Source: Anthocerotibacter panamensis C109 (GTDB taxonomy: Bacteria; Cyanobacteriota; Cyanobacteriia; Gloeobacterales; Anthocerotibacteraceae). From it: a stretch of DNA of 64,000 nt. Of this stretch, positions 1 to 64,000 are shown piece after piece; within the stretch, counting starts at the first letter, position 1; every line of letters starts with the position of its first letter. The DNA lies in NCBI RefSeq assembly GCF_018389385.1, contig NZ_CP062698.1:437501-501500 (forward strand), written 5' to 3'. The notes beneath the pieces are model-generated. The model was not told where the DNA came from and searched no databases. It worked only from the letters and a program-made list of their open reading frames with translations. A program made the translations under genes and the position numbers.

Positions 1-1009
1 TACCCTGGAAATGGGCCAGCAGGCGCAGGGTGTCTCGTGCACCAGCTGGGTCTAGCATAAGCGTTTGGGCGGAGGTGATGAGCGCGTCGCGCCCAAACAA
101 AGTAGCAAACCAGGGCACCCCCGCAGCAATGGACCGGCCCTCGGGCATCGCTAATTGGAGCAAGAAGAGGTCGCGAGCAGAGCGCTCTAGGACTTCATTA
201 AAGAGACGGTTATCCGCAGAGATACAGGTGACCCGGTTACGCCAGGACTGTTGGGCGGTAAAGGCGGTGGCTTGAGCTTGTTCAAAGGTGGCTGGCGGCG
301 GGGTATAGGAAGCAGGCTCCCCATCTTTGAGCAGGTCGGCGCGATAGGTAATCTTCCACTCCTGGTGGGCGTGGAGGATAAAGGACCAGTTGGCCTGGGT
401 GCCGGTGATGCGGGGTGGCTGCCCACCAAAATGGATGCGCGTCTCCAGCAGACTTTTGTCCAATCCTAGATAAGCAAGCACTAATTGGTCCGGTGGTGGC
501 GGCAAGGCTGGACGCAGCATCTTGCCGCGCTCCGAACGGCGAAGGCCACGCACCTCAAAAATGTCAGCAAAATCATTCCCAAACCGGAGGTTTAGGGTGA
601 CCGCTAGCGCGTGGGTGGCGTAGTTGGTAATCGTGATGGTTTCAAAGAGTCCACCGCAAAGGACGAGTTGGCGGTTGATGCTCAAGCTATCCTGGGGCAG
701 AAGTTCGTGGGAACCATTGGTCATCCGTAAAGTAGCCTGGTACCCAGCATCCGCAGTCCCGGACAGGAGCACGGGTGGCTCACCGTTGAGCTCGAGCTCC
801 AAACACGAGAGGTAGCGAGTGTCGGCGCAGAAGAGCCCCAACTCATTGGTTATCTCCCCTGCGGGCATGTTGCCTAGGAGGTCACAGACCATGAACAGAT
901 CATTCTCCTTGAGGGTCTGTTTTGGGAAACCCACTTCCCGATGGACGGGTGCGGACCTGGCTACAGAGGGTTCCTCGTCAACGACAAATTGTTCTAAATA
1001 CGCAAGCAT
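1..1009 (-). CDS. Glycogen debranching enzyme / amylo-alpha-1,6-glucosidase-like protein, N-terminal part (cut by window edge)
   Basis: Reading the minus strand from an ATG at 1009 gives an unbroken frame of 336 codons that runs off the left edge. An in-frame TAG lies 12 codons upstream of this ATG, and GGAG/AGGCAAGGGG lies just before it. The N-terminus (VGFPKQTLKENDLFMVCDL, then ELGLFCADTRYLS) and the later stretch AAGVPWFATLFGRDALITS match the N-terminal bis-type domain and the start of the catalytic (alpha/alpha)6 barrel of the amylo-alpha-1,6-glucosidase family. Such proteins hydrolyse alpha-1,6 branches in glycogen-like glucans. The catalytic C-terminal region lies outside the window, so activity cannot be judged. 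A GT4 glycosyltransferase lies just upstream on the same strand, about 106 bp away. Confidence 0.82.
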   Translation of the reverse strand, partial: MLAYLEQFVVDEEPSVARSAPVHREVGFPKQTLKENDLFMVCDLLGNMPAGEITNELGLFCADTRYLSCLELELNGEPPVLLSGTADAGYQATLRMTNGSHELLPQDSLSINRQLVLCGGLFETITITNYATHALAVTLNLRFGNDFADIFEVRGLRRSERGKMLRPALPPPPDQLVLAYLGLDKSLLETRIHFGGQPPRITGTQANWSFILHAHQEWKITYRADLLKDGEPASYTPPPATFEQAQATAFTAQQSWRNRVTCISADNRLFNEVLERSARDLFLLQLAMPEGRSIAAGVPWFATLFGRDALITSAQTLMLDPAGARDTLRLLAHFQG

Positions 1010-1115
1010 GGCAACAGAATCCCCTTGCCTCCGGTTCTAGGAGGCACGATCACTGCTGACCGTACCTGCTTTGGCTAGATGGAGGTTTCTGTTAATTGTT
1101 CCCAACTGGCACAAG

Positions 1116-2195
1116 CTATACCGTCATCGGCAGTGAATTTGGTCCTGTGCGGGTGAGACTGCGCTCAGTTTGAGCCAGGATCTGACGGTAGACGGCCTCA
1201 TAGCTATCCGTCATACCCTGATGGGTGAACCGAGCTAGGACATGATCCCGGCACGCTTGCCTGCTGATCCCACCCATCAAAGGTAGCTTTTGGGCCATCT
1301 GAGCTGGACTTTCGACGAGGAAGCCTGTTTTACCCTCAAGGATCACTTCGGGGGCAGAGCCCCGAACCATGCCCAGCACCGGCGATCCACAGGCCATGGC
1401 CTCGATCATCACCAGCCCGAAAGGCTCCTCCCAGTTGATAGAAAAGAGGGTCGCGACCGCCCCGCCCAACAAGTCAGCTTTCTGTTCGTGGCTGATTTCG
1501 CCCAGATATTGGATCTGTTCCCCATCGATTTGGGGTTGGACGACCTCATGGAAGAAGACTTCGTCTACTAGATCAACTTTGCCCGCTAGCTTGAGCGTCC
1601 AACCTGTTTGGCGGGCGAGGGCGATGGCCCGGTCTGGCCCCTTCTCCCAAGACATGCGTCCCAAAAAGGCAAGGTAGGGCGGGGCTTGGGGCTCGGGTCG
1701 GAAAGGGTACTGGGCGAGGTCAATGCCGTTGTAGACGGTGGCAATGTAGTTAAGTTCTGAGAGGGGCTTACGTTGGGCATTACTGATACTGACGTAGGGC
1801 TGATGGGCAAACCGGCGGAAGATTTTGCTGCCGTCTGGGGTAAAAATGCCATGGAGCGTATGGAGGGTTGGGACCGGGATCAGATCAGCAAAAGGGAGTG
1901 CGCCAAAACCTACGTGGGAGTGAATGAGGTCAAAGGTATCAGCTTGCTGGTAGACCTGACTCAATTGAAGGATGTTGTAAATTTCGGGCTCCCGGACTTG
2001 AGGGTCAAGGCGCAGAGCACAGTCGTGAACAGAGCTGAGGTGAGCCAGCGTTTTGGAGTCACCAGAAGCAAAAAGGGTGACCTCGTGTCCCCGGCGGACT
2101 AATTCATCCGTGAGCAGGCTGACTACAAGTTCAATGCCACCATAACCGGGGGGCGGAACCCGCTCCCAAAGGGGCGCAATCTGGGCAATACGCAT
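1116..2195 (-). CDS. Glycosyltransferase family 4 (GT-B fold)
   Basis: Encodes 359 residues from an ATG at 2195. A GGAGG Shine-Dalgarno sits 9 nt upstream; a further start at 2279 is possible but has no comparable site. The N-terminus MRIAQIAPLWERVPPPGYGG with GIELVVSLLTDEL is the donor-side Rossmann start of GT4 enzymes. FLGRMSWEKGPDRAI and EEPFGLVMIEAMACGSPVL form the C-terminal nucleotide-sugar-binding half with the E-x7-E motif. It should transfer a sugar from an activated nucleotide to an unknown acceptor. It lies directly upstream of the debranching-type gene on the same strand, which suggests glucan or compatible-solute metabolism, but the acceptor cannot be read from sequence. Confidence 0.88.
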   Translation of the reverse strand: MRIAQIAPLWERVPPPGYGGIELVVSLLTDELVRRGHEVTLFASGDSKTLAHLSSVHDCALRLDPQVREPEIYNILQLSQVYQQADTFDLIHSHVGFGALPFADLIPVPTLHTLHGIFTPDGSKIFRRFAHQPYVSISNAQRKPLSELNYIATVYNGIDLAQYPFRPEPQAPPYLAFLGRMSWEKGPDRAIALARQTGWTLKLAGKVDLVDEVFFHEVVQPQIDGEQIQYLGEISHEQKADLLGGAVATLFSINWEEPFGLVMIEAMACGSPVLGMVRGSAPEVILEGKTGFLVESPAQMAQKLPLMGGISRQACRDHVLARFTHQGMTDSYEAVYRQILAQTERSLTRTGPNSLPMTV

Positions 2196-2305
2196 AATAG
2201 TATTCCTCCGAAGACAGTAGCAGGATTTGACAAGCCTCGCGCTGTACCCAGGGTTAGAGCCCCACTTAGGCATGGTCATCCTGGAGCCACGATAAGAGAC
2301 CGCTT

Positions 2306-2346
2306 CCCTGTAACACCTCTCTCTTTATGAAGAGGGGTGTACAGGG
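2306..2346 (-). terminator. Strong inverted repeat, probable terminator between two minus-strand genes
   Basis: CCCTGT...ACACC.CTCT on the left pairs with AGAG.GGTGT.ACAGGG on the right around a short AT-rich loop (one bulged A and one mismatch or wobble). It lies just past the stop of the 2365-2661 gene and before the glycosyltransferase start. No strong T-run follows on the minus strand, so it may be a processing or mRNA-stabilising hairpin rather than an intrinsic terminator. Confidence 0.5.
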
Positions 2347-2364
2347 TCTTGTTGTGCGTCTTTT

Positions 2365-2661
2365 TCAGGGGCGGTACTCTCGTTCCCAATCCTTGCATAT
2401 TGAACTGGAGGGACCTGCTGGGTAAATCGCACAAACGAGGCGTGCACCCACAGTTTCGGCGCGGTAGTCCAGTCCCTGGCTAACTCCATAGAGACGACCA
2501 TGATAAAAGCGACAGCCTATGCAGGCTCTGGGGCGGTTCCGTTGAGCCAATGACTCGGTGTGCTCGACTTTACGACTGCGCTGGGTCCAGGTTAACAGCG
2601 TGCGCCGCATGGTACGGTTAATCGCTTCTGGCAACAGCGTGTGAAAGTCATCCGAAAACAT
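2365..2661 (-). CDS. Conserved cysteine-containing small protein (cyanobacterial hypothetical)
   Basis: A 98-residue protein starting at ATG 2661 with GAGGGGG a few bases upstream. The C-terminal half has a spaced Cys pattern: ACIGCRFYHG, then LVCAIYPAGP, then CKDWE. This resembles a short conserved cyanobacterial family in which the pattern CxxC...C...C probably holds a zinc ion. The middle is basic (TWTQRSRKVEH). No enzyme motif is visible. The function is unknown; the metal-binding role is inferred only from the cysteine spacing. Confidence 0.7.
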   Translation of the reverse strand: MFSDDFHTLLPEAINRTMRRTLLTWTQRSRKVEHTESLAQRNRPRACIGCRFYHGRLYGVSQGLDYRAETVGARLVCAIYPAGPSSSICKDWEREYRP

Positions 2662-2801
2662 TGGCCCCCTCTTCCGGCTAGTCTGATTTTAGTCAGACGA
2701 GGCCATAGAGTACATGATTTTAGAATGGCATGAGGGCTTAGGTTTGTCCACGCGTCCCTGGAGAGATTCGCGTCGGGGGCGTCGTCCGCTGGCGCTACGC
2801 T

Positions 2802-3524
2802 ATGAGTATGACGACGAACACGCTGCTAAAAGCTGTTTTTTTGGATATAACTGGTACCGTGATCCAGGTGAAGGGCTCGGTGGGCCAACACTACAGCACA
2901 AAAGCCCAACGCTGGGGGGTGTCTCTGAACCCTGATCGGGTGGAAGCACGCTTCAGCGCTGCTTTTCATCAGCAAGCGCCCTTGGATTTCCGCCGGTGGT
3001 CTCCAGATCGTTGGGAGGAAGCCGAACTGCTGTGGTGGTATCGCGTGGTTTGGATGGCTGTGGGCGGGGAACAGTTCGCAGATTTTGATGGGTACTTCAC
3101 CGCTGTCTATGACGACTTTGCTCAAGGCAGTAGCTGGGAGGTCTATCCTGAGGTGCCGGGTGTCTTGCAAGCGCTGCGTCGCCGGGGGCTGAGTCTGGTG
3201 GCAGTTTCCAATTTTGACCGACGCGTGGAATCGGTTTTGACCGGACTCGGCTTGATGGCTTACTTCCACCATCTGGTCTACTCGACTAGGGCAGGGAGCG
3301 CGAAGCCAGACTCAAGGATCTTTCTCCAGGCGCTGGAGTTGGTGGGGGCACAGCCTGCGCAGGCGCTGCATGTGGGGGATAGCTGGAGTGCGGATGTCTT
3401 GGGGGCACAGGGGGTGGGGCTCTCAGCCCTGTGGCTCGACCGGGCCAATCAAGACCCTGAGCGGCATCCGCGTATTACTACCCTCACGGAGGTGTTGGAC
3501 TATATCTCGTCGGGAGGGCCATAA
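2802..3524 (+). CDS. HAD-superfamily hydrolase (HDHD3-like, IA subfamily)
   Basis: A 240-residue protein with HAD motifs in order: FLDITGT (nucleophile Asp15), VSNFD (motif II), KPDSRIF (motif III Lys) and HVGDSWSADVLGA (motif IV). The sequence GSVGQHYSTKAQRWG after motif I is typical of the cyanobacterial/plant HDHD3-like group. The residue two after the nucleophile is Thr instead of the usual Asp, so the general acid/base is missing from its normal place; this is common in that group but makes substrate and activity uncertain. The start is either ATG 2802 or ATG 2808; neither has a good Shine-Dalgarno. Confidence 0.82.
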   Translation: MSMTTNTLLKAVFLDITGTVIQVKGSVGQHYSTKAQRWGVSLNPDRVEARFSAAFHQQAPLDFRRWSPDRWEEAELLWWYRVVWMAVGGEQFADFDGYFTAVYDDFAQGSSWEVYPEVPGVLQALRRRGLSLVAVSNFDRRVESVLTGLGLMAYFHHLVYSTRAGSAKPDSRIFLQALELVGAQPAQALHVGDSWSADVLGAQGVGLSALWLDRANQDPERHPRITTLTEVLDYISSGGP

Positions 3525-3624
3525 GCTGGGAATTCCAAACAGCACAGATAGCAAAGCACGTCTAGACTGATAGGATGGACAGGGGCTTTGGAAGCCTCTC
3601 CCGCCTGACGCTTGGGAGCGCACG

Positions 3625-3933
3625 ATGTTGTCGATCAATTTCTTTTTGTTGGTAGGCGCAGCCCTTTTCTGTATTGGCATTTACGGGCTCGTCACCAGTC
3701 GTAATGCGGTACGGGTATTGATGTCCGTCGAACTGCTACTCAATGCCGTCAACCTCAACTTTCTTGCCTTTTCTAGCTTTGTAGACCCCGTAAATATCCG
3801 GGGTCAAATCTTCGCTATCTTTGTCATTTCTGTGGCTGCCGCTGAGGCTGCTATCGGACTTGCCATCGTGCTTGCTATCTACCGCAACCGCAACACGATA
3901 GATATGGAGAACTTCAACCTCCTACGCTGGTAG
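3625..3933 (+). CDS. ndhE: NAD(P)H-quinone oxidoreductase subunit 4L (NdhE/NuoK)
   Basis: A 102-residue, three-helix membrane protein that matches cyanobacterial NdhE over its whole length: [57 protein letters not shown] and a C-terminal FNLLRW. NdhE is part of the proton-pumping membrane arm of NDH-1, which serves respiration and cyclic electron flow. The conserved Glu in VELLLN and Glu in AAEAAIG, important in the NuoK half-channel, are present. In many cyanobacteria ndhE follows ndhA-I-G; here those genes are not adjacent, so the usual cluster is broken up. Confidence 0.95.
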
Positions 3934-3939
3934 CCGCGC

Positions 3940-3982
3940 TTGGCCCATTGTATGTCCAGCAAAGCCCCCGCCAATGGGTCAA
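3940..3982. terminator. Inverted repeat between convergent ndhE and VOC genes
   Basis: TTGGCCCATTG (3940-3950) pairs with CAATGGGTCAA (3972-3982), 11 bp with one G-U, around a 21-nt spacer. It fills the gap between the converging genes, so it may end transcripts from both sides. Confidence 0.5.
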
Positions 3983-3985
3983 AGA

Positions 3986-4441
3986 CTAAGGGGGATCGCA
4001 GCGAATTTCGAGGAGCAGGCCGTCAGGGTCGTAGAAATAGATACCCCGCCCGGTGGGTCGGCTGATAGGTCCATGGTCAAGGGGAACTGCTTGAGCCTGT
4101 AGCACCGCTACAGCCCGGTCAAAAGCTGCTGGGGCAATATCGAAAGCCAAATGGCTCAACCGGATAAAAGCCCGCCGGGGGTCGGGGTCGGGTGCAGGGA
4201 GTTCCGGCTCCCAAAAAAGGTCGAGCACAGTCCCCTCTGGAGTAACAAAATTTGCGACCTTGCCCTGGGCGACCAGTGTCTGTAGGGTGGTAGGGACTTC
4301 GGGGCCTGTCAGTTCATGCAGTCCGAGTACTGTTCCATAAAAATGGCGCGAAGCCTGTATATCACGCACATTCAAGGCGATGTGATGCACACACCGCAAA
4401 GTCCCCGGAGTAAGGACGGACATCAGCGATTGGGTGTCCAT
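3986..4441 (-). CDS. VOC family protein (glyoxalase/dioxygenase fold)
   Basis: About 151 residues from ATG 4441; ATG 4423 or a further start at 4531 are alternatives, none with a clear Shine-Dalgarno. RCVHHIALNVRDIQASRHFY is the first beta-alpha-beta-beta-beta module of the vicinal oxygen chelate fold, with His in the usual metal position. The second module carries LSHLAFDIAP and ends GRGIYFYDPDGLLLEIRCDP, including the Glu ligand of the family. Members isomerise, cleave or sequester small molecules; the substrate cannot be told from this sequence. Confidence 0.85.
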   Translation of the reverse strand: MDTQSLMSVLTPGTLRCVHHIALNVRDIQASRHFYGTVLGLHELTGPEVPTTLQTLVAQGKVANFVTPEGTVLDLFWEPELPAPDPDPRRAFIRLSHLAFDIAPAAFDRAVAVLQAQAVPLDHGPISRPTGRGIYFYDPDGLLLEIRCDPP

Positions 4442-4623
4442 GGCACATCCCAGGCACGGCAGTTCTACGATAACAGCCATGGGCCTGTATTGCTTTGTAG
4501 AACACTGAGCCAGTCTGGCTTTATCGCCCATCCAAACGTGTTCCTACGGCCATTGGTCTACGGCACAATAGATGAATGTCTGCCTTCCTACCCGACAGCT
4601 CCCCTAACCCGCTTGAGTATGCT

Positions 4624-5664
4624 ATGACTCCGCCCGATGAAACCCAGCGTCGCAAGGCCGATCACTTGCGCATTTGTCTGGATGAAGACGTGCAGTTTGA
4701 CCAGACGACTAACGGACTGGAGCGCTATCGCTTCACCCACAGTTGCCTGCCCGAATTGGACTACGGCGAGATCGATCTGAGCACCACCTTCCTCGGTAAA
4801 AAGCTGGGTGCGCCCTTGCTGATCTCTTCGATGACCGGAGGTACCGAAGCAGCGCGACAGATCAATTACCGTCTGGCTGAAGTTGCCCAACGGTATGGCT
4901 TTGCCATGGGTGTCGGGTCGCAGCGCGTAGCGGTGGAGCAGGCTCAGACCGCAGCGACATTTGCCGTGCGTTCTGTAGCCCCGGATGTTCTGCTTTTTGC
5001 CAATCTGGGAGCCGTGCAACTCAACTACCGCTACGGCGTCGAGGAATGCCTCAAGGTCATCGACATGCTAGAGGCTGACGCTTTGATCTTGCACCTCAAC
5101 CCGCTGCAGGAATGCGTACAGACCCGAGGCGACACCAACTTCCGGGGACTCCTCGCCAAGATTGCCCGCCTGTGCCAGCAACTGCCCGTGCCTGTAATAG
5201 CCAAAGAAGTGGGAAACGGCATCTCAAGCGCCATGGCGCAGCAACTAATCGAAGCGGGAGTGGGAGCCATCGATGTGGCTGGGGCAGGGGGGACTTCCTG
5301 GGCCAGAGTGGAGAGCGAACGGGCTGAAGACGCCCGCCAACGCCGCTTGGGAGAAACCTTTGCCAATTGGGGTTTGCCTACCGCCGAATGTGTCACAGCC
5401 ATCCGTTCGCTCTCTGCGACCATTCCCTTGATCGCTTCGGGCGGATTGCGCAATGGGCTCGAAGTCGCTAAAGTACTGGCCTTGGGCGCAGACCTCGCGG
5501 GCTTGGCGTGGCCTTTTCTACAGGCAGCTCACGAATCGGTACCAGCCCTCCAGGAACTGGCTGAAGTATTGCTAGCCGAAGTCGCTACCGTTCTATTCTG
5601 TACCGGCCACGCTACCTTGGCCGCCCTCAAGCACTCCGCTGCCCTACAACCCCTGCACCGCTAA
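4624..5664 (+). CDS. fni: Type 2 isopentenyl-diphosphate delta-isomerase (FMN-dependent)
   Basis: A 346-residue protein from ATG 4624; an in-frame ATG at 4576 would add 16 residues not usual in the family. [17 protein letters not shown] is the conserved N-terminus. Further marks are [41 protein letters not shown] (catalytic-loop Gln), [21 protein letters not shown] and [14 protein letters not shown], the phosphate/FMN-binding loops of a TIM barrel. It interconverts IPP and DMAPP, feeding carotenoid, chlorophyll phytyl and quinone synthesis. Cyanobacteria with the MEP pathway commonly use this type 2 enzyme. Confidence 0.95.
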
Positions 5665-5703
5665 TCCCTCAGCAGGCCAGCGGTGGTCGCTTGACGCTGG
5701 GGT

Positions 5704-7125
5704 GTGGTAACGTTTATGTGCCAGATTGCCGATAGAACCGTGGCAAACCATTTCATCCACCCGACGAGCGCGCGTCAAACAGTCCCATGGGCTGAGGGGA
5801 GCCTCCTCGTCCAAGGACTCCAGCGCTTGATACTCTGGTCTCAAGATAGTGCTCCTTGGGCCAAGACCAGCCTGCTCACTTCCTGGGGCGGAGCTGGGGC
5901 ACCCTGGGCTAAAAGCAGTTGGCTCTGTCGTCTGCTGGAACCAGCTTCCTTGCTCTGGGCTATGGGTCTATTCGCAGTGGCACCCTATGTGGAGACTCCG
6001 GCGATTGGGATCATCCTCGCCATCGGGGCGGTTCTCTGGCTGGCTGTAGTCCTCACACGCCCCCTCGAAATGACGCCTATCGCGCTAGCAGTGCTAGCTT
6101 TCTGGGGTATGACGACCGTGGCTGCCCTGTGCTCTCCGGTCCTCAAAACCAGCATCTACGGTTGGTTGCTGAGTACGCTCTATCTGATCAGTTTTGCTCT
6201 GTTGAGCCGAGTGCTACAGGGACGGGGGGTCCATTGGGTCGTCGGAGTCTATCTGGCGACTGTGGGTATTGTCGGCCTCGAAGGGCTTCATCAGTGGCGC
6301 GAAGGCGCAGTAGCGCTGGCGACTTGGGTGGATCAAGAGTCCCCGCTCAAAGACACCACCCGCATCTATAGCTACCTGGGCAACCCCAACCTGCTCGCCT
6401 CCTACCTGCTCCCGGCACTCCCTCTGGGTATTGGTGGAGCCGTCGTCTGGAAGCGCTGGACGGCACGCCTGTTTGGGGTCGCTATGGCGACCTTGGCGGC
6501 AGTCTGCATCATACTCACCTACAGTCGGGGCGCGTATCTAGCCCTAGGCGTAATGGCTGTGGGGTTAGTGATCCTGGGGCTGCGCACCCTCAGCCCTCAG
6601 CGGCGCTTCACCTTTGTGGGGCTAGTCTTGGGCGTCTTTACTCTGGCGGTGGTCTGGGTGCCCTCGATCCAGGTGCGGTTGGAGAGTATCTTCAGCGGGC
6701 GCAATGACTCGAGCAACAATTTCCGCATTACGGTTTGGGAGACCGTCGGGGCGATGATCCACGATCATTTCTGGCTGGGGATCGGCCCTGGAAACCGGAC
6801 GTTTGAAGCGATCTATCCCTACTACCAGCGAGCAGGCTTCAATGCCCTGGGAGCTTATTCCGTGCCCCTGGAGACTTGGGTGGAGTTGGGTCTGCTCGGA
6901 CTGGTGATCAGCCTGTGGCTGGTTGCTGTGGTCTGGGGCTGGGGGGTGGGCCTATGGCTCAACCAACCTCCAGCCGTGGCTTGGTGGGCTGCTGCTGCTG
7001 TAATTTTTACCGTGGGTCTACTCGTGCAGGGCCTCTTCGATACCGTCTGGTATCGTCCCCAAATTCAGACGCTTTGGTGGTTAGGAGTAGCGCTCATCAA
7101 TAGATGCCGTCCTGGGAAAGCTTAG
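5704..7125 (+). CDS. IctB/O-antigen-ligase family polytopic membrane protein
   Basis: A 473-residue protein with about ten hydrophobic helices. The segment DTTRIYSYLGNPNLLASYLL followed by ILTYSRGAYLALG, then the periplasmic-loop sequence GRNDSSNNFRITVWETV and IGPGNRTFEAIYPYYQ, are marks of the cyanobacterial IctB family within the Wzy/O-antigen ligase (PF04932) superfamily. IctB was first linked to bicarbonate accumulation, but its fold is that of a glycan ligase or polymerase, so the true role is open. The start may be ATG 5704 or 5716. The first 60 residues contain three similar Trp/Ser-rich stretches (VPWAEGSLL, APWAKTSLL, APWAKSSWL), an N-terminal internal repeat. Confidence 0.82.
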   Translation: MVTFMCQIADRTVANHFIHPTSARQTVPWAEGSLLVQGLQRLILWSQDSAPWAKTSLLTSWGGAGAPWAKSSWLCRLLEPASLLWAMGLFAVAPYVETPAIGIILAIGAVLWLAVVLTRPLEMTPIALAVLAFWGMTTVAALCSPVLKTSIYGWLLSTLYLISFALLSRVLQGRGVHWVVGVYLATVGIVGLEGLHQWREGAVALATWVDQESPLKDTTRIYSYLGNPNLLASYLLPALPLGIGGAVVWKRWTARLFGVAMATLAAVCIILTYSRGAYLALGVMAVGLVILGLRTLSPQRRFTFVGLVLGVFTLAVVWVPSIQVRLESIFSGRNDSSNNFRITVWETVGAMIHDHFWLGIGPGNRTFEAIYPYYQRAGFNALGAYSVPLETWVELGLLGLVISLWLVAVVWGWGVGLWLNQPPAVAWWAAAAVIFTVGLLVQGLFDTVWYRPQIQTLWWLGVALINRCRPGKA

Positions 7126-7148
7126 AACGGCTACCGTAGCCCGTCGGT

Positions 7149-7322
7149 TTAAGGGCGCGCTACGGAGCGCTCAACCAATGGTGCAGTCATCGGCTTCTTA
7201 TTCATGGCTGTAGCGGCGGTGAAAAGGGTTCCAGCTAAACCCACGAGAACCAAGGCATTCAAAAAGATCATGGGCAGGCGGGTGACGAGATAAGCGAAGA
7301 AGGTGGCAGGCCGAGAATTCAT
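7149..7322 (-). CDS. Small single-pass membrane protein (57 residues)
   Basis: A short frame from ATG 7322 to TAA 7149. AAGGAGTG lies 5-6 nt before the ATG, a near-perfect Shine-Dalgarno, which is the main reason to call it. The protein starts MNSRPATFFAYLVTRLP, has one hydrophobic segment (residues about 17-40, MIFLNALVLVGLAGTLFTAA) and ends in a polar tail. It lies 57 bp downstream of the secreted repeat protein on the same strand, so the two may be cotranscribed. I do not recognise a family. Confidence 0.6.
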   Translation of the reverse strand: MNSRPATFFAYLVTRLPMIFLNALVLVGLAGTLFTAATAMNKKPMTAPLVERSVARP

Positions 7323-7379
7323 AGTTCACTCCTTAAACAATCAGCGGATGCGCACAGGGAGCTCTGGAGCAGACAACCT

Positions 7380-8201
7380 TTAGCGACCTTGGTTTTGCAG
7401 CAAGAGGTAGAGGAACCACACCGGCAGACTGTTCCCATCGAGCGGATTGCCTGGGAATCCATTGCCGGGAAAGGACTGAACGCGCGGATCAAACCTGGAG
7501 TCAAACCGGGGATCAAACCCTGAATTGGAATTGTCAAAGCCGAAGTCTCGGGAGAAGGTGCGGCTGAAATTAGGGTCTGCCAGGACATTCTGACGGTTGA
7601 AGTTGTTGCCTCGGGTCCGCAAGTTCCCCTGGATCAGTACATTGCGCAGGCTGGTGTTGTTGCCGAGGACCAATACGTCCCCCCGGACGATGAGGTCGCT
7701 CAACAGGACCGAGTTGCCCCGGATGACCAAGCTGCCGTCAATGGCGGTCGCGCAGCGGTCACGCAGACCGTCATTCACCCCGACGATTCTGACGCGATTG
7801 CCGTCGATGGTCTGGTTGCCCCGATAGGAGCCTTCCGCCAGTCGGATGGTGCGGTTGTTGTCGTCTATGCCACGGGGCAAGGAGCGCAGGCGGGTATCAA
7901 AGCACCGCCGGAAGCTATCCCGCTGGCTATCGTCGAAGCGTTGGTTGCGAAGTTGGATGTCGCGGCGGTCGTCAAAGCGGTCCTCATCATCGAAGTCATC
8001 ATTTTCGACCCGGCCCCGAAACTCCTTATCTTTTTTAGGGCCTTTAGCGAGGAGCAGTGTCGATGGCGCTCCGAACTGTTCTGTGGGCGACCAACCTGCA
8101 TGGACCGGCAGACTCAGGGCACGCCCTAAAAGCAGGGTATGGAGTAAAATTGCTGTGACCTTGAGGATAGAGGATCGCAAAGGCGGGTGCTTAGGGCTCA
8201 T
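7380..8201 (-). CDS. Secreted protein with Asp/Arg-rich linker and beta-helix-like repeats
   Basis: 273 residues from ATG 8201 (GGAG 11 nt upstream; a GTG at 8243 is an alternative). An N-terminal signal sequence (VTAILLHTLLLGRALSLPVHA) is followed by a charged segment rich in FDD, RFDD and QRFDDSQRD. The middle (IRLAEGSYRGNQTIDGNRVRI...SLVIRGNSVLLSDLIVRGD...VLVLGNNTSLRNVLIQGN) has the periodic Gly-Asn turns and Val/Ile strands of a right-handed parallel beta-helix. The C-terminus repeats FDSRFDPR-type units and ends in a short hydrophobic stretch (PVWFLYLLLQNQGR). It is probably exported; the ligand or role is unknown. Confidence 0.65.
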   Translation of the reverse strand: MSPKHPPLRSSILKVTAILLHTLLLGRALSLPVHAGWSPTEQFGAPSTLLLAKGPKKDKEFRGRVENDDFDDEDRFDDRRDIQLRNQRFDDSQRDSFRRCFDTRLRSLPRGIDDNNRTIRLAEGSYRGNQTIDGNRVRIVGVNDGLRDRCATAIDGSLVIRGNSVLLSDLIVRGDVLVLGNNTSLRNVLIQGNLRTRGNNFNRQNVLADPNFSRTFSRDFGFDNSNSGFDPRFDSRFDPRVQSFPGNGFPGNPLDGNSLPVWFLYLLLQNQGR

Positions 8202-8368
8202 AGGAGCTAACTCCGTAGGGGTAGATGGCACCGACGTGGGCACGACTTAATCATAGAGTGTGACCCTTAGGCTGATGTACTATCCTGAACGCAAGGGAAG
8301 AGAAGCACAACAGCAGGAAAGATTGCACTCAAGCGCAATAGCAATAGAGGCTAGGCGGGCAGGGCTGT

Positions 8369-9325
8369 CTATGGTTTCCCTGGGATGAACCCGCCGGTGA
8401 GGTGGATAGAGCCGAACTGCCAAGCGTGAGGTAGGATGTCTTTGCGAAATATTTGGGCAGCACGGGGCATATAGCGGTTCGGATCGGTCAAGAGGGTGAT
8501 GGTGCGGCGCATCTCCAATTCCTGGACAGCAACTTGGCGCAGGACGCCCAACCGCAATTCTTTATCGATGGCGGTAGTGGACACAAAAGCTACCCCCAGA
8601 CTGGCCTGGACTGCTGTTTTGATGGCCTCAATCGAACTCAGTTCCATCTCGATGCGCAGGGCATGGATATCCACGCCTGCCTGGAGTAAGACCTCGTCGA
8701 TGACTTTGCGGGTTGTGGAGGAAGGATCAAGACCAATGAATTTGAGATTGTAGAGGTCGTGTTTGTTCACTCGGGTGCGGTTGCACAATTCGTGGTCGGC
8801 GGGCACCACCAGGACTAGGGCATCCTCCGCAAAGGGCTGGATTTCCAGGCGCTCCTCCAACTCTTCGGGAGGCTCTCCACCGACGACCCCAAGGTCAAAC
8901 CTTCCCTCTGCCACCCCATAGGCGGTCCGACGCGTCGAGAGGACATGGAGTTGTACGGCCACGTCTGGGTATTGCTGGCGAAAAAGGCCAATCAAGCGCG
9001 GGAGCAGATAGGTGCCTGTCGTCTGGGAAGCTCCGATAGTGAGGCTGCCGCCATGCAGTCGGTCGAGGTCTTCGATGGCGCGGCGGGCTTCTTCCGCGAG
9101 GGTCAAGAGGCGTTGGGCATATTCTAGAAGCAGTCTGCCCGCCTGGGTGAGTTCGGCTTTGCGGCCTGCCCGGTCAAAGATGGGCACTCCGAGGCCACGC
9201 TCCAGGTTTTGGATTTGCAGGCTCACCGCAGGCTGTGAGATGTACATGACCTCAGCAGCCCGTTTAAAGCTGCCCTGCTCGACGATGGCTTGTAAAATCC
9301 TCAGCTGTTCCAGGTTGAAGGACAT
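8369..9325 (-). CDS. rbcR: LysR-type regulator of the RbcR/Ycf30 group
   Basis: 318 residues with an N-terminal winged HTH (FNLEQLRILQAIVEQGSFKR..ISQPAVSLQIQNLE) and a LysR substrate-binding domain. GGSLTIGASQTTGTYLLPRL and VQLHVLSTRRTAYGVAEG are near-identical to the RbcR/Ycf30 signature found in cyanobacteria and red-lineage plastids, where the protein activates Rubisco genes in response to carbon metabolites. SSIEAIKTAVQASLGVAFVS is the conserved effector-domain hinge. No rbc genes are in the window, so the target is assigned by family only. Divergent from the DUF3084 gene, with a 167-bp intergenic region that could hold its own operator. Confidence 0.88.
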   Translation of the reverse strand: MSFNLEQLRILQAIVEQGSFKRAAEVMYISQPAVSLQIQNLERGLGVPIFDRAGRKAELTQAGRLLLEYAQRLLTLAEEARRAIEDLDRLHGGSLTIGASQTTGTYLLPRLIGLFRQQYPDVAVQLHVLSTRRTAYGVAEGRFDLGVVGGEPPEELEERLEIQPFAEDALVLVVPADHELCNRTRVNKHDLYNLKFIGLDPSSTTRKVIDEVLLQAGVDIHALRIEMELSSIEAIKTAVQASLGVAFVSTTAIDKELRLGVLRQVAVQELEMRRTITLLTDPNRYMPRAAQIFRKDILPHAWQFGSIHLTGGFIPGKP

Positions 9326-9492
9326 CTATAACGATTTCCTATGCGAATGTCTCCGATTATATCAACAGGCGTATCGCTCCCTATCGCCTAGGCTAGGACG
9401 CTGCCCCGGTGCGCTCGGGAGCGCAAGTTTGGTAAAAAAGTGGTAGCTGGGGGATGGGTTGAGGTAGGATTTCGGTACATCTGTGGGGAAAG

Positions 9493-10821
9493 ATGACCGG
9501 GCTTTGGCTACTTGCGACGATTCTTCTACTGGGGGGCATGGTTGCCACCATCGGGGATCGCCTTGGGTTCCGAGTGGGCAAGGCACGGTTGAGTATTCTG
9601 GGATTACGACCCAAATATACGGCCACCGTAGCAACTTTTATCACCGGGCTCATTGTCTCGGCGGTCACCATGGGCTTGATCCTAGCCGTCTCAGAGCAGG
9701 TGCGCATCGGTTTTTTTTCTCTGGACCGGCTCTTGGCAGAGTTGCAGGACGCGCGCAATCAAAAAGAAGCCACCCAAGAAGAACTCCAAGCAGCCCAGCA
9801 GTTACGCACTAAAGCTGAGGACCAGCTTCACCTGACCAACCAACAGCTCCAAGGAGCCCAAAAGCGCCAGCAAGTGGCCGGAGCCAAGCTCAAGACTCTC
9901 GAAAAACAGGTCGTCGAAGTCCGGCAGCGCTCCTTGGCGCTCGAAGCTGAAGCGACCCAAGCCCAAAAAAAACTGGCCCAAGCCCAAGCGCAAGTCGCCT
10001 CCCTCCAGACCGAAGAAGCACGCTTGATGGGCCGCCAACGAACCCTGCAAGCGAGCAACCAAAAGCTACAGCGGACCCTGGAGGTCAAGCGCTCCGAAGT
10101 CACCGCATTAAAGACGCTTCAGACCGAACTGTTGGCTGCCTTGGACAGGCAGACGGCTCAAGCCGACCTGAGTGGAATCGCCCTGCGCAAGGGAAATTTT
10201 ATCCTCCAAGCTGAGGACGTGATCAGTACAGGAATTATTGCTGCAGGGCTGTCCCGGCAGCGTCAACAGGAGGCGCTTGACCGCCTTTTTGCCAGTGCTG
10301 AGATGGAGGTGCGTAGGCGTGGAGCCGCTCCCGACCCACGGGTAGAACCCGACCGAGCCTTGGTAATCCCTAGGGAGTTGGTGACGCAGATTTTGGCTAA
10401 CCTGTCGCTAGACAAGGACTCTATTGTCCAGATCCTGGCGGCTCAAAATAGCCTCCGGGGAGAAGCGGTACCGGTCATTGCCAGTGTCCAGCCCAATACA
10501 GTGCTGTTTGCTTCCGGGGAGGTGGTAGCCAGCCAGGAGATGACCCTACCCCAATCAGAGGAAGCACTGGTCCACCAGCTCGATCAGTTGTTTCAGCAGG
10601 CAGGTAAACATGCCCGCAACCGGGGGATTTTAACTACGGAGAACGGTCAAGTCGGGGCTTTCTCCGAAGAGGCGCTCACCCGCCTGAAGCAAGACCTACG
10701 CAAATATCAGGGGGCTGTGACCCTCCAAGCGGTGACCAGTGAAACCATTTACCGACGCGGTCCGCTCAACCTCAAACTGGTGGCTTTACAAAACGGGCGG
10801 GTCCTGACCCGTACCCTTTAA
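9493..10821 (+). CDS. DUF3084 family membrane-anchored coiled-coil protein
   Basis: 442 residues starting at ATG 9493 with GGGGAAAG before it. Two transmembrane helices (about residues 4-20 and 45-66) flank the short loop GDRLGFRVGKARLSILGLRP, the hallmark of DUF3084. Residues about 80-215 form a long Gln/Ala/Glu-rich coiled coil. A globular C-terminal domain follows (GNFILQAEDVISTGIIAAGL...TVLFASGEVVASQEM). The family is almost confined to cyanobacteria and its role is unknown; the architecture suggests an envelope scaffold. The coiled coil is highly repetitive in codon use (CAA/GCC runs), so high-scoring frames on the other strand here are spurious. Confidence 0.88.
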   Translation: MTGLWLLATILLLGGMVATIGDRLGFRVGKARLSILGLRPKYTATVATFITGLIVSAVTMGLILAVSEQVRIGFFSLDRLLAELQDARNQKEATQEELQAAQQLRTKAEDQLHLTNQQLQGAQKRQQVAGAKLKTLEKQVVEVRQRSLALEAEATQAQKKLAQAQAQVASLQTEEARLMGRQRTLQASNQKLQRTLEVKRSEVTALKTLQTELLAALDRQTAQADLSGIALRKGNFILQAEDVISTGIIAAGLSRQRQQEALDRLFASAEMEVRRRGAAPDPRVEPDRALVIPRELVTQILANLSLDKDSIVQILAAQNSLRGEAVPVIASVQPNTVLFASGEVVASQEMTLPQSEEALVHQLDQLFQQAGKHARNRGILTTENGQVGAFSEEALTRLKQDLRKYQGAVTLQAVTSETIYRRGPLNLKLVALQNGRVLTRTL

Positions 10822-10862
10822 GAAAGAAAATGTCATGATGAATTAGCCCTGGTCCTTCAGCT

Positions 10863-11396
10863 ATGCCGCAGCGAAACGTGCCTTCTCAACTCCTTGCGCT
10901 CCAGCGCATCTTCTGGCCCCGGTTGCTCACGGGACTAGCTCTGTTCAGTCTCCTGGGAAGCTTGAGCGCAACCGCCCAAAAAGTTGGCTATGACTACAGT
11001 TCGAGTAACCAGACCGGAAAGGACTTCTCAAAGCAGAATCTCACTAACGTAAAATTTTCTCGCGCTGTCTTAAAGCGTACCAATTTCCAGAGCGCCAACC
11101 TGCGGGCGTCGATCATGAGCGGAGCGGACTTGACCGAGGCGGATTTTCGGGGGGCGGACCTGACGGGGGTTTTCCTCAACAACTCCAAGGTGGTTAATAC
11201 AAAGCTGGATGGGGCCAACCTCACCGCAGCTATTGCCTACGGAGCCCGCTTCAAAGGAGTCACGATCAAGGGGGCGGACTTCACCAATGCGGTCCTAGAC
11301 AGCTTCACCGTGGACGAGCTGTGCAAGGTAGCCGAAGGGGTTAATCCCATCACCAAACACAGTACCCGCAAGTCCCTCAACTGTCCTGGGAGCTAA
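10863..11396 (+). CDS. Exported pentapeptide-repeat protein
   Basis: 177 residues. An N-terminal signal sequence (LLTGLALFSLLGSLSATAQ) is followed by about 17 pentapeptide units of the A(D/N)LXX type (TNFQSANLRASIMSGADLTEADFRGADLTG..), which fold as a right-handed quadrilateral beta-helix. The C-terminus has VDELCKVAEGVNPITKHSTRKSLNCPGS with two Cys that could form a disulfide. This layout matches the lumenal pentapeptide proteins of cyanobacteria and chloroplasts (TL15/TL20.3 type), whose function is unsettled. In a cell without separate thylakoids the protein would sit in the periplasm. Confidence 0.85.
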   Translation: MPQRNVPSQLLALQRIFWPRLLTGLALFSLLGSLSATAQKVGYDYSSSNQTGKDFSKQNLTNVKFSRAVLKRTNFQSANLRASIMSGADLTEADFRGADLTGVFLNNSKVVNTKLDGANLTAAIAYGARFKGVTIKGADFTNAVLDSFTVDELCKVAEGVNPITKHSTRKSLNCPGS

Positions 11397-11410
11397 GTAT
11401 CTCGTCTGCC

Positions 11411-12307
11411 ATGAATCTTATTCCCCAGGCTCCTCCTGATTTTCGCTCTGGGTTTGTAGCCCTGATCGGTCGCCCTAATGTGGGTAAATCTACTTTGCTC
11501 AACCGGGTTTTGGGGGAGAAAATTGCCATCACTTCGCCGGTAGCCCAGACCACCCGCCATTCGATCCGTGGTATTCTCACCCGACCGACCAGCCAGATCA
11601 TCTTTATCGACACGCCCGGTATTCACAAGCCCCGCCATCAGTTGGGAGAAACGTTGGTGATGACAGCCCGTTCCGCCATGGCGCAGGTGGATGTAGTGGT
11701 TTTTGTGGCCGATGCCTCGACGGAGTGTGGAGCCGGGGACCGCCTCATCGCCACAACGCTCATCCCTAACACAATGCTCCCTGTGCTCTTGCTCAACAAA
11801 ATAGACCTCGCGGCGGACCGCCAGGAGGCGAGCTACCAGGCCCTCTGGAGCGTACCAACGCCTATGTTTAAGGTTTCGGCCCAGACGGGAGAGGGGATTG
11901 AGCATTTTTTGAAAGGGCTGGAGGCGCTGTTGCCGTCTGGCCCCTACTATTACCCGCCGGATAGCCTCACGGACCAGACCGAGCGCGTCCTGTGCGCCGA
12001 ACTCATCCGCGAACAGATTCTCCATCAGACCACCGAAGAGGTTCCCCACGCGGTGGCAGTAGTGATTGAAGCGATGGAAGAACAGCCCCGGATCACCCGT
12101 ATCCGTGCTGTGATCTATGTCGAGCGCGATTCTCAAAAGGGCATCCTCATCGGCAAGGGCGGTCAGCGGCTCAAGGAGATCAACACCCATGCCCGTTTGG
12201 CTATGGAAGAGATGCTCCAGACCAAAGTCTATCTGGAGGTCTTCGTCAAGGTCGAGAACCGCTGGCGGCAGAATCCGCGCACAGTCAAAGCGTTATATCC
12301 GCAATGA
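11411..12307 (+). CDS. era: GTPase Era
   Basis: 298 residues. The G domain has GRPNVGKST (20-28), the G2 region VAQTTRHSIRGI, DTPG (67-70) and NKID (129-132). The C-terminal KH domain has the GxxG loop in LIGKGGQRLKEI. Era binds the 3' end of 16S rRNA and helps mature the 30S subunit. It lies 14 bp after the pentapeptide gene. Its last 23 bases overlap, tail to tail, the end of the ARC6-like gene on the other strand. Confidence 0.97.
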   Translation: MNLIPQAPPDFRSGFVALIGRPNVGKSTLLNRVLGEKIAITSPVAQTTRHSIRGILTRPTSQIIFIDTPGIHKPRHQLGETLVMTARSAMAQVDVVVFVADASTECGAGDRLIATTLIPNTMLPVLLLNKIDLAADRQEASYQALWSVPTPMFKVSAQTGEGIEHFLKGLEALLPSGPYYYPPDSLTDQTERVLCAELIREQILHQTTEEVPHAVAVVIEAMEEQPRITRIRAVIYVERDSQKGILIGKGGQRLKEINTHARLAMEEMLQTKVYLEVFVKVENRWRQNPRTVKALYPQ

Positions 12308-14114
12308 CCCAGCCGACTGGGGTGCGCTGGAGGGTATAGCGAACCGTATAGCTCTTGCGGTAGGAGCGCTGACGGTTGAGCTGGTCTCCTTCGTAGAACT
12401 GGGCCGCTTCTTGGAGCCGCACGGTGACTGTGCCTTGTGCTTGGTCTAGCGGTTCGACGCGGGTCACCCGGACTTCCTCTAAGGTGTAGCGCCAGTGATG
12501 TCCGGCTCGGGCCATAGCCTGAGCGCGTCCTGCCCACTGCTGATGTTGGGCTTTACTGAGAACCTGAGCTAGACCGCTGATGTCGTGATGGATGCCCAGA
12601 GCCTGTTGCTTGACCCGCTGCCAGTTTTGGATGACGACAGTGGCGGTAGCTGCGTCCAGTTTTGCCGGGGCGGGCACAGAGGGAACAGACGGGGTCGGTC
12701 GTGGGGTAGTTGTAGCGGGGGCTGGGGCTTCGGAGCGCACTGGATTCGCAGGCGGGGGCACTGCGGGCAGTACCTGGGGTACAGGCGCTCGCTGGCTCAC
12801 GATGGGCAGGGTGGGTGAGGTGACGCGGGTATACCAAAAAGCGGCTAATCCTCCAGCTAATCCCACCAGAAGTAGCCCCGGTACCAACCCGCGGCGACGA
12901 AGGGCAGGGGTGGGCAGGGGGAGGTCGGATAGGTCAGGGCTGACCGCAGGAGCATCCTGGGATGAATCGGCAGCTTGCGCCTCCAGGCTCTGCTGGACTT
13001 GGGGCTGGGCGAAGTAGTTATGGAGCGTGACGCCCTGGTCCTTGAGGTCGCGGGTCTGGGAGAAGAGTTGCCCGGTGATCCAGTCCTGGGCGTATTGGCA
13101 GAGGCCAGGAAGCTGGTCGGGAGCCCCCGTCGAGAGACGCTGGATCGACGCGAGTGCCGCCATGTCAGTACTGCGGGCTAGGGCTTGTTCAGCAGCTTCC
13201 ACCTGACCCAAAAGTAGGGCACAGACCGCCAGCTCCAGCGAGACATCCCGGCGTTGAGCCAGACGGATGAGATAGCCTCGGGCTTGGCGGATCAAAGAAG
13301 GCTCAGCGAGGGCCAGCCCCTGAGCAATCAAAACCTGGGAGACCAGATAAGAAGCACCCATGGAGGGACGTTCGGCTTCCCGCGCGAAGATAGCCCGCTG
13401 CTCGTCGGCATTCAGCAGGGGCAATAGCTCCTGGATGAACTGGAATAATTGGTCGCGGTTGAGGTTAGAGCCATCCTGACCGTCTCCTTCGATGCCCTTG
13501 CGCTCCTCAAGCATCTGTTCAAACTGCTGGATAGCCAAGGACCGTCCGCCAGCCTCCTCTAGTTCAAGGAGTTCCAGGATCAAGTAGGGTCTGGCTTGCC
13601 TAAGACGTTCCTGAAGTTCGCGCTCCAGGTTGGTGAAACGCTTGGAGGGGGTGATCAGTTCCTGGGCAGCTTGGATTTGGGCGACAGCCAGGGCGACCTT
13701 GCCCTGCTGTAGCAGTTGTGCACCGTACTCCCGCAGTGCCAGCGCAGTTACTAGGGTGCCGTCTGGGGTTTGCTGTACCTGGGGACTATATTCCAGGACG
13801 GTCTGAAACGCCCCTGCCTCCAAGAGCAGTAAGAGACCGGCGACCGACTGTTGGTCCTCCAGGGTGAGGGATGCACCTGTCTGGGTCAGGGTCTCGTCGT
13901 AGCGGGCGCGGGCTTCACCGTCAGACAGCGTGGCGTAAGCTTGGTGGATGAGTTCCTGGCGTGCAGATAGCACGGGGGCAGAGAACTCAGCCCGCGGCTG
14001 TTGACGCTGGCGGTCAGAGTAGGCTTGCTGAATCTGCTCGAGGGGCGCGGTTCGAGGTACGTTGAGCAGTTGGTAATACTCCAGGGAGATATTTACCGCA
14101 AGGCCAGTAGTCAT
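12285..14114 (-). CDS. ARC6/Ftn2/ZipN-like cell division protein
   Basis: 609 residues. The N-terminus (LEYYQLLNVPRTAPLEQIQQAY...ARQELIHQAYATLSDGEARARYDE) is the J-like domain of Ftn2/ARC6; the HPD tripeptide is absent, as usual for this family. A long helical region follows, then a Pro/Ala-rich linker around one transmembrane helix (RGLVPGLLLVGLAGGLAAFWY). The C-terminal about 110 residues (ATATVVIQNWQRVKQQALG...RRSYRKSYTVRYTLQRTPVGWVIADITL) match the IMS/DUF4101 domain. In other cyanobacteria the protein anchors FtsZ to the membrane and recruits other division proteins. Confidence 0.9.
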   Translation of the reverse strand: MTTGLAVNISLEYYQLLNVPRTAPLEQIQQAYSDRQRQQPRAEFSAPVLSARQELIHQAYATLSDGEARARYDETLTQTGASLTLEDQQSVAGLLLLLEAGAFQTVLEYSPQVQQTPDGTLVTALALREYGAQLLQQGKVALAVAQIQAAQELITPSKRFTNLERELQERLRQARPYLILELLELEEAGGRSLAIQQFEQMLEERKGIEGDGQDGSNLNRDQLFQFIQELLPLLNADEQRAIFAREAERPSMGASYLVSQVLIAQGLALAEPSLIRQARGYLIRLAQRRDVSLELAVCALLLGQVEAAEQALARSTDMAALASIQRLSTGAPDQLPGLCQYAQDWITGQLFSQTRDLKDQGVTLHNYFAQPQVQQSLEAQAADSSQDAPAVSPDLSDLPLPTPALRRRGLVPGLLLVGLAGGLAAFWYTRVTSPTLPIVSQRAPVPQVLPAVPPPANPVRSEAPAPATTTPRPTPSVPSVPAPAKLDAATATVVIQNWQRVKQQALGIHHDISGLAQVLSKAQHQQWAGRAQAMARAGHHWRYTLEEVRVTRVEPLDQAQGTVTVRLQEAAQFYEGDQLNRQRSYRKSYTVRYTLQRTPVGWVIADITL

Positions 14115-14165
14115 GGGTCAGCCCTTCTTGGTTATTGTCTACGATACACCTCAATCTGGAGTTAC

Positions 14166-15497
14166 TCAGCGGTCACGGCTTGCGACACCCAGTTGCCGGA
14201 ACAAAAGCGGGGGTACTCGCGAGGCCCCAAAGACCCACTCGGGCTCGCTGCCGATGACTTCTAGTGCTTGTCCGGCGATAAATAGATTCCCGGCGACCAT
14301 GGTGTTCTTGACCCGGCCTACGATCTCCCCGTGCTCGACTTTATAGCCTAGATCCAAGTTCACCGAGAATTCCCCAGCCAATTGGTTGGACTGACCCGCG
14401 CCTAAGACCTGATCGACAATAATGCCTTCTTTGAGGCTGTTGACCATTTGTGCAAAAGTTGCGTCCCCAGGAGTGATGCACAGGTTCACCAGACGGGGTG
14501 TGGGCCGACCTAGCCCACCGCGCAGGCCGTTGCCCGTGGGTGCACAACCGGCGCGTTGCGCCCAAGTGCGGTCCCAATAAAAGCCCTTGACCACCCCGTT
14601 CTCAATCAAGGCTTTAGTTTGGGTCGCGGTGCCCTCATCATCTACCCGACGACGGCCCACGCCCTGGGTTGGATCTTCATAGACCGTCAGGCGCGGGTCA
14701 AAGAGGTGCTCCCCAACTTTATCGGCGAGGGGTGAAGATTTTTGTACGACGCTCTGCCCAGAAAAAATAGTCCGCAGGAGCCCGCCAAAGACTGAAGCCA
14801 CCGCCCGAGGCGTAAAGATGACCGGCAGGGTCCCCCCACTGACGGTGGCAGTAGACGTGGCCCAAGTCAGTTTGGTCTGAATTTCGGTAAGCAGCGCCTG
14901 GTAGTCGGGCTCCTCGCTGCGTGTGGCGCTATAGCTATAGATATTGAGGAGGTCCTCCCCACGCACCCAATTGGCTCCCAGGCTAGCCGCGACTGTCTGG
15001 GCACTCTGCTGATAAAAAGCCCCGTTGCTGGTCGCCACGGCTCGGGTGCTGGTATTGACCGTGAAATCAGCGCTCACCAGCAGGTCAGGATTATAGATTC
15101 TCAGTTGAGCGATGAGTTCCTGGCCCTTAGTCACGAGGGCCTGGGTGGTCGGAGGCTCAAAGGAGTCTACTTCCGGGGGTAATTCCGGGAGTACTCCTGC
15201 GAAAGTCAGCGCCGCCGGGTCGCCGATGGATGCGGTTTGGAGGGCGGCTTCAACCAATGATTCGGGGCGCTCTAGGTCTGTGGAGCTGGCAAACCCCAGC
15301 CGTCCCTGATGGATCAAGCGCAAGGCGAGTCCCGCTTCGGCCTTGGTCTGGAGCGATTTGAGGCGGTTGGCTTCAAACTCAATAGGCGTCTGAGCCTGCT
15401 CTAAATAAAATACTTCTGCCTCAGCGCCTTGATGCTGAGCTAGGTCAAGAACTTTGTCGATGGCCCGCAGGGCAATGTCGTTTACTTCCCGAACCAC
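14166..15497 (-). CDS. pmbA: TldE/PmbA-type metalloprotease-family protein
   Basis: 443 residues from GTG 15497, chosen because GGAG sits 7 nt upstream; a TTG at 15554 would extend it. AIDKVLDLAQHQGAEAEVFYLE, FEANRLKSLQTKAEAGLALRL, LGFASSTDLERPESLVEAAL and the C-terminal VEHGEIVGRVKNTMVAGNLF follow the TldD/PmbA family along its length. The HExxxH zinc motif that marks catalytic TldD is absent, so this is the PmbA/TldE type. In bacteria TldD and TldE form a protease that trims peptides such as microcin precursors. No tldD partner is in the window. Confidence 0.9.
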   Translation of the reverse strand: MVREVNDIALRAIDKVLDLAQHQGAEAEVFYLEQAQTPIEFEANRLKSLQTKAEAGLALRLIHQGRLGFASSTDLERPESLVEAALQTASIGDPAALTFAGVLPELPPEVDSFEPPTTQALVTKGQELIAQLRIYNPDLLVSADFTVNTSTRAVATSNGAFYQQSAQTVAASLGANWVRGEDLLNIYSYSATRSEEPDYQALLTEIQTKLTWATSTATVSGGTLPVIFTPRAVASVFGGLLRTIFSGQSVVQKSSPLADKVGEHLFDPRLTVYEDPTQGVGRRRVDDEGTATQTKALIENGVVKGFYWDRTWAQRAGCAPTGNGLRGGLGRPTPRLVNLCITPGDATFAQMVNSLKEGIIVDQVLGAGQSNQLAGEFSVNLDLGYKVEHGEIVGRVKNTMVAGNLFIAGQALEVIGSEPEWVFGASRVPPLLFRQLGVASRDR

Positions 15498-15654
15498 CCT
15501 TATTCTCCGGCAGGATATTTCCCTAGTGTAGGAGTTCTCTGTAGGTCGGGGCAATCAACCCTCCCAGCATCCCCAAGAGCTTCGAGCATGAATTATGGCC
15601 TATAACTTCTAGGCGCGTGCTTTCAGGGCTGATAGTATTGACGGAAACACCTCC

Positions 15655-16797
15655 ATGGGGGGGCTTTTATTAACATGTTCAAAACGCCCCTGTCGGGGTA
15701 GCCAACTTACCCGTTCCCCGCCTGTGGATATCCTCAAAAATTTTCAAGCCTTTTGGTCTTCCCGCACCCCTTTAGTCCGGGGTCTGGTGCTCATTGCGCT
15801 CGGTCTCTTCATTCCTTTGGCGGCACAACTGACCAGCCAACCGACCTATATCCTCAACGTCCTGGTCTCCGCGGGAATCTATATGGTCCTGGCGATGGGC
15901 CTCAATGTCGTCGTCGGCATGGCGGGGCTACTGGATTTGGGCTATATTGCCTTTTTTGCTGTCGGGTCCTATAGCATGGCGATCCTCAGCACCAACTTCG
16001 GATGGAGCTTCTGGGCGGTCTTGCCTGTGGCAGCGCTATTGGCGGGGACTTTCGGAATTCTGCTCGGGGCACCGACTTTGCCTTTGCGCGGGGATTATCT
16101 GGCGATTGTCACGCTGGGTTTCGGGGAGATTATCCGTATTTCGCTCAATAATCTGGACTGGCTGACCAAAGGACCGCAGGGTATTGCAGGCATTCGACCG
16201 CCTTCGGTCCCCTGGTGGGGAGCCGATGGCTTTACGTGGCTGGAGTTGTATCAGCCGATCCAGCTTTATTATCTGGCCTTGATTTTTGTGACGGGGATCT
16301 GGCTCATCACAAGCCGCCTCAAAGATTCGCGCATTGGTCGCGCTTGGTTTGCCATCCGCGAGGATGAGATCGCCGCCGCCGCCATGGGTATCAATACGGT
16401 GCGCCTGAAGTTGCTTGCCTTTGCTAGTGGAGCCGCCTTTGCCGGGGTAGTCGGGGTCCTCTTCGCCAGCCAAATCACGTTTATTTCGCCGGAGAGCTTT
16501 ACGCTGTTTGAATCCGTGATTGTCCTGTCGATGGTGGTTTTGGGCGGGATGGGTTCGGTGCCGGGGGTCGCTTTTGGGGCGGTGCTCCTGGTTGTCCTAC
16601 CCGAAGTATTGCGTAGTTTTTCAGAATATCGAATGCTCATCTTCGGCCTTGCGCTCGTGTTGGTGATGCTCCTCAGACCGCAAGGGTTGCTGGGGGATGG
16701 GCGGGTGGCCCAAGAGATGAACCCCGTTGACGACACGGTCCGAGCGCGCGAAGACCAGAGTTTGCACGATGCCGAGGAGCAAAATTTGAAGGTCTAG
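15655..16797 (+). CDS. Branched-chain (neutral) amino acid ABC transporter permease, LivM/NatD type
   Basis: A polytopic protein of up to 380 residues. YMVLAMGLNVVVGMAGLLDLGYIAFFAVGSY, LRGDYLAIVTLGFGEIIRIS, SRIGRAWFAIREDEIAAAAMGINT and GGMGSVPG are standard LivM motifs, including the EAA-like loop that docks the ATPase. The start is uncertain: ATG 15655 and GTG 15724 are both without Shine-Dalgarno; the core begins near VDILKNFQAFW. The binding protein, second permease and ATPases of the system are not next to it, so the subunits must be encoded elsewhere, as in several cyanobacteria. Confidence 0.88.
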   Translation: MGGLLLTCSKRPCRGSQLTRSPPVDILKNFQAFWSSRTPLVRGLVLIALGLFIPLAAQLTSQPTYILNVLVSAGIYMVLAMGLNVVVGMAGLLDLGYIAFFAVGSYSMAILSTNFGWSFWAVLPVAALLAGTFGILLGAPTLPLRGDYLAIVTLGFGEIIRISLNNLDWLTKGPQGIAGIRPPSVPWWGADGFTWLELYQPIQLYYLALIFVTGIWLITSRLKDSRIGRAWFAIREDEIAAAAMGINTVRLKLLAFASGAAFAGVVGVLFASQITFISPESFTLFESVIVLSMVVLGGMGSVPGVAFGAVLLVVLPEVLRSFSEYRMLIFGLALVLVMLLRPQGLLGDGRVAQEMNPVDDTVRAREDQSLHDAEEQNLKV

Positions 16798-16842
16798 GGT
16801 CTGGAGTATCCGACAATAGAACGTGTATGTGTTTGGTGACTC

Positions 16843-17199
16843 ATGGCTCAGGTTTTACAGGTTGACCCCACCCGCAAGCTCCTCCAGTTTGGTGAATATA
16901 CGGCTGAGGTCACAGGACCTCAGGCTGGGCTGATCTTTGAGGCTCTATTGACCATGCTCCCCGCCGAAAAACTCGCCATGATGGCCCCACCCACCACGCG
17001 CGGCTATACGCTCACGGCTATTTCCCAGGCAGACTACGACCAACTCACCGCCGCTATCGACCAGATCAACCAGGACCTCAAAGAGGAAGTCCTCAGAGCC
17101 AACTTCCGTGCCCGAGAACCCGGAGCCCCCCTCCAAGCCAAGATCTTCCTTGGAGACAAAAAAGTGGTCAGGAGCGTGACCGGAGCCGCGCTTGGCTGA
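16843..17199 (+). CDS. Uncharacterised 118-residue protein
   Basis: A compact soluble protein starting at ATG 16843 behind GGTGACTC. It begins with a short beta-hairpin-like region (LLQFGEYTAEVTGPQ), then AGLIFEALLTMLPAEKLAMM, and a helical stretch (ISQADYDQLTAAIDQINQDLKEEVL). No signal peptide, Cys cluster or known motif is visible. Codon use is like that of its neighbours, so it looks native. The stop lies 2 bp from the stop of the convergent gene at 17202. No function is proposed. Confidence 0.6.
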   Translation: MAQVLQVDPTRKLLQFGEYTAEVTGPQAGLIFEALLTMLPAEKLAMMAPPTTRGYTLTAISQADYDQLTAAIDQINQDLKEEVLRANFRAREPGAPLQAKIFLGDKKVVRSVTGAALG

Positions 17200-17201
17200 C
17201 C

Positions 17202-18233
17202 TTACTCAAATAGAGCAATCTGTTGTGCTGGCAGGGGCGGCAAAAGGACACTCAATACCCGACAGTCAGCTCGCCTCACTGCCAGCGTGTCGTCATAGGT
17301 AAACTTCACACGAGCGGTGAGACGGATTTTGCTCCCCAGCATAAGGTGACACAGGTGGTCCTGGAGGATTCGGTCGGCGAATTTTTTACAGCTATAGGCC
17401 ACACCATCGCGCCCTTGGAGCACGATTGCATTTTTGCGTTCATCGAGGTCTTGCTCGCGGCGGCTGAGGACCCCCTCTACCGTCATCTGCTGCCATTCTG
17501 GGGCCTCGGGGAAGTAGAAGTGTTCGCGGTTGGCTTCCGTCAAGGCTGCACAGGACACCCGTTCGTTTCCCTGAGCCAGGGTGAGATGGATAGCCTTGAG
17601 GTCACTCGTGCCCTCGCTGCGCAACAGCCGCACCAACTGATTAATGCTGCGCCGTGCTCGCGGCGAGAGCAAATGGTGTAGTGCCGAACGGTCGAGAGGA
17701 TTTCCCTGAGCGAGGATTTGAAAGATTTCGCCGACGCGCTGTACCAGACTGATGTAAGGGACTGGGTCTGTAGGCTGGAGGGGGGGTTGGTAGTAGTCTA
17801 GGTCTAGCGAACAAATCTCGACGCTGAGTCCCCCTGCTTGGAGTGCTGTGAGGTCATAGCTGGGGATAAAGGTCAGGTCACTTATTTTGGCTACCTCGGT
17901 CATCAGGTCGATGACAGCCTCGACGCTCTTGACCAGCACCCCGACGGAGATTGCGTTGGCGGGGTCGCCCTCCCGGTCCTGGCGCACAAAGGAGATCAAA
18001 AGCCGCGCTTCCTGGTCGGTGGCGGGGTGATAGCTGTCTAGGACGAGCAGCTCGAGCTTCTGGAGGCGGGCTTTAGTGACCAGGGAAATTTCGTCGGACT
18101 CCAGATAGAACTGCGTCTGACGCAGAACTTCACTCAGGATGGCCTGGGGAACCGGCGCTCCGGCGGTAAATTGCTCCAGGTACTGCTCCACCTCTTCGAG
18201 GGTCAAGGGTAGGTCCACAGGCCGCACAGACAC
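17202..18233 (-). CDS. Uncharacterised 343-residue protein
   Basis: A soluble protein from GTG 18233. Residues 1-75 are helical (LTLEEVEQYLEQFTAG...SLVTKARLQKLELLVLD). The middle includes ISVGVLVKSVEAVIDLMTEVAKI, SLVQRVGEIFQIL and SPRARRSINQLVRLLRSEG. The C-terminal part ends FTYDDTLAVRRADCRVLSVLLP, beta-rich. I do not recognise the family; there is no signal peptide or membrane segment. It lies 21 bp downstream of clpS on the same strand and may share its transcript. Confidence 0.7.
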   Translation of the reverse strand: MSVRPVDLPLTLEEVEQYLEQFTAGAPVPQAILSEVLRQTQFYLESDEISLVTKARLQKLELLVLDSYHPATDQEARLLISFVRQDREGDPANAISVGVLVKSVEAVIDLMTEVAKISDLTFIPSYDLTALQAGGLSVEICSLDLDYYQPPLQPTDPVPYISLVQRVGEIFQILAQGNPLDRSALHHLLSPRARRSINQLVRLLRSEGTSDLKAIHLTLAQGNERVSCAALTEANREHFYFPEAPEWQQMTVEGVLSRREQDLDERKNAIVLQGRDGVAYSCKKFADRILQDHLCHLMLGSKIRLTARVKFTYDDTLAVRRADCRVLSVLLPPLPAQQIALFE

Positions 18234-18254
18234 CTCATCCGAGCACAGAAAAGC

Positions 18255-18542
18255 CTAGACATCCGGCTCAATCGTACTGGTGAGGCCGTGGCTTTTGAGC
18301 TGTTCGCAATAAAACTCCGCATGCTCCAGAGCACAGACCACCACCACCGCTACGCCGCTGGTATGGGCTTCCATCATGATCCCAATGGCCTGAGGGGGCT
18401 TCAGGCGCGGAATGGTCATGAGGAGAACCTCGACCACATGCTCCATGGAGTTATGGGGGTCGTTGTGGAGGAGAACTTTATACTGTGGGGCGGGCTTCTT
18501 GCTGACTTCAGATTTTGGCTTCTCGATAATTTCAGTGCCCAT
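18255..18542 (-). CDS. clpS: ATP-dependent Clp protease adaptor ClpS
   Basis: 95 residues. YKVLLHNDPHNSMEHVVEVL is the core of ClpS with the N-degron pocket residues (Asn-Asp and Met), and MMEAHTSGVAVVVVCALEHAEFYCEQLKSHGL is the family's second half. The N-terminal 20 residues are a flexible charged arm. ClpS brings N-degron substrates to ClpC/ClpP. The usual second residue after ND (Asp or Thr) is Pro here, NDPHNSM, which is common in cyanobacterial ClpS1. Confidence 0.95.
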   Translation of the reverse strand: MGTEIIEKPKSEVSKKPAPQYKVLLHNDPHNSMEHVVEVLLMTIPRLKPPQAIGIMMEAHTSGVAVVVVCALEHAEFYCEQLKSHGLTSTIEPDV

Positions 18543-18661
18543 TGCTCCAACCCTGCTTGCGCGACAATAGCCTTTCGTTTATGCATCTTAACACTTGACT
18601 TGAATTTAGTGGGATACGCTACAACCGGCCCGCAATTCGTCACAATAAAAGAGCCCCAGTC

Positions 18662-19756
18662 GTGACTACCATGCTCGCCACCCGCCCTCTTGCCGCGCAC
18701 GCTTGGCCCGGTCTGATCGCCACCTATCGGGACTACCTACCCGTAAACGAGGCAACACCCGTGGTCACCCTGCGCGAGGGAAACACCCCACTCATCGAAG
18801 CGCTCCACCTCAGCCGCTTGATTGGACGTTCAGCCCGAATCTGGCTCAAATTCGATGGGCTCAACCCCACCGGCAGTTTTAAGGACCGAGGGATGACTAT
18901 GGCCGTCTCCAAGGCCAAAGAAGCGGGCTCCGAGGCTATCGTCTGCGCGAGCACCGGCAATACTTCAGCAGCGGCAGCGGCCTATGGGGGCCGCGGCGGG
19001 CTCAAGGTTTTCGTTCTCGTCCCTGATGGCTATGTGGCCTTGGGCAAACTCGCACAGGCGCTTATCTACGGGGCCGAGGTCATCCCCATTCAGGGCAATT
19101 TCGACCAGGCTTTTGCTCTAGTGCGTCAGGTGGCCGATCAGTATCCGGTCACCCTGGTCAACTCAGTCAACCGCTATCGCCTGGAGGGCCAGAAAACCGC
19201 TGCATTTGAGGTCTGTGAACAGTTGGGGGAGGCTCCCGACTGGCTATGTATTCCGGTGGGCAACGCCGGGAATTTGACGGCGTACTGGATGGGTTTTTCC
19301 CAGTTTTATCAGAAGGGACTGGTCCGCAAGCGCCCGCGTATGATGGGCTTCGAAGCTGCCGGAGCCGCCGCCTTGATCCACGGTAAAGTCATCCCCATCC
19401 CCAACCCGGAGACCATCGCCACCGCAATCCGTATCGGCAACCCGGCGAGTGGCGTGATGGCTGTGGCCTCAGCTCGCCAGAGCGGGGGTACTATCGACGC
19501 GGTCACGGACCAGGAAATCCTCGAAGCTTACCATCTGTTAGCCCGCCATGAGGGTGTTTTCTGCGAACCAGCCAGCGCTAGTTCGGTCGCTGGGCTCCTC
19601 AAGTGCCACGACCAAATCCCTGAGGGAGCCAACATCGTCTGTGTCCTCACCGGCAACGGTCTCAAAGACCCCGATACCGCCCTCAAAGGCTGCACCTTGA
19701 GGCATAGTGCCATCGCCCCGACCTTGGAAGCTATCGCGATGGCGATGGGATTTTGA
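18662..19756 (+). CDS. thrC: Threonine synthase
   Basis: 364 residues from GTG 18662; the ATG at 18671 is an alternative start. [13 protein letters not shown] is the N-terminal signature and [15 protein letters not shown] carries the PLP-binding Lys (residue 74). [19 protein letters not shown] binds the PLP phosphate, and [10 protein letters not shown] and [12 protein letters not shown] complete the beta-family (fold type II) pattern. It converts O-phosphohomoserine to threonine. Short (about 360 residues) like bacterial class II enzymes without the SAM-binding N-terminal extension of plants. Its stop lies 8 bp from that of pyrG on the other strand. Confidence 0.95.
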
Positions 19757-19764
19757 GGGTTGCG

Positions 19765-21797
<2,033 letters not shown>

Positions 21798-22358
21798 ATG
21801 GCGATATTTGACATGCGTGGACAGCAGGTTACCTATCAGTGGAATATTAGCGGGGATGCTTATTTTGGAACGGTAGAGAATAAAGTAGCGGTGGTCCAAG
21901 ACCTAGATCGCTTGCGGGCTGACCGGCGGCGGGAGCGGGCGCAGGTCATGGCTGCGCAGAACGGGGAAGCGGTGGAGCAGGTAGGAGAGCGATTATTCGC
22001 TCAAGGGCTACGGTGGTTCGAGCAGGAGCACGTGAATGTGCTGGCGGAACAGGCTTGGGCGAATGGGATAGAAGATTGGGAACAGGTGAGGCGGCTGGCG
22101 GGTAATTTGGTTGTGTTTTTCCAGCTTCGTTCTCAGTGGTCAGCGTGGGAAGCGAGTCATCTCTTGGCATTAGAGGCAACGCAGCAAGCCGGGGACCGAC
22201 AGGGCGAGGGGATTACGCTCAAAAATTTAGGACATCTCCACAAGGCGCGGGGAGCGAAAGAAAGAGCCGTTTCTTTTTGGCGGGAGGCTTTGACGAAGTT
22301 GCATCCTGATTCGCCAGAGTATCGAAAGGTGGAGGGGTTATTGGGAGGGGAGGAGTAG
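21798..22358 (+). CDS. TPR protein with effector-associated-like N-terminal segment
   Basis: 186 residues, ATG 21798 behind GTGAGGAAAAGAT. The first 35 residues (FDMRGQQVTYQWNISGDAYFG...VENKVAVVQDLDRL) resemble the N-terminal segments of many cyanobacterial NACHT, caspase or TPR signalling proteins, where a beta-hairpin with an N-x-x-G-D-x-x-F-G pattern precedes a helix. Residues about 125-180 contain tetratricopeptide-like helices (QQAGDRQGEGITLKNLGHLH, KARGAKERAVSFWREAL). No enzymatic domain is present. It could be an adaptor or a remnant of a larger signalling protein. It lies alone between divergent pyrG and convergent narB. Confidence 0.65.
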   Translation: MAIFDMRGQQVTYQWNISGDAYFGTVENKVAVVQDLDRLRADRRRERAQVMAAQNGEAVEQVGERLFAQGLRWFEQEHVNVLAEQAWANGIEDWEQVRRLAGNLVVFFQLRSQWSAWEASHLLALEATQQAGDRQGEGITLKNLGHLHKARGAKERAVSFWREALTKLHPDSPEYRKVEGLLGGEE

Positions 22359-22438
22359 GGGTGGGCTCTTGGGGCGGGGGGCGTTTCACAAACCAGTTAG
22401 GCTTGCTATATATCGTGTAGGCATTTAGAGCGATGGTA

Positions 22439-24547
22439 TTACAAATTTTGCTGAATCGGTACCAACTGTACGGCGCAGGCTTTCAGTTCTGGCTCTAGAG
22501 AGTCTGGGTCGGCTTCGGCGTGGGTGAGGGCGTTGGCTTCCGCTTGATTGGCCCAGAGTGCGCCCCAATGCATTGGGATAAAGGCCACGCCCGGAGCTAT
22601 CGCTTTTGTAATGAGGACCTCGAAGCGGGCCATGCCGCGCCGGGAGCGGACCTCGACCCAATCTTGTTGCTGTAGCCCCAAGGTTTGGGCATCGCGGGGA
22701 TGGATCTCTAGGAAGGGCTTGGGGTGCATTTTGCGGATCTTCTCGATGCGTCCAGTGCGCGTTTGGGTGTGCCAGTGACCGTAGAGCCGCCCGGTGGTCA
22801 AAATATAAGGGTAGGCCGCATCTGGGGGCTCCGCCAAACCTCGGGCGTGGAGGGCAGCAAAGCGGGCGCGTCCATCGGGGGTATGGAACCGGAGGTCCGT
22901 GTAGAGACGAGCAGACGCCCTCGGCTCCACGGGTTGATCCCCGGCAGGATAGGGCCATTGCAGCGCCCCTTTCTCGGCTAGCCGTTCGTGGCTCAAGCCC
23001 GTCATGTCACAGGGACGCCCTGCGGTGAGTTGCACAAATTCAGCGAAGACCTCCGCAGAAGAGGTGAAACGAAACTGCTCCCTAAAGCCCAACCGCCGAC
23101 CTACTTCAGCAAAGATAGCCCAGTCGTCCCGCGCTTCTCCCGGCGGGGGCTGAAACGATGAACAGAGCGTGATCCGGCGCTCGGAATTGGTCATCACGCC
23201 TGTTTTCTCGCTCCATTGGGTGGCAGGGAGCAGGAGGTGGGCGTAGTCCGTGGTTTCAATCGGGATGTAGCAGTCTTGATAGACCGTAAAAGGTGATTGC
23301 AACAGCGCTCGTTTGGTCCGCTCTAGATCCGGGAGGCTCACCGCCGGATTGGTCGCGGCAATCCATAAAAATCCTACTTCCCGCGCTTCTAGCCCTAAGA
23401 TCATCTCCCAAACGCTGCGTCCCGGATACGGCGAAATCCGCCCCGCCGGAAGCCCCCAAAAAGTTTCTACCGCCGCGCGGTGGGTCGGTTCCTTGACCGA
23501 GCGATAACCAGGTAAAAGGTGTGCCAAGCCGCCCGCCTCGCGCCCCCCCATCGCATTGGGCTGTCCGGTCAGTGAAAAGGGTCCCGCGCCAGGTCGGCCC
23601 ACCTGTCCGGTCAACAGGTGCAGATTGATGATTGCCCGACACTTGAGCGTGCCCTCCGTGGACTGATTGACCCCCATCGACCACAGGGAGAGGACCCGCT
23701 GACTCGCCCCCCAAAGGCGGGCACAGGTCTCCAAAGCGTCTACAGCAATTCCACAGCGCTCCGCCACCACCTCGGGCGAATAGTGTTGGACGACTCCGGC
23801 AAAAGCGGCAAAGCCCGTCGTATGCGCCCGAATAAAAGCTTCATCGACTTGATCCCAACGCAGGAGCAGATGGGCGATCCCGTGGAGCAGATCCACGTCG
23901 GTTCCGGGCTGAATCGCCAGATGCAGGTCTGCTACTTGCGCTGTGGGGGTGGCGCGGGGATCGACCACGATGAGCTTTAGCGCTGGATTTTGGCGACGGT
24001 GCTTGTGCAGACGGTTGAAGACGATGGGGTGACACTCAGCCGTATTGGTGCCAATGAGAAAAGCACAGTCGGTCAGCTCTAAGTCTTCATAAGAACAAGG
24101 CGGACCATCCGCCCCAAAACTCTGAATATAACCCGCCACTGCTGAGGACATGCAGAGGCGGGAATTGGCGTCGAAATTATTGGTACCCAGACAGCCCTTC
24201 ATCAGCTTTTGGGCCACATAGTAGTCCTCGGTGGCGAACTGCCCAGAACCATACAGACAGAGGGCATCCACGCCCTGATTCGCCCGCACGGTTTGGATAC
24301 GCTCAACCATTCGCCCCAGGGCTTCCTCCCAATCCACTTGGCGGAAGGGTTGGTCTAGGCGGTCCCGGAACATCGGGTAAAGGAGGCGGTCCCGGTCGAG
24401 CGATTCGAGGATTGTCGCCCCTTTCACACAGACCTGTCCTAGGCTGGAGGGGTGATCCCGGTCGCCACGGACTTTCCAGGAGCCGTGGCTGGCGATGACC
24501 TCCAAGCCACAGCCTACACCGCAGTAGGGGCAGAGGGTTTTTGTCAT
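22439..24547 (-). CDS. narB: Ferredoxin-dependent assimilatory nitrate reductase
   Basis: 702 residues from ATG 24547, 10 bp after the nrtD stop, with GGAGGG upstream. Cys6, Cys9, Cys13 and Cys43 (CPYCGVGCG...QVCVKG) bind the 4Fe-4S cluster. The rest is a molybdopterin bis-MGD oxidoreductase: [21 protein letters not shown], a Mo-ligand Cys in [46 protein letters not shown] and [20 protein letters not shown]. It reduces nitrate to nitrite with electrons from ferredoxin. It ends the nrtABCD-narB operon; nitrite reductase (nirA) is not in the window. Confidence 0.95.
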
Positions 24548-24557
24548 CAAGCCCTCC

Positions 24558-25355
24558 TCAATCAGCCAGGACCGGGTCACCAAAGCGTTCGTAGAGAAAG
24601 GTCATGACGCGATTGCGCAAGGTGTAGTAATGCGGATCTTCTAAGACCTCAGCACGGGAGCGCGGGCGCGCGAAGGGGACTTCCAGGACTTCGCCTATCG
24701 TCGCCTCCGGGCCATTGGTCATCATTACGATCCGGTCCGCTAACAGGATTGCCTCATCAATGTCATGGGTGATCATCAGGACGGTGGTGCGATTGGCTTC
24801 CCAGATCTTGAGCAGTTCGTCCTGCATCTCCTCACGCGTCAGGACATCGAGCGCTCCAAAGGGTTCATCGAGCAGGAGTACTTTGGGGCGGATGGCAAGG
24901 GCACGGGCGATGGCAACGCGCTGTTTCATCCCGCCAGAGAGCTGTTTGGGGCGTTTGTCAGCATTGGCGCTGAGGCCGACGAGGGCGATATGTTCCTCGG
25001 TGACCTGCCGTTGCTCGGCAGGGCTGAGGTCGGTGCGGGTAGCTTTGACGGCGAGGTGAATATTGTCGTGGACAGAGAGCCAGGGCAAGAGCGCATAGTT
25101 CTGGAAGACCACCATGCGGTCAGGACCGGGCTCGACAATCTCCCGTCCCTCTAGGATAACGCCCCCGGTGGTGGCTCGACTGAGCCCCGCCACCATGTTG
25201 AGGACCGTTGTTTTCCCACAACCGGAATGGCCCAACAGGGTGATAAACTCCCCGCGCTGCACTTTGAGGACCACATCCTTGACGGCCACAAACGGACCCT
25301 GAGGCGTGGGGAAGGTCTTGGTGATATAGCTCAGTTCCAGGAAGGTCTGGCTCAT
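24558..25355 (-). CDS. nrtD: Nitrate ABC transporter ATP-binding subunit NrtD
   Basis: 265 residues with AGGAG before the ATG. Walker A is GHSGCGKT (42-49); the signature [15 protein letters not shown] and Walker [13 protein letters not shown] follow. It is 8 bp downstream of nrtC and shares its ATPase sequence pattern. In the nitrate transporter NrtC and NrtD form the ATPase pair on two NrtB permeases; NrtD lacks the regulatory C-terminal domain that NrtC has. Confidence 0.95.
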
Positions 25356-25363
25356 GAGGGCTC

Positions 25364-27349
25364 CTAAAGGGTGACGAGTTGACCGGTGGGAAGCTTGACT
25401 TCAGTGATGGTCACCTCCCGCTTGAGCGCAAAACCATTGAGGTAGGCAAGGGGGTCGGTCGGATCGAGCGTCCGACCATCGGGCAGGGTGAGCGCGTGGT
25501 AGCCCACAACAGGGGCAGGGAGTCCTAGTTCTTCCAGCGCACGGCTATAGACGTCGTGCTGCCAAATGCGCTCCAAGAAAGCTTTCCAGTTGCGCGGGAA
25601 GGGGATAAGCCCCCAGCGGGCCATCTGGGTGAGCATCCATAGGGCTTCACTCGGATCGCAGGCATTGGCTGTAAATAGATTGAAGTCGGGCAGTTGGATG
25701 GTTTCGCCCAGGCCGTAATCATAGACGCCGGATAGCCCCAGGGCGCTGTAGCTAGGGTCAGCGTTGACGTAGGATTTTTGGGAGACCAGATGGATCACCT
25801 CGGCGCGGTTCTCGGGCTGCTCGCAGAACTGGCAGGCTTCGATCAGGGCTTTAACGAGGGCGCAGTGGGTCTTGGGGTGGGCTTCGGCCCAGGAGGCTTT
25901 CATCCCGAGGACTTTTTCGGGATGGGCCGGCCAGAGGTCGAGGCTGGTGGCGAGGACAAAGCCTAACCCTTCATGGACTGCTCGCGCATTCCAGGGCTCG
26001 CCCACGCAATAGCCGTCGATGCCTCCCCCATCCAGATTTGCAACCATCTGTGGCGGCGGGATGACCACCAGTTCGACATCCCGGTCAGGATCGATATTGG
26101 CCCCGGCGAGCCAATGGCGCAGCAAAAGGTTGTGCATTGAGACCGGGTGGACGATCCCCAAGCGATGGACCGTGGTTGCCCGGTTGTCCAAATATTGCTT
26201 AAAGTCCTCGCGGGTGCGGATGCCCTGCTCACAAAAAGTCCGCCGGAAGGTGATGGCGTTGCCGTTGCGGCTGAGGACCATCGAGGCGATCACGGGTACC
26301 GGAGCACTCTGGGAAAAACCCAGACTCTTGCCCAGAGGCATCCCGGCGACCATTTGGGCTGCGTCCAAGCGGTCCTCAACCACGCCTGCCAAAAGCGTCT
26401 TCCAACTGGCCTCGCGCGCGAGTGTGACCGTCAGGCCGTGCTTGGCAAAAAAGCCTTTCTCTTGGGCAATCACCAGCGGAGCACAGTCAGAGAGGGGAAT
26501 AAAGCCCAGGGCCAGATTTGTTTTCTCCAGGCTGCTCGAGGCGATGGCAGGGGCTACCGGGATGCGATTCTTCTCTTGCTTGGCCTGGTTGAGGAAGTAG
26601 AGTAGTTCACTGCGCTGACGATAGTAGTTGGGGTTGTTGATGACTTCGACGCGGCGGCGGGGGTGGGGCAATTCCACCGTCATGACCTCCGCAATCCGGG
26701 CACTCGGACCGTTGCTCATCATCACAATCCGGTCTGCCAGCAGGAGGGCCTCTTCGACATCATGGGTGATCATGATGACTGTGATGCGGTGCGCCTCCCA
26801 AATCCGGGCTAGTTGTTCCTGGAGGCGGCCTCGGGTGAGGGCGTCTAGGGCTCCAAAGGGCTCGTCGAGCAAGAGCACCTTGGGCCGGGTGACTAGGGCA
26901 CGGGCGATCCCGACCCGTTGCTTCATGCCCCCGGAGATCTGACCGGGTTTCTTGTGGGCGGCAGCCGTCAGGTTGACTAACGCCAGGTGTTCCTCTACCA
27001 GATCAGACTGCTCTTTGGGCGTGAGGGTGCGATGGACTGCTTTGACGGCCAGTTCGATGTTTTGGCGGACAGAGAGCCAGGGCAGCAGCGAATGGTTCTG
27101 GAAGGCGACCATCCGCTCAGGTCCAGGTCCGGTCACCGTTTCACCATCTACGACAATGCGCCCCGACGTGGGCTGGTCGAGCCCCGCCACAAGGTTGAGC
27201 AGTGTGGATTTGCCGCAACCAGAGTGGCCGATGATGGCGATAAATTCGCCCTCCGTCACCTGAAGATTCACGCCCCGGAGGGCTTCGTAGTCCTTACCGC
27301 CTGAAGTTTCAAAGCGTTTGCCGACCTGTTGTAGTTCTAAGTAGGCCAT
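25364..27349 (-). CDS. nrtC: Nitrate ABC transporter ATPase with NrtA-like regulatory domain, NrtC
   Basis: 661 residues, AGGAG before the ATG. Residues 1-250 are an ABC ATPase (Walker A GHSGCGKS 41-48, [27 protein letters not shown]). Residues about 280-661 resemble NrtA (LGFIPLSDCAPLVIAQEKGFF...VVIPPPQMVANLDGGGIDGYCVGEPWN). In Synechococcus this fused domain is needed for ammonium-triggered shut-off of nitrate uptake. The paralogy to NrtA in the same operon is plain. Confidence 0.96.
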   Translation of the reverse strand: MAYLELQQVGKRFETSGGKDYEALRGVNLQVTEGEFIAIIGHSGCGKSTLLNLVAGLDQPTSGRIVVDGETVTGPGPERMVAFQNHSLLPWLSVRQNIELAVKAVHRTLTPKEQSDLVEEHLALVNLTAAAHKKPGQISGGMKQRVGIARALVTRPKVLLLDEPFGALDALTRGRLQEQLARIWEAHRITVIMITHDVEEALLLADRIVMMSNGPSARIAEVMTVELPHPRRRVEVINNPNYYRQRSELLYFLNQAKQEKNRIPVAPAIASSSLEKTNLALGFIPLSDCAPLVIAQEKGFFAKHGLTVTLAREASWKTLLAGVVEDRLDAAQMVAGMPLGKSLGFSQSAPVPVIASMVLSRNGNAITFRRTFCEQGIRTREDFKQYLDNRATTVHRLGIVHPVSMHNLLLRHWLAGANIDPDRDVELVVIPPPQMVANLDGGGIDGYCVGEPWNARAVHEGLGFVLATSLDLWPAHPEKVLGMKASWAEAHPKTHCALVKALIEACQFCEQPENRAEVIHLVSQKSYVNADPSYSALGLSGVYDYGLGETIQLPDFNLFTANACDPSEALWMLTQMARWGLIPFPRNWKAFLERIWQHDVYSRALEELGLPAPVVGYHALTLPDGRTLDPTDPLAYLNGFALKREVTITEVKLPTGQLVTL

Positions 27350-27375
27350 CGTGGATGCTCCTGGTTGTGGGCTGA

Positions 27376-28248
27376 CTATTCCGAGGCGACCAGGAGTTTC
27401 CCCAAGTAATAGACCATCCGGTCTAGGGCAAACCCGACTAACCCGACGTAGAGCACCGCTAAAATGATGTCGCTCATGCGCGAACTGTTATAGCTGTCCC
27501 AGATGAAAAAGCCAATGCCTACCCCTCCTGTGAGCATCTCAGCCGCGACAATCGCGAGCCAAGCCAAGCCAACGGCAATCCTCAGCCCGGTGAAAATATA
27601 GGAAGCTGCTGCCGGGAGCAGGATATTAAAGAAGTAGGTCGTCTTGGAGAGCTTGAGCACACTGGCGACGTTCTTATAGTCTTGGGGCGTTTCGCGGACC
27701 CCGACGGCAGTGTTGATGATAATCGGCCAGACCGCCGTCACAAAGATGACGAAGATCGCTCCGGGTTCGGCTTGATTCAAGGCGGCAAGGGCAATCGGCA
27801 ACCAGGCCAACGGCGGCACCGTCCTGAGGACCTGAATAATCGGGTCGAAGGCGAGGCGAAAGGGCTTAAGCGAGCCGATGAGAATTCCCAGCGAGACTCC
27901 CACTACCGCTGCCAGGATATAGCCTATTGCCACGCGTTTCAGGCTCTCCAACAGTTGCCAGCCCAACCCTTTGTCGTTGGCCCCATTGTCGAAAAAAGGA
28001 TCAGTGATCAAAGGCAAGGTATCTTGAATGACCTGGAGTGGACCGGGAATCTGCCCGGTTTTGCCCATGGCGCTCAGGAGTTGCCAACCACCGACCAGGA
28101 CGAGCAGGGCAAGCACCGGATAGAGCACAACCCCCACGCGTTCCAGTTGCTCTTTGAGGGCCATGGATACAGGCGCAGCCTGACTAGGTGTAGCGGGTGC
28201 TTCAGGTGCGACAGACACAGCGGGTGGTTCCTTCGAGGTAGTCGTCAT
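27376..28248 (-). CDS. nrtB: Nitrate ABC transporter permease NrtB
   Basis: 290 residues, AAGGAG before ATG 28248. After a 30-residue Ala/Pro-rich cytoplasmic tail there are about six helices. AVWPIIINTAVGVRETPQDYKNVASVL is the EAA loop that contacts the ATPases, and GLRIAVGLAWLAIVAAEML is typical of the NrtB/SsuC/TauC family. It lies 17 bp after nrtA and 26 bp before nrtC. Confidence 0.95.
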   Translation of the reverse strand: MTTTSKEPPAVSVAPEAPATPSQAAPVSMALKEQLERVGVVLYPVLALLVLVGGWQLLSAMGKTGQIPGPLQVIQDTLPLITDPFFDNGANDKGLGWQLLESLKRVAIGYILAAVVGVSLGILIGSLKPFRLAFDPIIQVLRTVPPLAWLPIALAALNQAEPGAIFVIFVTAVWPIIINTAVGVRETPQDYKNVASVLKLSKTTYFFNILLPAAASYIFTGLRIAVGLAWLAIVAAEMLTGGVGIGFFIWDSYNSSRMSDIILAVLYVGLVGFALDRMVYYLGKLLVASE

Positions 28249-28265
28249 AGAGGCTCCTTACTGGT

Positions 28266-29585
28266 TCAAGCTAACTTTTTGATCTTCACGCTCTTGAGGT
28301 AGGCTTCCGGGTTGGCTGGGTCGAACTTGATTCCGTCGAAAAACTTCTCGACGCCCCGCGAGGTGCTCTTGGGAATCATCGCCTGCTGACCGATGGTCTT
28401 GGCCGCATCTTTCCAAAGGTCTTCGCGGTTGACCGCCTCGACGAGCTTTTTGATGTCCGTCTTCTGCGGTATGACGCCCCAACGGATGTCCTCAGTGAGA
28501 AACCACAGGTCGTGACTCTTGTAGGGATAGGAGGCGGCTCCCTGCCAGAACTTCATCACATGGGGGCTATTGCGCTCAATAGGCCGCCCGTCACCAAAGT
28601 CAAAGATCCCCTTATAGCGGGCGATGATGTCCCCGACCGGAGCGTTGATCCATTGGCGCTTGGAGACGATTTCGGACATCTCCTGTTTGTTTTCGGCCTT
28701 GTCACACCACATTTGGGCCTCTTGCACCGCCAGCAGTAGGGCTTTGGCTGCCTTGGGGTTCTTGTCTACGTAGCTCGCTCTGAGCGCAAAGGCTTTCTCC
28801 GGGTGATTGGCCCAAATCTGTCCGGTGGTGACAGCAGAGTAGCCGATGAGTTGGTTGATGAGTTGCTGGTTCCAGGGCTCCCCGACACAGAAGGCGTCCA
28901 TAGTCCCGGTCTTCATATTGGCGACCATCTGCGGCGGCGGGATGGTGATGACTTTGAGGTCAGTCTCGGGGTTGATGCCCCCCGCTGCGAGCCAATAGCG
29001 CAGCCATGCCCAGTGGGTACCCCCAGGGAAGGTCTCTGCCACAGTAAAAGGCTTGCCCTCACTGCGGGCTTTGTCAGCGGCGGGTTTGAGCTTACTGGTA
29101 TCCAGTTTTACTCCCAAGCTCTTGTAGGCGTTGGAGACGGAGATGCCCTGACCGTTGACGTTGAGCCGCGCCAAGATATACATCGGGATTTTTTGTTTGC
29201 CCTTGGTGATATTGCCGTTACTGAGTAGATAGACCATGGGGGTCAGGATGTGCGCCCCGTCAATACCGCCCCCGTCCGAGCCCAATTCCAAATTGTCACG
29301 AGTCCCGCCCCAGGAGGCTTGCTTGAGCACCTCTACGTCCTTCATCCCATATTTCTCGAAGTAGCCCTTTTCTTTGGCGATGACCAAGGGGGCGCAGTCG
29401 CTCAAGGCAATAAAACCCAGACGGGCTTTGGTGGTTTCAGGGCTGTCAGCAGCATTGACATAGCCCGGAGCGATCAGGCTCCCCGCCGCTGCCGCCCCGA
29501 GGCCCAAGAGTACCTTCCGGCGGGTGGAGGTCTCAAGGGTAGAGCCTGAGGAGGGTTCGATGGGTTCGGGTTGAGTATTCGCCAT
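28266..29585 (-). CDS. nrtA: Nitrate-binding protein NrtA with twin-arginine signal
   Basis: 439 residues from ATG 29585 (an upstream in-frame start at 29627 is less likely). The signal peptide has Arg22-Arg23 (STRRKVLLGLGAAAAGSLI) and a likely cut after YVNA; there is no lipobox Cys. The mature part follows NrtA: LGFIALSDCAPLVIAKEKGYF, WGGTRDNLELGSDGGGIDGA, HWAWLRYWLAAGGINPETD, TIPPPQMVANMKTGTMDAFC and VGEPWNQQLINQLIGY. It binds nitrate/nitrite and delivers it to NrtB. First gene of the nrtABCD-narB operon, downstream of an NtcA box. Confidence 0.95.
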   Translation of the reverse strand: MANTQPEPIEPSSGSTLETSTRRKVLLGLGAAAAGSLIAPGYVNAADSPETTKARLGFIALSDCAPLVIAKEKGYFEKYGMKDVEVLKQASWGGTRDNLELGSDGGGIDGAHILTPMVYLLSNGNITKGKQKIPMYILARLNVNGQGISVSNAYKSLGVKLDTSKLKPAADKARSEGKPFTVAETFPGGTHWAWLRYWLAAGGINPETDLKVITIPPPQMVANMKTGTMDAFCVGEPWNQQLINQLIGYSAVTTGQIWANHPEKAFALRASYVDKNPKAAKALLLAVQEAQMWCDKAENKQEMSEIVSKRQWINAPVGDIIARYKGIFDFGDGRPIERNSPHVMKFWQGAASYPYKSHDLWFLTEDIRWGVIPQKTDIKKLVEAVNREDLWKDAAKTIGQQAMIPKSTSRGVEKFFDGIKFDPANPEAYLKSVKIKKLA

Positions 29586-29646
29586 GGTGGGTATTAAGCG
29601 CAAAGGTTGGTAACAAACAGGAAACACGCTGTAACTTAAAGGAAAT

Positions 29647-29660
29647 GTATTTCTCGTTAC
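29647..29660. promoter_or_regulatory. NtcA-binding site (GTA-N8-TAC)
   Basis: GTATTTCTCGTTAC is a perfect GTA-N8-TAC box, and the flanking bases extend it to TGTA-N8-TACA. It lies 62 bp upstream of the nrtA ATG and about 160 bp upstream of the divergent porin. NtcA is the global nitrogen regulator that activates nrt operons in cyanobacteria when nitrogen is scarce. The box is symmetrical, so it can act on either gene; a -10 about 22 bp downstream is not clear on either side. Confidence 0.75.
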
Positions 29661-29783
29661 ATAAAGGGTTTGAATTGGGCTATGCGTTATGAAATTGATA
29701 ACTAACTAGCATCAGCAGAGGCATTTCCCCTGATATGCGTCGCCTGCAATACATTTTTTGGATTTTTCCGCCGTAGTGTGAGG

Positions 29784-29803
29784 AGGTTAAGCTTTCTTAA
29801 CCT
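29784..29803 (+). promoter_or_regulatory. Perfect hairpin just upstream of the porin ribosome-binding site
   Basis: AGGTTAAG-CTTT-CTTAACCT is an 8-bp perfect stem with a 4-nt loop. It ends 4 nt before the GAGGAG at 29808-29813 that precedes the GTG at 29820. It could affect translation of the porin or mRNA stability, or be an operator. Confidence 0.5.
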
Positions 29804-29819
29804 GAATGAGGAGTGCGTT

Positions 29820-31511
29820 GTGTTTACGAAGTTCGCTGTGCAAAGAAACGTTTTTTCCTGGATGGGGCTATTTGCTGCGCTAGCCCACCCAGTCCAGGCC
29901 TTACCTGATACTTCAGTGCGTCAGTTAGGAGGTGAAGCCCCGGCCCAAGTCGCCCAGGTCTTTTCTGTTTCGGAGCTGACGGATGTGACCTCGGCGGATT
30001 GGGCTTTCCTGGCGCTGAAGTCCCTAGTTGAGCGCTATGGCTGTCTGGATGGCTACCCGGATCTGACCTTTCGGGGGCAGCGGGCTCTGACGCGTTACGA
30101 ATTCGCCAGTGGCTTAAATACTTGTTTACAAAAAATCAACGAGCAGATCACCGCCGGAACCCAGAATCTGGTGACCAAGGATGACCTGAGCACTGCGGGT
30201 CGCTTGGAGGAGCAATTTCGGACTGAACTTGCGACCCTCCGTGGACGGACCGACCAGCTAGAGGCAAAGGCTAAAAATTTGGAGGGCAACTTTTTTAGTC
30301 GGATCACCAAGTTCACTTCCACCGCCATATTTTCTGTCAACGGTGGGGGGGCTGGGGGCAATATTGTTCCGCTGGCCCAAAATGGTGGGCCGACCCGTGC
30401 CGGTACAACCCCTAACACCACGTTTGGTGGGCGTATCCGTTTTAACTTCGATACCCGCTTTAGCAAAGAGACGAATGATCTGCTGAAGATCCGCCTTTCC
30501 ACCTTCCCCAGCCTGGGTCAGGACACCTCAGCGAGTCTGGGGGCAGGGACGCGCTCGGGGCAGCTTTTCTTTGGCGGGGTAGCGCCTTTGGCGGGGGGGA
30601 CGGGTTTTGTGACTGATGGACGGCAGGCTGCGACCTTTGACAAAGTCTGGTATGCCTTTAACCCCTTCAAGACCGCTGGTTTCCGGGTCTGGGTCGGCCC
30701 GAGGGTCCAGGTTATTGACGTTTTGGACCGCAACCCCTATCTGATTAGCGACGAAAACCGCTTCGTGACGACGCTTAACCTCTTCAACCCGCTGATCTCG
30801 GGCTATGCTCACCTCAACACCGCAGCCGGTTTTGACTGGCGGATTGCCGAAAATGTTTCGCTGCGGGCGCTGTATTCTGCGGCAAACGCAGGGGCAGCCA
30901 ATGGTCTACTGCCGGGAGGCGGGGGGCTCACGGGTGGATTGACCCAGCTTATTGGGGAGCTGGAGTACCGTCCTGCCAAAGAACTGGGGCTCAAGTTCCA
31001 GTACACACGAGCCAATGTCCCCCTCAATGCCGGAAATCGCCGCGTCTTTGGCGGTTCGCCGGTCCTGATTGGCTCCAATCCCCTCACCCCCGTCACCGGG
31101 ACTTTTAGTACTGTAGACGCCTTTGGTTTTAACACCGACTGGTCCATCTCCAGCCAAGTGAAGTTCTTCGGGCGCGTAGCCTTCGCCTCAGACCGGGTGA
31201 CAGGTGCTGGGCTAGATGGCAATCTGAGCGCGAACACTTGGCTGGTGGGCTTCGAGTTCCCGGACCTCTTGAGCAAGGGCAATCGGGCAGGTATCTCCTT
31301 CGGCCAGCCGATTCGGGTAACTGCAACCTCGGGGATCGGTACGCTCCAAGCCGACCCCGGCACCGAAACCGACCTGGAACTCTACTACAACTTCCGCCTA
31401 GCCAAGGGCATCGAACTCACCCCAGACCTCCAATTGCTCTTTAACCCCGGCAACAACCCGAACAACAGCGTGATTACCGTGGGGACCTTGCGGACGGTTT
31501 TCTCTTTCTAG
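29820..31511 (+). CDS. SLH/OprB-type outer-membrane porin (iron uptake porin family)
   Basis: 563 residues from GTG 29820, chosen for GAGGAG 6 nt upstream; an earlier in-frame GTG at 29778 would place that site inside the gene. A signal peptide (WMGLFAALAHPVQA) is followed by an SLH domain (FSVSELTDVTSADWAFLALK...LVERYGCLDGYPDLTF, ALTRYEFASGLNTCLQKI), a short coiled coil (ELATLRGRTDQLEAKAKNLE) and a beta-barrel ending in the C-terminal aromatic TLRTVFSF. Cyanobacterial homologues carry inorganic ions, including iron, and bind the pyruvylated cell wall through the SLH part. It faces nrtA across a shared regulatory region. Confidence 0.9.
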   Translation: MFTKFAVQRNVFSWMGLFAALAHPVQALPDTSVRQLGGEAPAQVAQVFSVSELTDVTSADWAFLALKSLVERYGCLDGYPDLTFRGQRALTRYEFASGLNTCLQKINEQITAGTQNLVTKDDLSTAGRLEEQFRTELATLRGRTDQLEAKAKNLEGNFFSRITKFTSTAIFSVNGGGAGGNIVPLAQNGGPTRAGTTPNTTFGGRIRFNFDTRFSKETNDLLKIRLSTFPSLGQDTSASLGAGTRSGQLFFGGVAPLAGGTGFVTDGRQAATFDKVWYAFNPFKTAGFRVWVGPRVQVIDVLDRNPYLISDENRFVTTLNLFNPLISGYAHLNTAAGFDWRIAENVSLRALYSAANAGAANGLLPGGGGLTGGLTQLIGELEYRPAKELGLKFQYTRANVPLNAGNRRVFGGSPVLIGSNPLTPVTGTFSTVDAFGFNTDWSISSQVKFFGRVAFASDRVTGAGLDGNLSANTWLVGFEFPDLLSKGNRAGISFGQPIRVTATSGIGTLQADPGTETDLELYYNFRLAKGIELTPDLQLLFNPGNNPNNSVITVGTLRTVFSF

Positions 31512-31515
31512 CGCG

Positions 31516-31911
31516 TCAAGGCACCGTCAGCACCGGGCAAGCAGCCAGACTGATCACCCGCGTGCTGACGCTTTGGGCTGCCCGGTCTCCGGTCAGGCCC
31601 AACCCTCTACAGCCCATGATGATCAATTCCGCCCCGGTTTCCTCGGCTACATCGCAGATGACAAAGGGCGGGTTTCCTTCGCGCTCCATGACCTCAACTG
31701 GGATACCCCGGTCCATGAAATAAGCCCCGACCTCTTGGAGCAGGGTTTGGAGAGACTCTGGGGAAGCTGTTTTCCCGGCTCTTTCTCCACGTTCCAGGAC
31801 TGATAGGACTTCTAGCCGACTGTTAAACTTCTGTACTAAGCGGGCCACCATCGGGATGGCTTTTTGGGATTCAGGGCTCCCATCGACAGCAAATAGAACG
31901 GTCTTGAACAT
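31516..31911 (-). CDS. Universal stress protein (UspA family)
   Basis: 131 residues from ATG 31911 (a start at 31932 is also open). MFKTVLFAVDGSPESQKAIP is the family's first strand-helix, and ELIIMGCRGLGLTGD near the C-terminus is the nucleotide-binding loop. The usual G-2x-G-9x-G(S/T) motif is imperfect: the last Gly is replaced by Gln (AAQSVST), so ATP binding may be weak or absent. Its stop lies 4 bp from the stop of the porin on the other strand. Confidence 0.88.
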   Translation of the reverse strand: MFKTVLFAVDGSPESQKAIPMVARLVQKFNSRLEVLSVLERGERAGKTASPESLQTLLQEVGAYFMDRGIPVEVMEREGNPPFVICDVAEETGAELIIMGCRGLGLTGDRAAQSVSTRVISLAACPVLTVP

Positions 31912-31999
31912 AACAGCAACCCCACCGGGCAAGGACTACCTATATTAATTTTATCCCCGGGCGTCCAGGGTACGGATAGGGATCAATTTTGCGTGTTGC

Positions 32000-32491
32000 T
32001 TATTTTCCAGGCTGTGGAATCGTCCCCCAACCTTTGGCGCGTTCGGCAGCTCTGAGGACAAAGGCGGCGAGCTTATCCAATTCCTCTGCGGTGAGAAAAT
32101 CAGCCCCGCGACAGGTAGAACTCAGCCCTTTCCCATCGTAGGTTTTGGGTGCTTTGATAAAAGCGGTCAGCGCCTCCAAGTTGTCGCGCGGCGGGGTTGC
32201 CTGTTTGAGATCCAGGATCGACAGGGAAATCGCCGGGTTTTGGAGGGTATTCCCCCCCACATGGCAGATCTTACAGTTGTTTTCGAAAAGGGCCTTGCCT
32301 TCGGTGATCTGCCCTGCTGTAAAAAGTGCAGTCTGACCCTTGGGGCTGACTACAATGTCCACCGGGCGCTGCACGAGTAGGTATTGGAGTACGTAGCGGT
32401 CTGGCTTGGTCTGCGTCGGAGCGCTCAAGCTAGCACACCCCGTAACCAAAAGCAGGAGCGCCCCGGCCTGGAGTAATCCTATACGCACCAT
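32000..32491 (-). CDS. psbV2: Cytochrome c-550-like protein PsbV2 with lipoprotein signal
   Basis: 163 residues from ATG 32491, overlapping the psbV stop (TGATG). The signal ends in VTGC (Cys19), a lipobox. The haem motif is C73-K-I-C76-H77, followed by VGGNTLQNPAISLSIL and ATPPRDNLEALTAFIKAPKTYDG as in PsbV. The His that gives PsbV its second haem ligand (HP) is missing; a Cys (SSTCRGADF, Cys127) lies in that region. I recall that PsbV2 of Thermosynechococcus was reported to have His/Cys haem ligation, which fits. It is the last gene of a three-gene operon. Confidence 0.88.
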   Translation of the reverse strand: MVRIGLLQAGALLLLVTGCASLSAPTQTKPDRYVLQYLLVQRPVDIVVSPKGQTALFTAGQITEGKALFENNCKICHVGGNTLQNPAISLSILDLKQATPPRDNLEALTAFIKAPKTYDGKGLSSTCRGADFLTAEELDKLAAFVLRAAERAKGWGTIPQPGK

Positions 32492-32979
32492 CAACGTACG
32501 TCCTTACCCTTACCCCAAGTCTTGTTGAAGTTGGCTTCTTTGAGAATGTGGGCAGCAATGGCGGTGAGACGTTCCTCAGGGAGGTTATCAAACTTGGGAT
32601 GGCGGCCCCCATCGTAGAGGTTTTCGGTGCCGTCGTAGCTGAGGGGCTTCTTCATATAAGAGATGAGCGTCTCGATATTGTCCAAAGGCGGAGTCGCGCC
32701 CTTGAGTTGTTCTAGAGACAGGTTGATTTCACGCACGTTATAGGTGCCATAGGTCTGGCCGCCAACGTGGCATTTGCTGCACTCGGCTTTAAAAGCGCGA
32801 AAGCCCTGTTTCATCTCATCGCGGCTAAATTCCGTAGTCTTCCCCGCCAAGTCTGCTTTTGCCACAAAGGCCGCTGCTTCTGTGGTTGGGGTGCTCGCCT
32901 GGGTCTGATCGGAATTGCTCGAACAGGCTGTCAGCGCCACTGCGCCTAGGGTGCATGCGAGCCAAAGCATCTTTTTCAC
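32491..32979 (-). CDS. psbV: Photosystem II extrinsic cytochrome c-550 (PsbV) with lipoprotein signal
   Basis: 162 residues from GTG 32979. The signal (LACTLGAVALTACSS) carries LTAC with Cys19, a lipobox, unlike the soluble PsbV of most cyanobacteria. The mature part has haem motif C67-S-K-C70-H71, then VGGQTYGTYNVREINLSLEQL, ATPPLDNIETLISYMKKPLSYDG and a second-ligand candidate His127 in GGRHPKF, ending WGKGKDVR. PsbV stabilises the Mn4CaO5 cluster and chloride in photosystem II on the lumenal or periplasmic side. The GTG start overlaps the preceding stop as GTGA. Confidence 0.92.
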   Translation of the reverse strand: MKKMLWLACTLGAVALTACSSNSDQTQASTPTTEAAAFVAKADLAGKTTEFSRDEMKQGFRAFKAECSKCHVGGQTYGTYNVREINLSLEQLKGATPPLDNIETLISYMKKPLSYDGTENLYDGGRHPKFDNLPEERLTAIAAHILKEANFNKTWGKGKDVR

Positions 32980-33164
32980 ACGGTCTCTCCTGTTGGAACT
33001 GGGGCCTGAACAGCCAAAATAATGCGCTTTGCATCTTCCAGAGCGAGCAAGGATTCAGGACTGCGGTAAGGGATACCGAAGTGGTCACACCAACTCAGCA
33101 CCTCTGTCACCGTCAACTGATAATCTTCGGCTAGATCGGCAATCGCGATATCGGCAAAGCCCAT
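32976..33164 (-). CDS. Small conserved protein upstream of psbV
   Basis: 62 residues from ATG 33164 with GGAG 6-7 nt before it; a start at 33200 is less likely. FADIAIADLAEDYQLTVTEVL and WCDHFGIPYRSPESLLALEDAKRIILAV are a compact helical fold that resembles the N-terminal region of translation initiation factor IF-2 and a small conserved cyanobacterial family. It overlaps psbV by GTGA, so translation is coupled. The role is unknown; the position suggests a link to cytochrome c-550 synthesis, which is inference. Confidence 0.72.
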   Translation of the reverse strand: MGFADIAIADLAEDYQLTVTEVLSWCDHFGIPYRSPESLLALEDAKRIILAVQAPVPTGETV

Positions 33165-33319
33165 TGCACACTCCGGGATCGCTGGCCCTGGCGGGCGCAT
33201 CGTGCCTCTTATTCTGCCATAGAACAGTTTATTGGGAACGTTAAATCTCGGCTTTTAGGAGTAGGATCCTGAAGACCAGCGACTTGCGTGGAGAATTTCC
33301 TTATTTAGCGGTATTTCTC

Positions 33320-33346
33320 TTGACAAATCTACTAATGGTGTACGAT
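33320..33346 (+). promoter_or_regulatory. Likely sigma-70-type promoter for the gene at 33385
   Basis: TTGACA (33320-33325) and TACGAT (33341-33346) are separated by 15 bp, slightly short. A start of transcription near 33353 would put about 30 nt before the ATG at 33385. Confidence 0.45.
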
Positions 33347-33384
33347 TCTGCTTACAAGTGATTCAGCGAAACCAAACTCCAGGC

Positions 33385-33636
33385 ATGATTCGCCCCCGCA
33401 AATGTCCCTGTTGTTATCGTCCTTTACACGCCCTCGCGACGTTAGAGGACAGCTTATTGCGGTGTGATTGGGATGGTCTTTTTCACTGGGACCCCCGCTA
33501 CCGCCGCCTCAGACATCTATCGAGCCGCCAAGCCTGGAATGTGGATGGGATTGGCAATATCTGTCCTCCCTATACGCCCCCGCCACCCGCCCAAGCGCCG
33601 CCGCCGCGCACGGTTCAGTTGCCCAAGCTGCCCTGA
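33385..33636 (+). CDS. Small zinc-finger-like protein with Pro-rich tail
   Basis: 83 residues from ATG 33385; a GTG at 33358 is in frame but would be almost at the predicted transcription start. IRPRKCPCCYRPLHAL has a CxxC that may bind zinc with one later Cys (LLRCDWDGLFHWDPRYRRLR). The C-terminus is Pro-rich (PPYTPPPPAQAPPP). The basic HWDPRYRRLRHLSSR part could contact nucleic acid, but no family is recognised. A promoter-like pair precedes it. Confidence 0.5.
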   Translation: MIRPRKCPCCYRPLHALATLEDSLLRCDWDGLFHWDPRYRRLRHLSSRQAWNVDGIGNICPPYTPPPPAQAPPPRTVQLPKLP

Positions 33637-33649
33637 GGTTGGGCTGCTG

Positions 33650-34309
33650 TCATTCACCCTTGCGCAACTCCACGCAGCCCAACCCCTGCACCCGTCCCAC
33701 ATCTAGCTCCTGACAGGCTTGGTCTGGGTAGCATTCCAGCCAGCCCTCGTTGTGATAAAAGTAGCGCAGGGTCAGGACTTCGAAAGGTTGACAGGTGATG
33801 ATCTGCAACCATTGACGCTGAGAATAGTACCCCGCCCCGAGGGGCAGACTGAGCAGCAAACGTCCCCCCGGCATCAACAGCCGGTAAAACTCTCGAATCG
33901 CCCACAGCTCTCCTTGATAGGTGCCCAACTGTGTCAGATGGGACAGGCACACCACCAGACTGAATTGCTCCGTATTGAGGGGCAGGTAGGGCTGCTGTAA
34001 TAGCGACCAATCGCGGCTGCCTTGGCGCAGGTCGAGGCCCACGAGGTCCGCTGCTCCCATCTGGTAGAGCGCTTCTCGATACCAGGGCTCCAGGTAAGAC
34101 ACCCCGACATCCAAGACTTTCGACTCCCGGTGATAGAGCGATAGCGCCCAGGGCAACTCCACCACCTGCTCTGATTGATCGATACTCCCTGCCCCCGGCG
34201 CATCAAAAAAAATCTGCTCCCCCTCAGGGTCCAGCCCCTCAAAGCCCGCTAGGAGCCAGTTGAGTAAATGATCCATGTTGTCGCGGGGGGGATGGCTGGT
34301 GTTTTTCAT
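33650..34309 (-). CDS. Class I SAM-methyltransferase-like protein with degenerate motif I
   Basis: 219 residues from ATG 34309 (34276 and 34327 are other possible starts). The order of elements fits a Rossmann methyltransferase: ESKVLDVGVSYLEPWYREAL at the place of motif I, ADLVGLDLRQG for the second acidic strand end, LPLNTEQFSLVVCLSHLTQLG for motif post-II, and FYRLLMPGGRLLLSLPLG for motif III. The GxGxG loop is replaced by DVGVSYLEP, so SAM binding may differ. The C-terminus (ITCQPFEVLTLRYFYHNEGWL) resembles methyltransferases that act in polysaccharide or lipid clusters. Substrate unknown. Confidence 0.68.
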   Translation of the reverse strand: MKNTSHPPRDNMDHLLNWLLAGFEGLDPEGEQIFFDAPGAGSIDQSEQVVELPWALSLYHRESKVLDVGVSYLEPWYREALYQMGAADLVGLDLRQGSRDWSLLQQPYLPLNTEQFSLVVCLSHLTQLGTYQGELWAIREFYRLLMPGGRLLLSLPLGAGYYSQRQWLQIITCQPFEVLTLRYFYHNEGWLECYPDQACQELDVGRVQGLGCVELRKGE

Positions 34310-34484
34310 AACCCCATAGTGCCCCAATCACACCCCGTTACAATTTACTTTGCACAGATTAATATTTCTTAGTGCTCAGGGCGGGGATCACTGGAGAGGC
34401 TTATGTTATTTTGTATGGGTGAACCGTTAGGGGTAGTTGGCCTTGTTCGCTAGAATCCTTTCCCAGTCTGCACAAATCGGCCCC

Positions 34485-34643
34485 ATGGACACCTATGTGG
34501 CGGAGCTTCAGTTACACATGGCACTCCAAGCCCGTAATCTGGTTTCAGGTCTGACTTCAGAATCCTTGACCCAAAATCCCTGCTCCCGGTTGCTCCATGA
34601 AGCCCAGGTAGCCCAGGAAATTGCTTTTTCTCGCCTTAGTTGA
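34485..34643 (+). CDS. Possible small protein (52 residues)
   Basis: A short frame from ATG 34485 that could begin as early as TTG 34437. The sequence MDTYVAELQLHMALQARN is helical and followed by SRLLHEAQVAQEIAFSRL. A 15-codon frame (ATG 34403, behind GGAGAGG) ends just before it and could be a leader. It ends 10 bp before the stop of the amidohydrolase on the other strand. The call rests on amino-acid composition and position only. Confidence 0.3.
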   Translation: MDTYVAELQLHMALQARNLVSGLTSESLTQNPCSRLLHEAQVAQEIAFSRLS

Positions 34644-34652
34644 GCTTCGGTT

Positions 34653-35864
34653 TCACACGAGCGCCTGGGTTGCGCTTACAGGTCCAGGTGTTGTCGCTGG
34701 GGCAAAAAATTCTTCGATACAGCGGGTGAAAACTTCCACCCCCAGACCCAACGCCCGCTCGTCAAAATCGAAGCAAGGGTGGTGATGGGGTTTGTCCAGC
34801 CCCAGATCCCGATTGGCGGAACCCAAGAAGAAGTAACAGCCTGGGACCTCTTGCAGGAAAAAGGCCATGTCCTCGCCGCCCAGGGTTTGCTCAGGGACGA
34901 CCGCTTCGATCCGGTCTAGGACCTTGCGGGCAACAGACTGGACGAGGCTGGTGATTTCGGGGTGATTGATGACAGCGGGGTAGTGGCGGGTGTACTCCAG
35001 GTGATAGCTGGCTCCCATAGCCTGACAGACTCCAGCAATGACCTGCTCAAGCCGTTGGGGCAAGCGTTGGGCCAACTCGGGCGCGAAGCAGCGCACGGTC
35101 CCCTCTAGGGTTGCGCTTGGAGCAATAACATTAAATACGCTCCCGGCATGGAATTTACCCACAGTCACCACCGCTGCCTGGAGCGGGTCCACATTGCGGC
35201 TGACAATCGTCTGGAGTGCGACCACGACCTGAGCTGCGACCACGACGGCATCAATGGTCTGCTGAGGCATCGCCCCGTGCCCGCCCTGGCCGGTAATTAG
35301 GACTTTGAAGTAGTCTGTGTTAGCCATCAAGGGTCCAGGGACTACGCCCACCGTACCCAGCGGTAGGTTGTTCCATAGATGCAGACCCAGGATCGCCTGG
35401 GGCTGAGGGTCCTGGAGTGCCCCGCTCTCAATCATAGGTTTGGCTCCGCCTGGGCCTTCTTCTGCGGGTTGGAAGAGCAATTTCACGGTTCCGGGGAGCG
35501 TCGGTTGGCTTGCCAGATACTTGGCTAAACCCAATAAAATCGCTGTATGACCATCGTGACCACAAGCGTGCATCACCCCATCGTGTACAGAACGGTAGGA
35601 GACTGGGTTGTACTCCTGCATCGGCAGAGCATCCATGTCTGCACGTAACGCGATCACTTTTTGGGAAGAAGTACCCGGTAGCACCGCCACAATACCTGTT
35701 TGGGCTACGCCTTCTTGGACCTGCCAGCCCCATTGTTTGAGACGGTCTGCGGCAAAAGCACTGGTCAGATGCTCTCTAAAGCCCAACTCAGGATACTGAT
35801 GGATCTGTCGGCGCCACAAGGATAACAGCGGCATCATCGCGACAATGGCCGGACGCACGTTCAC
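34653..35864 (-). CDS. M20-family amidohydrolase (N-acyl-amino-acid/hippurate hydrolase type)
   Basis: About 403 residues from GTG 35864; ATG 35837 or a start at 35975 are alternatives. The core starts LSLWRRQIHQYPELGFREHLT. Metal ligands follow the M20D pattern: ACGHDGHTAILLG, the Glu pair in FQPAEEGPGGAKPMIESGAL, and the His in GLHLWNNLPLG and TPxDMAFFL-like (TLGGEDMAFFL). It hydrolyses N-acyl or amide bonds of amino acids; in cyanobacteria such genes are often annotated as IAA-amino-acid hydrolase-like, but the substrate is unknown. It is divergent from bamA. Confidence 0.88.
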   Translation of the reverse strand: MNVRPAIVAMMPLLSLWRRQIHQYPELGFREHLTSAFAADRLKQWGWQVQEGVAQTGIVAVLPGTSSQKVIALRADMDALPMQEYNPVSYRSVHDGVMHACGHDGHTAILLGLAKYLASQPTLPGTVKLLFQPAEEGPGGAKPMIESGALQDPQPQAILGLHLWNNLPLGTVGVVPGPLMANTDYFKVLITGQGGHGAMPQQTIDAVVVAAQVVVALQTIVSRNVDPLQAAVVTVGKFHAGSVFNVIAPSATLEGTVRCFAPELAQRLPQRLEQVIAGVCQAMGASYHLEYTRHYPAVINHPEITSLVQSVARKVLDRIEAVVPEQTLGGEDMAFFLQEVPGCYFFLGSANRDLGLDKPHHHPCFDFDERALGLGVEVFTRCIEEFFAPATTPGPVSATQALV

Positions 35865-35962
35865 AGGGGTGGTTCCATATCGTCCCCTACAGGATGCCAC
35901 AGGGTACGCGGATGTGCCAAAGCGGTCTTCAGGGCGCGGCGAATTGGGCTTATAGCCCGTGC

Positions 35963-35968
35963 TATAAT
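35963..35968 (+). promoter_or_regulatory. Possible -10 box upstream of bamA
   Basis: TATAAT at 35963-35968 lies 25 bp before the bamA ATG at 35994. No good -35 at 17 bp was seen, so the box is only suggestive; the leader would be about 20 nt and has no clear Shine-Dalgarno. Confidence 0.4.
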
Positions 35969-35993
35969 TGCCCAATTGTTAACAGACATAGCT

Positions 35994-37901
35994 ATGCGTT
36001 GGCATCTCTTGGTACTTGGTATACTCCTGGCCCTAGGGCTACCGGCGGGTGCCCAGACCCAGTCGGTACCAGCAACTCCGGTCGAGCCGGTTGCACCGCC
36101 AACCGCTACGCCCACTCCGCCGACTCCACCGACTGACAGTGCGCCTGCCCCAGACCAGCAACCCCCGGCTGCGCCTGAAGTTAAGGTGTTGGTCGCCGAA
36201 GTGCAGGTGGTTCAAAATAAAGATGCTCCGCTGAACAACGACCTAGAAAATCAGGTCTATAAAGTCATCAAGACCCGTCCCGGTCAGACCACCACGCGTA
36301 CGCAGCTCCAGGAAGATATCAACGCAGTCTTTGCCACCGGCTATTTTTCGGACGTAAAGGCGACTCCCGAAGACACCCCGCTTGGAGTCCGGGTGACTTT
36401 TGATGTCGCCCCCAACCCCACGCTCAACAAAGTCGCTGCCGTAGGAAACCTCAAAATCCTGACCCCGGCGGACTTGGACAAGATCTTCGCCCCGCAAAAG
36501 GGCAAGACGCTCAACTACGGCGAACTCCAGAAGGGCGTCAAAGAAGTTGAAGAATTCTATGCCAGCCAGGGCTATGTTCTGGCTAAAGTCACTGATGTCC
36601 AATCCAGTCCCACAGGGGATGTCAACTTGACGATCACCGAAGGGGAGATCGCCGACATCCAGGTCAAGGGCAATGACCGCACCCGTGCCTATATTGTGAC
36701 CAGAGAATTATCAGTCCAACCTGGGAACATCTTCAACCGTGACCGCATTCAGGCTGACCTACAAAGAGTCTTTGCCCTCAATCTCTTTAAGGACGTGAGC
36801 CTAGAACTCAATCCCGCCGAAGACGACAAAAAAGTCATCGTTGCACTCAAAGTTGAAGAAAAAAATACTGGCTCTCTAGGAGCTGGTGGCGGGGCTAGTT
36901 CGGCTACGGGGATCTTTGGAACGCTTTCCTATCAGGAACAAAACCTTGGTGGCAATAACCAAAAGCTTGGCTTTGACCTCCAGGCAGGGACACGCCAGTT
37001 CCAATACAACGTCAACTTCACCGACCCCTGGCTCAACTCCAATCCCGATCACACCGCCCTCAACGTCAACCTCTTCTCCCGCGATACATTCAGCTACATC
37101 TTTGATCAATCCGTCGGTCTGCCGAACGACCAAGGGTTGCCCAGGGAGAACCGCCTGGGAGTGGGGGTGACCTTCTTACGCCCGTTGGAAAATGGTTGGC
37201 GGGGCTCCTTGGGGGGACGCGTCGAACGGGTCCAACTGCGCGACTTCCTCGGGAACGCCTTTACTACAGACGCCCTGGGTAACCCCCTTACCGCCAGTGG
37301 CACCGACACCGACAATCTCTATACCTTGGAGGCCAGCGTCTTCCGCGACGACCGCGACAATACGCTGACGCCGACTCGGGGTACCTTCCTTAGGATCGGT
37401 GGGGAGCAAAACCTGGGTATCCTCGGAGCCTCGCCCTTCTATACGCGCATAGGGGCAGAATACAGTCAGTTTAATGCCGCCCCAGGGCTGTTGCCGCTGG
37501 GGGATGGTCAACAAATCCTGGCGTTCAATGCCCGCGTTGGGACGCTCCTGGGATTATTTCCCCCCTATGAAGCCTGGACCCTGGGGGGAGCCAACTCTGT
37601 GCGGGGCTACTTTGAGGGTGACCTGGGAACAGCCCGTAGCTTCCTCATCACCACCGCAGAGCTTCGCTCCCCCATTGTGGACCCCGTCTCTGGGGTACTG
37701 TTTGTGGACTATGGGACAGACCTGGCTACCGCCGCGTCGGTCTTGGGTGCGCCTGGTCTTGTGCGCAACAAACCCGGTAGTGGTCTGGGCTACGGTTTTG
37801 GCCTGCGCCTCCAATCGCCCCTGGGTCCGCTACGGATCGATTTTGGCTTTACCACGTCCAACTCGAGCCAGATCCACTTTGGGATAGGTGAGAAGTTTTA
37901 A
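35994..37901 (+). CDS. bamA: Outer-membrane assembly protein BamA/Omp85
   Basis: 635 residues from ATG 35994; a signal peptide (MRWHLLVLGILLALGLPAGAQ) is followed by a Pro/Thr-rich linker to about residue 55. Three POTRA domains follow (VKVLVAEVQVVQNKDAPL.., FDVAPNPTLNKVAAVGNLKI, ..EGEIADIQVKGNDRTRAYIV). The barrel starts near GSLGAGGGASSATGIFGTLSY and carries VRGYFEGDLG with the L6 VRGY/F motif, ending LRIDFGFTTSNSSQIHFGIGEKF. Cyanobacterial Omp85 is the relative of chloroplast Toc75 and inserts beta-barrels into the outer membrane. It heads a bamA-lpxC-fabZ-lpxA cluster. Confidence 0.95.
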   Translation: MRWHLLVLGILLALGLPAGAQTQSVPATPVEPVAPPTATPTPPTPPTDSAPAPDQQPPAAPEVKVLVAEVQVVQNKDAPLNNDLENQVYKVIKTRPGQTTTRTQLQEDINAVFATGYFSDVKATPEDTPLGVRVTFDVAPNPTLNKVAAVGNLKILTPADLDKIFAPQKGKTLNYGELQKGVKEVEEFYASQGYVLAKVTDVQSSPTGDVNLTITEGEIADIQVKGNDRTRAYIVTRELSVQPGNIFNRDRIQADLQRVFALNLFKDVSLELNPAEDDKKVIVALKVEEKNTGSLGAGGGASSATGIFGTLSYQEQNLGGNNQKLGFDLQAGTRQFQYNVNFTDPWLNSNPDHTALNVNLFSRDTFSYIFDQSVGLPNDQGLPRENRLGVGVTFLRPLENGWRGSLGGRVERVQLRDFLGNAFTTDALGNPLTASGTDTDNLYTLEASVFRDDRDNTLTPTRGTFLRIGGEQNLGILGASPFYTRIGAEYSQFNAAPGLLPLGDGQQILAFNARVGTLLGLFPPYEAWTLGGANSVRGYFEGDLGTARSFLITTAELRSPIVDPVSGVLFVDYGTDLATAASVLGAPGLVRNKPGSGLGYGFGLRLQSPLGPLRIDFGFTTSNSSQIHFGIGEKF

Positions 37902-38735
37902 ATGCAGCACACCCTGGCTGAATCCTTCACCGTCGCGGGTCGGACGCTCCATGGAGGCGAATGGTGCCAGCTTACGGTCAAGCCCGCTCCTCCAAATCAG
38001 GGTCGTGTCTTTACCCGGTTAGACTTGGCTGGAAAACCTATGCTCTCAGCGGTAACCGATTGGGTGAGCCCTACGGCCCTCTCGACACGCCTAGAGCAGG
38101 GAACCATGAGCGTGCGTACCCCAGAGCACCTACTGGCAGCCCTAGCGGGTCTTGGGATCGACAACTGCACCATTGAGCTGGACCGTGCGGAGCTGCCGAT
38201 CCTAGATGGTTCAGCGGCCCCTTATGTCCGGGCAATCCAACAGACCGGCATAGTGGCCCAGCCTGAACCGCTGTCCCAGGTTGTGGTCACTGAACCGCTG
38301 ACAGTTTGGGATGCAGACCGCTTTGTAGCAGCTTTCCCGGACACGCTGTTTCGGGTGAGTTACGGTATCGATTTCCCAGGGACAGCCATTGGTCAACAGT
38401 GGACCTCCTGGGTAGTTACCCCGGAGTTGATAGCCCGAGAGCTGGCCCCGGCTAGGACGTTTACCACCCGTGCTCAAGTGGATGGCCTCAAGGCCAGAGG
38501 ATTGATCCAGGGGGGCTCTCTCGACTGTGCCCTGGTCGCTGATACGACGGGGTGGGTGGGTCAACTCCCCTACTGGCCCGATGAACCGTCTCGCCATAAA
38601 GTCTTGGATCTCGTGGGGGATTTGGCCTTGGTTGGAGCGCCCATAATCGCCCACATTGTCGCCTATAAAGCGGGCCACGACCTGCATGTCCGCCTCGCTC
38701 ACCTCCTTCGTCAACGTCTCCAGTCACAGCCATGA
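37902..38735 (+). CDS. lpxC: UDP-3-O-acyl-N-acetylglucosamine deacetylase
   Basis: 277 residues; the ATG directly follows the bamA TAA. HTLAESFTVAGRTLHGG and VRTPEHLLAALAGLGIDNC carry the first zinc His. ILDGSAAPYV, TFTTRAQVDGLKARGLIQGG and DEPSRHKVLDLVGDLALVG supply the second His, the Asp zinc ligand and the catalytic His/Lys region. It performs the first committed step of lipid A synthesis. The gene starts without a gap after bamA, so the two are translationally coupled or at least cotranscribed. Confidence 0.95.
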   Translation: MQHTLAESFTVAGRTLHGGEWCQLTVKPAPPNQGRVFTRLDLAGKPMLSAVTDWVSPTALSTRLEQGTMSVRTPEHLLAALAGLGIDNCTIELDRAELPILDGSAAPYVRAIQQTGIVAQPEPLSQVVVTEPLTVWDADRFVAAFPDTLFRVSYGIDFPGTAIGQQWTSWVVTPELIARELAPARTFTTRAQVDGLKARGLIQGGSLDCALVADTTGWVGQLPYWPDEPSRHKVLDLVGDLALVGAPIIAHIVAYKAGHDLHVRLAHLLRQRLQSQP

Positions 38736-39211
38736 ACATCAGCCCTATCACTCTGACCTCTGAGCCTAAGGTCATCTTCGACACTGAAGCCATCAAGAAA
38801 ATCCTCCCCCACCGTTATCCCTTCCTCTTTCTGGACGGGATCCTTGAGTATGTGCCTTATCAGTACGCTATCGGGATCAAGAACGTCTCAGTCAACGAGT
38901 ACTTTTTCGTCGGTCATTTTCCCGACAAGCCCCTCTTCCCGGCAGTTCTACTTCTGGAGGCTGTCGGACAAGTCGGGGTATTCCTGGTGCTCAAGTCGTT
39001 TGAGGACAAACGGCTGGCCGTATTTACAGGCTCCGATAAGACTAAGTTTCGCAAACCCATCATCCCCGGCGATCAGATTGTCATGCGTGCCGAGTTACTT
39101 GATTTGCGGGGCAACCGGTTTGGTAAAGTAGCGGGTAGGGCCGAAGTAAACGGCGAGCTCGTCGGAGAAGCGATATTGAACTTTGCCCTGGTCGAGCCCT
39201 CGAGCCTGTAA
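38732..39211 (+). CDS. fabZ: 3-hydroxyacyl-ACP dehydratase FabZ
   Basis: 159 residues; ATGA overlap with lpxC (38732). KILPHRYPFLFLDGILEY contains the catalytic His, and KPLFPAVLLLEAVGQVG the catalytic Glu. The fold is the FabZ hot dog with an N-terminal extension of about 20 residues. It dehydrates beta-hydroxyacyl-ACP in fatty-acid synthesis, and in this position it draws from the same pool as LpxC and LpxA. The usual PGVL before the Glu helix is PAVL here. Confidence 0.95.
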   Translation: MNISPITLTSEPKVIFDTEAIKKILPHRYPFLFLDGILEYVPYQYAIGIKNVSVNEYFFVGHFPDKPLFPAVLLLEAVGQVGVFLVLKSFEDKRLAVFTGSDKTKFRKPIIPGDQIVMRAELLDLRGNRFGKVAGRAEVNGELVGEAILNFALVEPSSL

Positions 39212-40044
39212 TGACGTACCCTACTTTGCTACCCATGATTCATCCAAGTGCTTCGGTCCACCCCAAAGCCCAACTCCACCCCACAGTCCGGGTCGGACCT
39301 TACAGTGTGGTCGGCGAACATGTAACCATCGGTCCCGACACAGAAGTGATGGCCCATGTTGTCATTGATGGTTGGACCGATATCGGGGCCAACAATGCCA
39401 TCTTTCCAGGGGCCGTGATTGGTCAGGAACCCCAAGATTTAAAATATCAGGGCGCACCTTCGCGGGTGGTCATCGGCAACAACAACCGCATCCGCGAGTG
39501 CGTCACGGTCAACCGGGCCACCCACGAGGGGGAGATTACCTCTATCGGGGATGACAACTTGATCATGGCCTATGTCCATGTGGCCCACAACTGTCAAATC
39601 GGCGATCAGGTGGTCATTGCCAACTCCGTAGCCCTCGCGGGACACGTCCACATCGAGTCCCGCGCGGTCCTCGGTGGAGTTTTAGGTGTTCACCAGTTTG
39701 TCCACATCGGCAAGCTTTCGATGGTCGGGGGGATGTCCCGAGTCGAGCGGGATGTCCCCCCCTTCACGATGGTAGAGGGCAACCCTGTCCGGGTCCGGGG
39801 GCTCAATCTGGTGGGCTTGGACCGAGCAGGCATCTCTTCAGAACAGGACAGTGAAACCTATGCCCTACTGCGTAAAGCTTTTCGGCTCCTTTACCGCTCC
39901 GGGCTCACCTTCAATGATGCCCTCGATCAGCTCACCCAACTCCCATCCAATGATGCGGTAGACCACCTGCTTATCTTCCTCAAAGCTTCCCTGACGGGTC
40001 GTCGTCGGGGGCCGATTCCAGGAGCAAAAAGAGGCGCTCCGTAG
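39211..40044 (+). CDS. lpxA: UDP-N-acetylglucosamine acyltransferase LpxA
   Basis: 277 residues; its ATG overlaps the fabZ stop (TAATG). The left-handed beta-helix hexapeptides begin IHPSASVHPKAQLHPTVRVGPYSVVGEHV. The catalytic His lies in YVHVAHNCQIGDQVVIANS and GVLGVHQFVHIGKLSMVGGMS includes the acyl-chain ruler region. The C-terminal helical domain follows VRGLNLVGLDRAGIS. It adds the first acyl chain to UDP-GlcNAc. lpxB and lpxD are not in the window; a convergent histidine kinase follows 16 bp later. Confidence 0.95.
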   Translation: MTYPTLLPMIHPSASVHPKAQLHPTVRVGPYSVVGEHVTIGPDTEVMAHVVIDGWTDIGANNAIFPGAVIGQEPQDLKYQGAPSRVVIGNNNRIRECVTVNRATHEGEITSIGDDNLIMAYVHVAHNCQIGDQVVIANSVALAGHVHIESRAVLGGVLGVHQFVHIGKLSMVGGMSRVERDVPPFTMVEGNPVRVRGLNLVGLDRAGISSEQDSETYALLRKAFRLLYRSGLTFNDALDQLTQLPSNDAVDHLLIFLKASLTGRRRGPIPGAKRGAP

Positions 40045-40060
40045 CCACGATTGAGTGCGT

Positions 40061-41503
40061 CTAACCGTTTTTGGTCCGTCCCGATAGGAGCATCCGGCTC
40101 CATACGTCGAGATTGAAGGTTTCGGGATGTTGGGGGCTACTGTTGACTTCAGCCAAAGGAAGTCTGATGGTGAAGGTCGCCCCCTGTCCCTGTCCGGCGC
40201 TAGCGGCCTCGACGCTGCCGCCATGGGTCTCCACAAGGTGGCGGACTACAGCGAGCCCTAGGCCCAACCCTCCATAGGCGCGGGTACTTGTGCTGTCAGC
40301 CTGCCGGAAACGGTCAAAGACATGGGGTAGGAATTCCTGTGGAATTCCCTGACCGGTGTCCTGCACGCTAATCTCCACCTGCCCCTGACAGCGTTCTAGG
40401 CGCACCCTCACCTGTCCGCCCTGAGGGGTGAACTTGATGGCATTGGACAACAGATTCCACACCACCTGTTGTAGCCGGTCGGCATCGCCTAAGACCAGCC
40501 CTGCTTCAGGGTCGAGTATAGCTTCTACGTGGATGGACTTGGCCTCAGCGGCGAGGGTCACCGCCGCAAGGGCCGCTTCGATGACCGGGACTAGATTCAC
40601 CTGCCAAGCCTTGAGGGGAAGCTTCCCGGTAATAGCTCGGGAGACATCTAGCAGATCTTCGATGAGCTGGACCTGAGCGAGGGCACTGTGCTCAATAGTC
40701 TCCAGAGCATCGGCACTAGTGGCCGCATCGAGTTGCCCGGTGCGCAACAACTCAGCCCATCCGAGAATCGCGCTCAGAGGGGTGCGCAACTCGTGGGAGA
40801 TGACCGCCAAAAACTCATCCTTAAGGCGATTGGTCGCCTCTGCCTCCCGGCGGGCTGTCTGTTCGCGTAGCAATAGCTCATCTTTGAGGCGGTTAGCGAG
40901 GTGCAGTTGGGCGGTGCGCTCCAAGACCCGCTGCTCTAGTTGGGTATTGAGCGAGCGGACCTCTGTCTCAGCCTGCTCCCGCTCAGCCATCGTCTGAGCC
41001 AGAGCTACTAAATTCCCTCGTAGCTCCAGGTGCGTCATGACCTGCCGCGCCAACGCTTGCAGCGCAGTGACCTGTTCGAGACTGAGGACCCGTGGCACCC
41101 GGTCCAGGACACAGAGCGTACCCAAGCTATAGCCTTGGGCTGTGACCAGAGGAAATCCAGCGTAAAAACGAATCCAGGGCTCGCCCGTTACAGAGGGGTT
41201 CGTGGCAAAACGAGCGTCTTCCAGGGCGTCAGATACGATGAGGGGGGTTGGCTCCAGAATGGCATGAGCGCAGAAAGAGACTGCAAGCGGGGTCTGAGTG
41301 ATGCTGATCCCCACACGGGACTTGAACCACTGACGGTGCTCATCCACCAGACTGATCAGCGCTATCGGCGTACCACAGATATGGGCTGCCAGACGAGTGA
41401 GGTCGTCAAATGCCACTTCCGGCTCTGTATCCAGAATCTGATAGTGGCGCAGGGCTGCCAAACGCGCCGCTTCATGGTCGGGTAAAGGTGCTTCCATTGC
41501 CAT
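40061..41503 (-). CDS. GAF-domain sensor histidine kinase
   Basis: 480 residues; the start may be at 41503 or two codons later. Residues about 10-160 are a GAF domain ([22 protein letters not shown]...[20 protein letters not shown]). A coiled linker follows, then the HisKA dimerisation domain with phospho-His in [20 protein letters not shown]. The HATPase_c has [16 protein letters not shown] and GLGLGLAV. There is no transmembrane segment, so it is cytosolic. No response regulator is adjacent; it is convergent with lpxA. Confidence 0.9.
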
Positions 41504-41971
41504 TCCCTTGATGCAAAGCTCTGCCGTTCTCCAGTATGGAGGGCTGAATGGCTGGCGGGATAGGCCCAGGCCCAGCCCATAACGATGCCAAACAGCATCT
41601 TAAATTATGCTAGTCCATAAACTTTGATCTCCCCAAAATAGCAACAATTTGTTGCTTTTATTGACACTACTTTTGGTTGAATATGTAGAGGATAAGTACC
41701 GTAAAATATTGGCTCCATAAAGATTGTAGAAGTTTTGTTTTGGATTAGAGCAGAAGCCTTAACAGATACGTGGCAATGTAAAGACAGTAAAGTATTGGTT
41801 CCTATAACCCTGTTGCTCTGCTGTTAAAAAACACCCCCTCCAGCCGCAGGCCAGTCACCTGATTGGTTGCCTGAGCTAGGACTGGTATCGAGCGTTCCCT
41901 GCAAGCTTGAGGGGATAGGCTGTTTACGGAGCATGTTACGCTGATGCTAAGAAGTGCTAAGGGTTGGGCCT
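41504..41971. other. AT-rich intergenic region with a palindrome and an imperfect direct repeat
   Basis: 468 bp between the divergent histidine kinase and ndhN, clearly more AT-rich than the coding DNA around it. It holds an odd palindrome AGCAACAA-T-TTGTTGCT (41640-41656). A near-repeat occurs at 41701-41720 and 41787-41807: GTAAAATATTGGCTCCATAA against GTAAAGTATTGGTTCCTATA. No convincing ORF. Confidence 0.6.
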
Positions 41972-42451
41972 GTGTCCACATTCGTCAACTATCCATTTGT
42001 CGGCAACGGTAAGACTTTTGTCGAAGAATTGACCCAAGCTCGGTCGCTAGCCCTTTGGGCTCCGCCCATGGGCGGCTTTGAGGGGAACTACCAACGGCGC
42101 GTGCGCGAAGCAGGCTACATCCTGTTGCATATGACCGCTCGCGGCTTGGGCGACCCTGCACGCTATCTGGTCGAAGAGCATGACGTCCGCCCTGCGCACC
42201 TCGGCAAAAAAGATAAGCGGGTCTATACCTACCCGCCCTTGATCCAGACCCACCTCGCCAGTCTGCCCAAAGGCTATCAGGGCCTTCTACTGTGGCTTAT
42301 TGAGGGGAAAATCCTCGCTGCGCAGGAGTTGGAATATTTGGTGGAGCTAGCCCAACGGGAAGACCGTCTGAAAATCGTAGTCGAGATGGGTTCTGACCGG
42401 AAAGTTCGCTGGCAGTCCCTCGCCCAATACCTCCAAACTCGGGGAGCATAA
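41972..42451 (+). CDS. ndhN: NAD(P)H-quinone oxidoreductase subunit N (NdhN)
   Basis: 159 residues from GTG 41972, which has AGGG 8 nt upstream; the in-frame GTG at 41954 would add six residues. GNGKTFVEELTQARSLALWAPP, GGFEGNYQRRVREAGYILLHMTARGLGDPARYLVEEHDVRPAHLGKK, YPPLIQTHLASLPKGYQGLLLWLIEG and LKIVVEMGSDRKVRWQSLAQYL follow NdhN along its length. NdhN is an oxygenic-photosynthesis-specific subunit of NDH-1 on the cytosolic arm that helps in ferredoxin docking and cyclic flow. Confidence 0.93.
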   Translation: MSTFVNYPFVGNGKTFVEELTQARSLALWAPPMGGFEGNYQRRVREAGYILLHMTARGLGDPARYLVEEHDVRPAHLGKKDKRVYTYPPLIQTHLASLPKGYQGLLLWLIEGKILAAQELEYLVELAQREDRLKIVVEMGSDRKVRWQSLAQYLQTRGA

Positions 42452-42454
42452 CCT

Positions 42455-43240
42455 GTGGAATGGCTCTCCGGCTTCCTTGCCCTGGTCTTTACCCTGGGTA
42501 CTGTGGGTGGAGTTGCTCTGGATACTGTCCTGCGCGACCTGCTCTTGAGCCAGCTCCAGGGAGCCGAACGCCTGGAAGTACGGGTGCAGAGCATCCCTAA
42601 CTATCGCATTGTCCAGGGGGATATCGACCGGGTTCGCATCGCCGGACGGGGATTGGTATTACGCCCAGGCTTTCGGGTTGCTTTGGCTGAATTGGAGACC
42701 GACCCGATCAAGCTGGACCTCAGTAACCTCAAAAACTTCAACACGCCCCTCAGAGCGGCACTACACCTCCAACTCACCGAGGCTGACCTCAATACCGCGC
42801 TCAACACCCCCGAGATCCTCAAAGCGCTCCAGAATGTCCGAGCCGAACTTCCCAGCTTTTTAGGTGGAGTAGGCCAAGTGGAAACCCTGAACCTGACTGA
42901 GCCAACCCTCCGCGTCCTGGATGGCAAGTTGGAATTGTCTGTCCTGCTTGCAATAGTCGGCAAGACTCAGCCTGGGCAGGAAGCCCGCATTACTGTCCGC
43001 ACCGGCCTCACCCTTGAGAGCGGAACCCGCCTCACATTTAAGGACACCCGTTTTTTACTGGATGATGTACCGGTTCCTCCCGACCTAGCTAACATCCTCC
43101 TGGGCAGCATCAATGAGATTATCAATCTCGAATCCCTGCGCGATCAGGGCACAACCGCCCGTATTCTAAAGCTCTCGCTCGAACCGGGCCAGCTCGAATT
43201 GGTGGGATTTGCCGAGATCGATCGCCTGCCCGGTCCATAA
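42455..43240 (+). CDS. DUF2993 family exported protein
   Basis: 261 residues from GTG 42455, 3 bp after ndhN, so probably cotranscribed. A hydrophobic N-terminus (LSGFLALVFTLGTVGGVAL) is a signal sequence or anchor. The motif DTVLRDLLLSQLQGAERLEVRVQSIPNYRIVQGDIDRVRIAGRGLVL is the DUF2993 core, found in cyanobacteria and, as LmeA, in actinobacteria where it helps lipoglycan synthesis. The rest is beta-rich with LTEADLNTALNTPEILKAL. The role in cyanobacteria is unknown. Confidence 0.82.
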   Translation: MEWLSGFLALVFTLGTVGGVALDTVLRDLLLSQLQGAERLEVRVQSIPNYRIVQGDIDRVRIAGRGLVLRPGFRVALAELETDPIKLDLSNLKNFNTPLRAALHLQLTEADLNTALNTPEILKALQNVRAELPSFLGGVGQVETLNLTEPTLRVLDGKLELSVLLAIVGKTQPGQEARITVRTGLTLESGTRLTFKDTRFLLDDVPVPPDLANILLGSINEIINLESLRDQGTTARILKLSLEPGQLELVGFAEIDRLPGP

Positions 43241-43502
43241 ATTTTTGTTGCAGAATATCACAACGTATGGCGAAATCTTGGGCTAAGTCTTTTGGTTTTG
43301 CGTAAAATCAGGTTTTCTGCCGTGTTATGTAGCAAAGCGTCTCTTTGTCAACCGGGCCTTCGCCCTATAAATCTTAACGAAGCTTTAAGAATCGCTCCTC
43401 AGGTGGTTTGGGATGGTCAGCAAAGCGGTCTAGACTGTCCATAGAGAACTTGGGCGTTTCCCTGCTTGAGTTGCCCAGTATGAGTACTTCCTGGAGTTAA
43501 GC
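43241..43502. other. Intergenic region, 262 bp, before the HEAT-repeat gene
   Basis: No ORF or tRNA seen. It has a short AT-rich part (43245-43320) and TATAAATCTTAACGAAGCTTTAAG near 43370. No clear terminator or promoter pair. Confidence 0.5.
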
Positions 43503-43928
43503 ATGGCGGATGAAAAAAGAATCGAAGATTTAGCAGCACTGCTGGGCGGAGGGGGCCGGGTCGGTCAGATCCGCGCAGCCTTAGATTTGGTGCGGATCAA
43601 TACCCCTGCGGGACATCAAGTGTTGATCTCAGCTTTAGCTAATGCCTCAGACCATTCTCGGGCTTGTGCCACCATGGCGTTGGGCAAACTAAAACTCACT
43701 GGAGCCGTCCCTACCCTGGCGAAAGTGCTCAAGGGTAATCCGTTGGGCTTCTTTAAGGACCGTTCGCCAGAAGTCCGTCAGACGGCTGCTTTCGCCCTAG
43801 GTGAGATCGGAGGACCGCTTGCGATCAAGGGACTCCAAGCCGCCCACGAACGAGACGAGGAGCAGAGTGTCCGCGAAGAGGCGGCGCAAGCCTTGGAGAA
43901 ACTAGGTGTCCTGGCTAAAACCCGCTAA
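43503..43928 (+). CDS. HEAT-repeat protein (PBS-lyase-like repeats)
   Basis: 141 residues. Two or three HEAT-like units are visible: GHQVLISALANASDHSRACATMALGKLK, AVPTLAKVLKGNPLGFFKDRSPEVRQTAAFALGEIG and AIKGLQAAHERDEEQSVREEAAQALEKLG. The pattern V(R/E)xxAAxALGxIG is that of phycobilin lyase-like (CpcE/F/NblB) repeats. It is too short for a full lyase and is not near phycobiliprotein genes. It may be an adaptor. Confidence 0.82.
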   Translation: MADEKRIEDLAALLGGGGRVGQIRAALDLVRINTPAGHQVLISALANASDHSRACATMALGKLKLTGAVPTLAKVLKGNPLGFFKDRSPEVRQTAAFALGEIGGPLAIKGLQAAHERDEEQSVREEAAQALEKLGVLAKTR

Positions 43929-43966
43929 TTTGTTAGGCTGGAGCCACCTTTCTTCAAGCCGCCTCT

Positions 43967-44446
43967 ATGGTTGAGACAGTCAAATCTACACAGCCCATAG
44001 GTTCTATGGATGATTCTCTCGTCATCCAGTGGGCACCTATTTCCCTTGACGCAGTTTATGCTCAGGTCGATGATCCAGCCAATGGTTCGGTTGTGCTCAT
44101 GGTCGGAACAGTCCGTAACAACACGGCGGGCCGTCCGGTGCTCTTTCTGGAGTACGAAGCCTATGAGACCATGGCCCTGTCAGTCTTCCGGGAGATCGCT
44201 CAAACCACCCGTCGGCAGTGGCCCTCGATCAACCAAGTCATCATCCATCACCGTGTGGGTAAACTGACGATTGGCGAAGTCAGTGTCGCCGTGGCCATAG
44301 GTTCAGCGCACCGGGCTGAAGGCTTCGCTGCCTGTCAGTATGCAATTGATACTCTCAAGCACAATGCGCCCATTTGGAAGAAAGAACATGGGCAAGACGG
44401 CAGCAGTGATTGGGTGAGCATCGGAGCCTGCGACGAGACGCATTAA
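43967..44446 (+). CDS. moaE: Molybdopterin synthase catalytic subunit MoaE
   Basis: 159 residues from ATG 43967 (ATG 44006 is possible). LDAVYAQVDDPANGSVVLMVGTVRN, VLFLEYEAYETMALSVFREIAQ, IIHHRVGKLTIGEVSVAVAIGSAHRAEGFAACQYAIDTLKHNAPIWKKE are the MoaE core, with the active Lys in the last stretch. It transfers sulphur from MoaD to precursor Z to make molybdopterin. The likely partner moaD lies 4.4 kb away at 48887. NarB in this window needs the product. Confidence 0.95.
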   Translation: MVETVKSTQPIGSMDDSLVIQWAPISLDAVYAQVDDPANGSVVLMVGTVRNNTAGRPVLFLEYEAYETMALSVFREIAQTTRRQWPSINQVIIHHRVGKLTIGEVSVAVAIGSAHRAEGFAACQYAIDTLKHNAPIWKKEHGQDGSSDWVSIGACDETH

Positions 44447-44464
44447 TAGCGCAATTAGCGTAGA

Positions 44465-44493
44465 TAAAAAAACTGGCCTTTTAGCAAGGCCAG
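44465..44493 (-). terminator. Intrinsic terminator downstream of the psb35-like gene
   Basis: CTGGCCTT (44473-44480) pairs perfectly with AAGGCCAG (44486-44493); on the minus strand the hairpin is followed by a run of seven or eight Ts (44465-44472). It lies just after the minus-strand psb35-like stop. Confidence 0.85.
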
Positions 44494-44519
44494 CAACTGA
44501 GATTGTCGATGAGTACTTG

Positions 44520-44690
44520 TTACTCCGCAGCAGTATTTTCACCTTGAGATTTCGCCCAACCCTGATCGGCCCAGCTAGGGATCTCTGCGGATTCCCAACC
44601 CAGAGGACGCTTCGAGTTATACCAAGCTAATGAACCAATGCTCACAGCAGCCAAAAAACCTAATGCTAGTACGCCCCAAAACCAGATCAT
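44520..44690 (-). CDS. psb35: Psb35-like photosystem II-associated small protein
   Basis: 56 residues from ATG 44690, with AGAGGA 8 nt upstream; an earlier start at 44759 is less likely. One membrane helix (IWFWGVLALGFLAAVSIGSLAW) is followed by YNSKRPLGWESAEIPSW. The string SIGSLAWYNSKRPxGWE is the core of Psb35 (Ssl2148 type), which associates with PSII assembly intermediates and CP47/high-light-inducible proteins. The C-terminus is extended by about 15 polar residues (ADQGWAKSQGENTAAE). A perfect hairpin/T-run terminator follows. Confidence 0.85.
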   Translation of the reverse strand: MIWFWGVLALGFLAAVSIGSLAWYNSKRPLGWESAEIPSWADQGWAKSQGENTAAE

Positions 44691-44803
44691 GGGTTGGTCC
44701 TCTTGAGATTCATAAGATAATTGTAACAGTTTGTAAACAAATATTGCAAGCTTTGTCATTTAAAAATCTGTAGCTCATGATATTGGTCATTTACTGTACA
44801 GAC

Positions 44804-44839
44804 AAAAAATTCTCCGAGCATAGCCTCGGAGAATTTTTT
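44804..44839 (-). terminator. Long perfect hairpin terminator downstream of the polyferredoxin gene
   Basis: AAAAAATTCTCCGAG (44804-44818) and CTCGGAGAATTTTTT (44825-44839) form a 15-bp perfect stem around CATAGC. The stem arms end in A/T runs, so it can act on both strands. It lies 10 bp after the minus-strand stop at 44850. Confidence 0.9.
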
Positions 44840-44849
44840 GAGCCCCGGA

Positions 44850-47480
44850 CTATCCTCCGGTCGAGCCGGACACCGGCACTGTCTGGGGCAAGGGGCAGGA
44901 CAGCGCGGACAAGGAATTGCGCAAGCGCTGGCTAAGAAGCGTGAGTAGGCTGGCGCTGACGCCCGGTTCAGAGCGAATCAGGCGAGCGTATACCGCTCCT
45001 GGGATCACCACTATCGCTGCCATGGGAGAGCAGATCGTGACTGTGGCTGAGCGCTTGCCATCATTGAGCGCTGTCAATTCACCAGCACACTCTCCTGAGG
45101 AGATAGTCCCGATGCTGATGATCGTGTCTCCGCGGCGCACAGTAGCTACAGCCTCCCCTTCAACCAATAGATACACGTCTTGAGATTCTTCCTCCTGCTC
45201 AAAAACGACGTCATTGCAGCGCAGTTCTATAGCATAGGAAACTCGTGCCATCTCTTCGAGGGCAGAGGTCTCCGCCAGGATATCGATGGAGCCGAACAGG
45301 GAAGACCGGCTCAATCCAGCCATCCGCCAAGCGAGGCTACCGTAATTCTCAATGGAAGGACCCACAGACAGGATAGGCTGGACCAAGTCCCGGACAAATT
45401 GCGAGGGATCGTTGGTTAGGTTCCGGGCAAAGACCCGACCCGTCCCAGTATCCAGCGTGTAGAGTAACCAGGCGGTATAGGCTCGGACAAGAGAAATAGG
45501 ATTAGCCATAAGCGGATTGAGGCTCTCAAATAGCTCCCTGGTAGAAGGCTTTTCTCGTTCCTGTTTCGGACGTTGTAGCGATAGCCGCAGGTCGTCAGTA
45601 AGCTTGGTTGCCGCCTCAGCGCTGGCTAAACTCTGCATCTCGGCAATCAGTTCGCGGATACAACCGACCTGTAGGTTGCGCGACTGCTTGAGCGCTTGGA
45701 TCAAAAGTGCGCAGTAGAGCTTACCCGGATTGGGAATGTCGTTCAAGAGGGGGGTGAGTAGCATCAAGTAGCTGTTGAGATTGGCGATCTCCTTGAGGCA
45801 GCGGTCGGCTTTTTCATTGAGGACAGAGGAACCCTCAAATAACTCACGGTAGACCCGCTCATGCAACACCTGGGTGACTCCATACTTGTCTCTGAGCGGC
45901 TTGAGCATCGGCAGGGTGCCATCACGCAGGAGCTTAGAGTCCACTACCTTGCGACCAATATTCTCGGCAATCATGCCCTGTAGGGCGTTGCGGTAGCTTT
46001 CTAACTGGATGCGTGTCTCCAGTTCACGGGTATGGTCGAGATTGAAGATTTCCGGGTCTACAATTTTGAGTTCCTGGAAAACTTTCTTTTGCTCCCCTTC
46101 GGTCACGTCGCACTGCGTCCGTAAGCTAGCAAGGACAGAAGATTTCTCCGAGGTCACCGTGCCATCTGCCAAAGCTTCGATGACCGTCTGCTTAAAGATC
46201 TCCAGCCGCTTATCTTTAAATTCCTTGCCCATCGAATAGCGCAGATAGACTTCCCGCAGATCTTTAGGTGGTTGCGATGGAAAAACCTTAGACCACTGAG
46301 ATAAAAACTTACGGCCCAAAGACTCCTGACGCCAGTCTTCCACTGTGCGGTTCAACCCCTTGAAAAGCCAGATGGAAGCTCCGAGCAGAATGACAAACGA
46401 AACAACCCCCTGCAACCAGGGAATGTAGCGCAGTACCGGAGCCCCTGCAAAACTATAGAACGTGATGAAGGCGACGAAGTTGCAGACGCGGTAAATCCCA
46501 TTCATCAAGTCTGCTTCATCCAAGATTATCTGTTTCTTGTCGAGGTAAAGCCGATAGATTTGCTCCAGGACAGAGAAAATTACCAGGCTTAGGAGAATAA
46601 AGAAGATCACTGTTAGAGGAACTGCTACATACTTGGGTACGACTGTCCAGAAGAAAAAGCCCGGTTCAAACAGCTTGCCGAGGATATCCTTCTCCCGAGT
46701 CCACTCCGCAGAAAAGTAGTATTCAAAGGTTCCGCGATGCAGGTAGTACCAACCGTAGTAACCCGCTACCAGACCAGGATAACCATAATAAAATATGCGT
46801 CTTGCCCGGTTGCTGATCTCATCCCAGTAGCCCCGTTCTAGATCAATATCTGGACAACTTATTTTGCAGCCCGTGCAATTTAGACACATAGAAGTGCTGG
46901 GGTCTTTGACTGCGAGCAGCGTGGTCACTCCCATCAGCAAAGGGCGGGGCTCCGAAAAAGCTTTTTCTACGGGACCCATAGGGCAAATATAGTTGCACCA
47001 GGTCTTGCCCGTAAAGAAATAGCCTGTGATAAAAGCCGAGCCAAAGAGTAAAAAGGCGGCAAACTCCAGCAGATAGCTGTCAGGATTGATAAAGAGCAGA
47101 CGAGCCATCAAACTAGCTGATAAGAACCCGAACTGGACATACATGTAGTTTTGCTCAAGCCAAGTCCCTTTCAGACTGGACTTACGCTGGATACCGAATA
47201 CTCGGGGGAGTTGAGCAAAGAAGGCTAGAGGACAGAGTGTGCGCCAGGTGTAATAACCGGCGAACAAGACAAATGCTGGGACGATCAGGACGACCGTCCA
47301 AACAACAAGAGTGCCCATGGGCATGTACTCTTGGGGATACTCAGGATTGACCAAGTTGAAGAATTTACCGTAAGGACCGATGATCGGTTCAAGGGCCAGC
47401 CCTAGCAAACCAACAAGTAACACCAAAAAAGCAAGGTATCGGTACACCTGGGTCTGGGGCTTAAAACGGTCAAAGTTCAT
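44850..47480 (-). CDS. Membrane polyferredoxin (NapH/NosR-like) fused to a cyclic-nucleotide-binding domain
   Basis: 876 residues from ATG 47480, chosen for GGAG 9-10 nt upstream; frames further upstream (to 47702) have no such site. Residues 1-380 hold about six to eight membrane helices. Cys83 (WRTLCPL), Cys162/Cys166 (WCNYICPMGP) and Cys199/202/205/209 (MCLNCTGCKISCP) resemble the NapH/NosR/CcoG type of membrane 4Fe-4S proteins, which pass electrons at the membrane. Residues about 380-735 are helical, with two similar units (IEALADGTVTSEKSSVLASL, and VVDSKLLRDGTLPMLKPLRD). The last about 130 residues (VFEQEEESQDVYLLVEGEA, ECAGELTALNDGKRSATVTI) are a cNMP-binding domain. I know no characterised protein with this layout. 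Confidence 0.8.
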   Translation of the reverse strand: MNFDRFKPQTQVYRYLAFLVLLVGLLGLALEPIIGPYGKFFNLVNPEYPQEYMPMGTLVVWTVVLIVPAFVLFAGYYTWRTLCPLAFFAQLPRVFGIQRKSSLKGTWLEQNYMYVQFGFLSASLMARLLFINPDSYLLEFAAFLLFGSAFITGYFFTGKTWCNYICPMGPVEKAFSEPRPLLMGVTTLLAVKDPSTSMCLNCTGCKISCPDIDLERGYWDEISNRARRIFYYGYPGLVAGYYGWYYLHRGTFEYYFSAEWTREKDILGKLFEPGFFFWTVVPKYVAVPLTVIFFILLSLVIFSVLEQIYRLYLDKKQIILDEADLMNGIYRVCNFVAFITFYSFAGAPVLRYIPWLQGVVSFVILLGASIWLFKGLNRTVEDWRQESLGRKFLSQWSKVFPSQPPKDLREVYLRYSMGKEFKDKRLEIFKQTVIEALADGTVTSEKSSVLASLRTQCDVTEGEQKKVFQELKIVDPEIFNLDHTRELETRIQLESYRNALQGMIAENIGRKVVDSKLLRDGTLPMLKPLRDKYGVTQVLHERVYRELFEGSSVLNEKADRCLKEIANLNSYLMLLTPLLNDIPNPGKLYCALLIQALKQSRNLQVGCIRELIAEMQSLASAEAATKLTDDLRLSLQRPKQEREKPSTRELFESLNPLMANPISLVRAYTAWLLYTLDTGTGRVFARNLTNDPSQFVRDLVQPILSVGPSIENYGSLAWRMAGLSRSSLFGSIDILAETSALEEMARVSYAIELRCNDVVFEQEEESQDVYLLVEGEAVATVRRGDTIISIGTISSGECAGELTALNDGKRSATVTICSPMAAIVVIPGAVYARLIRSEPGVSASLLTLLSQRLRNSLSALSCPLPQTVPVSGSTGG

Positions 47481-48173
47481 AGGGAAACGCTCCATTGGAC
47501 GGGGACAATGCATGAGCAAGAGATAAGGGGAGTATGTTAGGGAATTGAAGAGCCGAAGTAAGGCAGGAGTACTATAACAAAAAAATATTGCTTTGGGTGT
47601 GTTCTTAGATATACAAACGCTACAATTCTTTGCATTAAGGCGGCCATACGATGGCGTGTGACACACAAGGACAAAAGTCAGTTGATCCCGATGGAAAAGC
47701 ATGTAATCTTCATCACTGATTGATCCCCATTTAACCCGCTAAAAAACTTAAGATTGCTTATCATTTTTCTCATAAAAACGTGACTTTAGACGTTTTCTCC
47801 GAGACTGGAGTCTATCAATCACTTATATTAGTAATCCATCATACTTATCTAAACGCTTTGAATAGGGCTTAGTCGCCTCAGTTGTGCCTGATGAGTTTTT
47901 GTTAGAGGTCATAAAAAAGCGTGCGTCAGGCTTCTGCCTAAAATTTTGTCTGCTCCTGTAGACGATTGGTTGCCTAAGTCGCTACGCTCCTAGAGTACAG
48001 TCTATATCTATATTGAGATGGAAAGCTTCGGAATGCCTGCTTTGCCGGGATGTGAATCTGGGACGCTCCATCAACTCCCACCCCTAGTGGGCAACTCACT
48101 ACTGGGCAGGCAAATTTCTCAATAGCCTGAAAATTTGCGATAGGATGGCAAGGAGGGCGTATGAGAGACTGTC
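47481..48173. other. Long AT-rich intergenic region between polyferredoxin and vipp1
   Basis: About 690 bp without a supported gene. The first half is AT-rich and contains an odd palindrome GTGTG-A-CACAC at 47656-47666. The last 140 bp can fold: TGCCTGC (48034-48040) with GCAGGCA (48106-48112), and GCAAATTT (48110-48117) with AAATTTGC (48131-48138). A short frame near 47888-47965 (25 codons, no Shine-Dalgarno) is not considered coding. A small RNA could be encoded here, but no family is recognised. Confidence 0.5.
48110..48138 (+). repeat. Inverted repeat upstream of vipp1
   Basis: GCAAATTT (48110-48117) and AAATTTGC (48131-48138) form a perfect 8-bp stem with a 13-nt loop, 36 bp before the vipp1 ATG. 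GGAGGG-like bases (AAGGAGGGCG) follow downstream. It overlaps the right arm of another possible stem, so the two cannot form together. Confidence 0.5.
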
Positions 48174-48890
48174 ATGGGACTATTTGACCGGATTGGCACC
48201 GTAATCAAGGCGAACTTGAACTCCTTAGTTTCTTCTGCTGAGGACCCCGAGAAAATTCTGGACCAGACCGTCAATGATATGCAGGAGGACCTGATCCAGA
48301 TGCGGCAGGCCGTTGCTCAGGCTATCGCGAGCGAGAAGCGTACCGAGCAGAGCTTGAAGCAAAACCTGGAGCAGAGTAAGCAGTGGCAAGACCGAGCTGC
48401 GCTTGCTCTGACTAAGGGCAATGAAGACTTGGCCCGCGAAGCCCTTACCCGGCGCAAGAGTGTCGTCGAGACGGCCAATGGTCTACAGGAATCTCTAGCC
48501 AAACAAAAAGAAACGGTAACTAAACTGCGCCAAAATCTGACGGCACTGGAAGGGAAAATTGCCGAAGCCAAGGCCAAAAAAGATCTCTTGGTCGCTCGTG
48601 CCAAATCAGCTAAGGCATCAGAGAGCATTAATCAGGTCCTTAACAAGGTTTCACCGGGTTCTTCGCTGGCTACTTTTGACCGTATGGAGCAAAAAGTCCT
48701 TGATATGGAAGCCCGCTCAGCAGCAGTGGGCGAGCTGACCGGCGACAGCGTCGAAGATCAGTTCAAGGCACTCGAATCGGGTACAGAAGCGGTAGACGAT
48801 GAACTGCTAGCCCTCAAAGCCCAAATGGGATTGCTGCCTCCTACTCAGCCCAAGCCTCAATTGACTGATGGCATCGACGCCGCCAAATGA
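48174..48890 (+). CDS. vipp1: Vipp1/IM30 (PspA family) membrane-remodelling protein
   Basis: 238 residues; AAGGAGGGCG lies about 15 nt before the ATG. MGLFDRIGTVIKANLNSLVSSAEDPEKILDQTVNDMQEDLIQMRQAVAQAIAS is the amphipathic first helix and start of the ESCRT-III-like coiled coil; QWQDRAALALTKGNEDLAREAL and FDRMEQKVLDMEARS are family marks. The C-terminus after DDELLALKAQMGL adds only about 20 residues (LPPTQPKPQLTDGIDAAK), shorter than the tail of most cyanobacterial Vipp1 and closer to PspA. The family maintains membranes and helps thylakoid formation. Overlaps moaD by ATGA. Confidence 0.9.
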   Translation: MGLFDRIGTVIKANLNSLVSSAEDPEKILDQTVNDMQEDLIQMRQAVAQAIASEKRTEQSLKQNLEQSKQWQDRAALALTKGNEDLAREALTRRKSVVETANGLQESLAKQKETVTKLRQNLTALEGKIAEAKAKKDLLVARAKSAKASESINQVLNKVSPGSSLATFDRMEQKVLDMEARSAAVGELTGDSVEDQFKALESGTEAVDDELLALKAQMGLLPPTQPKPQLTDGIDAAK

Positions 48891-49156
48891 TACTGGTTTA
48901 CCGGATGACCATGACCATTACGCTCAAACTTTTCGCCGCTTACCGTGAAGCTCTGGGAAGCGGCGAATTATTGTTAGAAGTGGCTCCGGGAACTACCGTC
49001 GCCCAAGTCCTCACTAGACTGGTACAGGACCACCCTGAACTGGGGCGCTGGCAGACGGTAACCCGTTTTGGTGTCAACCAAGCATTTGTTTCTGCCGAGA
49101 CGCCACTCCAACAGGGTGATGAAGTAGTTTTTATTCCTCCGGTCAGTGGTGGCTGA
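48887..49156 (+). CDS. moaD: MoaD/ThiS-family sulphur carrier
   Basis: 89 residues from ATG 48887 (ATGA overlap with vipp1); ATG 48905 is an alternative. TITLKLFAAYREALGSGELLLEV is the beta-grasp start and GDEVVFIPPVSGG ends in the di-glycine that is thiocarboxylated. FAAYREALG is the MoaD-type N-terminus rather than ThiS. It is the small subunit of molybdopterin synthase; its partner MoaE is at 43967. The overlap with vipp1 and tsaB makes a compact three-gene transcript with no obvious shared purpose. Confidence 0.88.
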   Translation: MILVYRMTMTITLKLFAAYREALGSGELLLEVAPGTTVAQVLTRLVQDHPELGRWQTVTRFGVNQAFVSAETPLQQGDEVVFIPPVSGG

Positions 49157-49748
49157 GTGGGGGCTGGGTCTTTACACGTGTGGGGCTTGGTTGGGCCTCG
49201 CGCGAGGCCGTCAAGGAGAACCGCCGCTGAGCGCTCAATGGCTAGAGGGCCGTCAGCTCTCAGAATCGCTCATCCCTCGTATAGCTGCGTTTTTGCCTCC
49301 TACGACTTGGGCAGACTTGGCCTGGGTCGCTGTGGTGGCGGGGCCTGGAAGTTTTACCAGTCTGCGGTTAGGCGTGGTGGTGGCCCGGACCCTGGGGCAG
49401 GCTCTGGATATTCCCGTCTTTACCCAATCAGCGCTCTACTGCGCTACCCAAGCTTCGCGGACTCCGGTCCAAGCAGTCACCATGGCGGCGCACGGAGGTC
49501 AGGTCTACGGAGCTATCTGGGACAGCAAAAATAATGTAGTCCCGGAACAGTTGCTGGCTCCTCAACAGTGGCAGGAGTTGGCTCAGGGCTATCCTGTGGT
49601 CAGCGTCGATGAAATGCCAGCAACTGCGCTGGTTGAGGCATTGGTCCATGGGTCTTGGGCGCAGTTTGCCCGTGGAGCACGCCCGGACTGGCAGTCGGCG
49701 GTTCCGCTATATTTGCAACCTTTCCCCGCTCCATATCAGTCTTCTTAA
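49146..49748 (+). CDS. tsaB: tRNA threonylcarbamoyladenosine biosynthesis protein TsaB
   Basis: 200 residues from GTG 49146, overlapping moaD by 11 bp. The ASKHA-like fold shows in VAVVAGPGSFTSLRLGVVVARTLGQAL, the TsaB signature, followed by IPVFTQSALYCATQ and AAHGGQVYGAIW. The first strand motif (usual LxIDTS) is divergent (GLYTCGAWLGLA). TsaB is the scaffold for TsaD in making t6A37 on ANN-decoding tRNAs. It ends 47 bp before the convergent DUF58 gene. Confidence 0.88.
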   Translation: MVAEWGLGLYTCGAWLGLARGRQGEPPLSAQWLEGRQLSESLIPRIAAFLPPTTWADLAWVAVVAGPGSFTSLRLGVVVARTLGQALDIPVFTQSALYCATQASRTPVQAVTMAAHGGQVYGAIWDSKNNVVPEQLLAPQQWQELAQGYPVVSVDEMPATALVEALVHGSWAQFARGARPDWQSAVPLYLQPFPAPYQSS

Positions 49749-49795
49749 TCGCGCTACTCAACCTCAAAAGCAACTTAATGCCCCAATCGTAAACT

Positions 49796-50869
49796 TTACC
49801 GCACCCGCTCCAACTGTCCCCCCAAAGCCTCTTCCATCCGCAAGCACACCTGTGCCTGTGCAACCTCTACCCCGAACCAAACCCACTCCACCTCCGATTC
49901 CGACGACTCAGGAGCCTTTGGGCTAAACCAAAAGACGGTCCCATCGATTATCGCAGGCGTGGCCCAATCCGTTTGCAGCGCCACTTCAGCTAGGTAAGCC
50001 AACCCCTCCTCCCGTTGTGTAATCACCTTATCCCCCGTCGCTAAACCAATCTCAAGGCCCCGGCGCAGCCCTAAGACCAAGAGCGAAGCCACGGCCTCTA
50101 TCGCCAGTTCAAAATGCTCCTGTGCCCAGGGAGCCGCCAGATCTAGGACTAAGGTCAGTCCTCCTCCGCCTTGAGGCTGTTCCAATTCCCGCACCTGAAG
50201 CGTTCCTGACCGTGCACTAGTCCGCCAATGTACCCACCGCATCGGGTCACCCGAACGATAGGGTCGCACCGAGCGCGTCGAGCCCTCCATCGTTGCGTTG
50301 CGCAATCCTCGGACACTCTGCCGGGGCTGATTGCGGGAACGACCCGCCTGCTCTAACAGGGGACAACCCTGCACCAGCCAGATCCGGGGATAGACCAACA
50401 GCCGCGCCGGAGCCGGGAGCTTGCGCCTGCGAAAAAAGAGCCCCAAGGGAGCCGCCGACAGAGCAATAACCCCCGCCCAAGCATAGACCCCCCGGTGCTG
50501 CGGTTCTAACGTGTAGGTGAGTGTGGCAGGGAGCGTTTCCACCGCCTGAAAAATAGATTCCCCCAACCGCTCCGGCAAATCGTCCCGTAGCTCCAGCAAC
50601 ACCCGCGTCCGATGACCCGTGACCGTGAAGACCAGGGTGACCGACTCCCCTACCCCGGTAGGCGCATACTCCAGGCGAACTACCTCCAGACGGCGCAACT
50701 CCCAGAGCGGACCTAGTGCCCCCAAGATCAAAAATGCCAGCCCCAGCCCGCTCATAGCATAGAGCCAACCTGAGAGCGTATTAGTCGCCGCCCCAAAGAA
50801 AAAAATGACCATCGCCCATAAGACGATGGCCCCAAAAGTAGGACGGACCAATCTAGACTCTAACCACAC
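49796..50869 (-). CDS. DUF58 domain membrane protein
   Basis: 357 residues from GTG 50869, with AAGGAGGGAGTTT directly upstream. Two membrane helices lie at about 13-50 (GAIVLWAMVIFFFGAATNTL, AMSGLGLAFLILGALGPL). The DUF58 core is TRSVRPYRSGDPMRWVHWRTSARSGTLQVRELEQPQGG. A vWA-like domain follows (LTLVLDLAAP). DUF58 proteins are often next to MoxR AAA ATPases and act in envelope or metal-enzyme assembly; no moxR gene is here. ExbD/ExbB genes follow upstream on the same strand. Confidence 0.85.
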   Translation of the reverse strand: MWLESRLVRPTFGAIVLWAMVIFFFGAATNTLSGWLYAMSGLGLAFLILGALGPLWELRRLEVVRLEYAPTGVGESVTLVFTVTGHRTRVLLELRDDLPERLGESIFQAVETLPATLTYTLEPQHRGVYAWAGVIALSAAPLGLFFRRRKLPAPARLLVYPRIWLVQGCPLLEQAGRSRNQPRQSVRGLRNATMEGSTRSVRPYRSGDPMRWVHWRTSARSGTLQVRELEQPQGGGGLTLVLDLAAPWAQEHFELAIEAVASLLVLGLRRGLEIGLATGDKVITQREEGLAYLAEVALQTDWATPAIIDGTVFWFSPKAPESSESEVEWVWFGVEVAQAQVCLRMEEALGGQLERVR

Positions 50870-50920
50870 AAACTCCCTCCTTCTTCACCCATGAGGGGCG
50901 CGTACCCCCGCTCTATGCGC

Positions 50921-51340
50921 TCAATTCTTCTGCTGCGTGGCGACGACCAGTTTCTGCAAACCTGCCTGTCTAGCCGAATCCATCACCTTCACGACATCTT
51001 TTTGTTTGGCGTTGCCGTCCGCCTGCACCACCAGCACTTTCTGACTGGTGGCTTTGGCTTCACGCTGAATCGCCGACAAGAGCGCATTGGGGCTGACGAC
51101 CGTGCCGTTGACTGCGAACTTGCCGTCCGCACCCACGCCCACAATTAAGCTCTTGGTTTCACCTTTATCTCCCGAACTCGAACTCGGTAATTCCACTTTG
51201 AGGCCCGAGTTCTGAATCAGAGGAGCTGTGATGAGCAGGATAATAACCAATACCAAAAAAACGTCTGTCAGAGGCGTGATATTGATCTCGTTAAAACCAC
51301 CGCGTCGGCCACCGCGCCGTCCGCCCGCTTGAATAGCCAT
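50921..51340 (-). CDS. exbD: ExbD/TolR-type energy transducer
   Basis: 139 residues. A Gly/Arg-rich N-terminal tail (GGRRGGRRGGFNEINITPLTDVFLVLVIILLITAP) leads into the single membrane helix with the conserved Asp (residue about 26) that couples proton flow. The periplasmic domain (NSGLKVELPSSSSGDKGE...KVLVVQADGNAKQKDVVKVMDSARQAGLQKLVVAT) is the ExbD/TolR fold. Works with the ExbB gene 15 bp upstream to energise an outer-membrane transporter or envelope machine. No TonB or TolA in the window. Confidence 0.93.
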   Translation of the reverse strand: MAIQAGGRRGGRRGGFNEINITPLTDVFLVLVIILLITAPLIQNSGLKVELPSSSSGDKGETKSLIVGVGADGKFAVNGTVVSPNALLSAIQREAKATSQKVLVVQADGNAKQKDVVKVMDSARQAGLQKLVVATQQKN

Positions 51341-51355
51341 CGACTCCTCCTTGGG

Positions 51356-52090
51356 TTAGAGCAAATCCTTCGGAAACGGCTTAGTCTCCAGGGACGGAGC
51401 GCTGAGGGGGCTGGTGAGCGACTCTGCGACCGGGGCTGTAGGCTGTCCGGTAAAACTCAGGAACAGGAGTTTGATCTGTTGCAGGTCGTCATCAAAGCGG
51501 GCCGCCAGACTGTTAAAGACGTTATAGGCAACGACCGCGATGATCGCAATGATGAGACCCGTAGCAGTAGCGATCAGGGCGAACCCGATTTCCTTAGCCA
51601 GGGCATTGCTGGTGGCTCCTGCTTCGGCATAGGTCTGGAAGGAGCGCAGGATACCAACGACGGTACCCAACAGGCCGACGAAGGGAGTGATAGCCCCGAT
51701 GGTCCCCAACACGGAGAGGTTCTTCTCCAGTTTTCGCATCCCCAAGTTCATGCGAATGTCGAAGGCAGTATTAAAGTCAGCCGTCCGGGAAGCGAGCAGG
51801 CGGACCCCATCCTCAGCTACGCCTCCGATGACGCCCCCGACCAGACCTGCTGTGTACTGGGCCTGAGTGTAATTCCCTTGCTCCAAGTCGCGTTGCAGGC
51901 GCTGGGTCAACTGCTCAACATCCTTCTGATTACGGTTGTAGTAGAGGGCGCGCTCGAAGATGACCGCCACAGTCAGGACCGAGGCCGCCAACATAGGAAA
52001 GGAGATCCACCAGTCATTGAGGATGAAACGGATGAGGTCAGCAAACATGTTCGAGGTCGGATAGGTCTTGTCAATTGTAGACAAATTCAC
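51356..52090 (-). CDS. exbB: ExbB/TolQ-type proton channel
   Basis: 244 residues as given; the start is GTG 52090 or ATG 52048. The MotA/TolQ/ExbB domain has VIFERALYYNRN near the N-terminus, a cytoplasmic part (MRKLEKNLSVLGTIGAITPFVGLLGTVVGILRSF) and the third helix (EIGFALIATATGLIIAIIAVVAYNVF). It forms the pentameric channel around ExbD. Divergent from the FAH-family gene. Confidence 0.93.
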   Translation of the reverse strand: MNLSTIDKTYPTSNMFADLIRFILNDWWISFPMLAASVLTVAVIFERALYYNRNQKDVEQLTQRLQRDLEQGNYTQAQYTAGLVGGVIGGVAEDGVRLLASRTADFNTAFDIRMNLGMRKLEKNLSVLGTIGAITPFVGLLGTVVGILRSFQTYAEAGATSNALAKEIGFALIATATGLIIAIIAVVAYNVFNSLAARFDDDLQQIKLLFLSFTGQPTAPVAESLTSPLSAPSLETKPFPKDLL

Positions 52091-52163
52091 CTAGGACTTA
52101 CCAGCTTTGATGAAAAGGGCAGGTTAAACTGGTGCACGCTGGCTAATAAAAAGGAGAGGCAGA

Positions 52164-52913
52164 GTGCTCACCGTGCGCTTTCAACGACGTGTCGAGGAAC
52201 CATCCTCCCCAACCCCAGTCCAGCATGGGGTCTGGGAAGATGACCATATTCAGACGGCTACGGAGTCCTTCACGCTCGATGAGGTGACCCTGTTGCCGCC
52301 CTGCCAGCCCACAAAGATCATCGGCGTGGGCAAGAACTATGCTGACCACGCCCAGGAAATGGGCGGTCAGGTCCCCGCTGAACCCCTACTCTTTCTAAAA
52401 GTCCCCTCCTCCCTCACCGCCCCCGGCCAGCCCATTGTCCTGCCCCAAGTCTCCCAAATGGTTCACTACGAGGGCGAATTGGCCGTGGTCATCGGAAAAC
52501 TTGCCTCCCGCGTCCCGATCGAGACAGCCCAGGAATACATTGCAGGCTACACCTGCGGCAATGATGTGACTGCCCGTGACTTCCAGCGCAAGGACAACCA
52601 GTGGACCCGCGCCAAGGGCTTTGATAGCTTCTGCCCCCTCGGGCCATGCTTGCGCCCCGGCCCCCTTGACCCTGCAACCCGCCTGGAGACCCGCCTGAAC
52701 GGCAAGATCGTCCAATCGGCTCCCATCAGCCAGATGGTTTTCTCGCCCTATTTTCTGGTCGCCTATATCAGCCAGATCATGACCCTCTACCCCGGCGATG
52801 TCATTCTGACCGGGACTCCGGCGGGGGTTGGTTCCCTAAGCCCCGGAGATCTGGTAAACATCACTATTGAAGGCATCGGGACCTTGACCAACCCCGTGAT
52901 CAGCGGCCCGTAG
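52164..52913 (+). CDS. Fumarylacetoacetate hydrolase family protein
   Basis: 249 residues from GTG 52164, AAAAGGAGAGG before it. KIIGVGKNYADHAQEMG and LFLKVPSSLTAPGQPIVLP are the family's first blocks; VHYEGELAVVIGK carries the Glu metal ligands, and NDVTARDFQRKDNQWTRAKGFDSFCPLGP the Asp and Lys. GDVILTGTPAGVG ends the core. These enzymes hydrolyse or decarboxylate C-C bonds of oxo-acids; this short form resembles FAHD1-type acylpyruvase/oxaloacetate decarboxylase. Substrate not determinable here. Confidence 0.9.
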   Translation: MLTVRFQRRVEEPSSPTPVQHGVWEDDHIQTATESFTLDEVTLLPPCQPTKIIGVGKNYADHAQEMGGQVPAEPLLFLKVPSSLTAPGQPIVLPQVSQMVHYEGELAVVIGKLASRVPIETAQEYIAGYTCGNDVTARDFQRKDNQWTRAKGFDSFCPLGPCLRPGPLDPATRLETRLNGKIVQSAPISQMVFSPYFLVAYISQIMTLYPGDVILTGTPAGVGSLSPGDLVNITIEGIGTLTNPVISGP

Positions 52914-52951
52914 ACATTACGGAGTTTCTTGCAAAGAAAACCTGTGTCTGG

Positions 52952-53404
52952 CTAGGGAGCCTCTAAGGAAACTGGTGGCACCTCAGCGGCATAGGACGAG
53001 AGGAGTGCTCGTTGGTTGACTTGGGTGCCGGGGCGCAACAAGTCGTGAACGCGCTGTAGCAGCACTTCTAACTGATTCACCCGCTTGACTAGGATATCGG
53101 TCGCACCTTGATTGATGGCGAAGCGCCGTTCTAAGGGCTCAATGGGCTCTTTGCGGTCAATCGTGAGGAGGATCGGCATCCACGGATAAAAATCCTGGCA
53201 GTGGCGGCAGACATCGTAAGGATTGATGCCGTCTTCACCCATGTCTAGAATCAGTAGATAGGGCGTTTCACACTGGATACGTTCGTCGAAATTACGCGCT
53301 GAAGTATAGCAGACAACATCATATTCTTGGGAGAGCAACGCCTGAGCAAAGCGCAGACGGTAATATGCGTGCTTCTCGATCAGCAACACTTTTTCTCGAC
53401 GCAT
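52952..53404 (-). CDS. Receiver-domain protein (CheY-like), divergent acidic pocket
   Basis: 150 residues from ATG 53404 (GGGAG 7 nt upstream; 53428 possible). The receiver core is EKVLLIEKHAYYRLRFAQAL, LILDMGEDG (phospho-acceptor Asp54), ILLTIDRKEP and ATDILVKRV (Lys107). The second acidic residue of the Mg pocket is Lys11 rather than Asp, so phosphorylation may be weakened. It is a paralogue of the adjacent gene at 53504; both share PYDxCxxxQ/R, GATDxLxK and the linker LLRxxxLV/HDLL. Confidence 0.85.
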   Translation of the reverse strand: MRREKVLLIEKHAYYRLRFAQALLSQEYDVVCYTSARNFDERIQCETPYLLILDMGEDGINPYDVCRHCQDFYPWMPILLTIDRKEPIEPLERRFAINQGATDILVKRVNQLEVLLQRVHDLLRPGTQVNQRALLSSYAAEVPPVSLEAP

Positions 53405-53503
53405 CCGAAGCTCCCGCAGATCCACCACTCAGATCATCTATAACCATAGCCCCAAGTGGACGCCAACACACTGCGTATTTCACACACTGGTTAGCAAAAA
53501 TAC

Positions 53504-54427
53504 TCAGGTACGGATAGCTCGCGAACTGCGGAAATTATAGGTAGTATTGCTTGTATCCCGGCGTCTGCGGCGGCGCGGCTGTGTTGGATCTGGATCTTCA
53601 TCCGTAGATTCATTGATTTGTGACGAAGGAGCCGATACGGAACCGGGCGCATCTGCGGGAGCAGGAAACCAAGGATCGACCGGTTCATGGGTCAGGGCTG
53701 GAGCCTCAAACTGTGCTGTGGACGCCGGTAGCCAGTTGTCAACGGGGACGGGTGGAGAAGGCAACTGAACCAGTTCCAGTGCAGGTTCAACAGCGATAGC
53801 TTGACGAATAATCGTACCCCGATAGCGCACCTCCGCGACTTCTGTAGTCATCTCAGGTACCTCAGGAGCTTTGGTCTGAAGAGCATTCCAGGCATTCTGC
53901 AAGTTGGTGAGCAAGCCCCCTGACTTAGGAGTAGAGGCTTTGCCCGGATTGGTGGGAGGTTGATGCTGGGGTGTTGGGTTAGTGGCAGGTAGATTGGCAG
54001 ATTGGAGCGTCTGGAGCGCTGATAGAAGAGCTGTACGGTCCACTATCGAGAGCGAGCGCACCAATTGGTTGACCCGCAGCAAGATGGGTTCGAGGTTGTC
54101 CAGGGACTTGAGCAGCAAGTCAGTAGCTCCCCGGCTAACCGCCCAGCGTTGCTCCACTGGCTGGATCGCCGTGTCGCGCTCCGCCAACAAAACGATGGGA
54201 ACGGTTGGGAACTGCGTGCGCAAACGACCGCAGATATCATAGGGGCTCGCTCCTTGAAGCTTCATATCTAGTAATAGGAGGCCAGGGCGATGGAGCGCGA
54301 GGGTCTGTTCGATGCCTTCGGTATGCGCGGCAGCCAGCACCTCGTATCCCTGAGAGCGCAGTGCCAGCGTAAAAAGACGCCTACTTGCCTGTGAGCTGTC
54401 AATTAAGACTATTTTGCGCGCTTCCAC
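53504..54427 (-). CDS. Receiver-domain protein with long variable C-terminal region
   Basis: 307 residues. The receiver domain (1-125) has KIVLIDSSQASRRLF (Asp10 then Ser), LLLLDMKLQG (Asp54), PIVLLAERD and GATDLLLKSL (Lys107). Residues 130-300 are low-complexity, rich in Pro, Ala and Thr, and end in a basic tail (RRRRRRDTSNTTYNFRSSRAIRT). There is no output domain; the tail may bind a partner or nucleic acid. The neighbouring gene is a paralogue. No kinase is adjacent. Confidence 0.82.
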   Translation of the reverse strand: MEARKIVLIDSSQASRRLFTLALRSQGYEVLAAAHTEGIEQTLALHRPGLLLLDMKLQGASPYDICGRLRTQFPTVPIVLLAERDTAIQPVEQRWAVSRGATDLLLKSLDNLEPILLRVNQLVRSLSIVDRTALLSALQTLQSANLPATNPTPQHQPPTNPGKASTPKSGGLLTNLQNAWNALQTKAPEVPEMTTEVAEVRYRGTIIRQAIAVEPALELVQLPSPPVPVDNWLPASTAQFEAPALTHEPVDPWFPAPADAPGSVSAPSSQINESTDEDPDPTQPRRRRRRDTSNTTYNFRSSRAIRT

Positions 54428-54688
54428 GCCTAAATCTCCCGCAGTTTGGGTATACTCTACAACAGCCTATCCGCTAAGTTGGTTATACCTACTACCAGAG
54501 GTAGCCTAGTGGGATAAACACGGATATCCATTCCCTTGTTTCTTGATCGACAGGTGTACTTACCGTATATTTACGGAAGTATTACTCTGCGAGAACCCCA
54601 GATTTTTTAGCCCCGCACGGGACATTGTGCATTGTCTCTGGCGCTAAAACCCATTAAAGTAGGAATATTGCTAAATGTTGAGGATTCC

Positions 54689-54901
54689 ATGCGCAATCCG
54701 ACGCTTCGGGAAGAACCCCGCTACGAAAAAGCAGCCATCTTACCGACGACTCACCGCGAGAGTATTCTGGAGTGGTTACAGAGTAAGGGCCGGGTTGTAG
54801 CTCGTCAGAGTGTTGAGACATCGCTGCTTGACGACGAGGAAGAAATTGAAGAACTGTTCGACGAAGATGCCGATGATGTCATTGACGTTGACGAGGATTG
54901 A
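54689..54901 (+). CDS. DUF3134 family small acidic protein
   Basis: 70 residues from ATG 54689 with GAGG 5 nt upstream; an in-frame start at 54632 is less likely. MRNPTLREEPRYEKAAILP is the conserved start of DUF3134, followed by ESILEWLQSKGRVVARQSVE. The C-terminus is strongly acidic (LLDDEEEIEELFDEDADDV). Cyanobacteria-specific, function unknown. It lies 72 bp upstream of petH. Confidence 0.85.
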   Translation: MRNPTLREEPRYEKAAILPTTHRESILEWLQSKGRVVARQSVETSLLDDEEEIEELFDEDADDVIDVDED

Positions 54902-54972
54902 GTCTCTGATCGAGACTGGTGTATCCTTGGGAGGCACCAACTTTTTTGCCCTACTGCTTAAGGGAGCATAAT

Positions 54973-55866
54973 ATGGCCCACGCGACTGCCCGAACTGGGG
55001 AAATACCTGTCAATACCTACCGGCCCAATGCCCCTTACAAGGGCAAGGCAGTCTATGTGGAGCGCTTGACGCCTGATGATAGCCCTAACGATGTCCGCCA
55101 TATTGTGCTGGACTTGAAGGGTGGCGATCTGACTTATCTCGAAGGACAGAGTATCGGTATTGTCCCACCGGGCACAGATGCTAAGGGCAAGCCCCACAAA
55201 TTGCGCCTGTATTCCATCGCTTCGACCCGCACGGGCGATGATGGCGGTGATGGCACGGTCGCCCTCTGCGTAAAGCGGGTGGTCTATATCCATCCTGAGA
55301 CGAAAGAAGAAGTGCGCGGCGTGGCTTCCAACTTCTTGTGCGACCTCCAACCTGAAGATGACGTTCTCATCACCGGGCCGGTGGGCAAGAACTTCTTGTT
55401 GCCAGAAGACCCCACCGCCAATCTGGTGTTGATTGCCACAGGTACGGGCATCGCTCCGTTCCGGGCCTTCCTCAAGCACATCTATGAGGAGCTTCCGGTT
55501 CCTTGGCAGGGTAAAGTCTGGTTATTTTTTGGGGTCCAGACTTCAGTGGATGTCCTTTACAAGGACATGTACGAAAAGTTTGAAGCGTCTCAACCTAACT
55601 TCACACTATCCCTAGCCATCTCTCGGGAGCAAAAGAATGTGAAGGGAGAAAAAATGTACGTTCAAAACCGCATCGCCGAGCACACCGAGGAGCTTTGGTC
55701 CTGGCTCGAAGCGGGGAACACCTACACCTACATCTGCGGTCTGCGTGGTATGGAGAACGGTATTGATGCCGCCTTCTCTGAGGTAGCCACTGCTCGGGGC
55801 CAAGACTGGTCTAAAGTTCAATACGACCTGAAGCAAGCCGGTTTCTGGCACGTAGAAACATACTAA
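54973..55866 (+). CDS. petH: Ferredoxin-NADP+ reductase without CpcD-like domain
   Basis: 297 residues from ATG 54973 with GGAG 7 nt upstream. FAD motif RLYS (78-81), NADP motif ATGTGIAPFRAF (155-166) and the C-terminal WHVETY with its terminal Tyr are as in other FNRs. Most cyanobacterial petH genes encode a longer form with an N-terminal CpcD-like phycobilisome-binding domain and make a short form from an internal start; here only the short two-domain form is encoded, with a 20-residue N-terminal arm. It gives NADPH from photosystem I. Confidence 0.95.
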   Translation: MAHATARTGEIPVNTYRPNAPYKGKAVYVERLTPDDSPNDVRHIVLDLKGGDLTYLEGQSIGIVPPGTDAKGKPHKLRLYSIASTRTGDDGGDGTVALCVKRVVYIHPETKEEVRGVASNFLCDLQPEDDVLITGPVGKNFLLPEDPTANLVLIATGTGIAPFRAFLKHIYEELPVPWQGKVWLFFGVQTSVDVLYKDMYEKFEASQPNFTLSLAISREQKNVKGEKMYVQNRIAEHTEELWSWLEAGNTYTYICGLRGMENGIDAAFSEVATARGQDWSKVQYDLKQAGFWHVETY

Positions 55867-55944
55867 ATCGAGGCTGGTTTGCTGAAGCAGGGAGCATGTG
55901 TGCTTCCTGCTTCGTCTATAAGGATAGGTAGTGGAGAGAAGCGT

Positions 55945-56337
55945 GTGGCAAATAAGCGTAGTGCGCTGCTGCGGAGCATACTTGTTCTTGGCTTAGTTGG
56001 AGGGGCGACGATGGCAGTATCTGGGAGTCCAGCTACAGGCATTCAGGTTGAGGTCCGTCGGGGGCCGATTTCTCCGGTGACGCGGGTGGGGGTGGACAAC
56101 ACCGCTCCCATGCCCGAAGCGAGAGTGCGGGTCGTGAATCAGACGCGTAAGGAGGTAGCCCAAGCGGTGACGGATGCTCAGGGGCGCTCCACTGTCCGCC
56201 TCGCGCCAGGAACCTACGAGGTCATGGTCATGAATTGCGCGGGTATTCGTGTGGGTGCGTCGGAGCCCGTAGAGGCTACAGTCACAGCCGATGCTATGAC
56301 CCCGGTGCGTATTGAATGTGACACGGGTATTCGTTAG
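55945..56337 (+). CDS. Exported Cna-B-like (SpaA/carboxypeptidase-regulatory type) small protein
   Basis: 130 residues from GTG 55945 with GGAGAG 6 nt upstream. A signal peptide (KRSALLRSILVLGLVGGATMAVSG) is followed by a beta-sandwich of the carboxypeptidase regulatory-like/Cna-B type: MPEARVRVVNQTRKEVAQAVTDAQGRSTVRLAPGTYEVMVMNCAGIRVG. Such domains bind ligands or add to surface proteins. There are two Cys residues near the end (NCAG, ECDT) that may form a disulfide. It follows petH by 78 bp. Confidence 0.7.
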   Translation: MANKRSALLRSILVLGLVGGATMAVSGSPATGIQVEVRRGPISPVTRVGVDNTAPMPEARVRVVNQTRKEVAQAVTDAQGRSTVRLAPGTYEVMVMNCAGIRVGASEPVEATVTADAMTPVRIECDTGIR

Positions 56338-56388
56338 ATGGCAGGTATTGTGTCGTGTGGAACCTCATTTTCCAGCGAAACATCCCCA

Positions 56389-57771
56389 CTATTTAGAATG
56401 AATAGACCCTAATTCCAGGGGGTGGTCTATATTCACGGTATAGCCCTGGGCTCGCAACTGATTGGCTAATTGCTCTGCGTTAGCACTGGCCTTAAAGGCT
56501 CCGACCTGTAGACAGGGGGAGCCGGAACAAGTCTTTGAAAAACTGCGCGGGAACTGTTTTTTGATCTGGCGGACCTGTTCCGACGTGGTAGCGACAACGA
56601 GCACTCGGGCCATCGCATGGCTGTCAGAGAGCGTGGGACTGGCAACTGTGCCATTAGCCGTGACCGGAGCGGGGCGTGACGCAGCCGGGACTATAGTGGT
56701 CCGAGGCTTGGCCTCCAGAGGAGGAATGATGGTTTGAGGCTTAGGAGGAGCCGCTGCGGCAGAGACAGTTGGAGGCACAATCTTATTGGGTGCTGGTTTT
56801 TGGAGGGCAGGACGGGCAATGGGTGCAGCTTGAGGACTGCTGGCCTCTTTCTGCTCCTCCGGCTGGACTGGGATATTCTGTTGCGCTTTCTGCTCCTCCG
56901 GCTGGACTGGGATATTCTGTTGCGCGGCAGATGGAGAGAGCCCTGCCAGGGAGTCCAAGGCTGGATCTTCTTGTAGGTGGCTAATTCCTTGCCAGCCCAA
57001 GGGAATCCCTAAAGCGAGAAGCGCGGCCACGGCTCCCCCGATCAGAAGACCCCGAGAGGTAGGAGCAGCGAGATGAGTCCCCTGCTGGCTGTACCACTGG
57101 CGGAATCCTTCTCGCTCTAGGTCGAGGTCAAATTCCAAGCCCTGCAAGGTAAGCTGCAACTGCTCGTCTAGGTCGTCCTGAGTATTCCAGAAAAGCGTTC
57201 TGAGATCGAGGGGGAGCGTGGCTATGAGGACCTGACGCGCTTGCTGGAGCGAAGAGGCGATTTGATTGACCGGCAAATTCCATTGCTGGTCCGCCATCCA
57301 GCTTTTGATTTGCGCGAGGGACCATTGGTAGGCGTCATGGAGGATCACCACGAAGCGCTGCGGCGGGGATAACTGCTGGAGGGCTTGGTCGATGTAGGCG
57401 AGCACCACTGGGTTTGCGGCAGAAACGGTCGTCAACAGTTTTTGATTGCCCCGCAGGACTTGCGTGAGCGTGTCCGCACTGAGGGCTGTCAGCCAGCTTA
57501 AAAATTTATTCTCCTGCACATTTAAGCGGTCAAGGCGACGACGGACCTGGACCCACACGGTTCCGGCCATAACCTGAGATTGTTGACTGGAAGTGACGAT
57601 GGATTCCACCAAGGAGCGGTAGCGGCAGTAGAGACAGAGGAGGTAGCGGCCTTCCTGCGGATTAGCCAGAGCAAAGCCAATCAGTTCTTCGTCGGTGAAT
57701 TCTCGCAATTGAAGCACAAGCCCCGACTGGCAGGCGGGATCACTGGTTTTAGGGAGTTCACCTGGGGACAT
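56389..57771 (-). CDS. Membrane protein joining a sigma-factor-like domain to a SPOR domain
   Basis: 460 residues. Residues about 24-80 (FTDEELIGFALANPQEGRYLLCLYCRYRSLVESIV) resemble sigma-70 region 2, and 125-186 (YIDQALQQLSPPQRFVVILHDAYQW...NQIASSLQQARQVLIATLP) resemble sigma region 4 with an HTH. One membrane helix lies at about 241-260 (GLLIGGAVAALLALGIPLGW). A Pro/Ala-rich stretch follows with a perfect tandem repeat (AQQNIPVQPEEQK at 283-295 and 296-308). The C-terminus (PCLQVGAFKASANAEQLANQLRAQGYTVNID) is a SPOR domain, which binds denuded peptidoglycan at division sites. Topology puts the sigma-like part inside and the SPOR outside. Confidence 0.8.
   Translation of the reverse strand: MSPGELPKTSDPACQSGLVLQLREFTDEELIGFALANPQEGRYLLCLYCRYRSLVESIVTSSQQSQVMAGTVWVQVRRRLDRLNVQENKFLSWLTALSADTLTQVLRGNQKLLTTVSAANPVVLAYIDQALQQLSPPQRFVVILHDAYQWSLAQIKSWMADQQWNLPVNQIASSLQQARQVLIATLPLDLRTLFWNTQDDLDEQLQLTLQGLEFDLDLEREGFRQWYSQQGTHLAAPTSRGLLIGGAVAALLALGIPLGWQGISHLQEDPALDSLAGLSPSAAQQNIPVQPEEQKAQQNIPVQPEEQKEASSPQAAPIARPALQKPAPNKIVPPTVSAAAAPPKPQTIIPPLEAKPRTTIVPAASRPAPVTANGTVASPTLSDSHAMARVLVVATTSEQVRQIKKQFPRSFSKTCSGSPCLQVGAFKASANAEQLANQLRAQGYTVNIDHPLELGSIHSK
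56848..56925. repeat. 39-bp perfect tandem repeat, two copies
   Basis: Two identical 39-bp units, 56848-56886 and 56887-56925, inside the sigma-like/SPOR gene. Each encodes AQQNIPVQPEEQK on the minus strand. Being in frame and a multiple of three, the copy number can vary without breaking the gene. Confidence 0.95.
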
Positions 57772-57897
57772 AGACTACCTTGGTATGCTTCCAGGCCCTC
57801 AGGGCCGGTATGCAGCTTATTTTACCCTTTGGGATACCGGTTTCTCCCGCTTTCCTACAGCGCCACAGGGGAATGGTCGTTTCTTGTGCGAAAAACG

Positions 57898-57924
57898 CAG
57901 AACCCCTGAAAATCAGGGGTTCTG
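57898..57924 (-). terminator. Intrinsic terminator downstream of the porin gene
   Basis: CAGAACCCCTGA (57898-57909) pairs perfectly with TCAGGGGTTCTG (57913-57924) around a 3-nt loop. On the minus strand it is followed by CGTTTTTCG. It lies 22 bp after the porin stop. Confidence 0.85.
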
Positions 57925-57945
57925 TACAGAGGTAGGGTCTATCAC

Positions 57946-59655
57946 CTAGAAGGTGAAGACAGCCCGCAATGTACCCACGGTGATCGTGGGGTTGCCCGAG
58001 ATGTTACCGGGCTGGGTGATGATCTGGATGTCCGGGGTCAGGGTGAGCCGGTCATTGATGGGGAACTTGTAAAATGCCTCGATATCAAACTCCGTACCTG
58101 AAGGAGCAAGGTTGGTTGCTACTCCAGCAACTGAGGCTGTACCGAAGGCGCGGATGGGCTGACCGCCTGCGATCCCCAGAACGCTACCAGGAACGAAAAT
58201 ATCCCCGATGGACGCGCCTACCTGCCAAGTGGTAGAGCCGATGCCGCCATTATTCGCGCGGTAGTCGACGCCTGCACCGCCCGAGAGGACGTAGGACTGG
58301 GCAAAGCCATAGCGCCCGAAGATCCCGAAGCTGGGGGTCACCGCCCATTCTGCGTTGACACCCCCGGCAATGGTCGCCGTCCGGCTGATGCCACCGAACA
58401 GAGGCGCACCCAGCAAGGAACCGCCCGCCAGCACTTCCGTGAAGGAGGCGTACTGGAGTTTCAGCTTGGCGGTACCGCTACGGAATTCAGCTTCCCCGGC
58501 CACGATGTAGTTGTTGGCGTTGGCAAAACCACCGGGAGCAGTGGAGGAACCACCCTGCCCAGAGATATAGATACCCCGAATGCTAAAGTTATCGGAGATC
58601 TCCCAATCCAGACCGCCGCCAGGACCGGTGAAGATAAAGGTGACCAACGGGTTGTTGATGAAGAAGCCGCTGGAGAAGTCAACCTCTTCGTTGTTGGCGA
58701 AGGAGTTGGTGTCGATGAATTCGAAGATATCGATACGCGGGCCGATGAAGATGCGGAAATTATCACCGAACAAGGGTGTGGTGTAGCGGACCTTGTCAAA
58801 GGTGACTGTGGAGAGGCCATTGGTAGGAACAGGTCCTGTGGAAGAACCATCGAAGGCTCCGGCAGGGCCACCCGCATAGAACAAAGTCCCCAAACCGTTG
58901 GCAATCCCGGTGAAGCTATTGCTGATGTCCTGACCGGTGACCCCGCGCAGGCGGATGAGCAATTCGTCAGAGCCGGTAAAGCTGGTGCGTAGGTTTAGGC
59001 TGGTCCGGGCTACGAAAGTCGTGTTGGGACTATTCCCCGGCACCGCAGTAGTACCAAACCGGTCTCCGAAAGCAGGGCTTTGACCAGGAGCAAGGTAGGT
59101 GTCTCCAGAGCTTGTCCCGCCTCCTTGGACGGCAAAGACCACCGAACCATCAAGCTTGGTAGTAGTGGAGAACTGCTGGCTCTCCAGCTCTTTGACTTTG
59201 GCTTCAAGCGCGTCTACACGACCCCGGAGGGTTGCTAGTTCCGCTTTGAACTCTTCTTGGAGCCGTTGCAGAGCAGCCAAGTCGTCCTTAGTCACCTTGT
59301 CGGCGGTACCCGCTGCGATCAGTTCATTAACTTTTTCAAGGCAGGCATTGAGACCGGCAGCAAATTCATAGCGGGTGAGGGCTTTGTTCCCGAGGTAGAC
59401 CTTGGAGGGATAGCCTTCGATGCAACCATAGCGCTCAACGAGAGACTTGAGGGCTTGGAAAGCAAAACTATTGGGGTCTACGTCGGTCAGTTCAGATACC
59501 GAGCTGACTTGGCTGATGGTACTGCTGCCCAACCCCTGGGCATATTGGTCGATAAGGGCAGAGTCAGCGTTTTGTGCCTGCACTGGCACCAACGCAGACA
59601 AAACAGAGAGACTAAGCACACTGGCTAGCCCCTTAAGTACGGAAACTTTTTTCAT
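57946..59655 (-). CDS. Second SLH/OprB-type outer-membrane porin (iron uptake porin family)
   Basis: 569 residues, ATG 59655 behind GAGGAG. A signal peptide (VLKGLASVLSLSVLSALVPVQAQ) is followed by the SLH domain (ISQVSSVSELTDVDPNSFAFQALKSLVERYGCIEGYPSK, ALTRYEFAAGLNACLEKVNE), a coiled coil (FKAELATLRGRVDALEAKVKELESQ) and a barrel of about 400 residues ending in TLRAVFTF. It is a paralogue of the porin at 29820, with the same domain order. Like the other, it should sit in the outer membrane held to the cell wall by the SLH part. Confidence 0.93.
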   Translation of the reverse strand: MKKVSVLKGLASVLSLSVLSALVPVQAQNADSALIDQYAQGLGSSTISQVSSVSELTDVDPNSFAFQALKSLVERYGCIEGYPSKVYLGNKALTRYEFAAGLNACLEKVNELIAAGTADKVTKDDLAALQRLQEEFKAELATLRGRVDALEAKVKELESQQFSTTTKLDGSVVFAVQGGGTSSGDTYLAPGQSPAFGDRFGTTAVPGNSPNTTFVARTSLNLRTSFTGSDELLIRLRGVTGQDISNSFTGIANGLGTLFYAGGPAGAFDGSSTGPVPTNGLSTVTFDKVRYTTPLFGDNFRIFIGPRIDIFEFIDTNSFANNEEVDFSSGFFINNPLVTFIFTGPGGGLDWEISDNFSIRGIYISGQGGSSTAPGGFANANNYIVAGEAEFRSGTAKLKLQYASFTEVLAGGSLLGAPLFGGISRTATIAGGVNAEWAVTPSFGIFGRYGFAQSYVLSGGAGVDYRANNGGIGSTTWQVGASIGDIFVPGSVLGIAGGQPIRAFGTASVAGVATNLAPSGTEFDIEAFYKFPINDRLTLTPDIQIITQPGNISGNPTITVGTLRAVFTF

Positions 59656-59765
59656 GAATCTGACTCCTCACAATAGCTCACGTACCAGTACCGAAAAGTA
59701 AATACTCCTCCGGTAATTTCAAAATAACCGAATTTGGGTCATTTGGGCAATGGGGGTACACACTT

Positions 59766-60641
59766 CTAGGGGAATTTACCGAGGAGCTTGACCTCTTGTT
59801 CCAGATGGATGTTCCACCGGGCTTGGACTTCGCCGTGCATATGCCTCATGAGGAACCAGATATCTTCGGCTTTGGCGCGTTCTCGATTGAGGATGAAATT
59901 GGCATGAAGACAGGCGACCTCAGCGCCACCGATGCGATAGCCCTTGAGTCCAGCATGTTCTAAAAACCAGCCCGCTGCTCGCTCAGCAGGGTTTCTAAAT
60001 ACGCTACCGCAATTGGGAAAACCCTGCGGCTGGGTTTGGTGGCGGTGGCGGTTGTAGGTTTCGACTTGGTGCAAGAGGAGTTGGGCGTCCTGCCCTGCTT
60101 CTAGCTGGAGTTCGACGGCCAAGACAATCCAATCGCGGTCTTGAAAAGTGGAGTGGCGATAGCCGAACTCCAGATCTGCAAGGCTGAGTCTGCGGTGGTT
60201 CCCTAGGCGATCCACTACTTCGACAGCATGCAATACCTGCTGTGTCTCCCAGCCATGGGCTCCTGCATTCATGACCACTGCTCCACCCACAGACCCAGGA
60301 ATACCCACCGCCCACTCCAGACCGTGCCAGCCACGGCGGGCACTCTGCCAGACAAGACTTGCCAAAGATTCTCCTGCCGCTACCCGAATCTGGCCTCCTT
60401 GGCCCCAGCAAATACCCTGGAGTTGGCGTAGGTGGAGAACGAGACCGGAGATGCCTTGGTCACTGATGAGCAGATTGGTGCCAGCCCCAAGCACAGTGAC
60501 GGGGACCGCTTGCTCCTTGGCCCAGGCCAGGGCCTGATGGACTTCGACGAGGTCGCGTGGCTGGCTAAACCACTGGGCTTTACCGCCTACATGATAGGCG
60601 GTGAAGGGGGCGAGGGAGACCTGGGCTCGGGGTGTGAACAT
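59766..60641 (-). CDS. murB: UDP-N-acetylenolpyruvoylglucosamine reductase
   Basis: 291 residues. LAPFTAYHVGGKAQWFSQP, VTVLGAGTNLLISDQGISGLVL and WAVGIPGSVGGAVVMNAGAHG are the FAD-binding blocks of MurB; PNCGSVFRNP carries the catalytic Ser and EHAGLKGYRIGGAEV..HANFILN the substrate-binding His/Glu region. This is the type IIa-like short form. It reduces enolpyruvyl-UDP-GlcNAc to UDP-MurNAc with NADPH. It follows murC with a 6-bp gap in a murC-murB operon. Confidence 0.95.
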   Translation of the reverse strand: MFTPRAQVSLAPFTAYHVGGKAQWFSQPRDLVEVHQALAWAKEQAVPVTVLGAGTNLLISDQGISGLVLHLRQLQGICWGQGGQIRVAAGESLASLVWQSARRGWHGLEWAVGIPGSVGGAVVMNAGAHGWETQQVLHAVEVVDRLGNHRRLSLADLEFGYRHSTFQDRDWIVLAVELQLEAGQDAQLLLHQVETYNRHRHQTQPQGFPNCGSVFRNPAERAAGWFLEHAGLKGYRIGGAEVACLHANFILNRERAKAEDIWFLMRHMHGEVQARWNIHLEQEVKLLGKFP

Positions 60642-60647
60642 GGGAGT

Positions 60648-62030
60648 TCAGGAGTAGACAGGGACCTGGAGCAGGGCGGGGATGACGGTGTTGAGGTCTC
60701 CCGCCCCTAAAAAAAGAGCGATATCCCCAGATTTGAGGGTTGCCGTCAGATGGTCGCGCACCTGAGCAAGATTCGCACAAAACTGTACGCAGGGATGTTC
60801 TTGAGCTACAGCTTCGGCCAGTTGTCTGCCGCTCACCCCGAAGCAATTGGCCTCTCCAGCACTGTAGATCTCCGTCAAGACGACCTCATCAGCCCCCGCA
60901 AAGCAGGTGGCAAATTCTGAGAGTAACGCTTGGGTCCGGCTATAGCGATGGGGCTGGAACACGGCTACTACCCGCCTTTGTGAGAGGCAGGCAGCGGACA
61001 AAGTCGCAGCAATTTCGCTGGGGTGATGCGCGTAGTCATCGATATAGAGCACCCCATTGGACTCTGGGTACTTCTGAAAGCGGCGTTGAGCACCCTGGAA
61101 GCGGCCCAAGCTCGCGCTAATTTCTTCCCAAACTAGCCCCAGATGGCGACCAACAGCAACGGCGGCCAGGGCATTGCTGAGGTTATGCGGGCCAGTCACG
61201 CGGAGTTTGAGCACCCCTAAAACCTGCTCTGCTTCGAGCACTTCGGCTTCGGTATGGTCCCAATGGTAGGCGACTTGGCCTAAGGTATAGCGGGCGTCTG
61301 GGTGGTTTTTGAGGCTATAACCGGTCCAGGGGGTGTCCAGCGCAGTGAGATGGCGAGCTGTGTGCGGGCAGTCAAGACAGAGCACCGCTTCTTTGCTCTG
61401 GCGGACAAACTGAATGAAGGCCCCGACAATGTCTTCTAGGTCGCGGTAGTGGTCTAGGTGGTCCGCCTCAATATTGGTGACGACGGCTATCTGCGGATGA
61501 AAAAGCACCAAGGAGCGGTCCGATTCATCTACTTCAGCTACCAAATGCTCTCCGTCGCCATGGCGGGCATTGCCGCCGAGGGCGGTGACTTCACCCCCAA
61601 TGAGGACCGTAGGATCGAGACCACTGTCGGTCAGCAGACAGGCAATCATGCTGCTGGTGGTCGTCTTGCCGTGGGTGCCGCAGACGCCGATAGCCTTGAG
61701 CCCTTGCGCGAACCCAGCCAGGACTTGAGCGCGGTGTAACAGCGGGATCTGCTCTTGCTGGGCTTTGACGTATTCGGGATTGGTGGGGTTGATAGCGGTG
61801 GAGTAGACGACCCGTTGCGGGGGAGGAGCGTCTAAGTTTTCGGCACAGTGACCATAGTGGATGGTCACCCCCAGTTTACTCAGCCGCTCGGTCTGACTGT
61901 TGGGTCTGAGGTCGGACCCGGAAACCCGTGCTCCCCGTTTAGCTAAAAGATAGGCAAGGGCTGACATCCCAATCCCACCGATGCCAATGAAGTGCCAGGA
62001 TTTGTAGATGGCCCACCCTGGTTGAATCAT
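60648..62030 (-). CDS. murC: UDP-N-acetylmuramate-L-alanine ligase
   Basis: 460 residues from ATG 62030 with GGGAG 5-6 nt upstream; ATG 62057 and a start at 62126 are alternatives. SWHFIGIGGIGMSALAYLLAKRG is the UDP-binding Rossmann start. GTHGKTTTSSMIACLL is the ATP P-loop. VVTNIEADHLDHYRD, GPHNLSNALAAVAVG and IDDYAHHPSEIAATL complete the Mur ligase pattern. It adds the first L-Ala of the peptide stem. murC and murB are often adjacent in cyanobacteria. Confidence 0.96.
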   Translation of the reverse strand: MIQPGWAIYKSWHFIGIGGIGMSALAYLLAKRGARVSGSDLRPNSQTERLSKLGVTIHYGHCAENLDAPPPQRVVYSTAINPTNPEYVKAQQEQIPLLHRAQVLAGFAQGLKAIGVCGTHGKTTTSSMIACLLTDSGLDPTVLIGGEVTALGGNARHGDGEHLVAEVDESDRSLVLFHPQIAVVTNIEADHLDHYRDLEDIVGAFIQFVRQSKEAVLCLDCPHTARHLTALDTPWTGYSLKNHPDARYTLGQVAYHWDHTEAEVLEAEQVLGVLKLRVTGPHNLSNALAAVAVGRHLGLVWEEISASLGRFQGAQRRFQKYPESNGVLYIDDYAHHPSEIAATLSAACLSQRRVVAVFQPHRYSRTQALLSEFATCFAGADEVVLTEIYSAGEANCFGVSGRQLAEAVAQEHPCVQFCANLAQVRDHLTATLKSGDIALFLGAGDLNTVIPALLQVPVYS

Positions 62031-62237
62031 GTCCACTCCCACCACACCGTTACTCATCACCACACCGACAATACCGAATGTACTATACAGTACCCTGTAT
62101 ATGGTGTCGCAACTGCAAAAGGACACAGGTTGTTTGAGCCTTTTTGACTAGCAGCCCAGCGTCCAGAATAGGTACCGGATGCGTCGCCTAAAGCTGCTCG
62201 GTCTAAAATGAGCCTAGAGGCTCGATAGTTCCCAACT

Positions 62238-62813
62238 ATGCGCGAACAGGTTTTGGATTGGCTTAAGGTACAGGTCCCCCGCAAGCGTCTCCAGCACATC
62301 CTGGGGGTCGAAAAAACAGCGGCGCAAATGGCTTATCACTATGGCCTAGATATCCAAAAAGCTGCGCGGGCGGGGCTGTTGCACGACCTAGCCAAGTGCT
62401 TTTCTAGCGAGCAACTATTGGGTGAAGCGCTGCGCTTTGGGATTGAGCTGGATGACGTGACGCGGGCTAATCCTCACCTGCTCCATGCCGAAGTAGGGGC
62501 GGGCCTTGCCCGCGAACTCTTTGCAGAGGAAGACCCTCAGGTGCTAGCAGCCATCGCCAACCATACGTTGGGCCGTCCCGCCATGGATGATTTGAGTTGT
62601 ATTCTCTACGTGGCGGACTGGATCGAGCCCACCCGCCTCGCACCCGAACTCAATGAGCTCAGAACCTTGGCCTTCCAGGATTTACATAGAGCAGTTTTGC
62701 TAGGATGTAGATTGAGCGTGGCGGATCTCCTGGTTGAGGAGCGTCCGATTCACCCACGCACGATCCTGACTCGCAACTGGTTATTGTCCCAGGCACCCGT
62801 AGGAGTAGCATAG
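62238..62813 (+). CDS. yqeK: HD-domain phosphohydrolase YqeK (Ap4A hydrolase)
   Basis: 191 residues. The HD domain shows as RLQHILGVEKTAAQMAYHYG (His), AGLLHDLAKCF (HD pair), HLLHAEVGAGLARELF (His) and AIANHTLGRPAMDDLSCILYVADWIEP (His and Asp). YqeK proteins cut diadenosine tetraphosphate symmetrically. It is 3 bp before rsfS, the common bacterial pair. Confidence 0.92.
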   Translation: MREQVLDWLKVQVPRKRLQHILGVEKTAAQMAYHYGLDIQKAARAGLLHDLAKCFSSEQLLGEALRFGIELDDVTRANPHLLHAEVGAGLARELFAEEDPQVLAAIANHTLGRPAMDDLSCILYVADWIEPTRLAPELNELRTLAFQDLHRAVLLGCRLSVADLLVEERPIHPRTILTRNWLLSQAPVGVA

Positions 62814-62816
62814 CCC

Positions 62817-63233
62817 TTGGATGAAAAGAAGCTGGTGGAGCTGATTGCTCAAGCCGCCGATGAAAAAAAAGGAACCGACATCGTCCGCATTGCCCTAGGA
62901 CAGGTTTCGGTCCTAGCCGATTATTTTGTACTGATTACCGGACAGTCGCGTGCTCAAGTGCGGGCCATTGCAGGCAGCATCGCGGATATGGCGAAGCTGC
63001 ATGACCGGGTGGCCTTACATATTGAGGGCATGGGTGATGCCAGTTGGATCTTGCAGGACTTTGGGGATGTGATTGTACATACTTTTTTGCCCCAGGAGCG
63101 CGGGTTTTATCAACTGGAGGCTTTTTGGGGCCATGCCCCCCGCCAAATCTATGTCCCCGGCCCACCTCCGTCTTGGGAAGATTGGGTCGCGACAGAGGCC
63201 GTCAAAGAAGTCCCTGTGCGGGTACTCCCCTAA
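62817..63233 (+). CDS. rsfS: Ribosome silencing factor RsfS
   Basis: 138 residues from TTG 62817 (GGAG about 11 nt upstream; no ATG is in frame nearby). LVELIAQAADEKKGTDIVRIAL, SVLADYFVLITGQSRAQVRAIAG, RVALHIEGMGDASWILQDFGDVIVHTFLPQERGFYQLEAFWGHAP are the RsfS/DUF143 core. It binds ribosomal protein uL14 and blocks subunit joining when energy is low. The C-terminal tail (YVPGPPPSWEDWVATEAVKEVPV) is longer than in E. coli. Confidence 0.93.
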   Translation: MDEKKLVELIAQAADEKKGTDIVRIALGQVSVLADYFVLITGQSRAQVRAIAGSIADMAKLHDRVALHIEGMGDASWILQDFGDVIVHTFLPQERGFYQLEAFWGHAPRQIYVPGPPPSWEDWVATEAVKEVPVRVLP

Positions 63234-63406
63234 AAGTTTTGGGCGCTCTTCTGACGCCGCCGCGACAGATAGGAGCGGCTCTGCTTCATAGTCAGAGGGT
63301 ACGGTGAAGTTCGTATTTTGAGGCTCTACCTCCTAGGGCGGATGCTCTAGTCCCTAAGACCTATTAGATCTAGGAGAAATTTTAGCTACCCACGCTGCTC
63401 ACAACC

Positions 63407-64000
63407 ATGGATAACCTCAAAGCTACTTTTGCCCAGCAGGGTTACCTGTCCTTTCGCCAAGTCTTCTGCCCGCAAGAGATCACGCTCTTGCTAGCAGGCA
63501 TTGACAGAGCCAGGAGCCGTTTGCATCAGTTGAGTCGGGGCCGAATGTTCTTTTACGACAACCTCTTTCAAAAAAATGACGACCTACAAGCCTTTATCAG
63601 TCAACCCAAAATCTTGGACCTGTTGACCCCCATTGCCGGTCCAGACCTCTTTGTGCGCTGGGACCAGTTGGTGGTCAAGGAACCAGGTGGGGTCGAATTT
63701 CCCTGGCATCAGGACAACAGCTACAACGACCTGATTGAGCCTCATTTCCAGCTTTGGATTGCGCTCACCCCAATGACTCCAGAGAATGGGGGGCTTTGGG
63801 TCCAGCCTGGGAGCCATCGATCTGGCCTGCTCCCCCATATCCAAGTCGATAAACACATGGTCTGCACCACCCAACCCGGCACCCCGGTCTTTATTCAGGC
63901 CGAACCGGGGGATGTCGTGCTCTTCTCGTCCTATCTGTTGCACCACACCGCACCCAACCGGACCCAACAGAGTCGTTGGGCCTATGTTGTCGAATACATG
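63407..64000 (+). CDS. Phytanoyl-CoA dioxygenase (PhyH) family protein, cut by right edge
   Basis: 198 codons from ATG 63407 to the window end with no stop. FAQQGYLSFRQVFCPQEITLLLAGID is the family's N-terminal helix. The iron ligands follow the 2-oxoglutarate dioxygenase pattern: H-x-D in WHQDNSYNDL and a distal His in SSYLLHHTAPNRT, with an Arg (QSRWAYV) for 2-oxoglutarate. LIEPHFQLWIALTPMTPENGGLWVQPGSHRSGLLP is typical of PhyH. These enzymes hydroxylate small molecules; the substrate is unknown. The protein is incomplete at its C-terminus. Confidence 0.88.
   Translation, partial: MDNLKATFAQQGYLSFRQVFCPQEITLLLAGIDRARSRLHQLSRGRMFFYDNLFQKNDDLQAFISQPKILDLLTPIAGPDLFVRWDQLVVKEPGGVEFPWHQDNSYNDLIEPHFQLWIALTPMTPENGGLWVQPGSHRSGLLPHIQVDKHMVCTTQPGTPVFIQAEPGDVVLFSSYLLHHTAPNRTQQSRWAYVVEYM

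Follow-up and report, generated by a model that had tools for sequence, protein, structure and literature searches.

SPOR proteins of the FtsN/DamX/DedD type have a cytosolic N-terminus, one transmembrane (TM) helix, a disordered linker and a C-terminal SPOR domain, and play roles in the divisome. Class I anti-sigma factors (RseA/RsiW/MucA) consist of N-terminal cytosolic sigma-binding helices, one TM helix and a periplasmic sensor, and their genes follow the sigma gene. The ECF52 protein SCO4117 of Streptomyces coelicolor, an activator of differentiation and secondary metabolism, combines a sigma domain, a zinc finger, a TM helix, a Pro-rich segment and a carbohydrate-binding domain; ECF52 is limited to Actinobacteria (PMC5826349, PMC8999054). 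IutY (ECF243) of Pseudomonas putida is a fusion of a sigma factor and a membrane anti-sigma receptor involved in iron-siderophore surface signalling (PMC8999054). The sigma-like domain of PhyR folds correctly as an ECF sigma, though its contacts with promoter and core are degenerate, and it titrates an anti-sigma factor (PMC8103513).

The window, that is, the whole stretch of 64,000 nucleotides analysed here (C1:437501-501500 of the single-contig genome G000 of the early-branching cyanobacterium Anthocerotibacter panamensis C109, 4,187,797 bases), contains an ORF on the minus strand, with its ATG at 57771 and its stop at 56389, encoding a 460-amino acid protein with the layout listed in Table 1. 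ECF52 is the nearest layout, as a sigma domain, a TM helix and a Pro-rich extracytoplasmic linker precede a carbohydrate-binding domain in one chain, and SPOR occupies the place of that domain in the window protein. However, a zinc-finger anti-sigma domain and another carbohydrate module set ECF52 apart: the window protein has a non-zinc helix motif and SPOR, is cyanobacterial and has apparently lost its DNA-binding residues. IutY resembles the window protein in carrying sigma and a membrane anti-sigma receptor in one chain, though its active sigma is released by proteolysis and it is without SPOR. The original prediction that no described system has this layout was thus too strong, with ECF52 (SCO4117) and IutY being close analogues (PMC5826349, PMC8999054), though both read as active sigmas and neither carries SPOR. 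PhyR is nearest in sigma degeneracy, with degenerate DNA- and core-binding regions on a sigma-like domain as in the window family, but PhyR is a soluble response regulator that carries a receiver domain, lacks a membrane or wall-binding part and acts in the general stress response of alphaproteobacteria; no C-terminal receiver domain was found in the window protein by Pfam or AF2. The FtsN/DamX/DedD-type proteins differ in having a short cytosolic part that does not resemble a sigma factor. In a classification of cyanobacterial sigma factors, SPOR is not named in the main text (PMC11119718). Considering these comparisons and the results below, we tentatively favour the reading that the window protein unites in one chain a pair widespread in cyanobacteria, namely, a degenerate sigma-like cytosolic protein and an anti-sigma-like TM-SPOR receptor, which would sense the envelope and give its output by protein contact.

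Table 1. Features of the sigma-SPOR gene and its surroundings (positions are those of the window; residues are those of the encoded protein)
Feature	Residues	Position	Strand	Basis or remark
Main PspA/Vipp1 gene of the genome		48174-48890	+	PF04012; 7.5 kb from sigma-SPOR gene
Whole ORF: sigma-like domain, juxtamembrane helices, TM, Pro-rich linker, SPOR	1-460	56389..57771	-	Layout common to 7 other Gloeobacterales genomes
SPOR domain, β-α-β-β-α-β	385-452	56416..56619	-	PF05036 and AF2
Pro-rich low-complexity linker, predicted periplasmic and disordered	260-384	56620..56994	-	pLDDT ~45
Perfect 39-bp tandem repeat encoding AQQNIPVQPEEQK twice	283-308	56848..56925	-	Exact 13-residue repeat
Single predicted TM helix, N-terminus inside	241-259	56995..57051	-	Kyte-Doolittle mean 2.08
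Juxtamembrane helix motif LQxxLxxL...E...[FY]xxW	205-226	57094..57159	-	Signature of separate TM-SPOR family
Sigma region-4-like helices	121-185	57217..57411	-	Sigma70_r4_2 E=4e-5; 2h27
Sigma region-2-like helices	22-106	57454..57708	-	AF2 helices 27-36, 42-59, 65-82 and 90-106; Foldseek 4lup
Terminator-like hairpin, 12 pairs then T run		57898..57924	-	Between upstream porin gene and sigma-SPOR gene

The C-terminal SPOR domain of the original prediction was borne out by a PF05036 match at residues 419-447 (E=2.8e-6, 28 bits against a Pfam cut-off of 21) and by the AF2 fold, in which the strands and helices at residues 388-449 (pLDDT ~90) follow the order expected of the domain. In the VQVGAF-type strand, the Q is conserved. 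By fold and by score, the window protein is a SPOR protein. Two further proteins of the same genome (L223 1707-3053 and L224 1176-1841, both on the minus strand) have the same type of SPOR domain, the better-conserved half of which is, in all three proteins, the second, opposite to the usual Pfam order. The membrane helix anticipated at about residues 241-260 was also recovered, and an equivalent is present in all eight fusions described below and in the partner proteins examined; the predicted N-in topology of this single helix is favoured by charge in most fusions. The 13-residue tandem repeat noticed in the linker is exact and is underlain by a DNA duplication, apparently a recent one. Because it is absent even from the sister genus, the repeat is incidental, and a role as a functional element was ruled out. 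The strong terminator-like hairpin suggests that the sigma-SPOR gene is a transcription unit separate from the upstream porin gene and thus probably lies outside the SLH-porin unit; the altered gene context in other genera likewise makes membership of the porin operon unlikely.

Of 242 cyanobacteria, 203 have homologues of residues 10-200, which with few exceptions are stand-alone proteins of ~200-290 amino acids (typically ~220). Nostoc, Calothrix and Scytonema have such proteins, and family f4 (small genomes, 1.6-3 Mb) is missing among the matches listed. All nine genomes of Gloeobacterales, the order of the window genome, have a sigma-like homologue, and in eight of them it is fused to TM and SPOR. 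The sigma-TM-SPOR layout is thus kept across eight species, down to ~23% identity, which argues that it is more than chance. In the ninth genome (G002; L032 2721-4184, minus strand), two tandem sigma-like paralogues lie upstream of a separate TM-SPOR gene, which the nearer one overlaps by 4 bp. Adjacent same-strand pairs of sigma-like and TM-SPOR genes also occur in families f7 (G012, G049), f22 (G027) and f25 (G030, G044, G057, G086, G094, G149), and a search for the fusion elsewhere, among 292 genomes sampled from the phylum, gave no full-length match besides the window's own. In a maximum-likelihood tree, fusions and stand-alone proteins grouped together, apart from six canonical ECFs of the window genome (100/99), and the fusion may have arisen either once or twice. 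In most crown cyanobacteria, the sigma-like and TM-SPOR genes lie apart. Downstream of the stand-alone sigma-like gene, most crown cyanobacteria (L004, L007-L009, L081 onward) carry a gene encoding a TPR protein whose N-terminus resembles a signal peptide.

The separate TM-SPOR proteins and the fusion share a cytosolic helix motif, LQxALxxLDxxLxxELxRYRxW, ahead of the TM helix; in the window protein, the helices at residues 198-210 and 216-235 were modelled with a pLDDT of ~93 (AF2). A 34-column profile of the motif had exactly one match per genome in 182 of the 242 cyanobacteria. The motif was present in 181 of the 203 genomes with a sigma-like gene versus 1 of the 39 without (Fisher p=1.4e-27, a value inflated by relatedness, the absences clustering in a few clades of marine picocyanobacteria-like small genomes). 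In the separate TM-SPOR proteins, Pfam finds no domain except SPOR, hence no known anti-sigma domain, and a zinc-finger anti-sigma domain had no Pfam match at E<=10 in the window protein. By analogy with the class I anti-sigma factors, the TM-SPOR half appears to be laid out like an anti-sigma receptor, with a cytosolic helix, a TM helix, a periplasmic sensor and a gene behind the sigma gene, though the pair differs from them in the lack of a Pfam anti-sigma domain and in the degeneracy of the sigma-like partner. It is because of this layout that we read the protein as a fused sigma/anti-sigma-like receptor.

The segments resembling sigma regions 2 and 4, on which the original prediction was built, were confirmed by AF2, Foldseek and profile matching. 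The AF2 model of residues 1-236, built with 55 sequences, had a mean pLDDT of 92.2 and a pTM of 0.87, forming one compact body that includes the juxtamembrane helices. In Foldseek comparisons of this model, region 2 matched 4lup (TM-score 0.80, 1.8 Å) and region 4 matched 2h27 (TM-score 0.76, 1.1 Å) and 3hug (1.1-1.3 Å), and solved ECF regions matched the predicted sigma regions within 1.1-1.9 Å. A profile of 40 homologues matched E. coli sigmaE (1or7, E=1.8e-4) across regions 2 and 4, as well as SigE, SigH and SigJ-type chains. The structural checks thus returned sigma-2 and sigma-4 folds rather than a chain without them, and the window protein has the predicted fold of ECF group 4, in which regions 1 and 3 are lacking. 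Whole-chain superposition on ECF sigmas gave an rmsd of about 10-25 Å; in the model, regions 2 and 4 are each a sigma fold, with a mutual placement unlike that in the ECF structures among the matches listed. In the single-sequence Pfam scan of the window protein, Sigma70_r4_2 scored 23.6 bits, below its cut-off of 25.7, and Sigma70_r2 had no match, while all NCBIfam sigma models were far under their cut-offs. Sigma scores were under the Pfam/NCBIfam cut-offs in nearly all family members scanned, one stand-alone homologue passing that of r4_2.

In a comparison of 55 family members with six canonical ECF sigmas from the same genome, the net charge of region 2.3/2.4 (26 residues from W93 on) was -4 to +1 in the family (mean -1.4) and +5 to +6 in the canonical sigmas, and that of the recognition-helix stretch of region 4.2 was -5 to +3 (mean -0.7) and +3 to +6, respectively. 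The basic 2.4 and 4.2 surfaces that serve -10/-35 DNA are therefore missing across the sigma-like family. The core-binding motif DxxQE of region 2.2 (DLTQEVF-type) was found in none of the 55 members and in five of the six canonical ECFs. Relative to canonical ECF sigmas, the region-4 turn of the window protein has an insert of ~5 residues, and nearly all family members have an insert there; sigma-like members without it occur in family f18 genomes (L024, L029, L039). Stand-alone members show the same loss of basic residues and of DxxQE as the fusions, so the degeneration is not a consequence of fusion. The sigma-like part thus seems to have lost its promoter-binding features, and, because the -10/-35 basic residues and DxxQE are lost and the region-4 turn carries the insert, binding of promoter DNA or RNA polymerase, as assumed in the original prediction, is doubtful on sequence grounds and finds no support. 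The family agrees with ECF sigmas in fold and fails on the DNA-contact surface, the core motif and the family cut-offs.

These losses bear on a working membrane-tethered ECF sigma, in which a peptidoglycan signal would lead to regulated intramembrane proteolysis, freeing the sigma domain to direct RNA polymerase to a regulon, as has been proposed for ECF52 and shown for IutY. The part order of ECF52 SCO4117, the sigma/anti-sigma fusion of IutY, the intact sigma-2/4 folds and the sigma-then-TM operon order, typical of sigma/anti-sigma pairs, would all suit such a protein. However, the changed charge of region 2.4 and of the recognition helix in 55 members, the missing DxxQE, the region-4 insert, the scores under the sigma cut-offs and the lack of a detectable Pfam anti-sigma or zinc-finger domain all argue against it, and we regard it as rather unlikely.

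Where it is apart from the sigma-like gene, the TM-SPOR gene is in most cases immediately followed by one or two PspA/Vipp1 genes (identified by PF04012) and is divergent from dciA, with a same-strand pspA downstream within 4.5 kb in at least 29 genomes. L225-L236, L239 and others show a TM-SPOR gene with the single-copy RYRxW motif immediately ahead of pspA/vipp1 and, in many cases, divergent from dciA. The gene order in G027 is sigma-like, TM-SPOR and pspA, and in G055 the three lie inside one ~6-kb cluster. No SPOR partner of cyanobacterial pspA is named in the available part of PMC11237479. In the window, the PspA/Vipp1 gene lies near the sigma-SPOR gene (Table 1), a proximity that is unshared by the other Gloeobacterales, in which pspA is not near the fusion, and that is probably due to chance. 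Among the neighbours examined, the recurrent genes are pspA/vipp1, dciA and one of crotonase-like (menB) type rather than division genes. Gene neighbourhood thus suggests PspA/Vipp1 envelope biology at least as much as a septal role.

Comparably unlikely, in our estimation, is a sigma fold recruited as a scaffold of the septal or wall machinery, like the cytosolic part of FtsN/DamX-type proteins, without a regulatory role. A short cytosolic part, a TM helix and a disordered linker are typical of divisome SPOR proteins, and both the loss of DNA-binding features and the single-copy, widespread occurrence of the TM-SPOR family are consistent with a scaffold. On the other hand, the recurrent neighbours are not division genes, and the two-gene order, sigma then TM, resembles that of regulatory pairs. 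A septal link through CyDiv (all2320) was rejected, since CyDiv is a DivIC/FtsB-like protein outside the sigma-SPOR family. The second idea of the original prediction, an RNA polymerase decoy in which the tethered domain would capture core enzyme at the membrane in competition with real sigmas, draws on the preserved sigma-2 fold, the main core-binding module, but is improbable given that other residues stand in place of the region 2.2 core-binding motif throughout the family. A gene-calling accident or decaying gene, with two ORFs fused by chance and without selected function, would suit only the recent, species-specific linker repeat, and is refuted by the persistence of the fusion in eight species, in which its sigma, motif, TM and SPOR parts are all conserved.

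The paired reading, by which the window protein joins a degenerate sigma-like protein to its TM-SPOR receptor, is supported by the fusions and adjacent pairs, the co-occurrence, the compact AF2 body, the fold matches, the lost hallmarks, the tree group and the order with pspA. Against it stand the phylogenetic confounding of the co-occurrence, the lack of a nearby pspA at the fusion in the other Gloeobacterales, and the crown genes, which are mostly non-adjacent, with the sigma-like gene often ahead of a secreted-looking TPR gene. We propose the following scenario, in which we infer the docking between the separate proteins, the glycan binding, the direction and output of the signal and the link to PspA/Vipp1. 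The sigma-like domain would be derived from an ECF sigma, with its region-2 and region-4 folds intact and its promoter- and core-binding surfaces degenerate, and the receptor half would be a single-pass protein with a cytosolic docking helix, a TM helix, a long periplasmic linker and SPOR. The sigma-like domain may pack on the juxtamembrane helix and be held at the inner membrane, though the packing in the AF2 model could reflect covalent attachment in the fusion. SPOR would bind peptidoglycan, probably denuded glycan, and a change in the wall or envelope would alter the exposure or the partners of the sigma-like domain. Because the promoter contacts appear lost, output by protein-protein contact is favoured over promoter binding: the domain may titrate another regulator as a mimic, or serve membrane-maintenance proteins such as PspA/Vipp1 as a scaffold. 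The conserved gene pair probably senses the state of the cell envelope.

A more far-reaching and doubtful extension of the paired reading, though one to which we give slightly more weight than to a tethered sigma or a septal scaffold, is an undescribed envelope-stress pathway of cyanobacteria, in which the SPOR receptor would read peptidoglycan and tether a promoter-blind sigma mimic to the inner membrane, wall damage would alter what the mimic titrates, and the wall would thereby be linked to PspA/Vipp1 maintenance or to a true sigma, the Gloeobacterales fusion being the pathway in one chain. The classical PspF/PspBC route of proteobacteria is, to our knowledge, not known in cyanobacteria, and a candidate envelope-stress receptor would therefore fill a gap. 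The Gloeobacterales fusion identifies the partners, and the pair is therefore directly testable in model strains. If the paired reading is true, a single-copy, widely conserved and uncharacterised pair is a candidate cyanobacterial envelope-stress receptor linking the cell wall to a sigma-like protein, and would extend sigma mimicry beyond PhyR to a membrane-bound protein.
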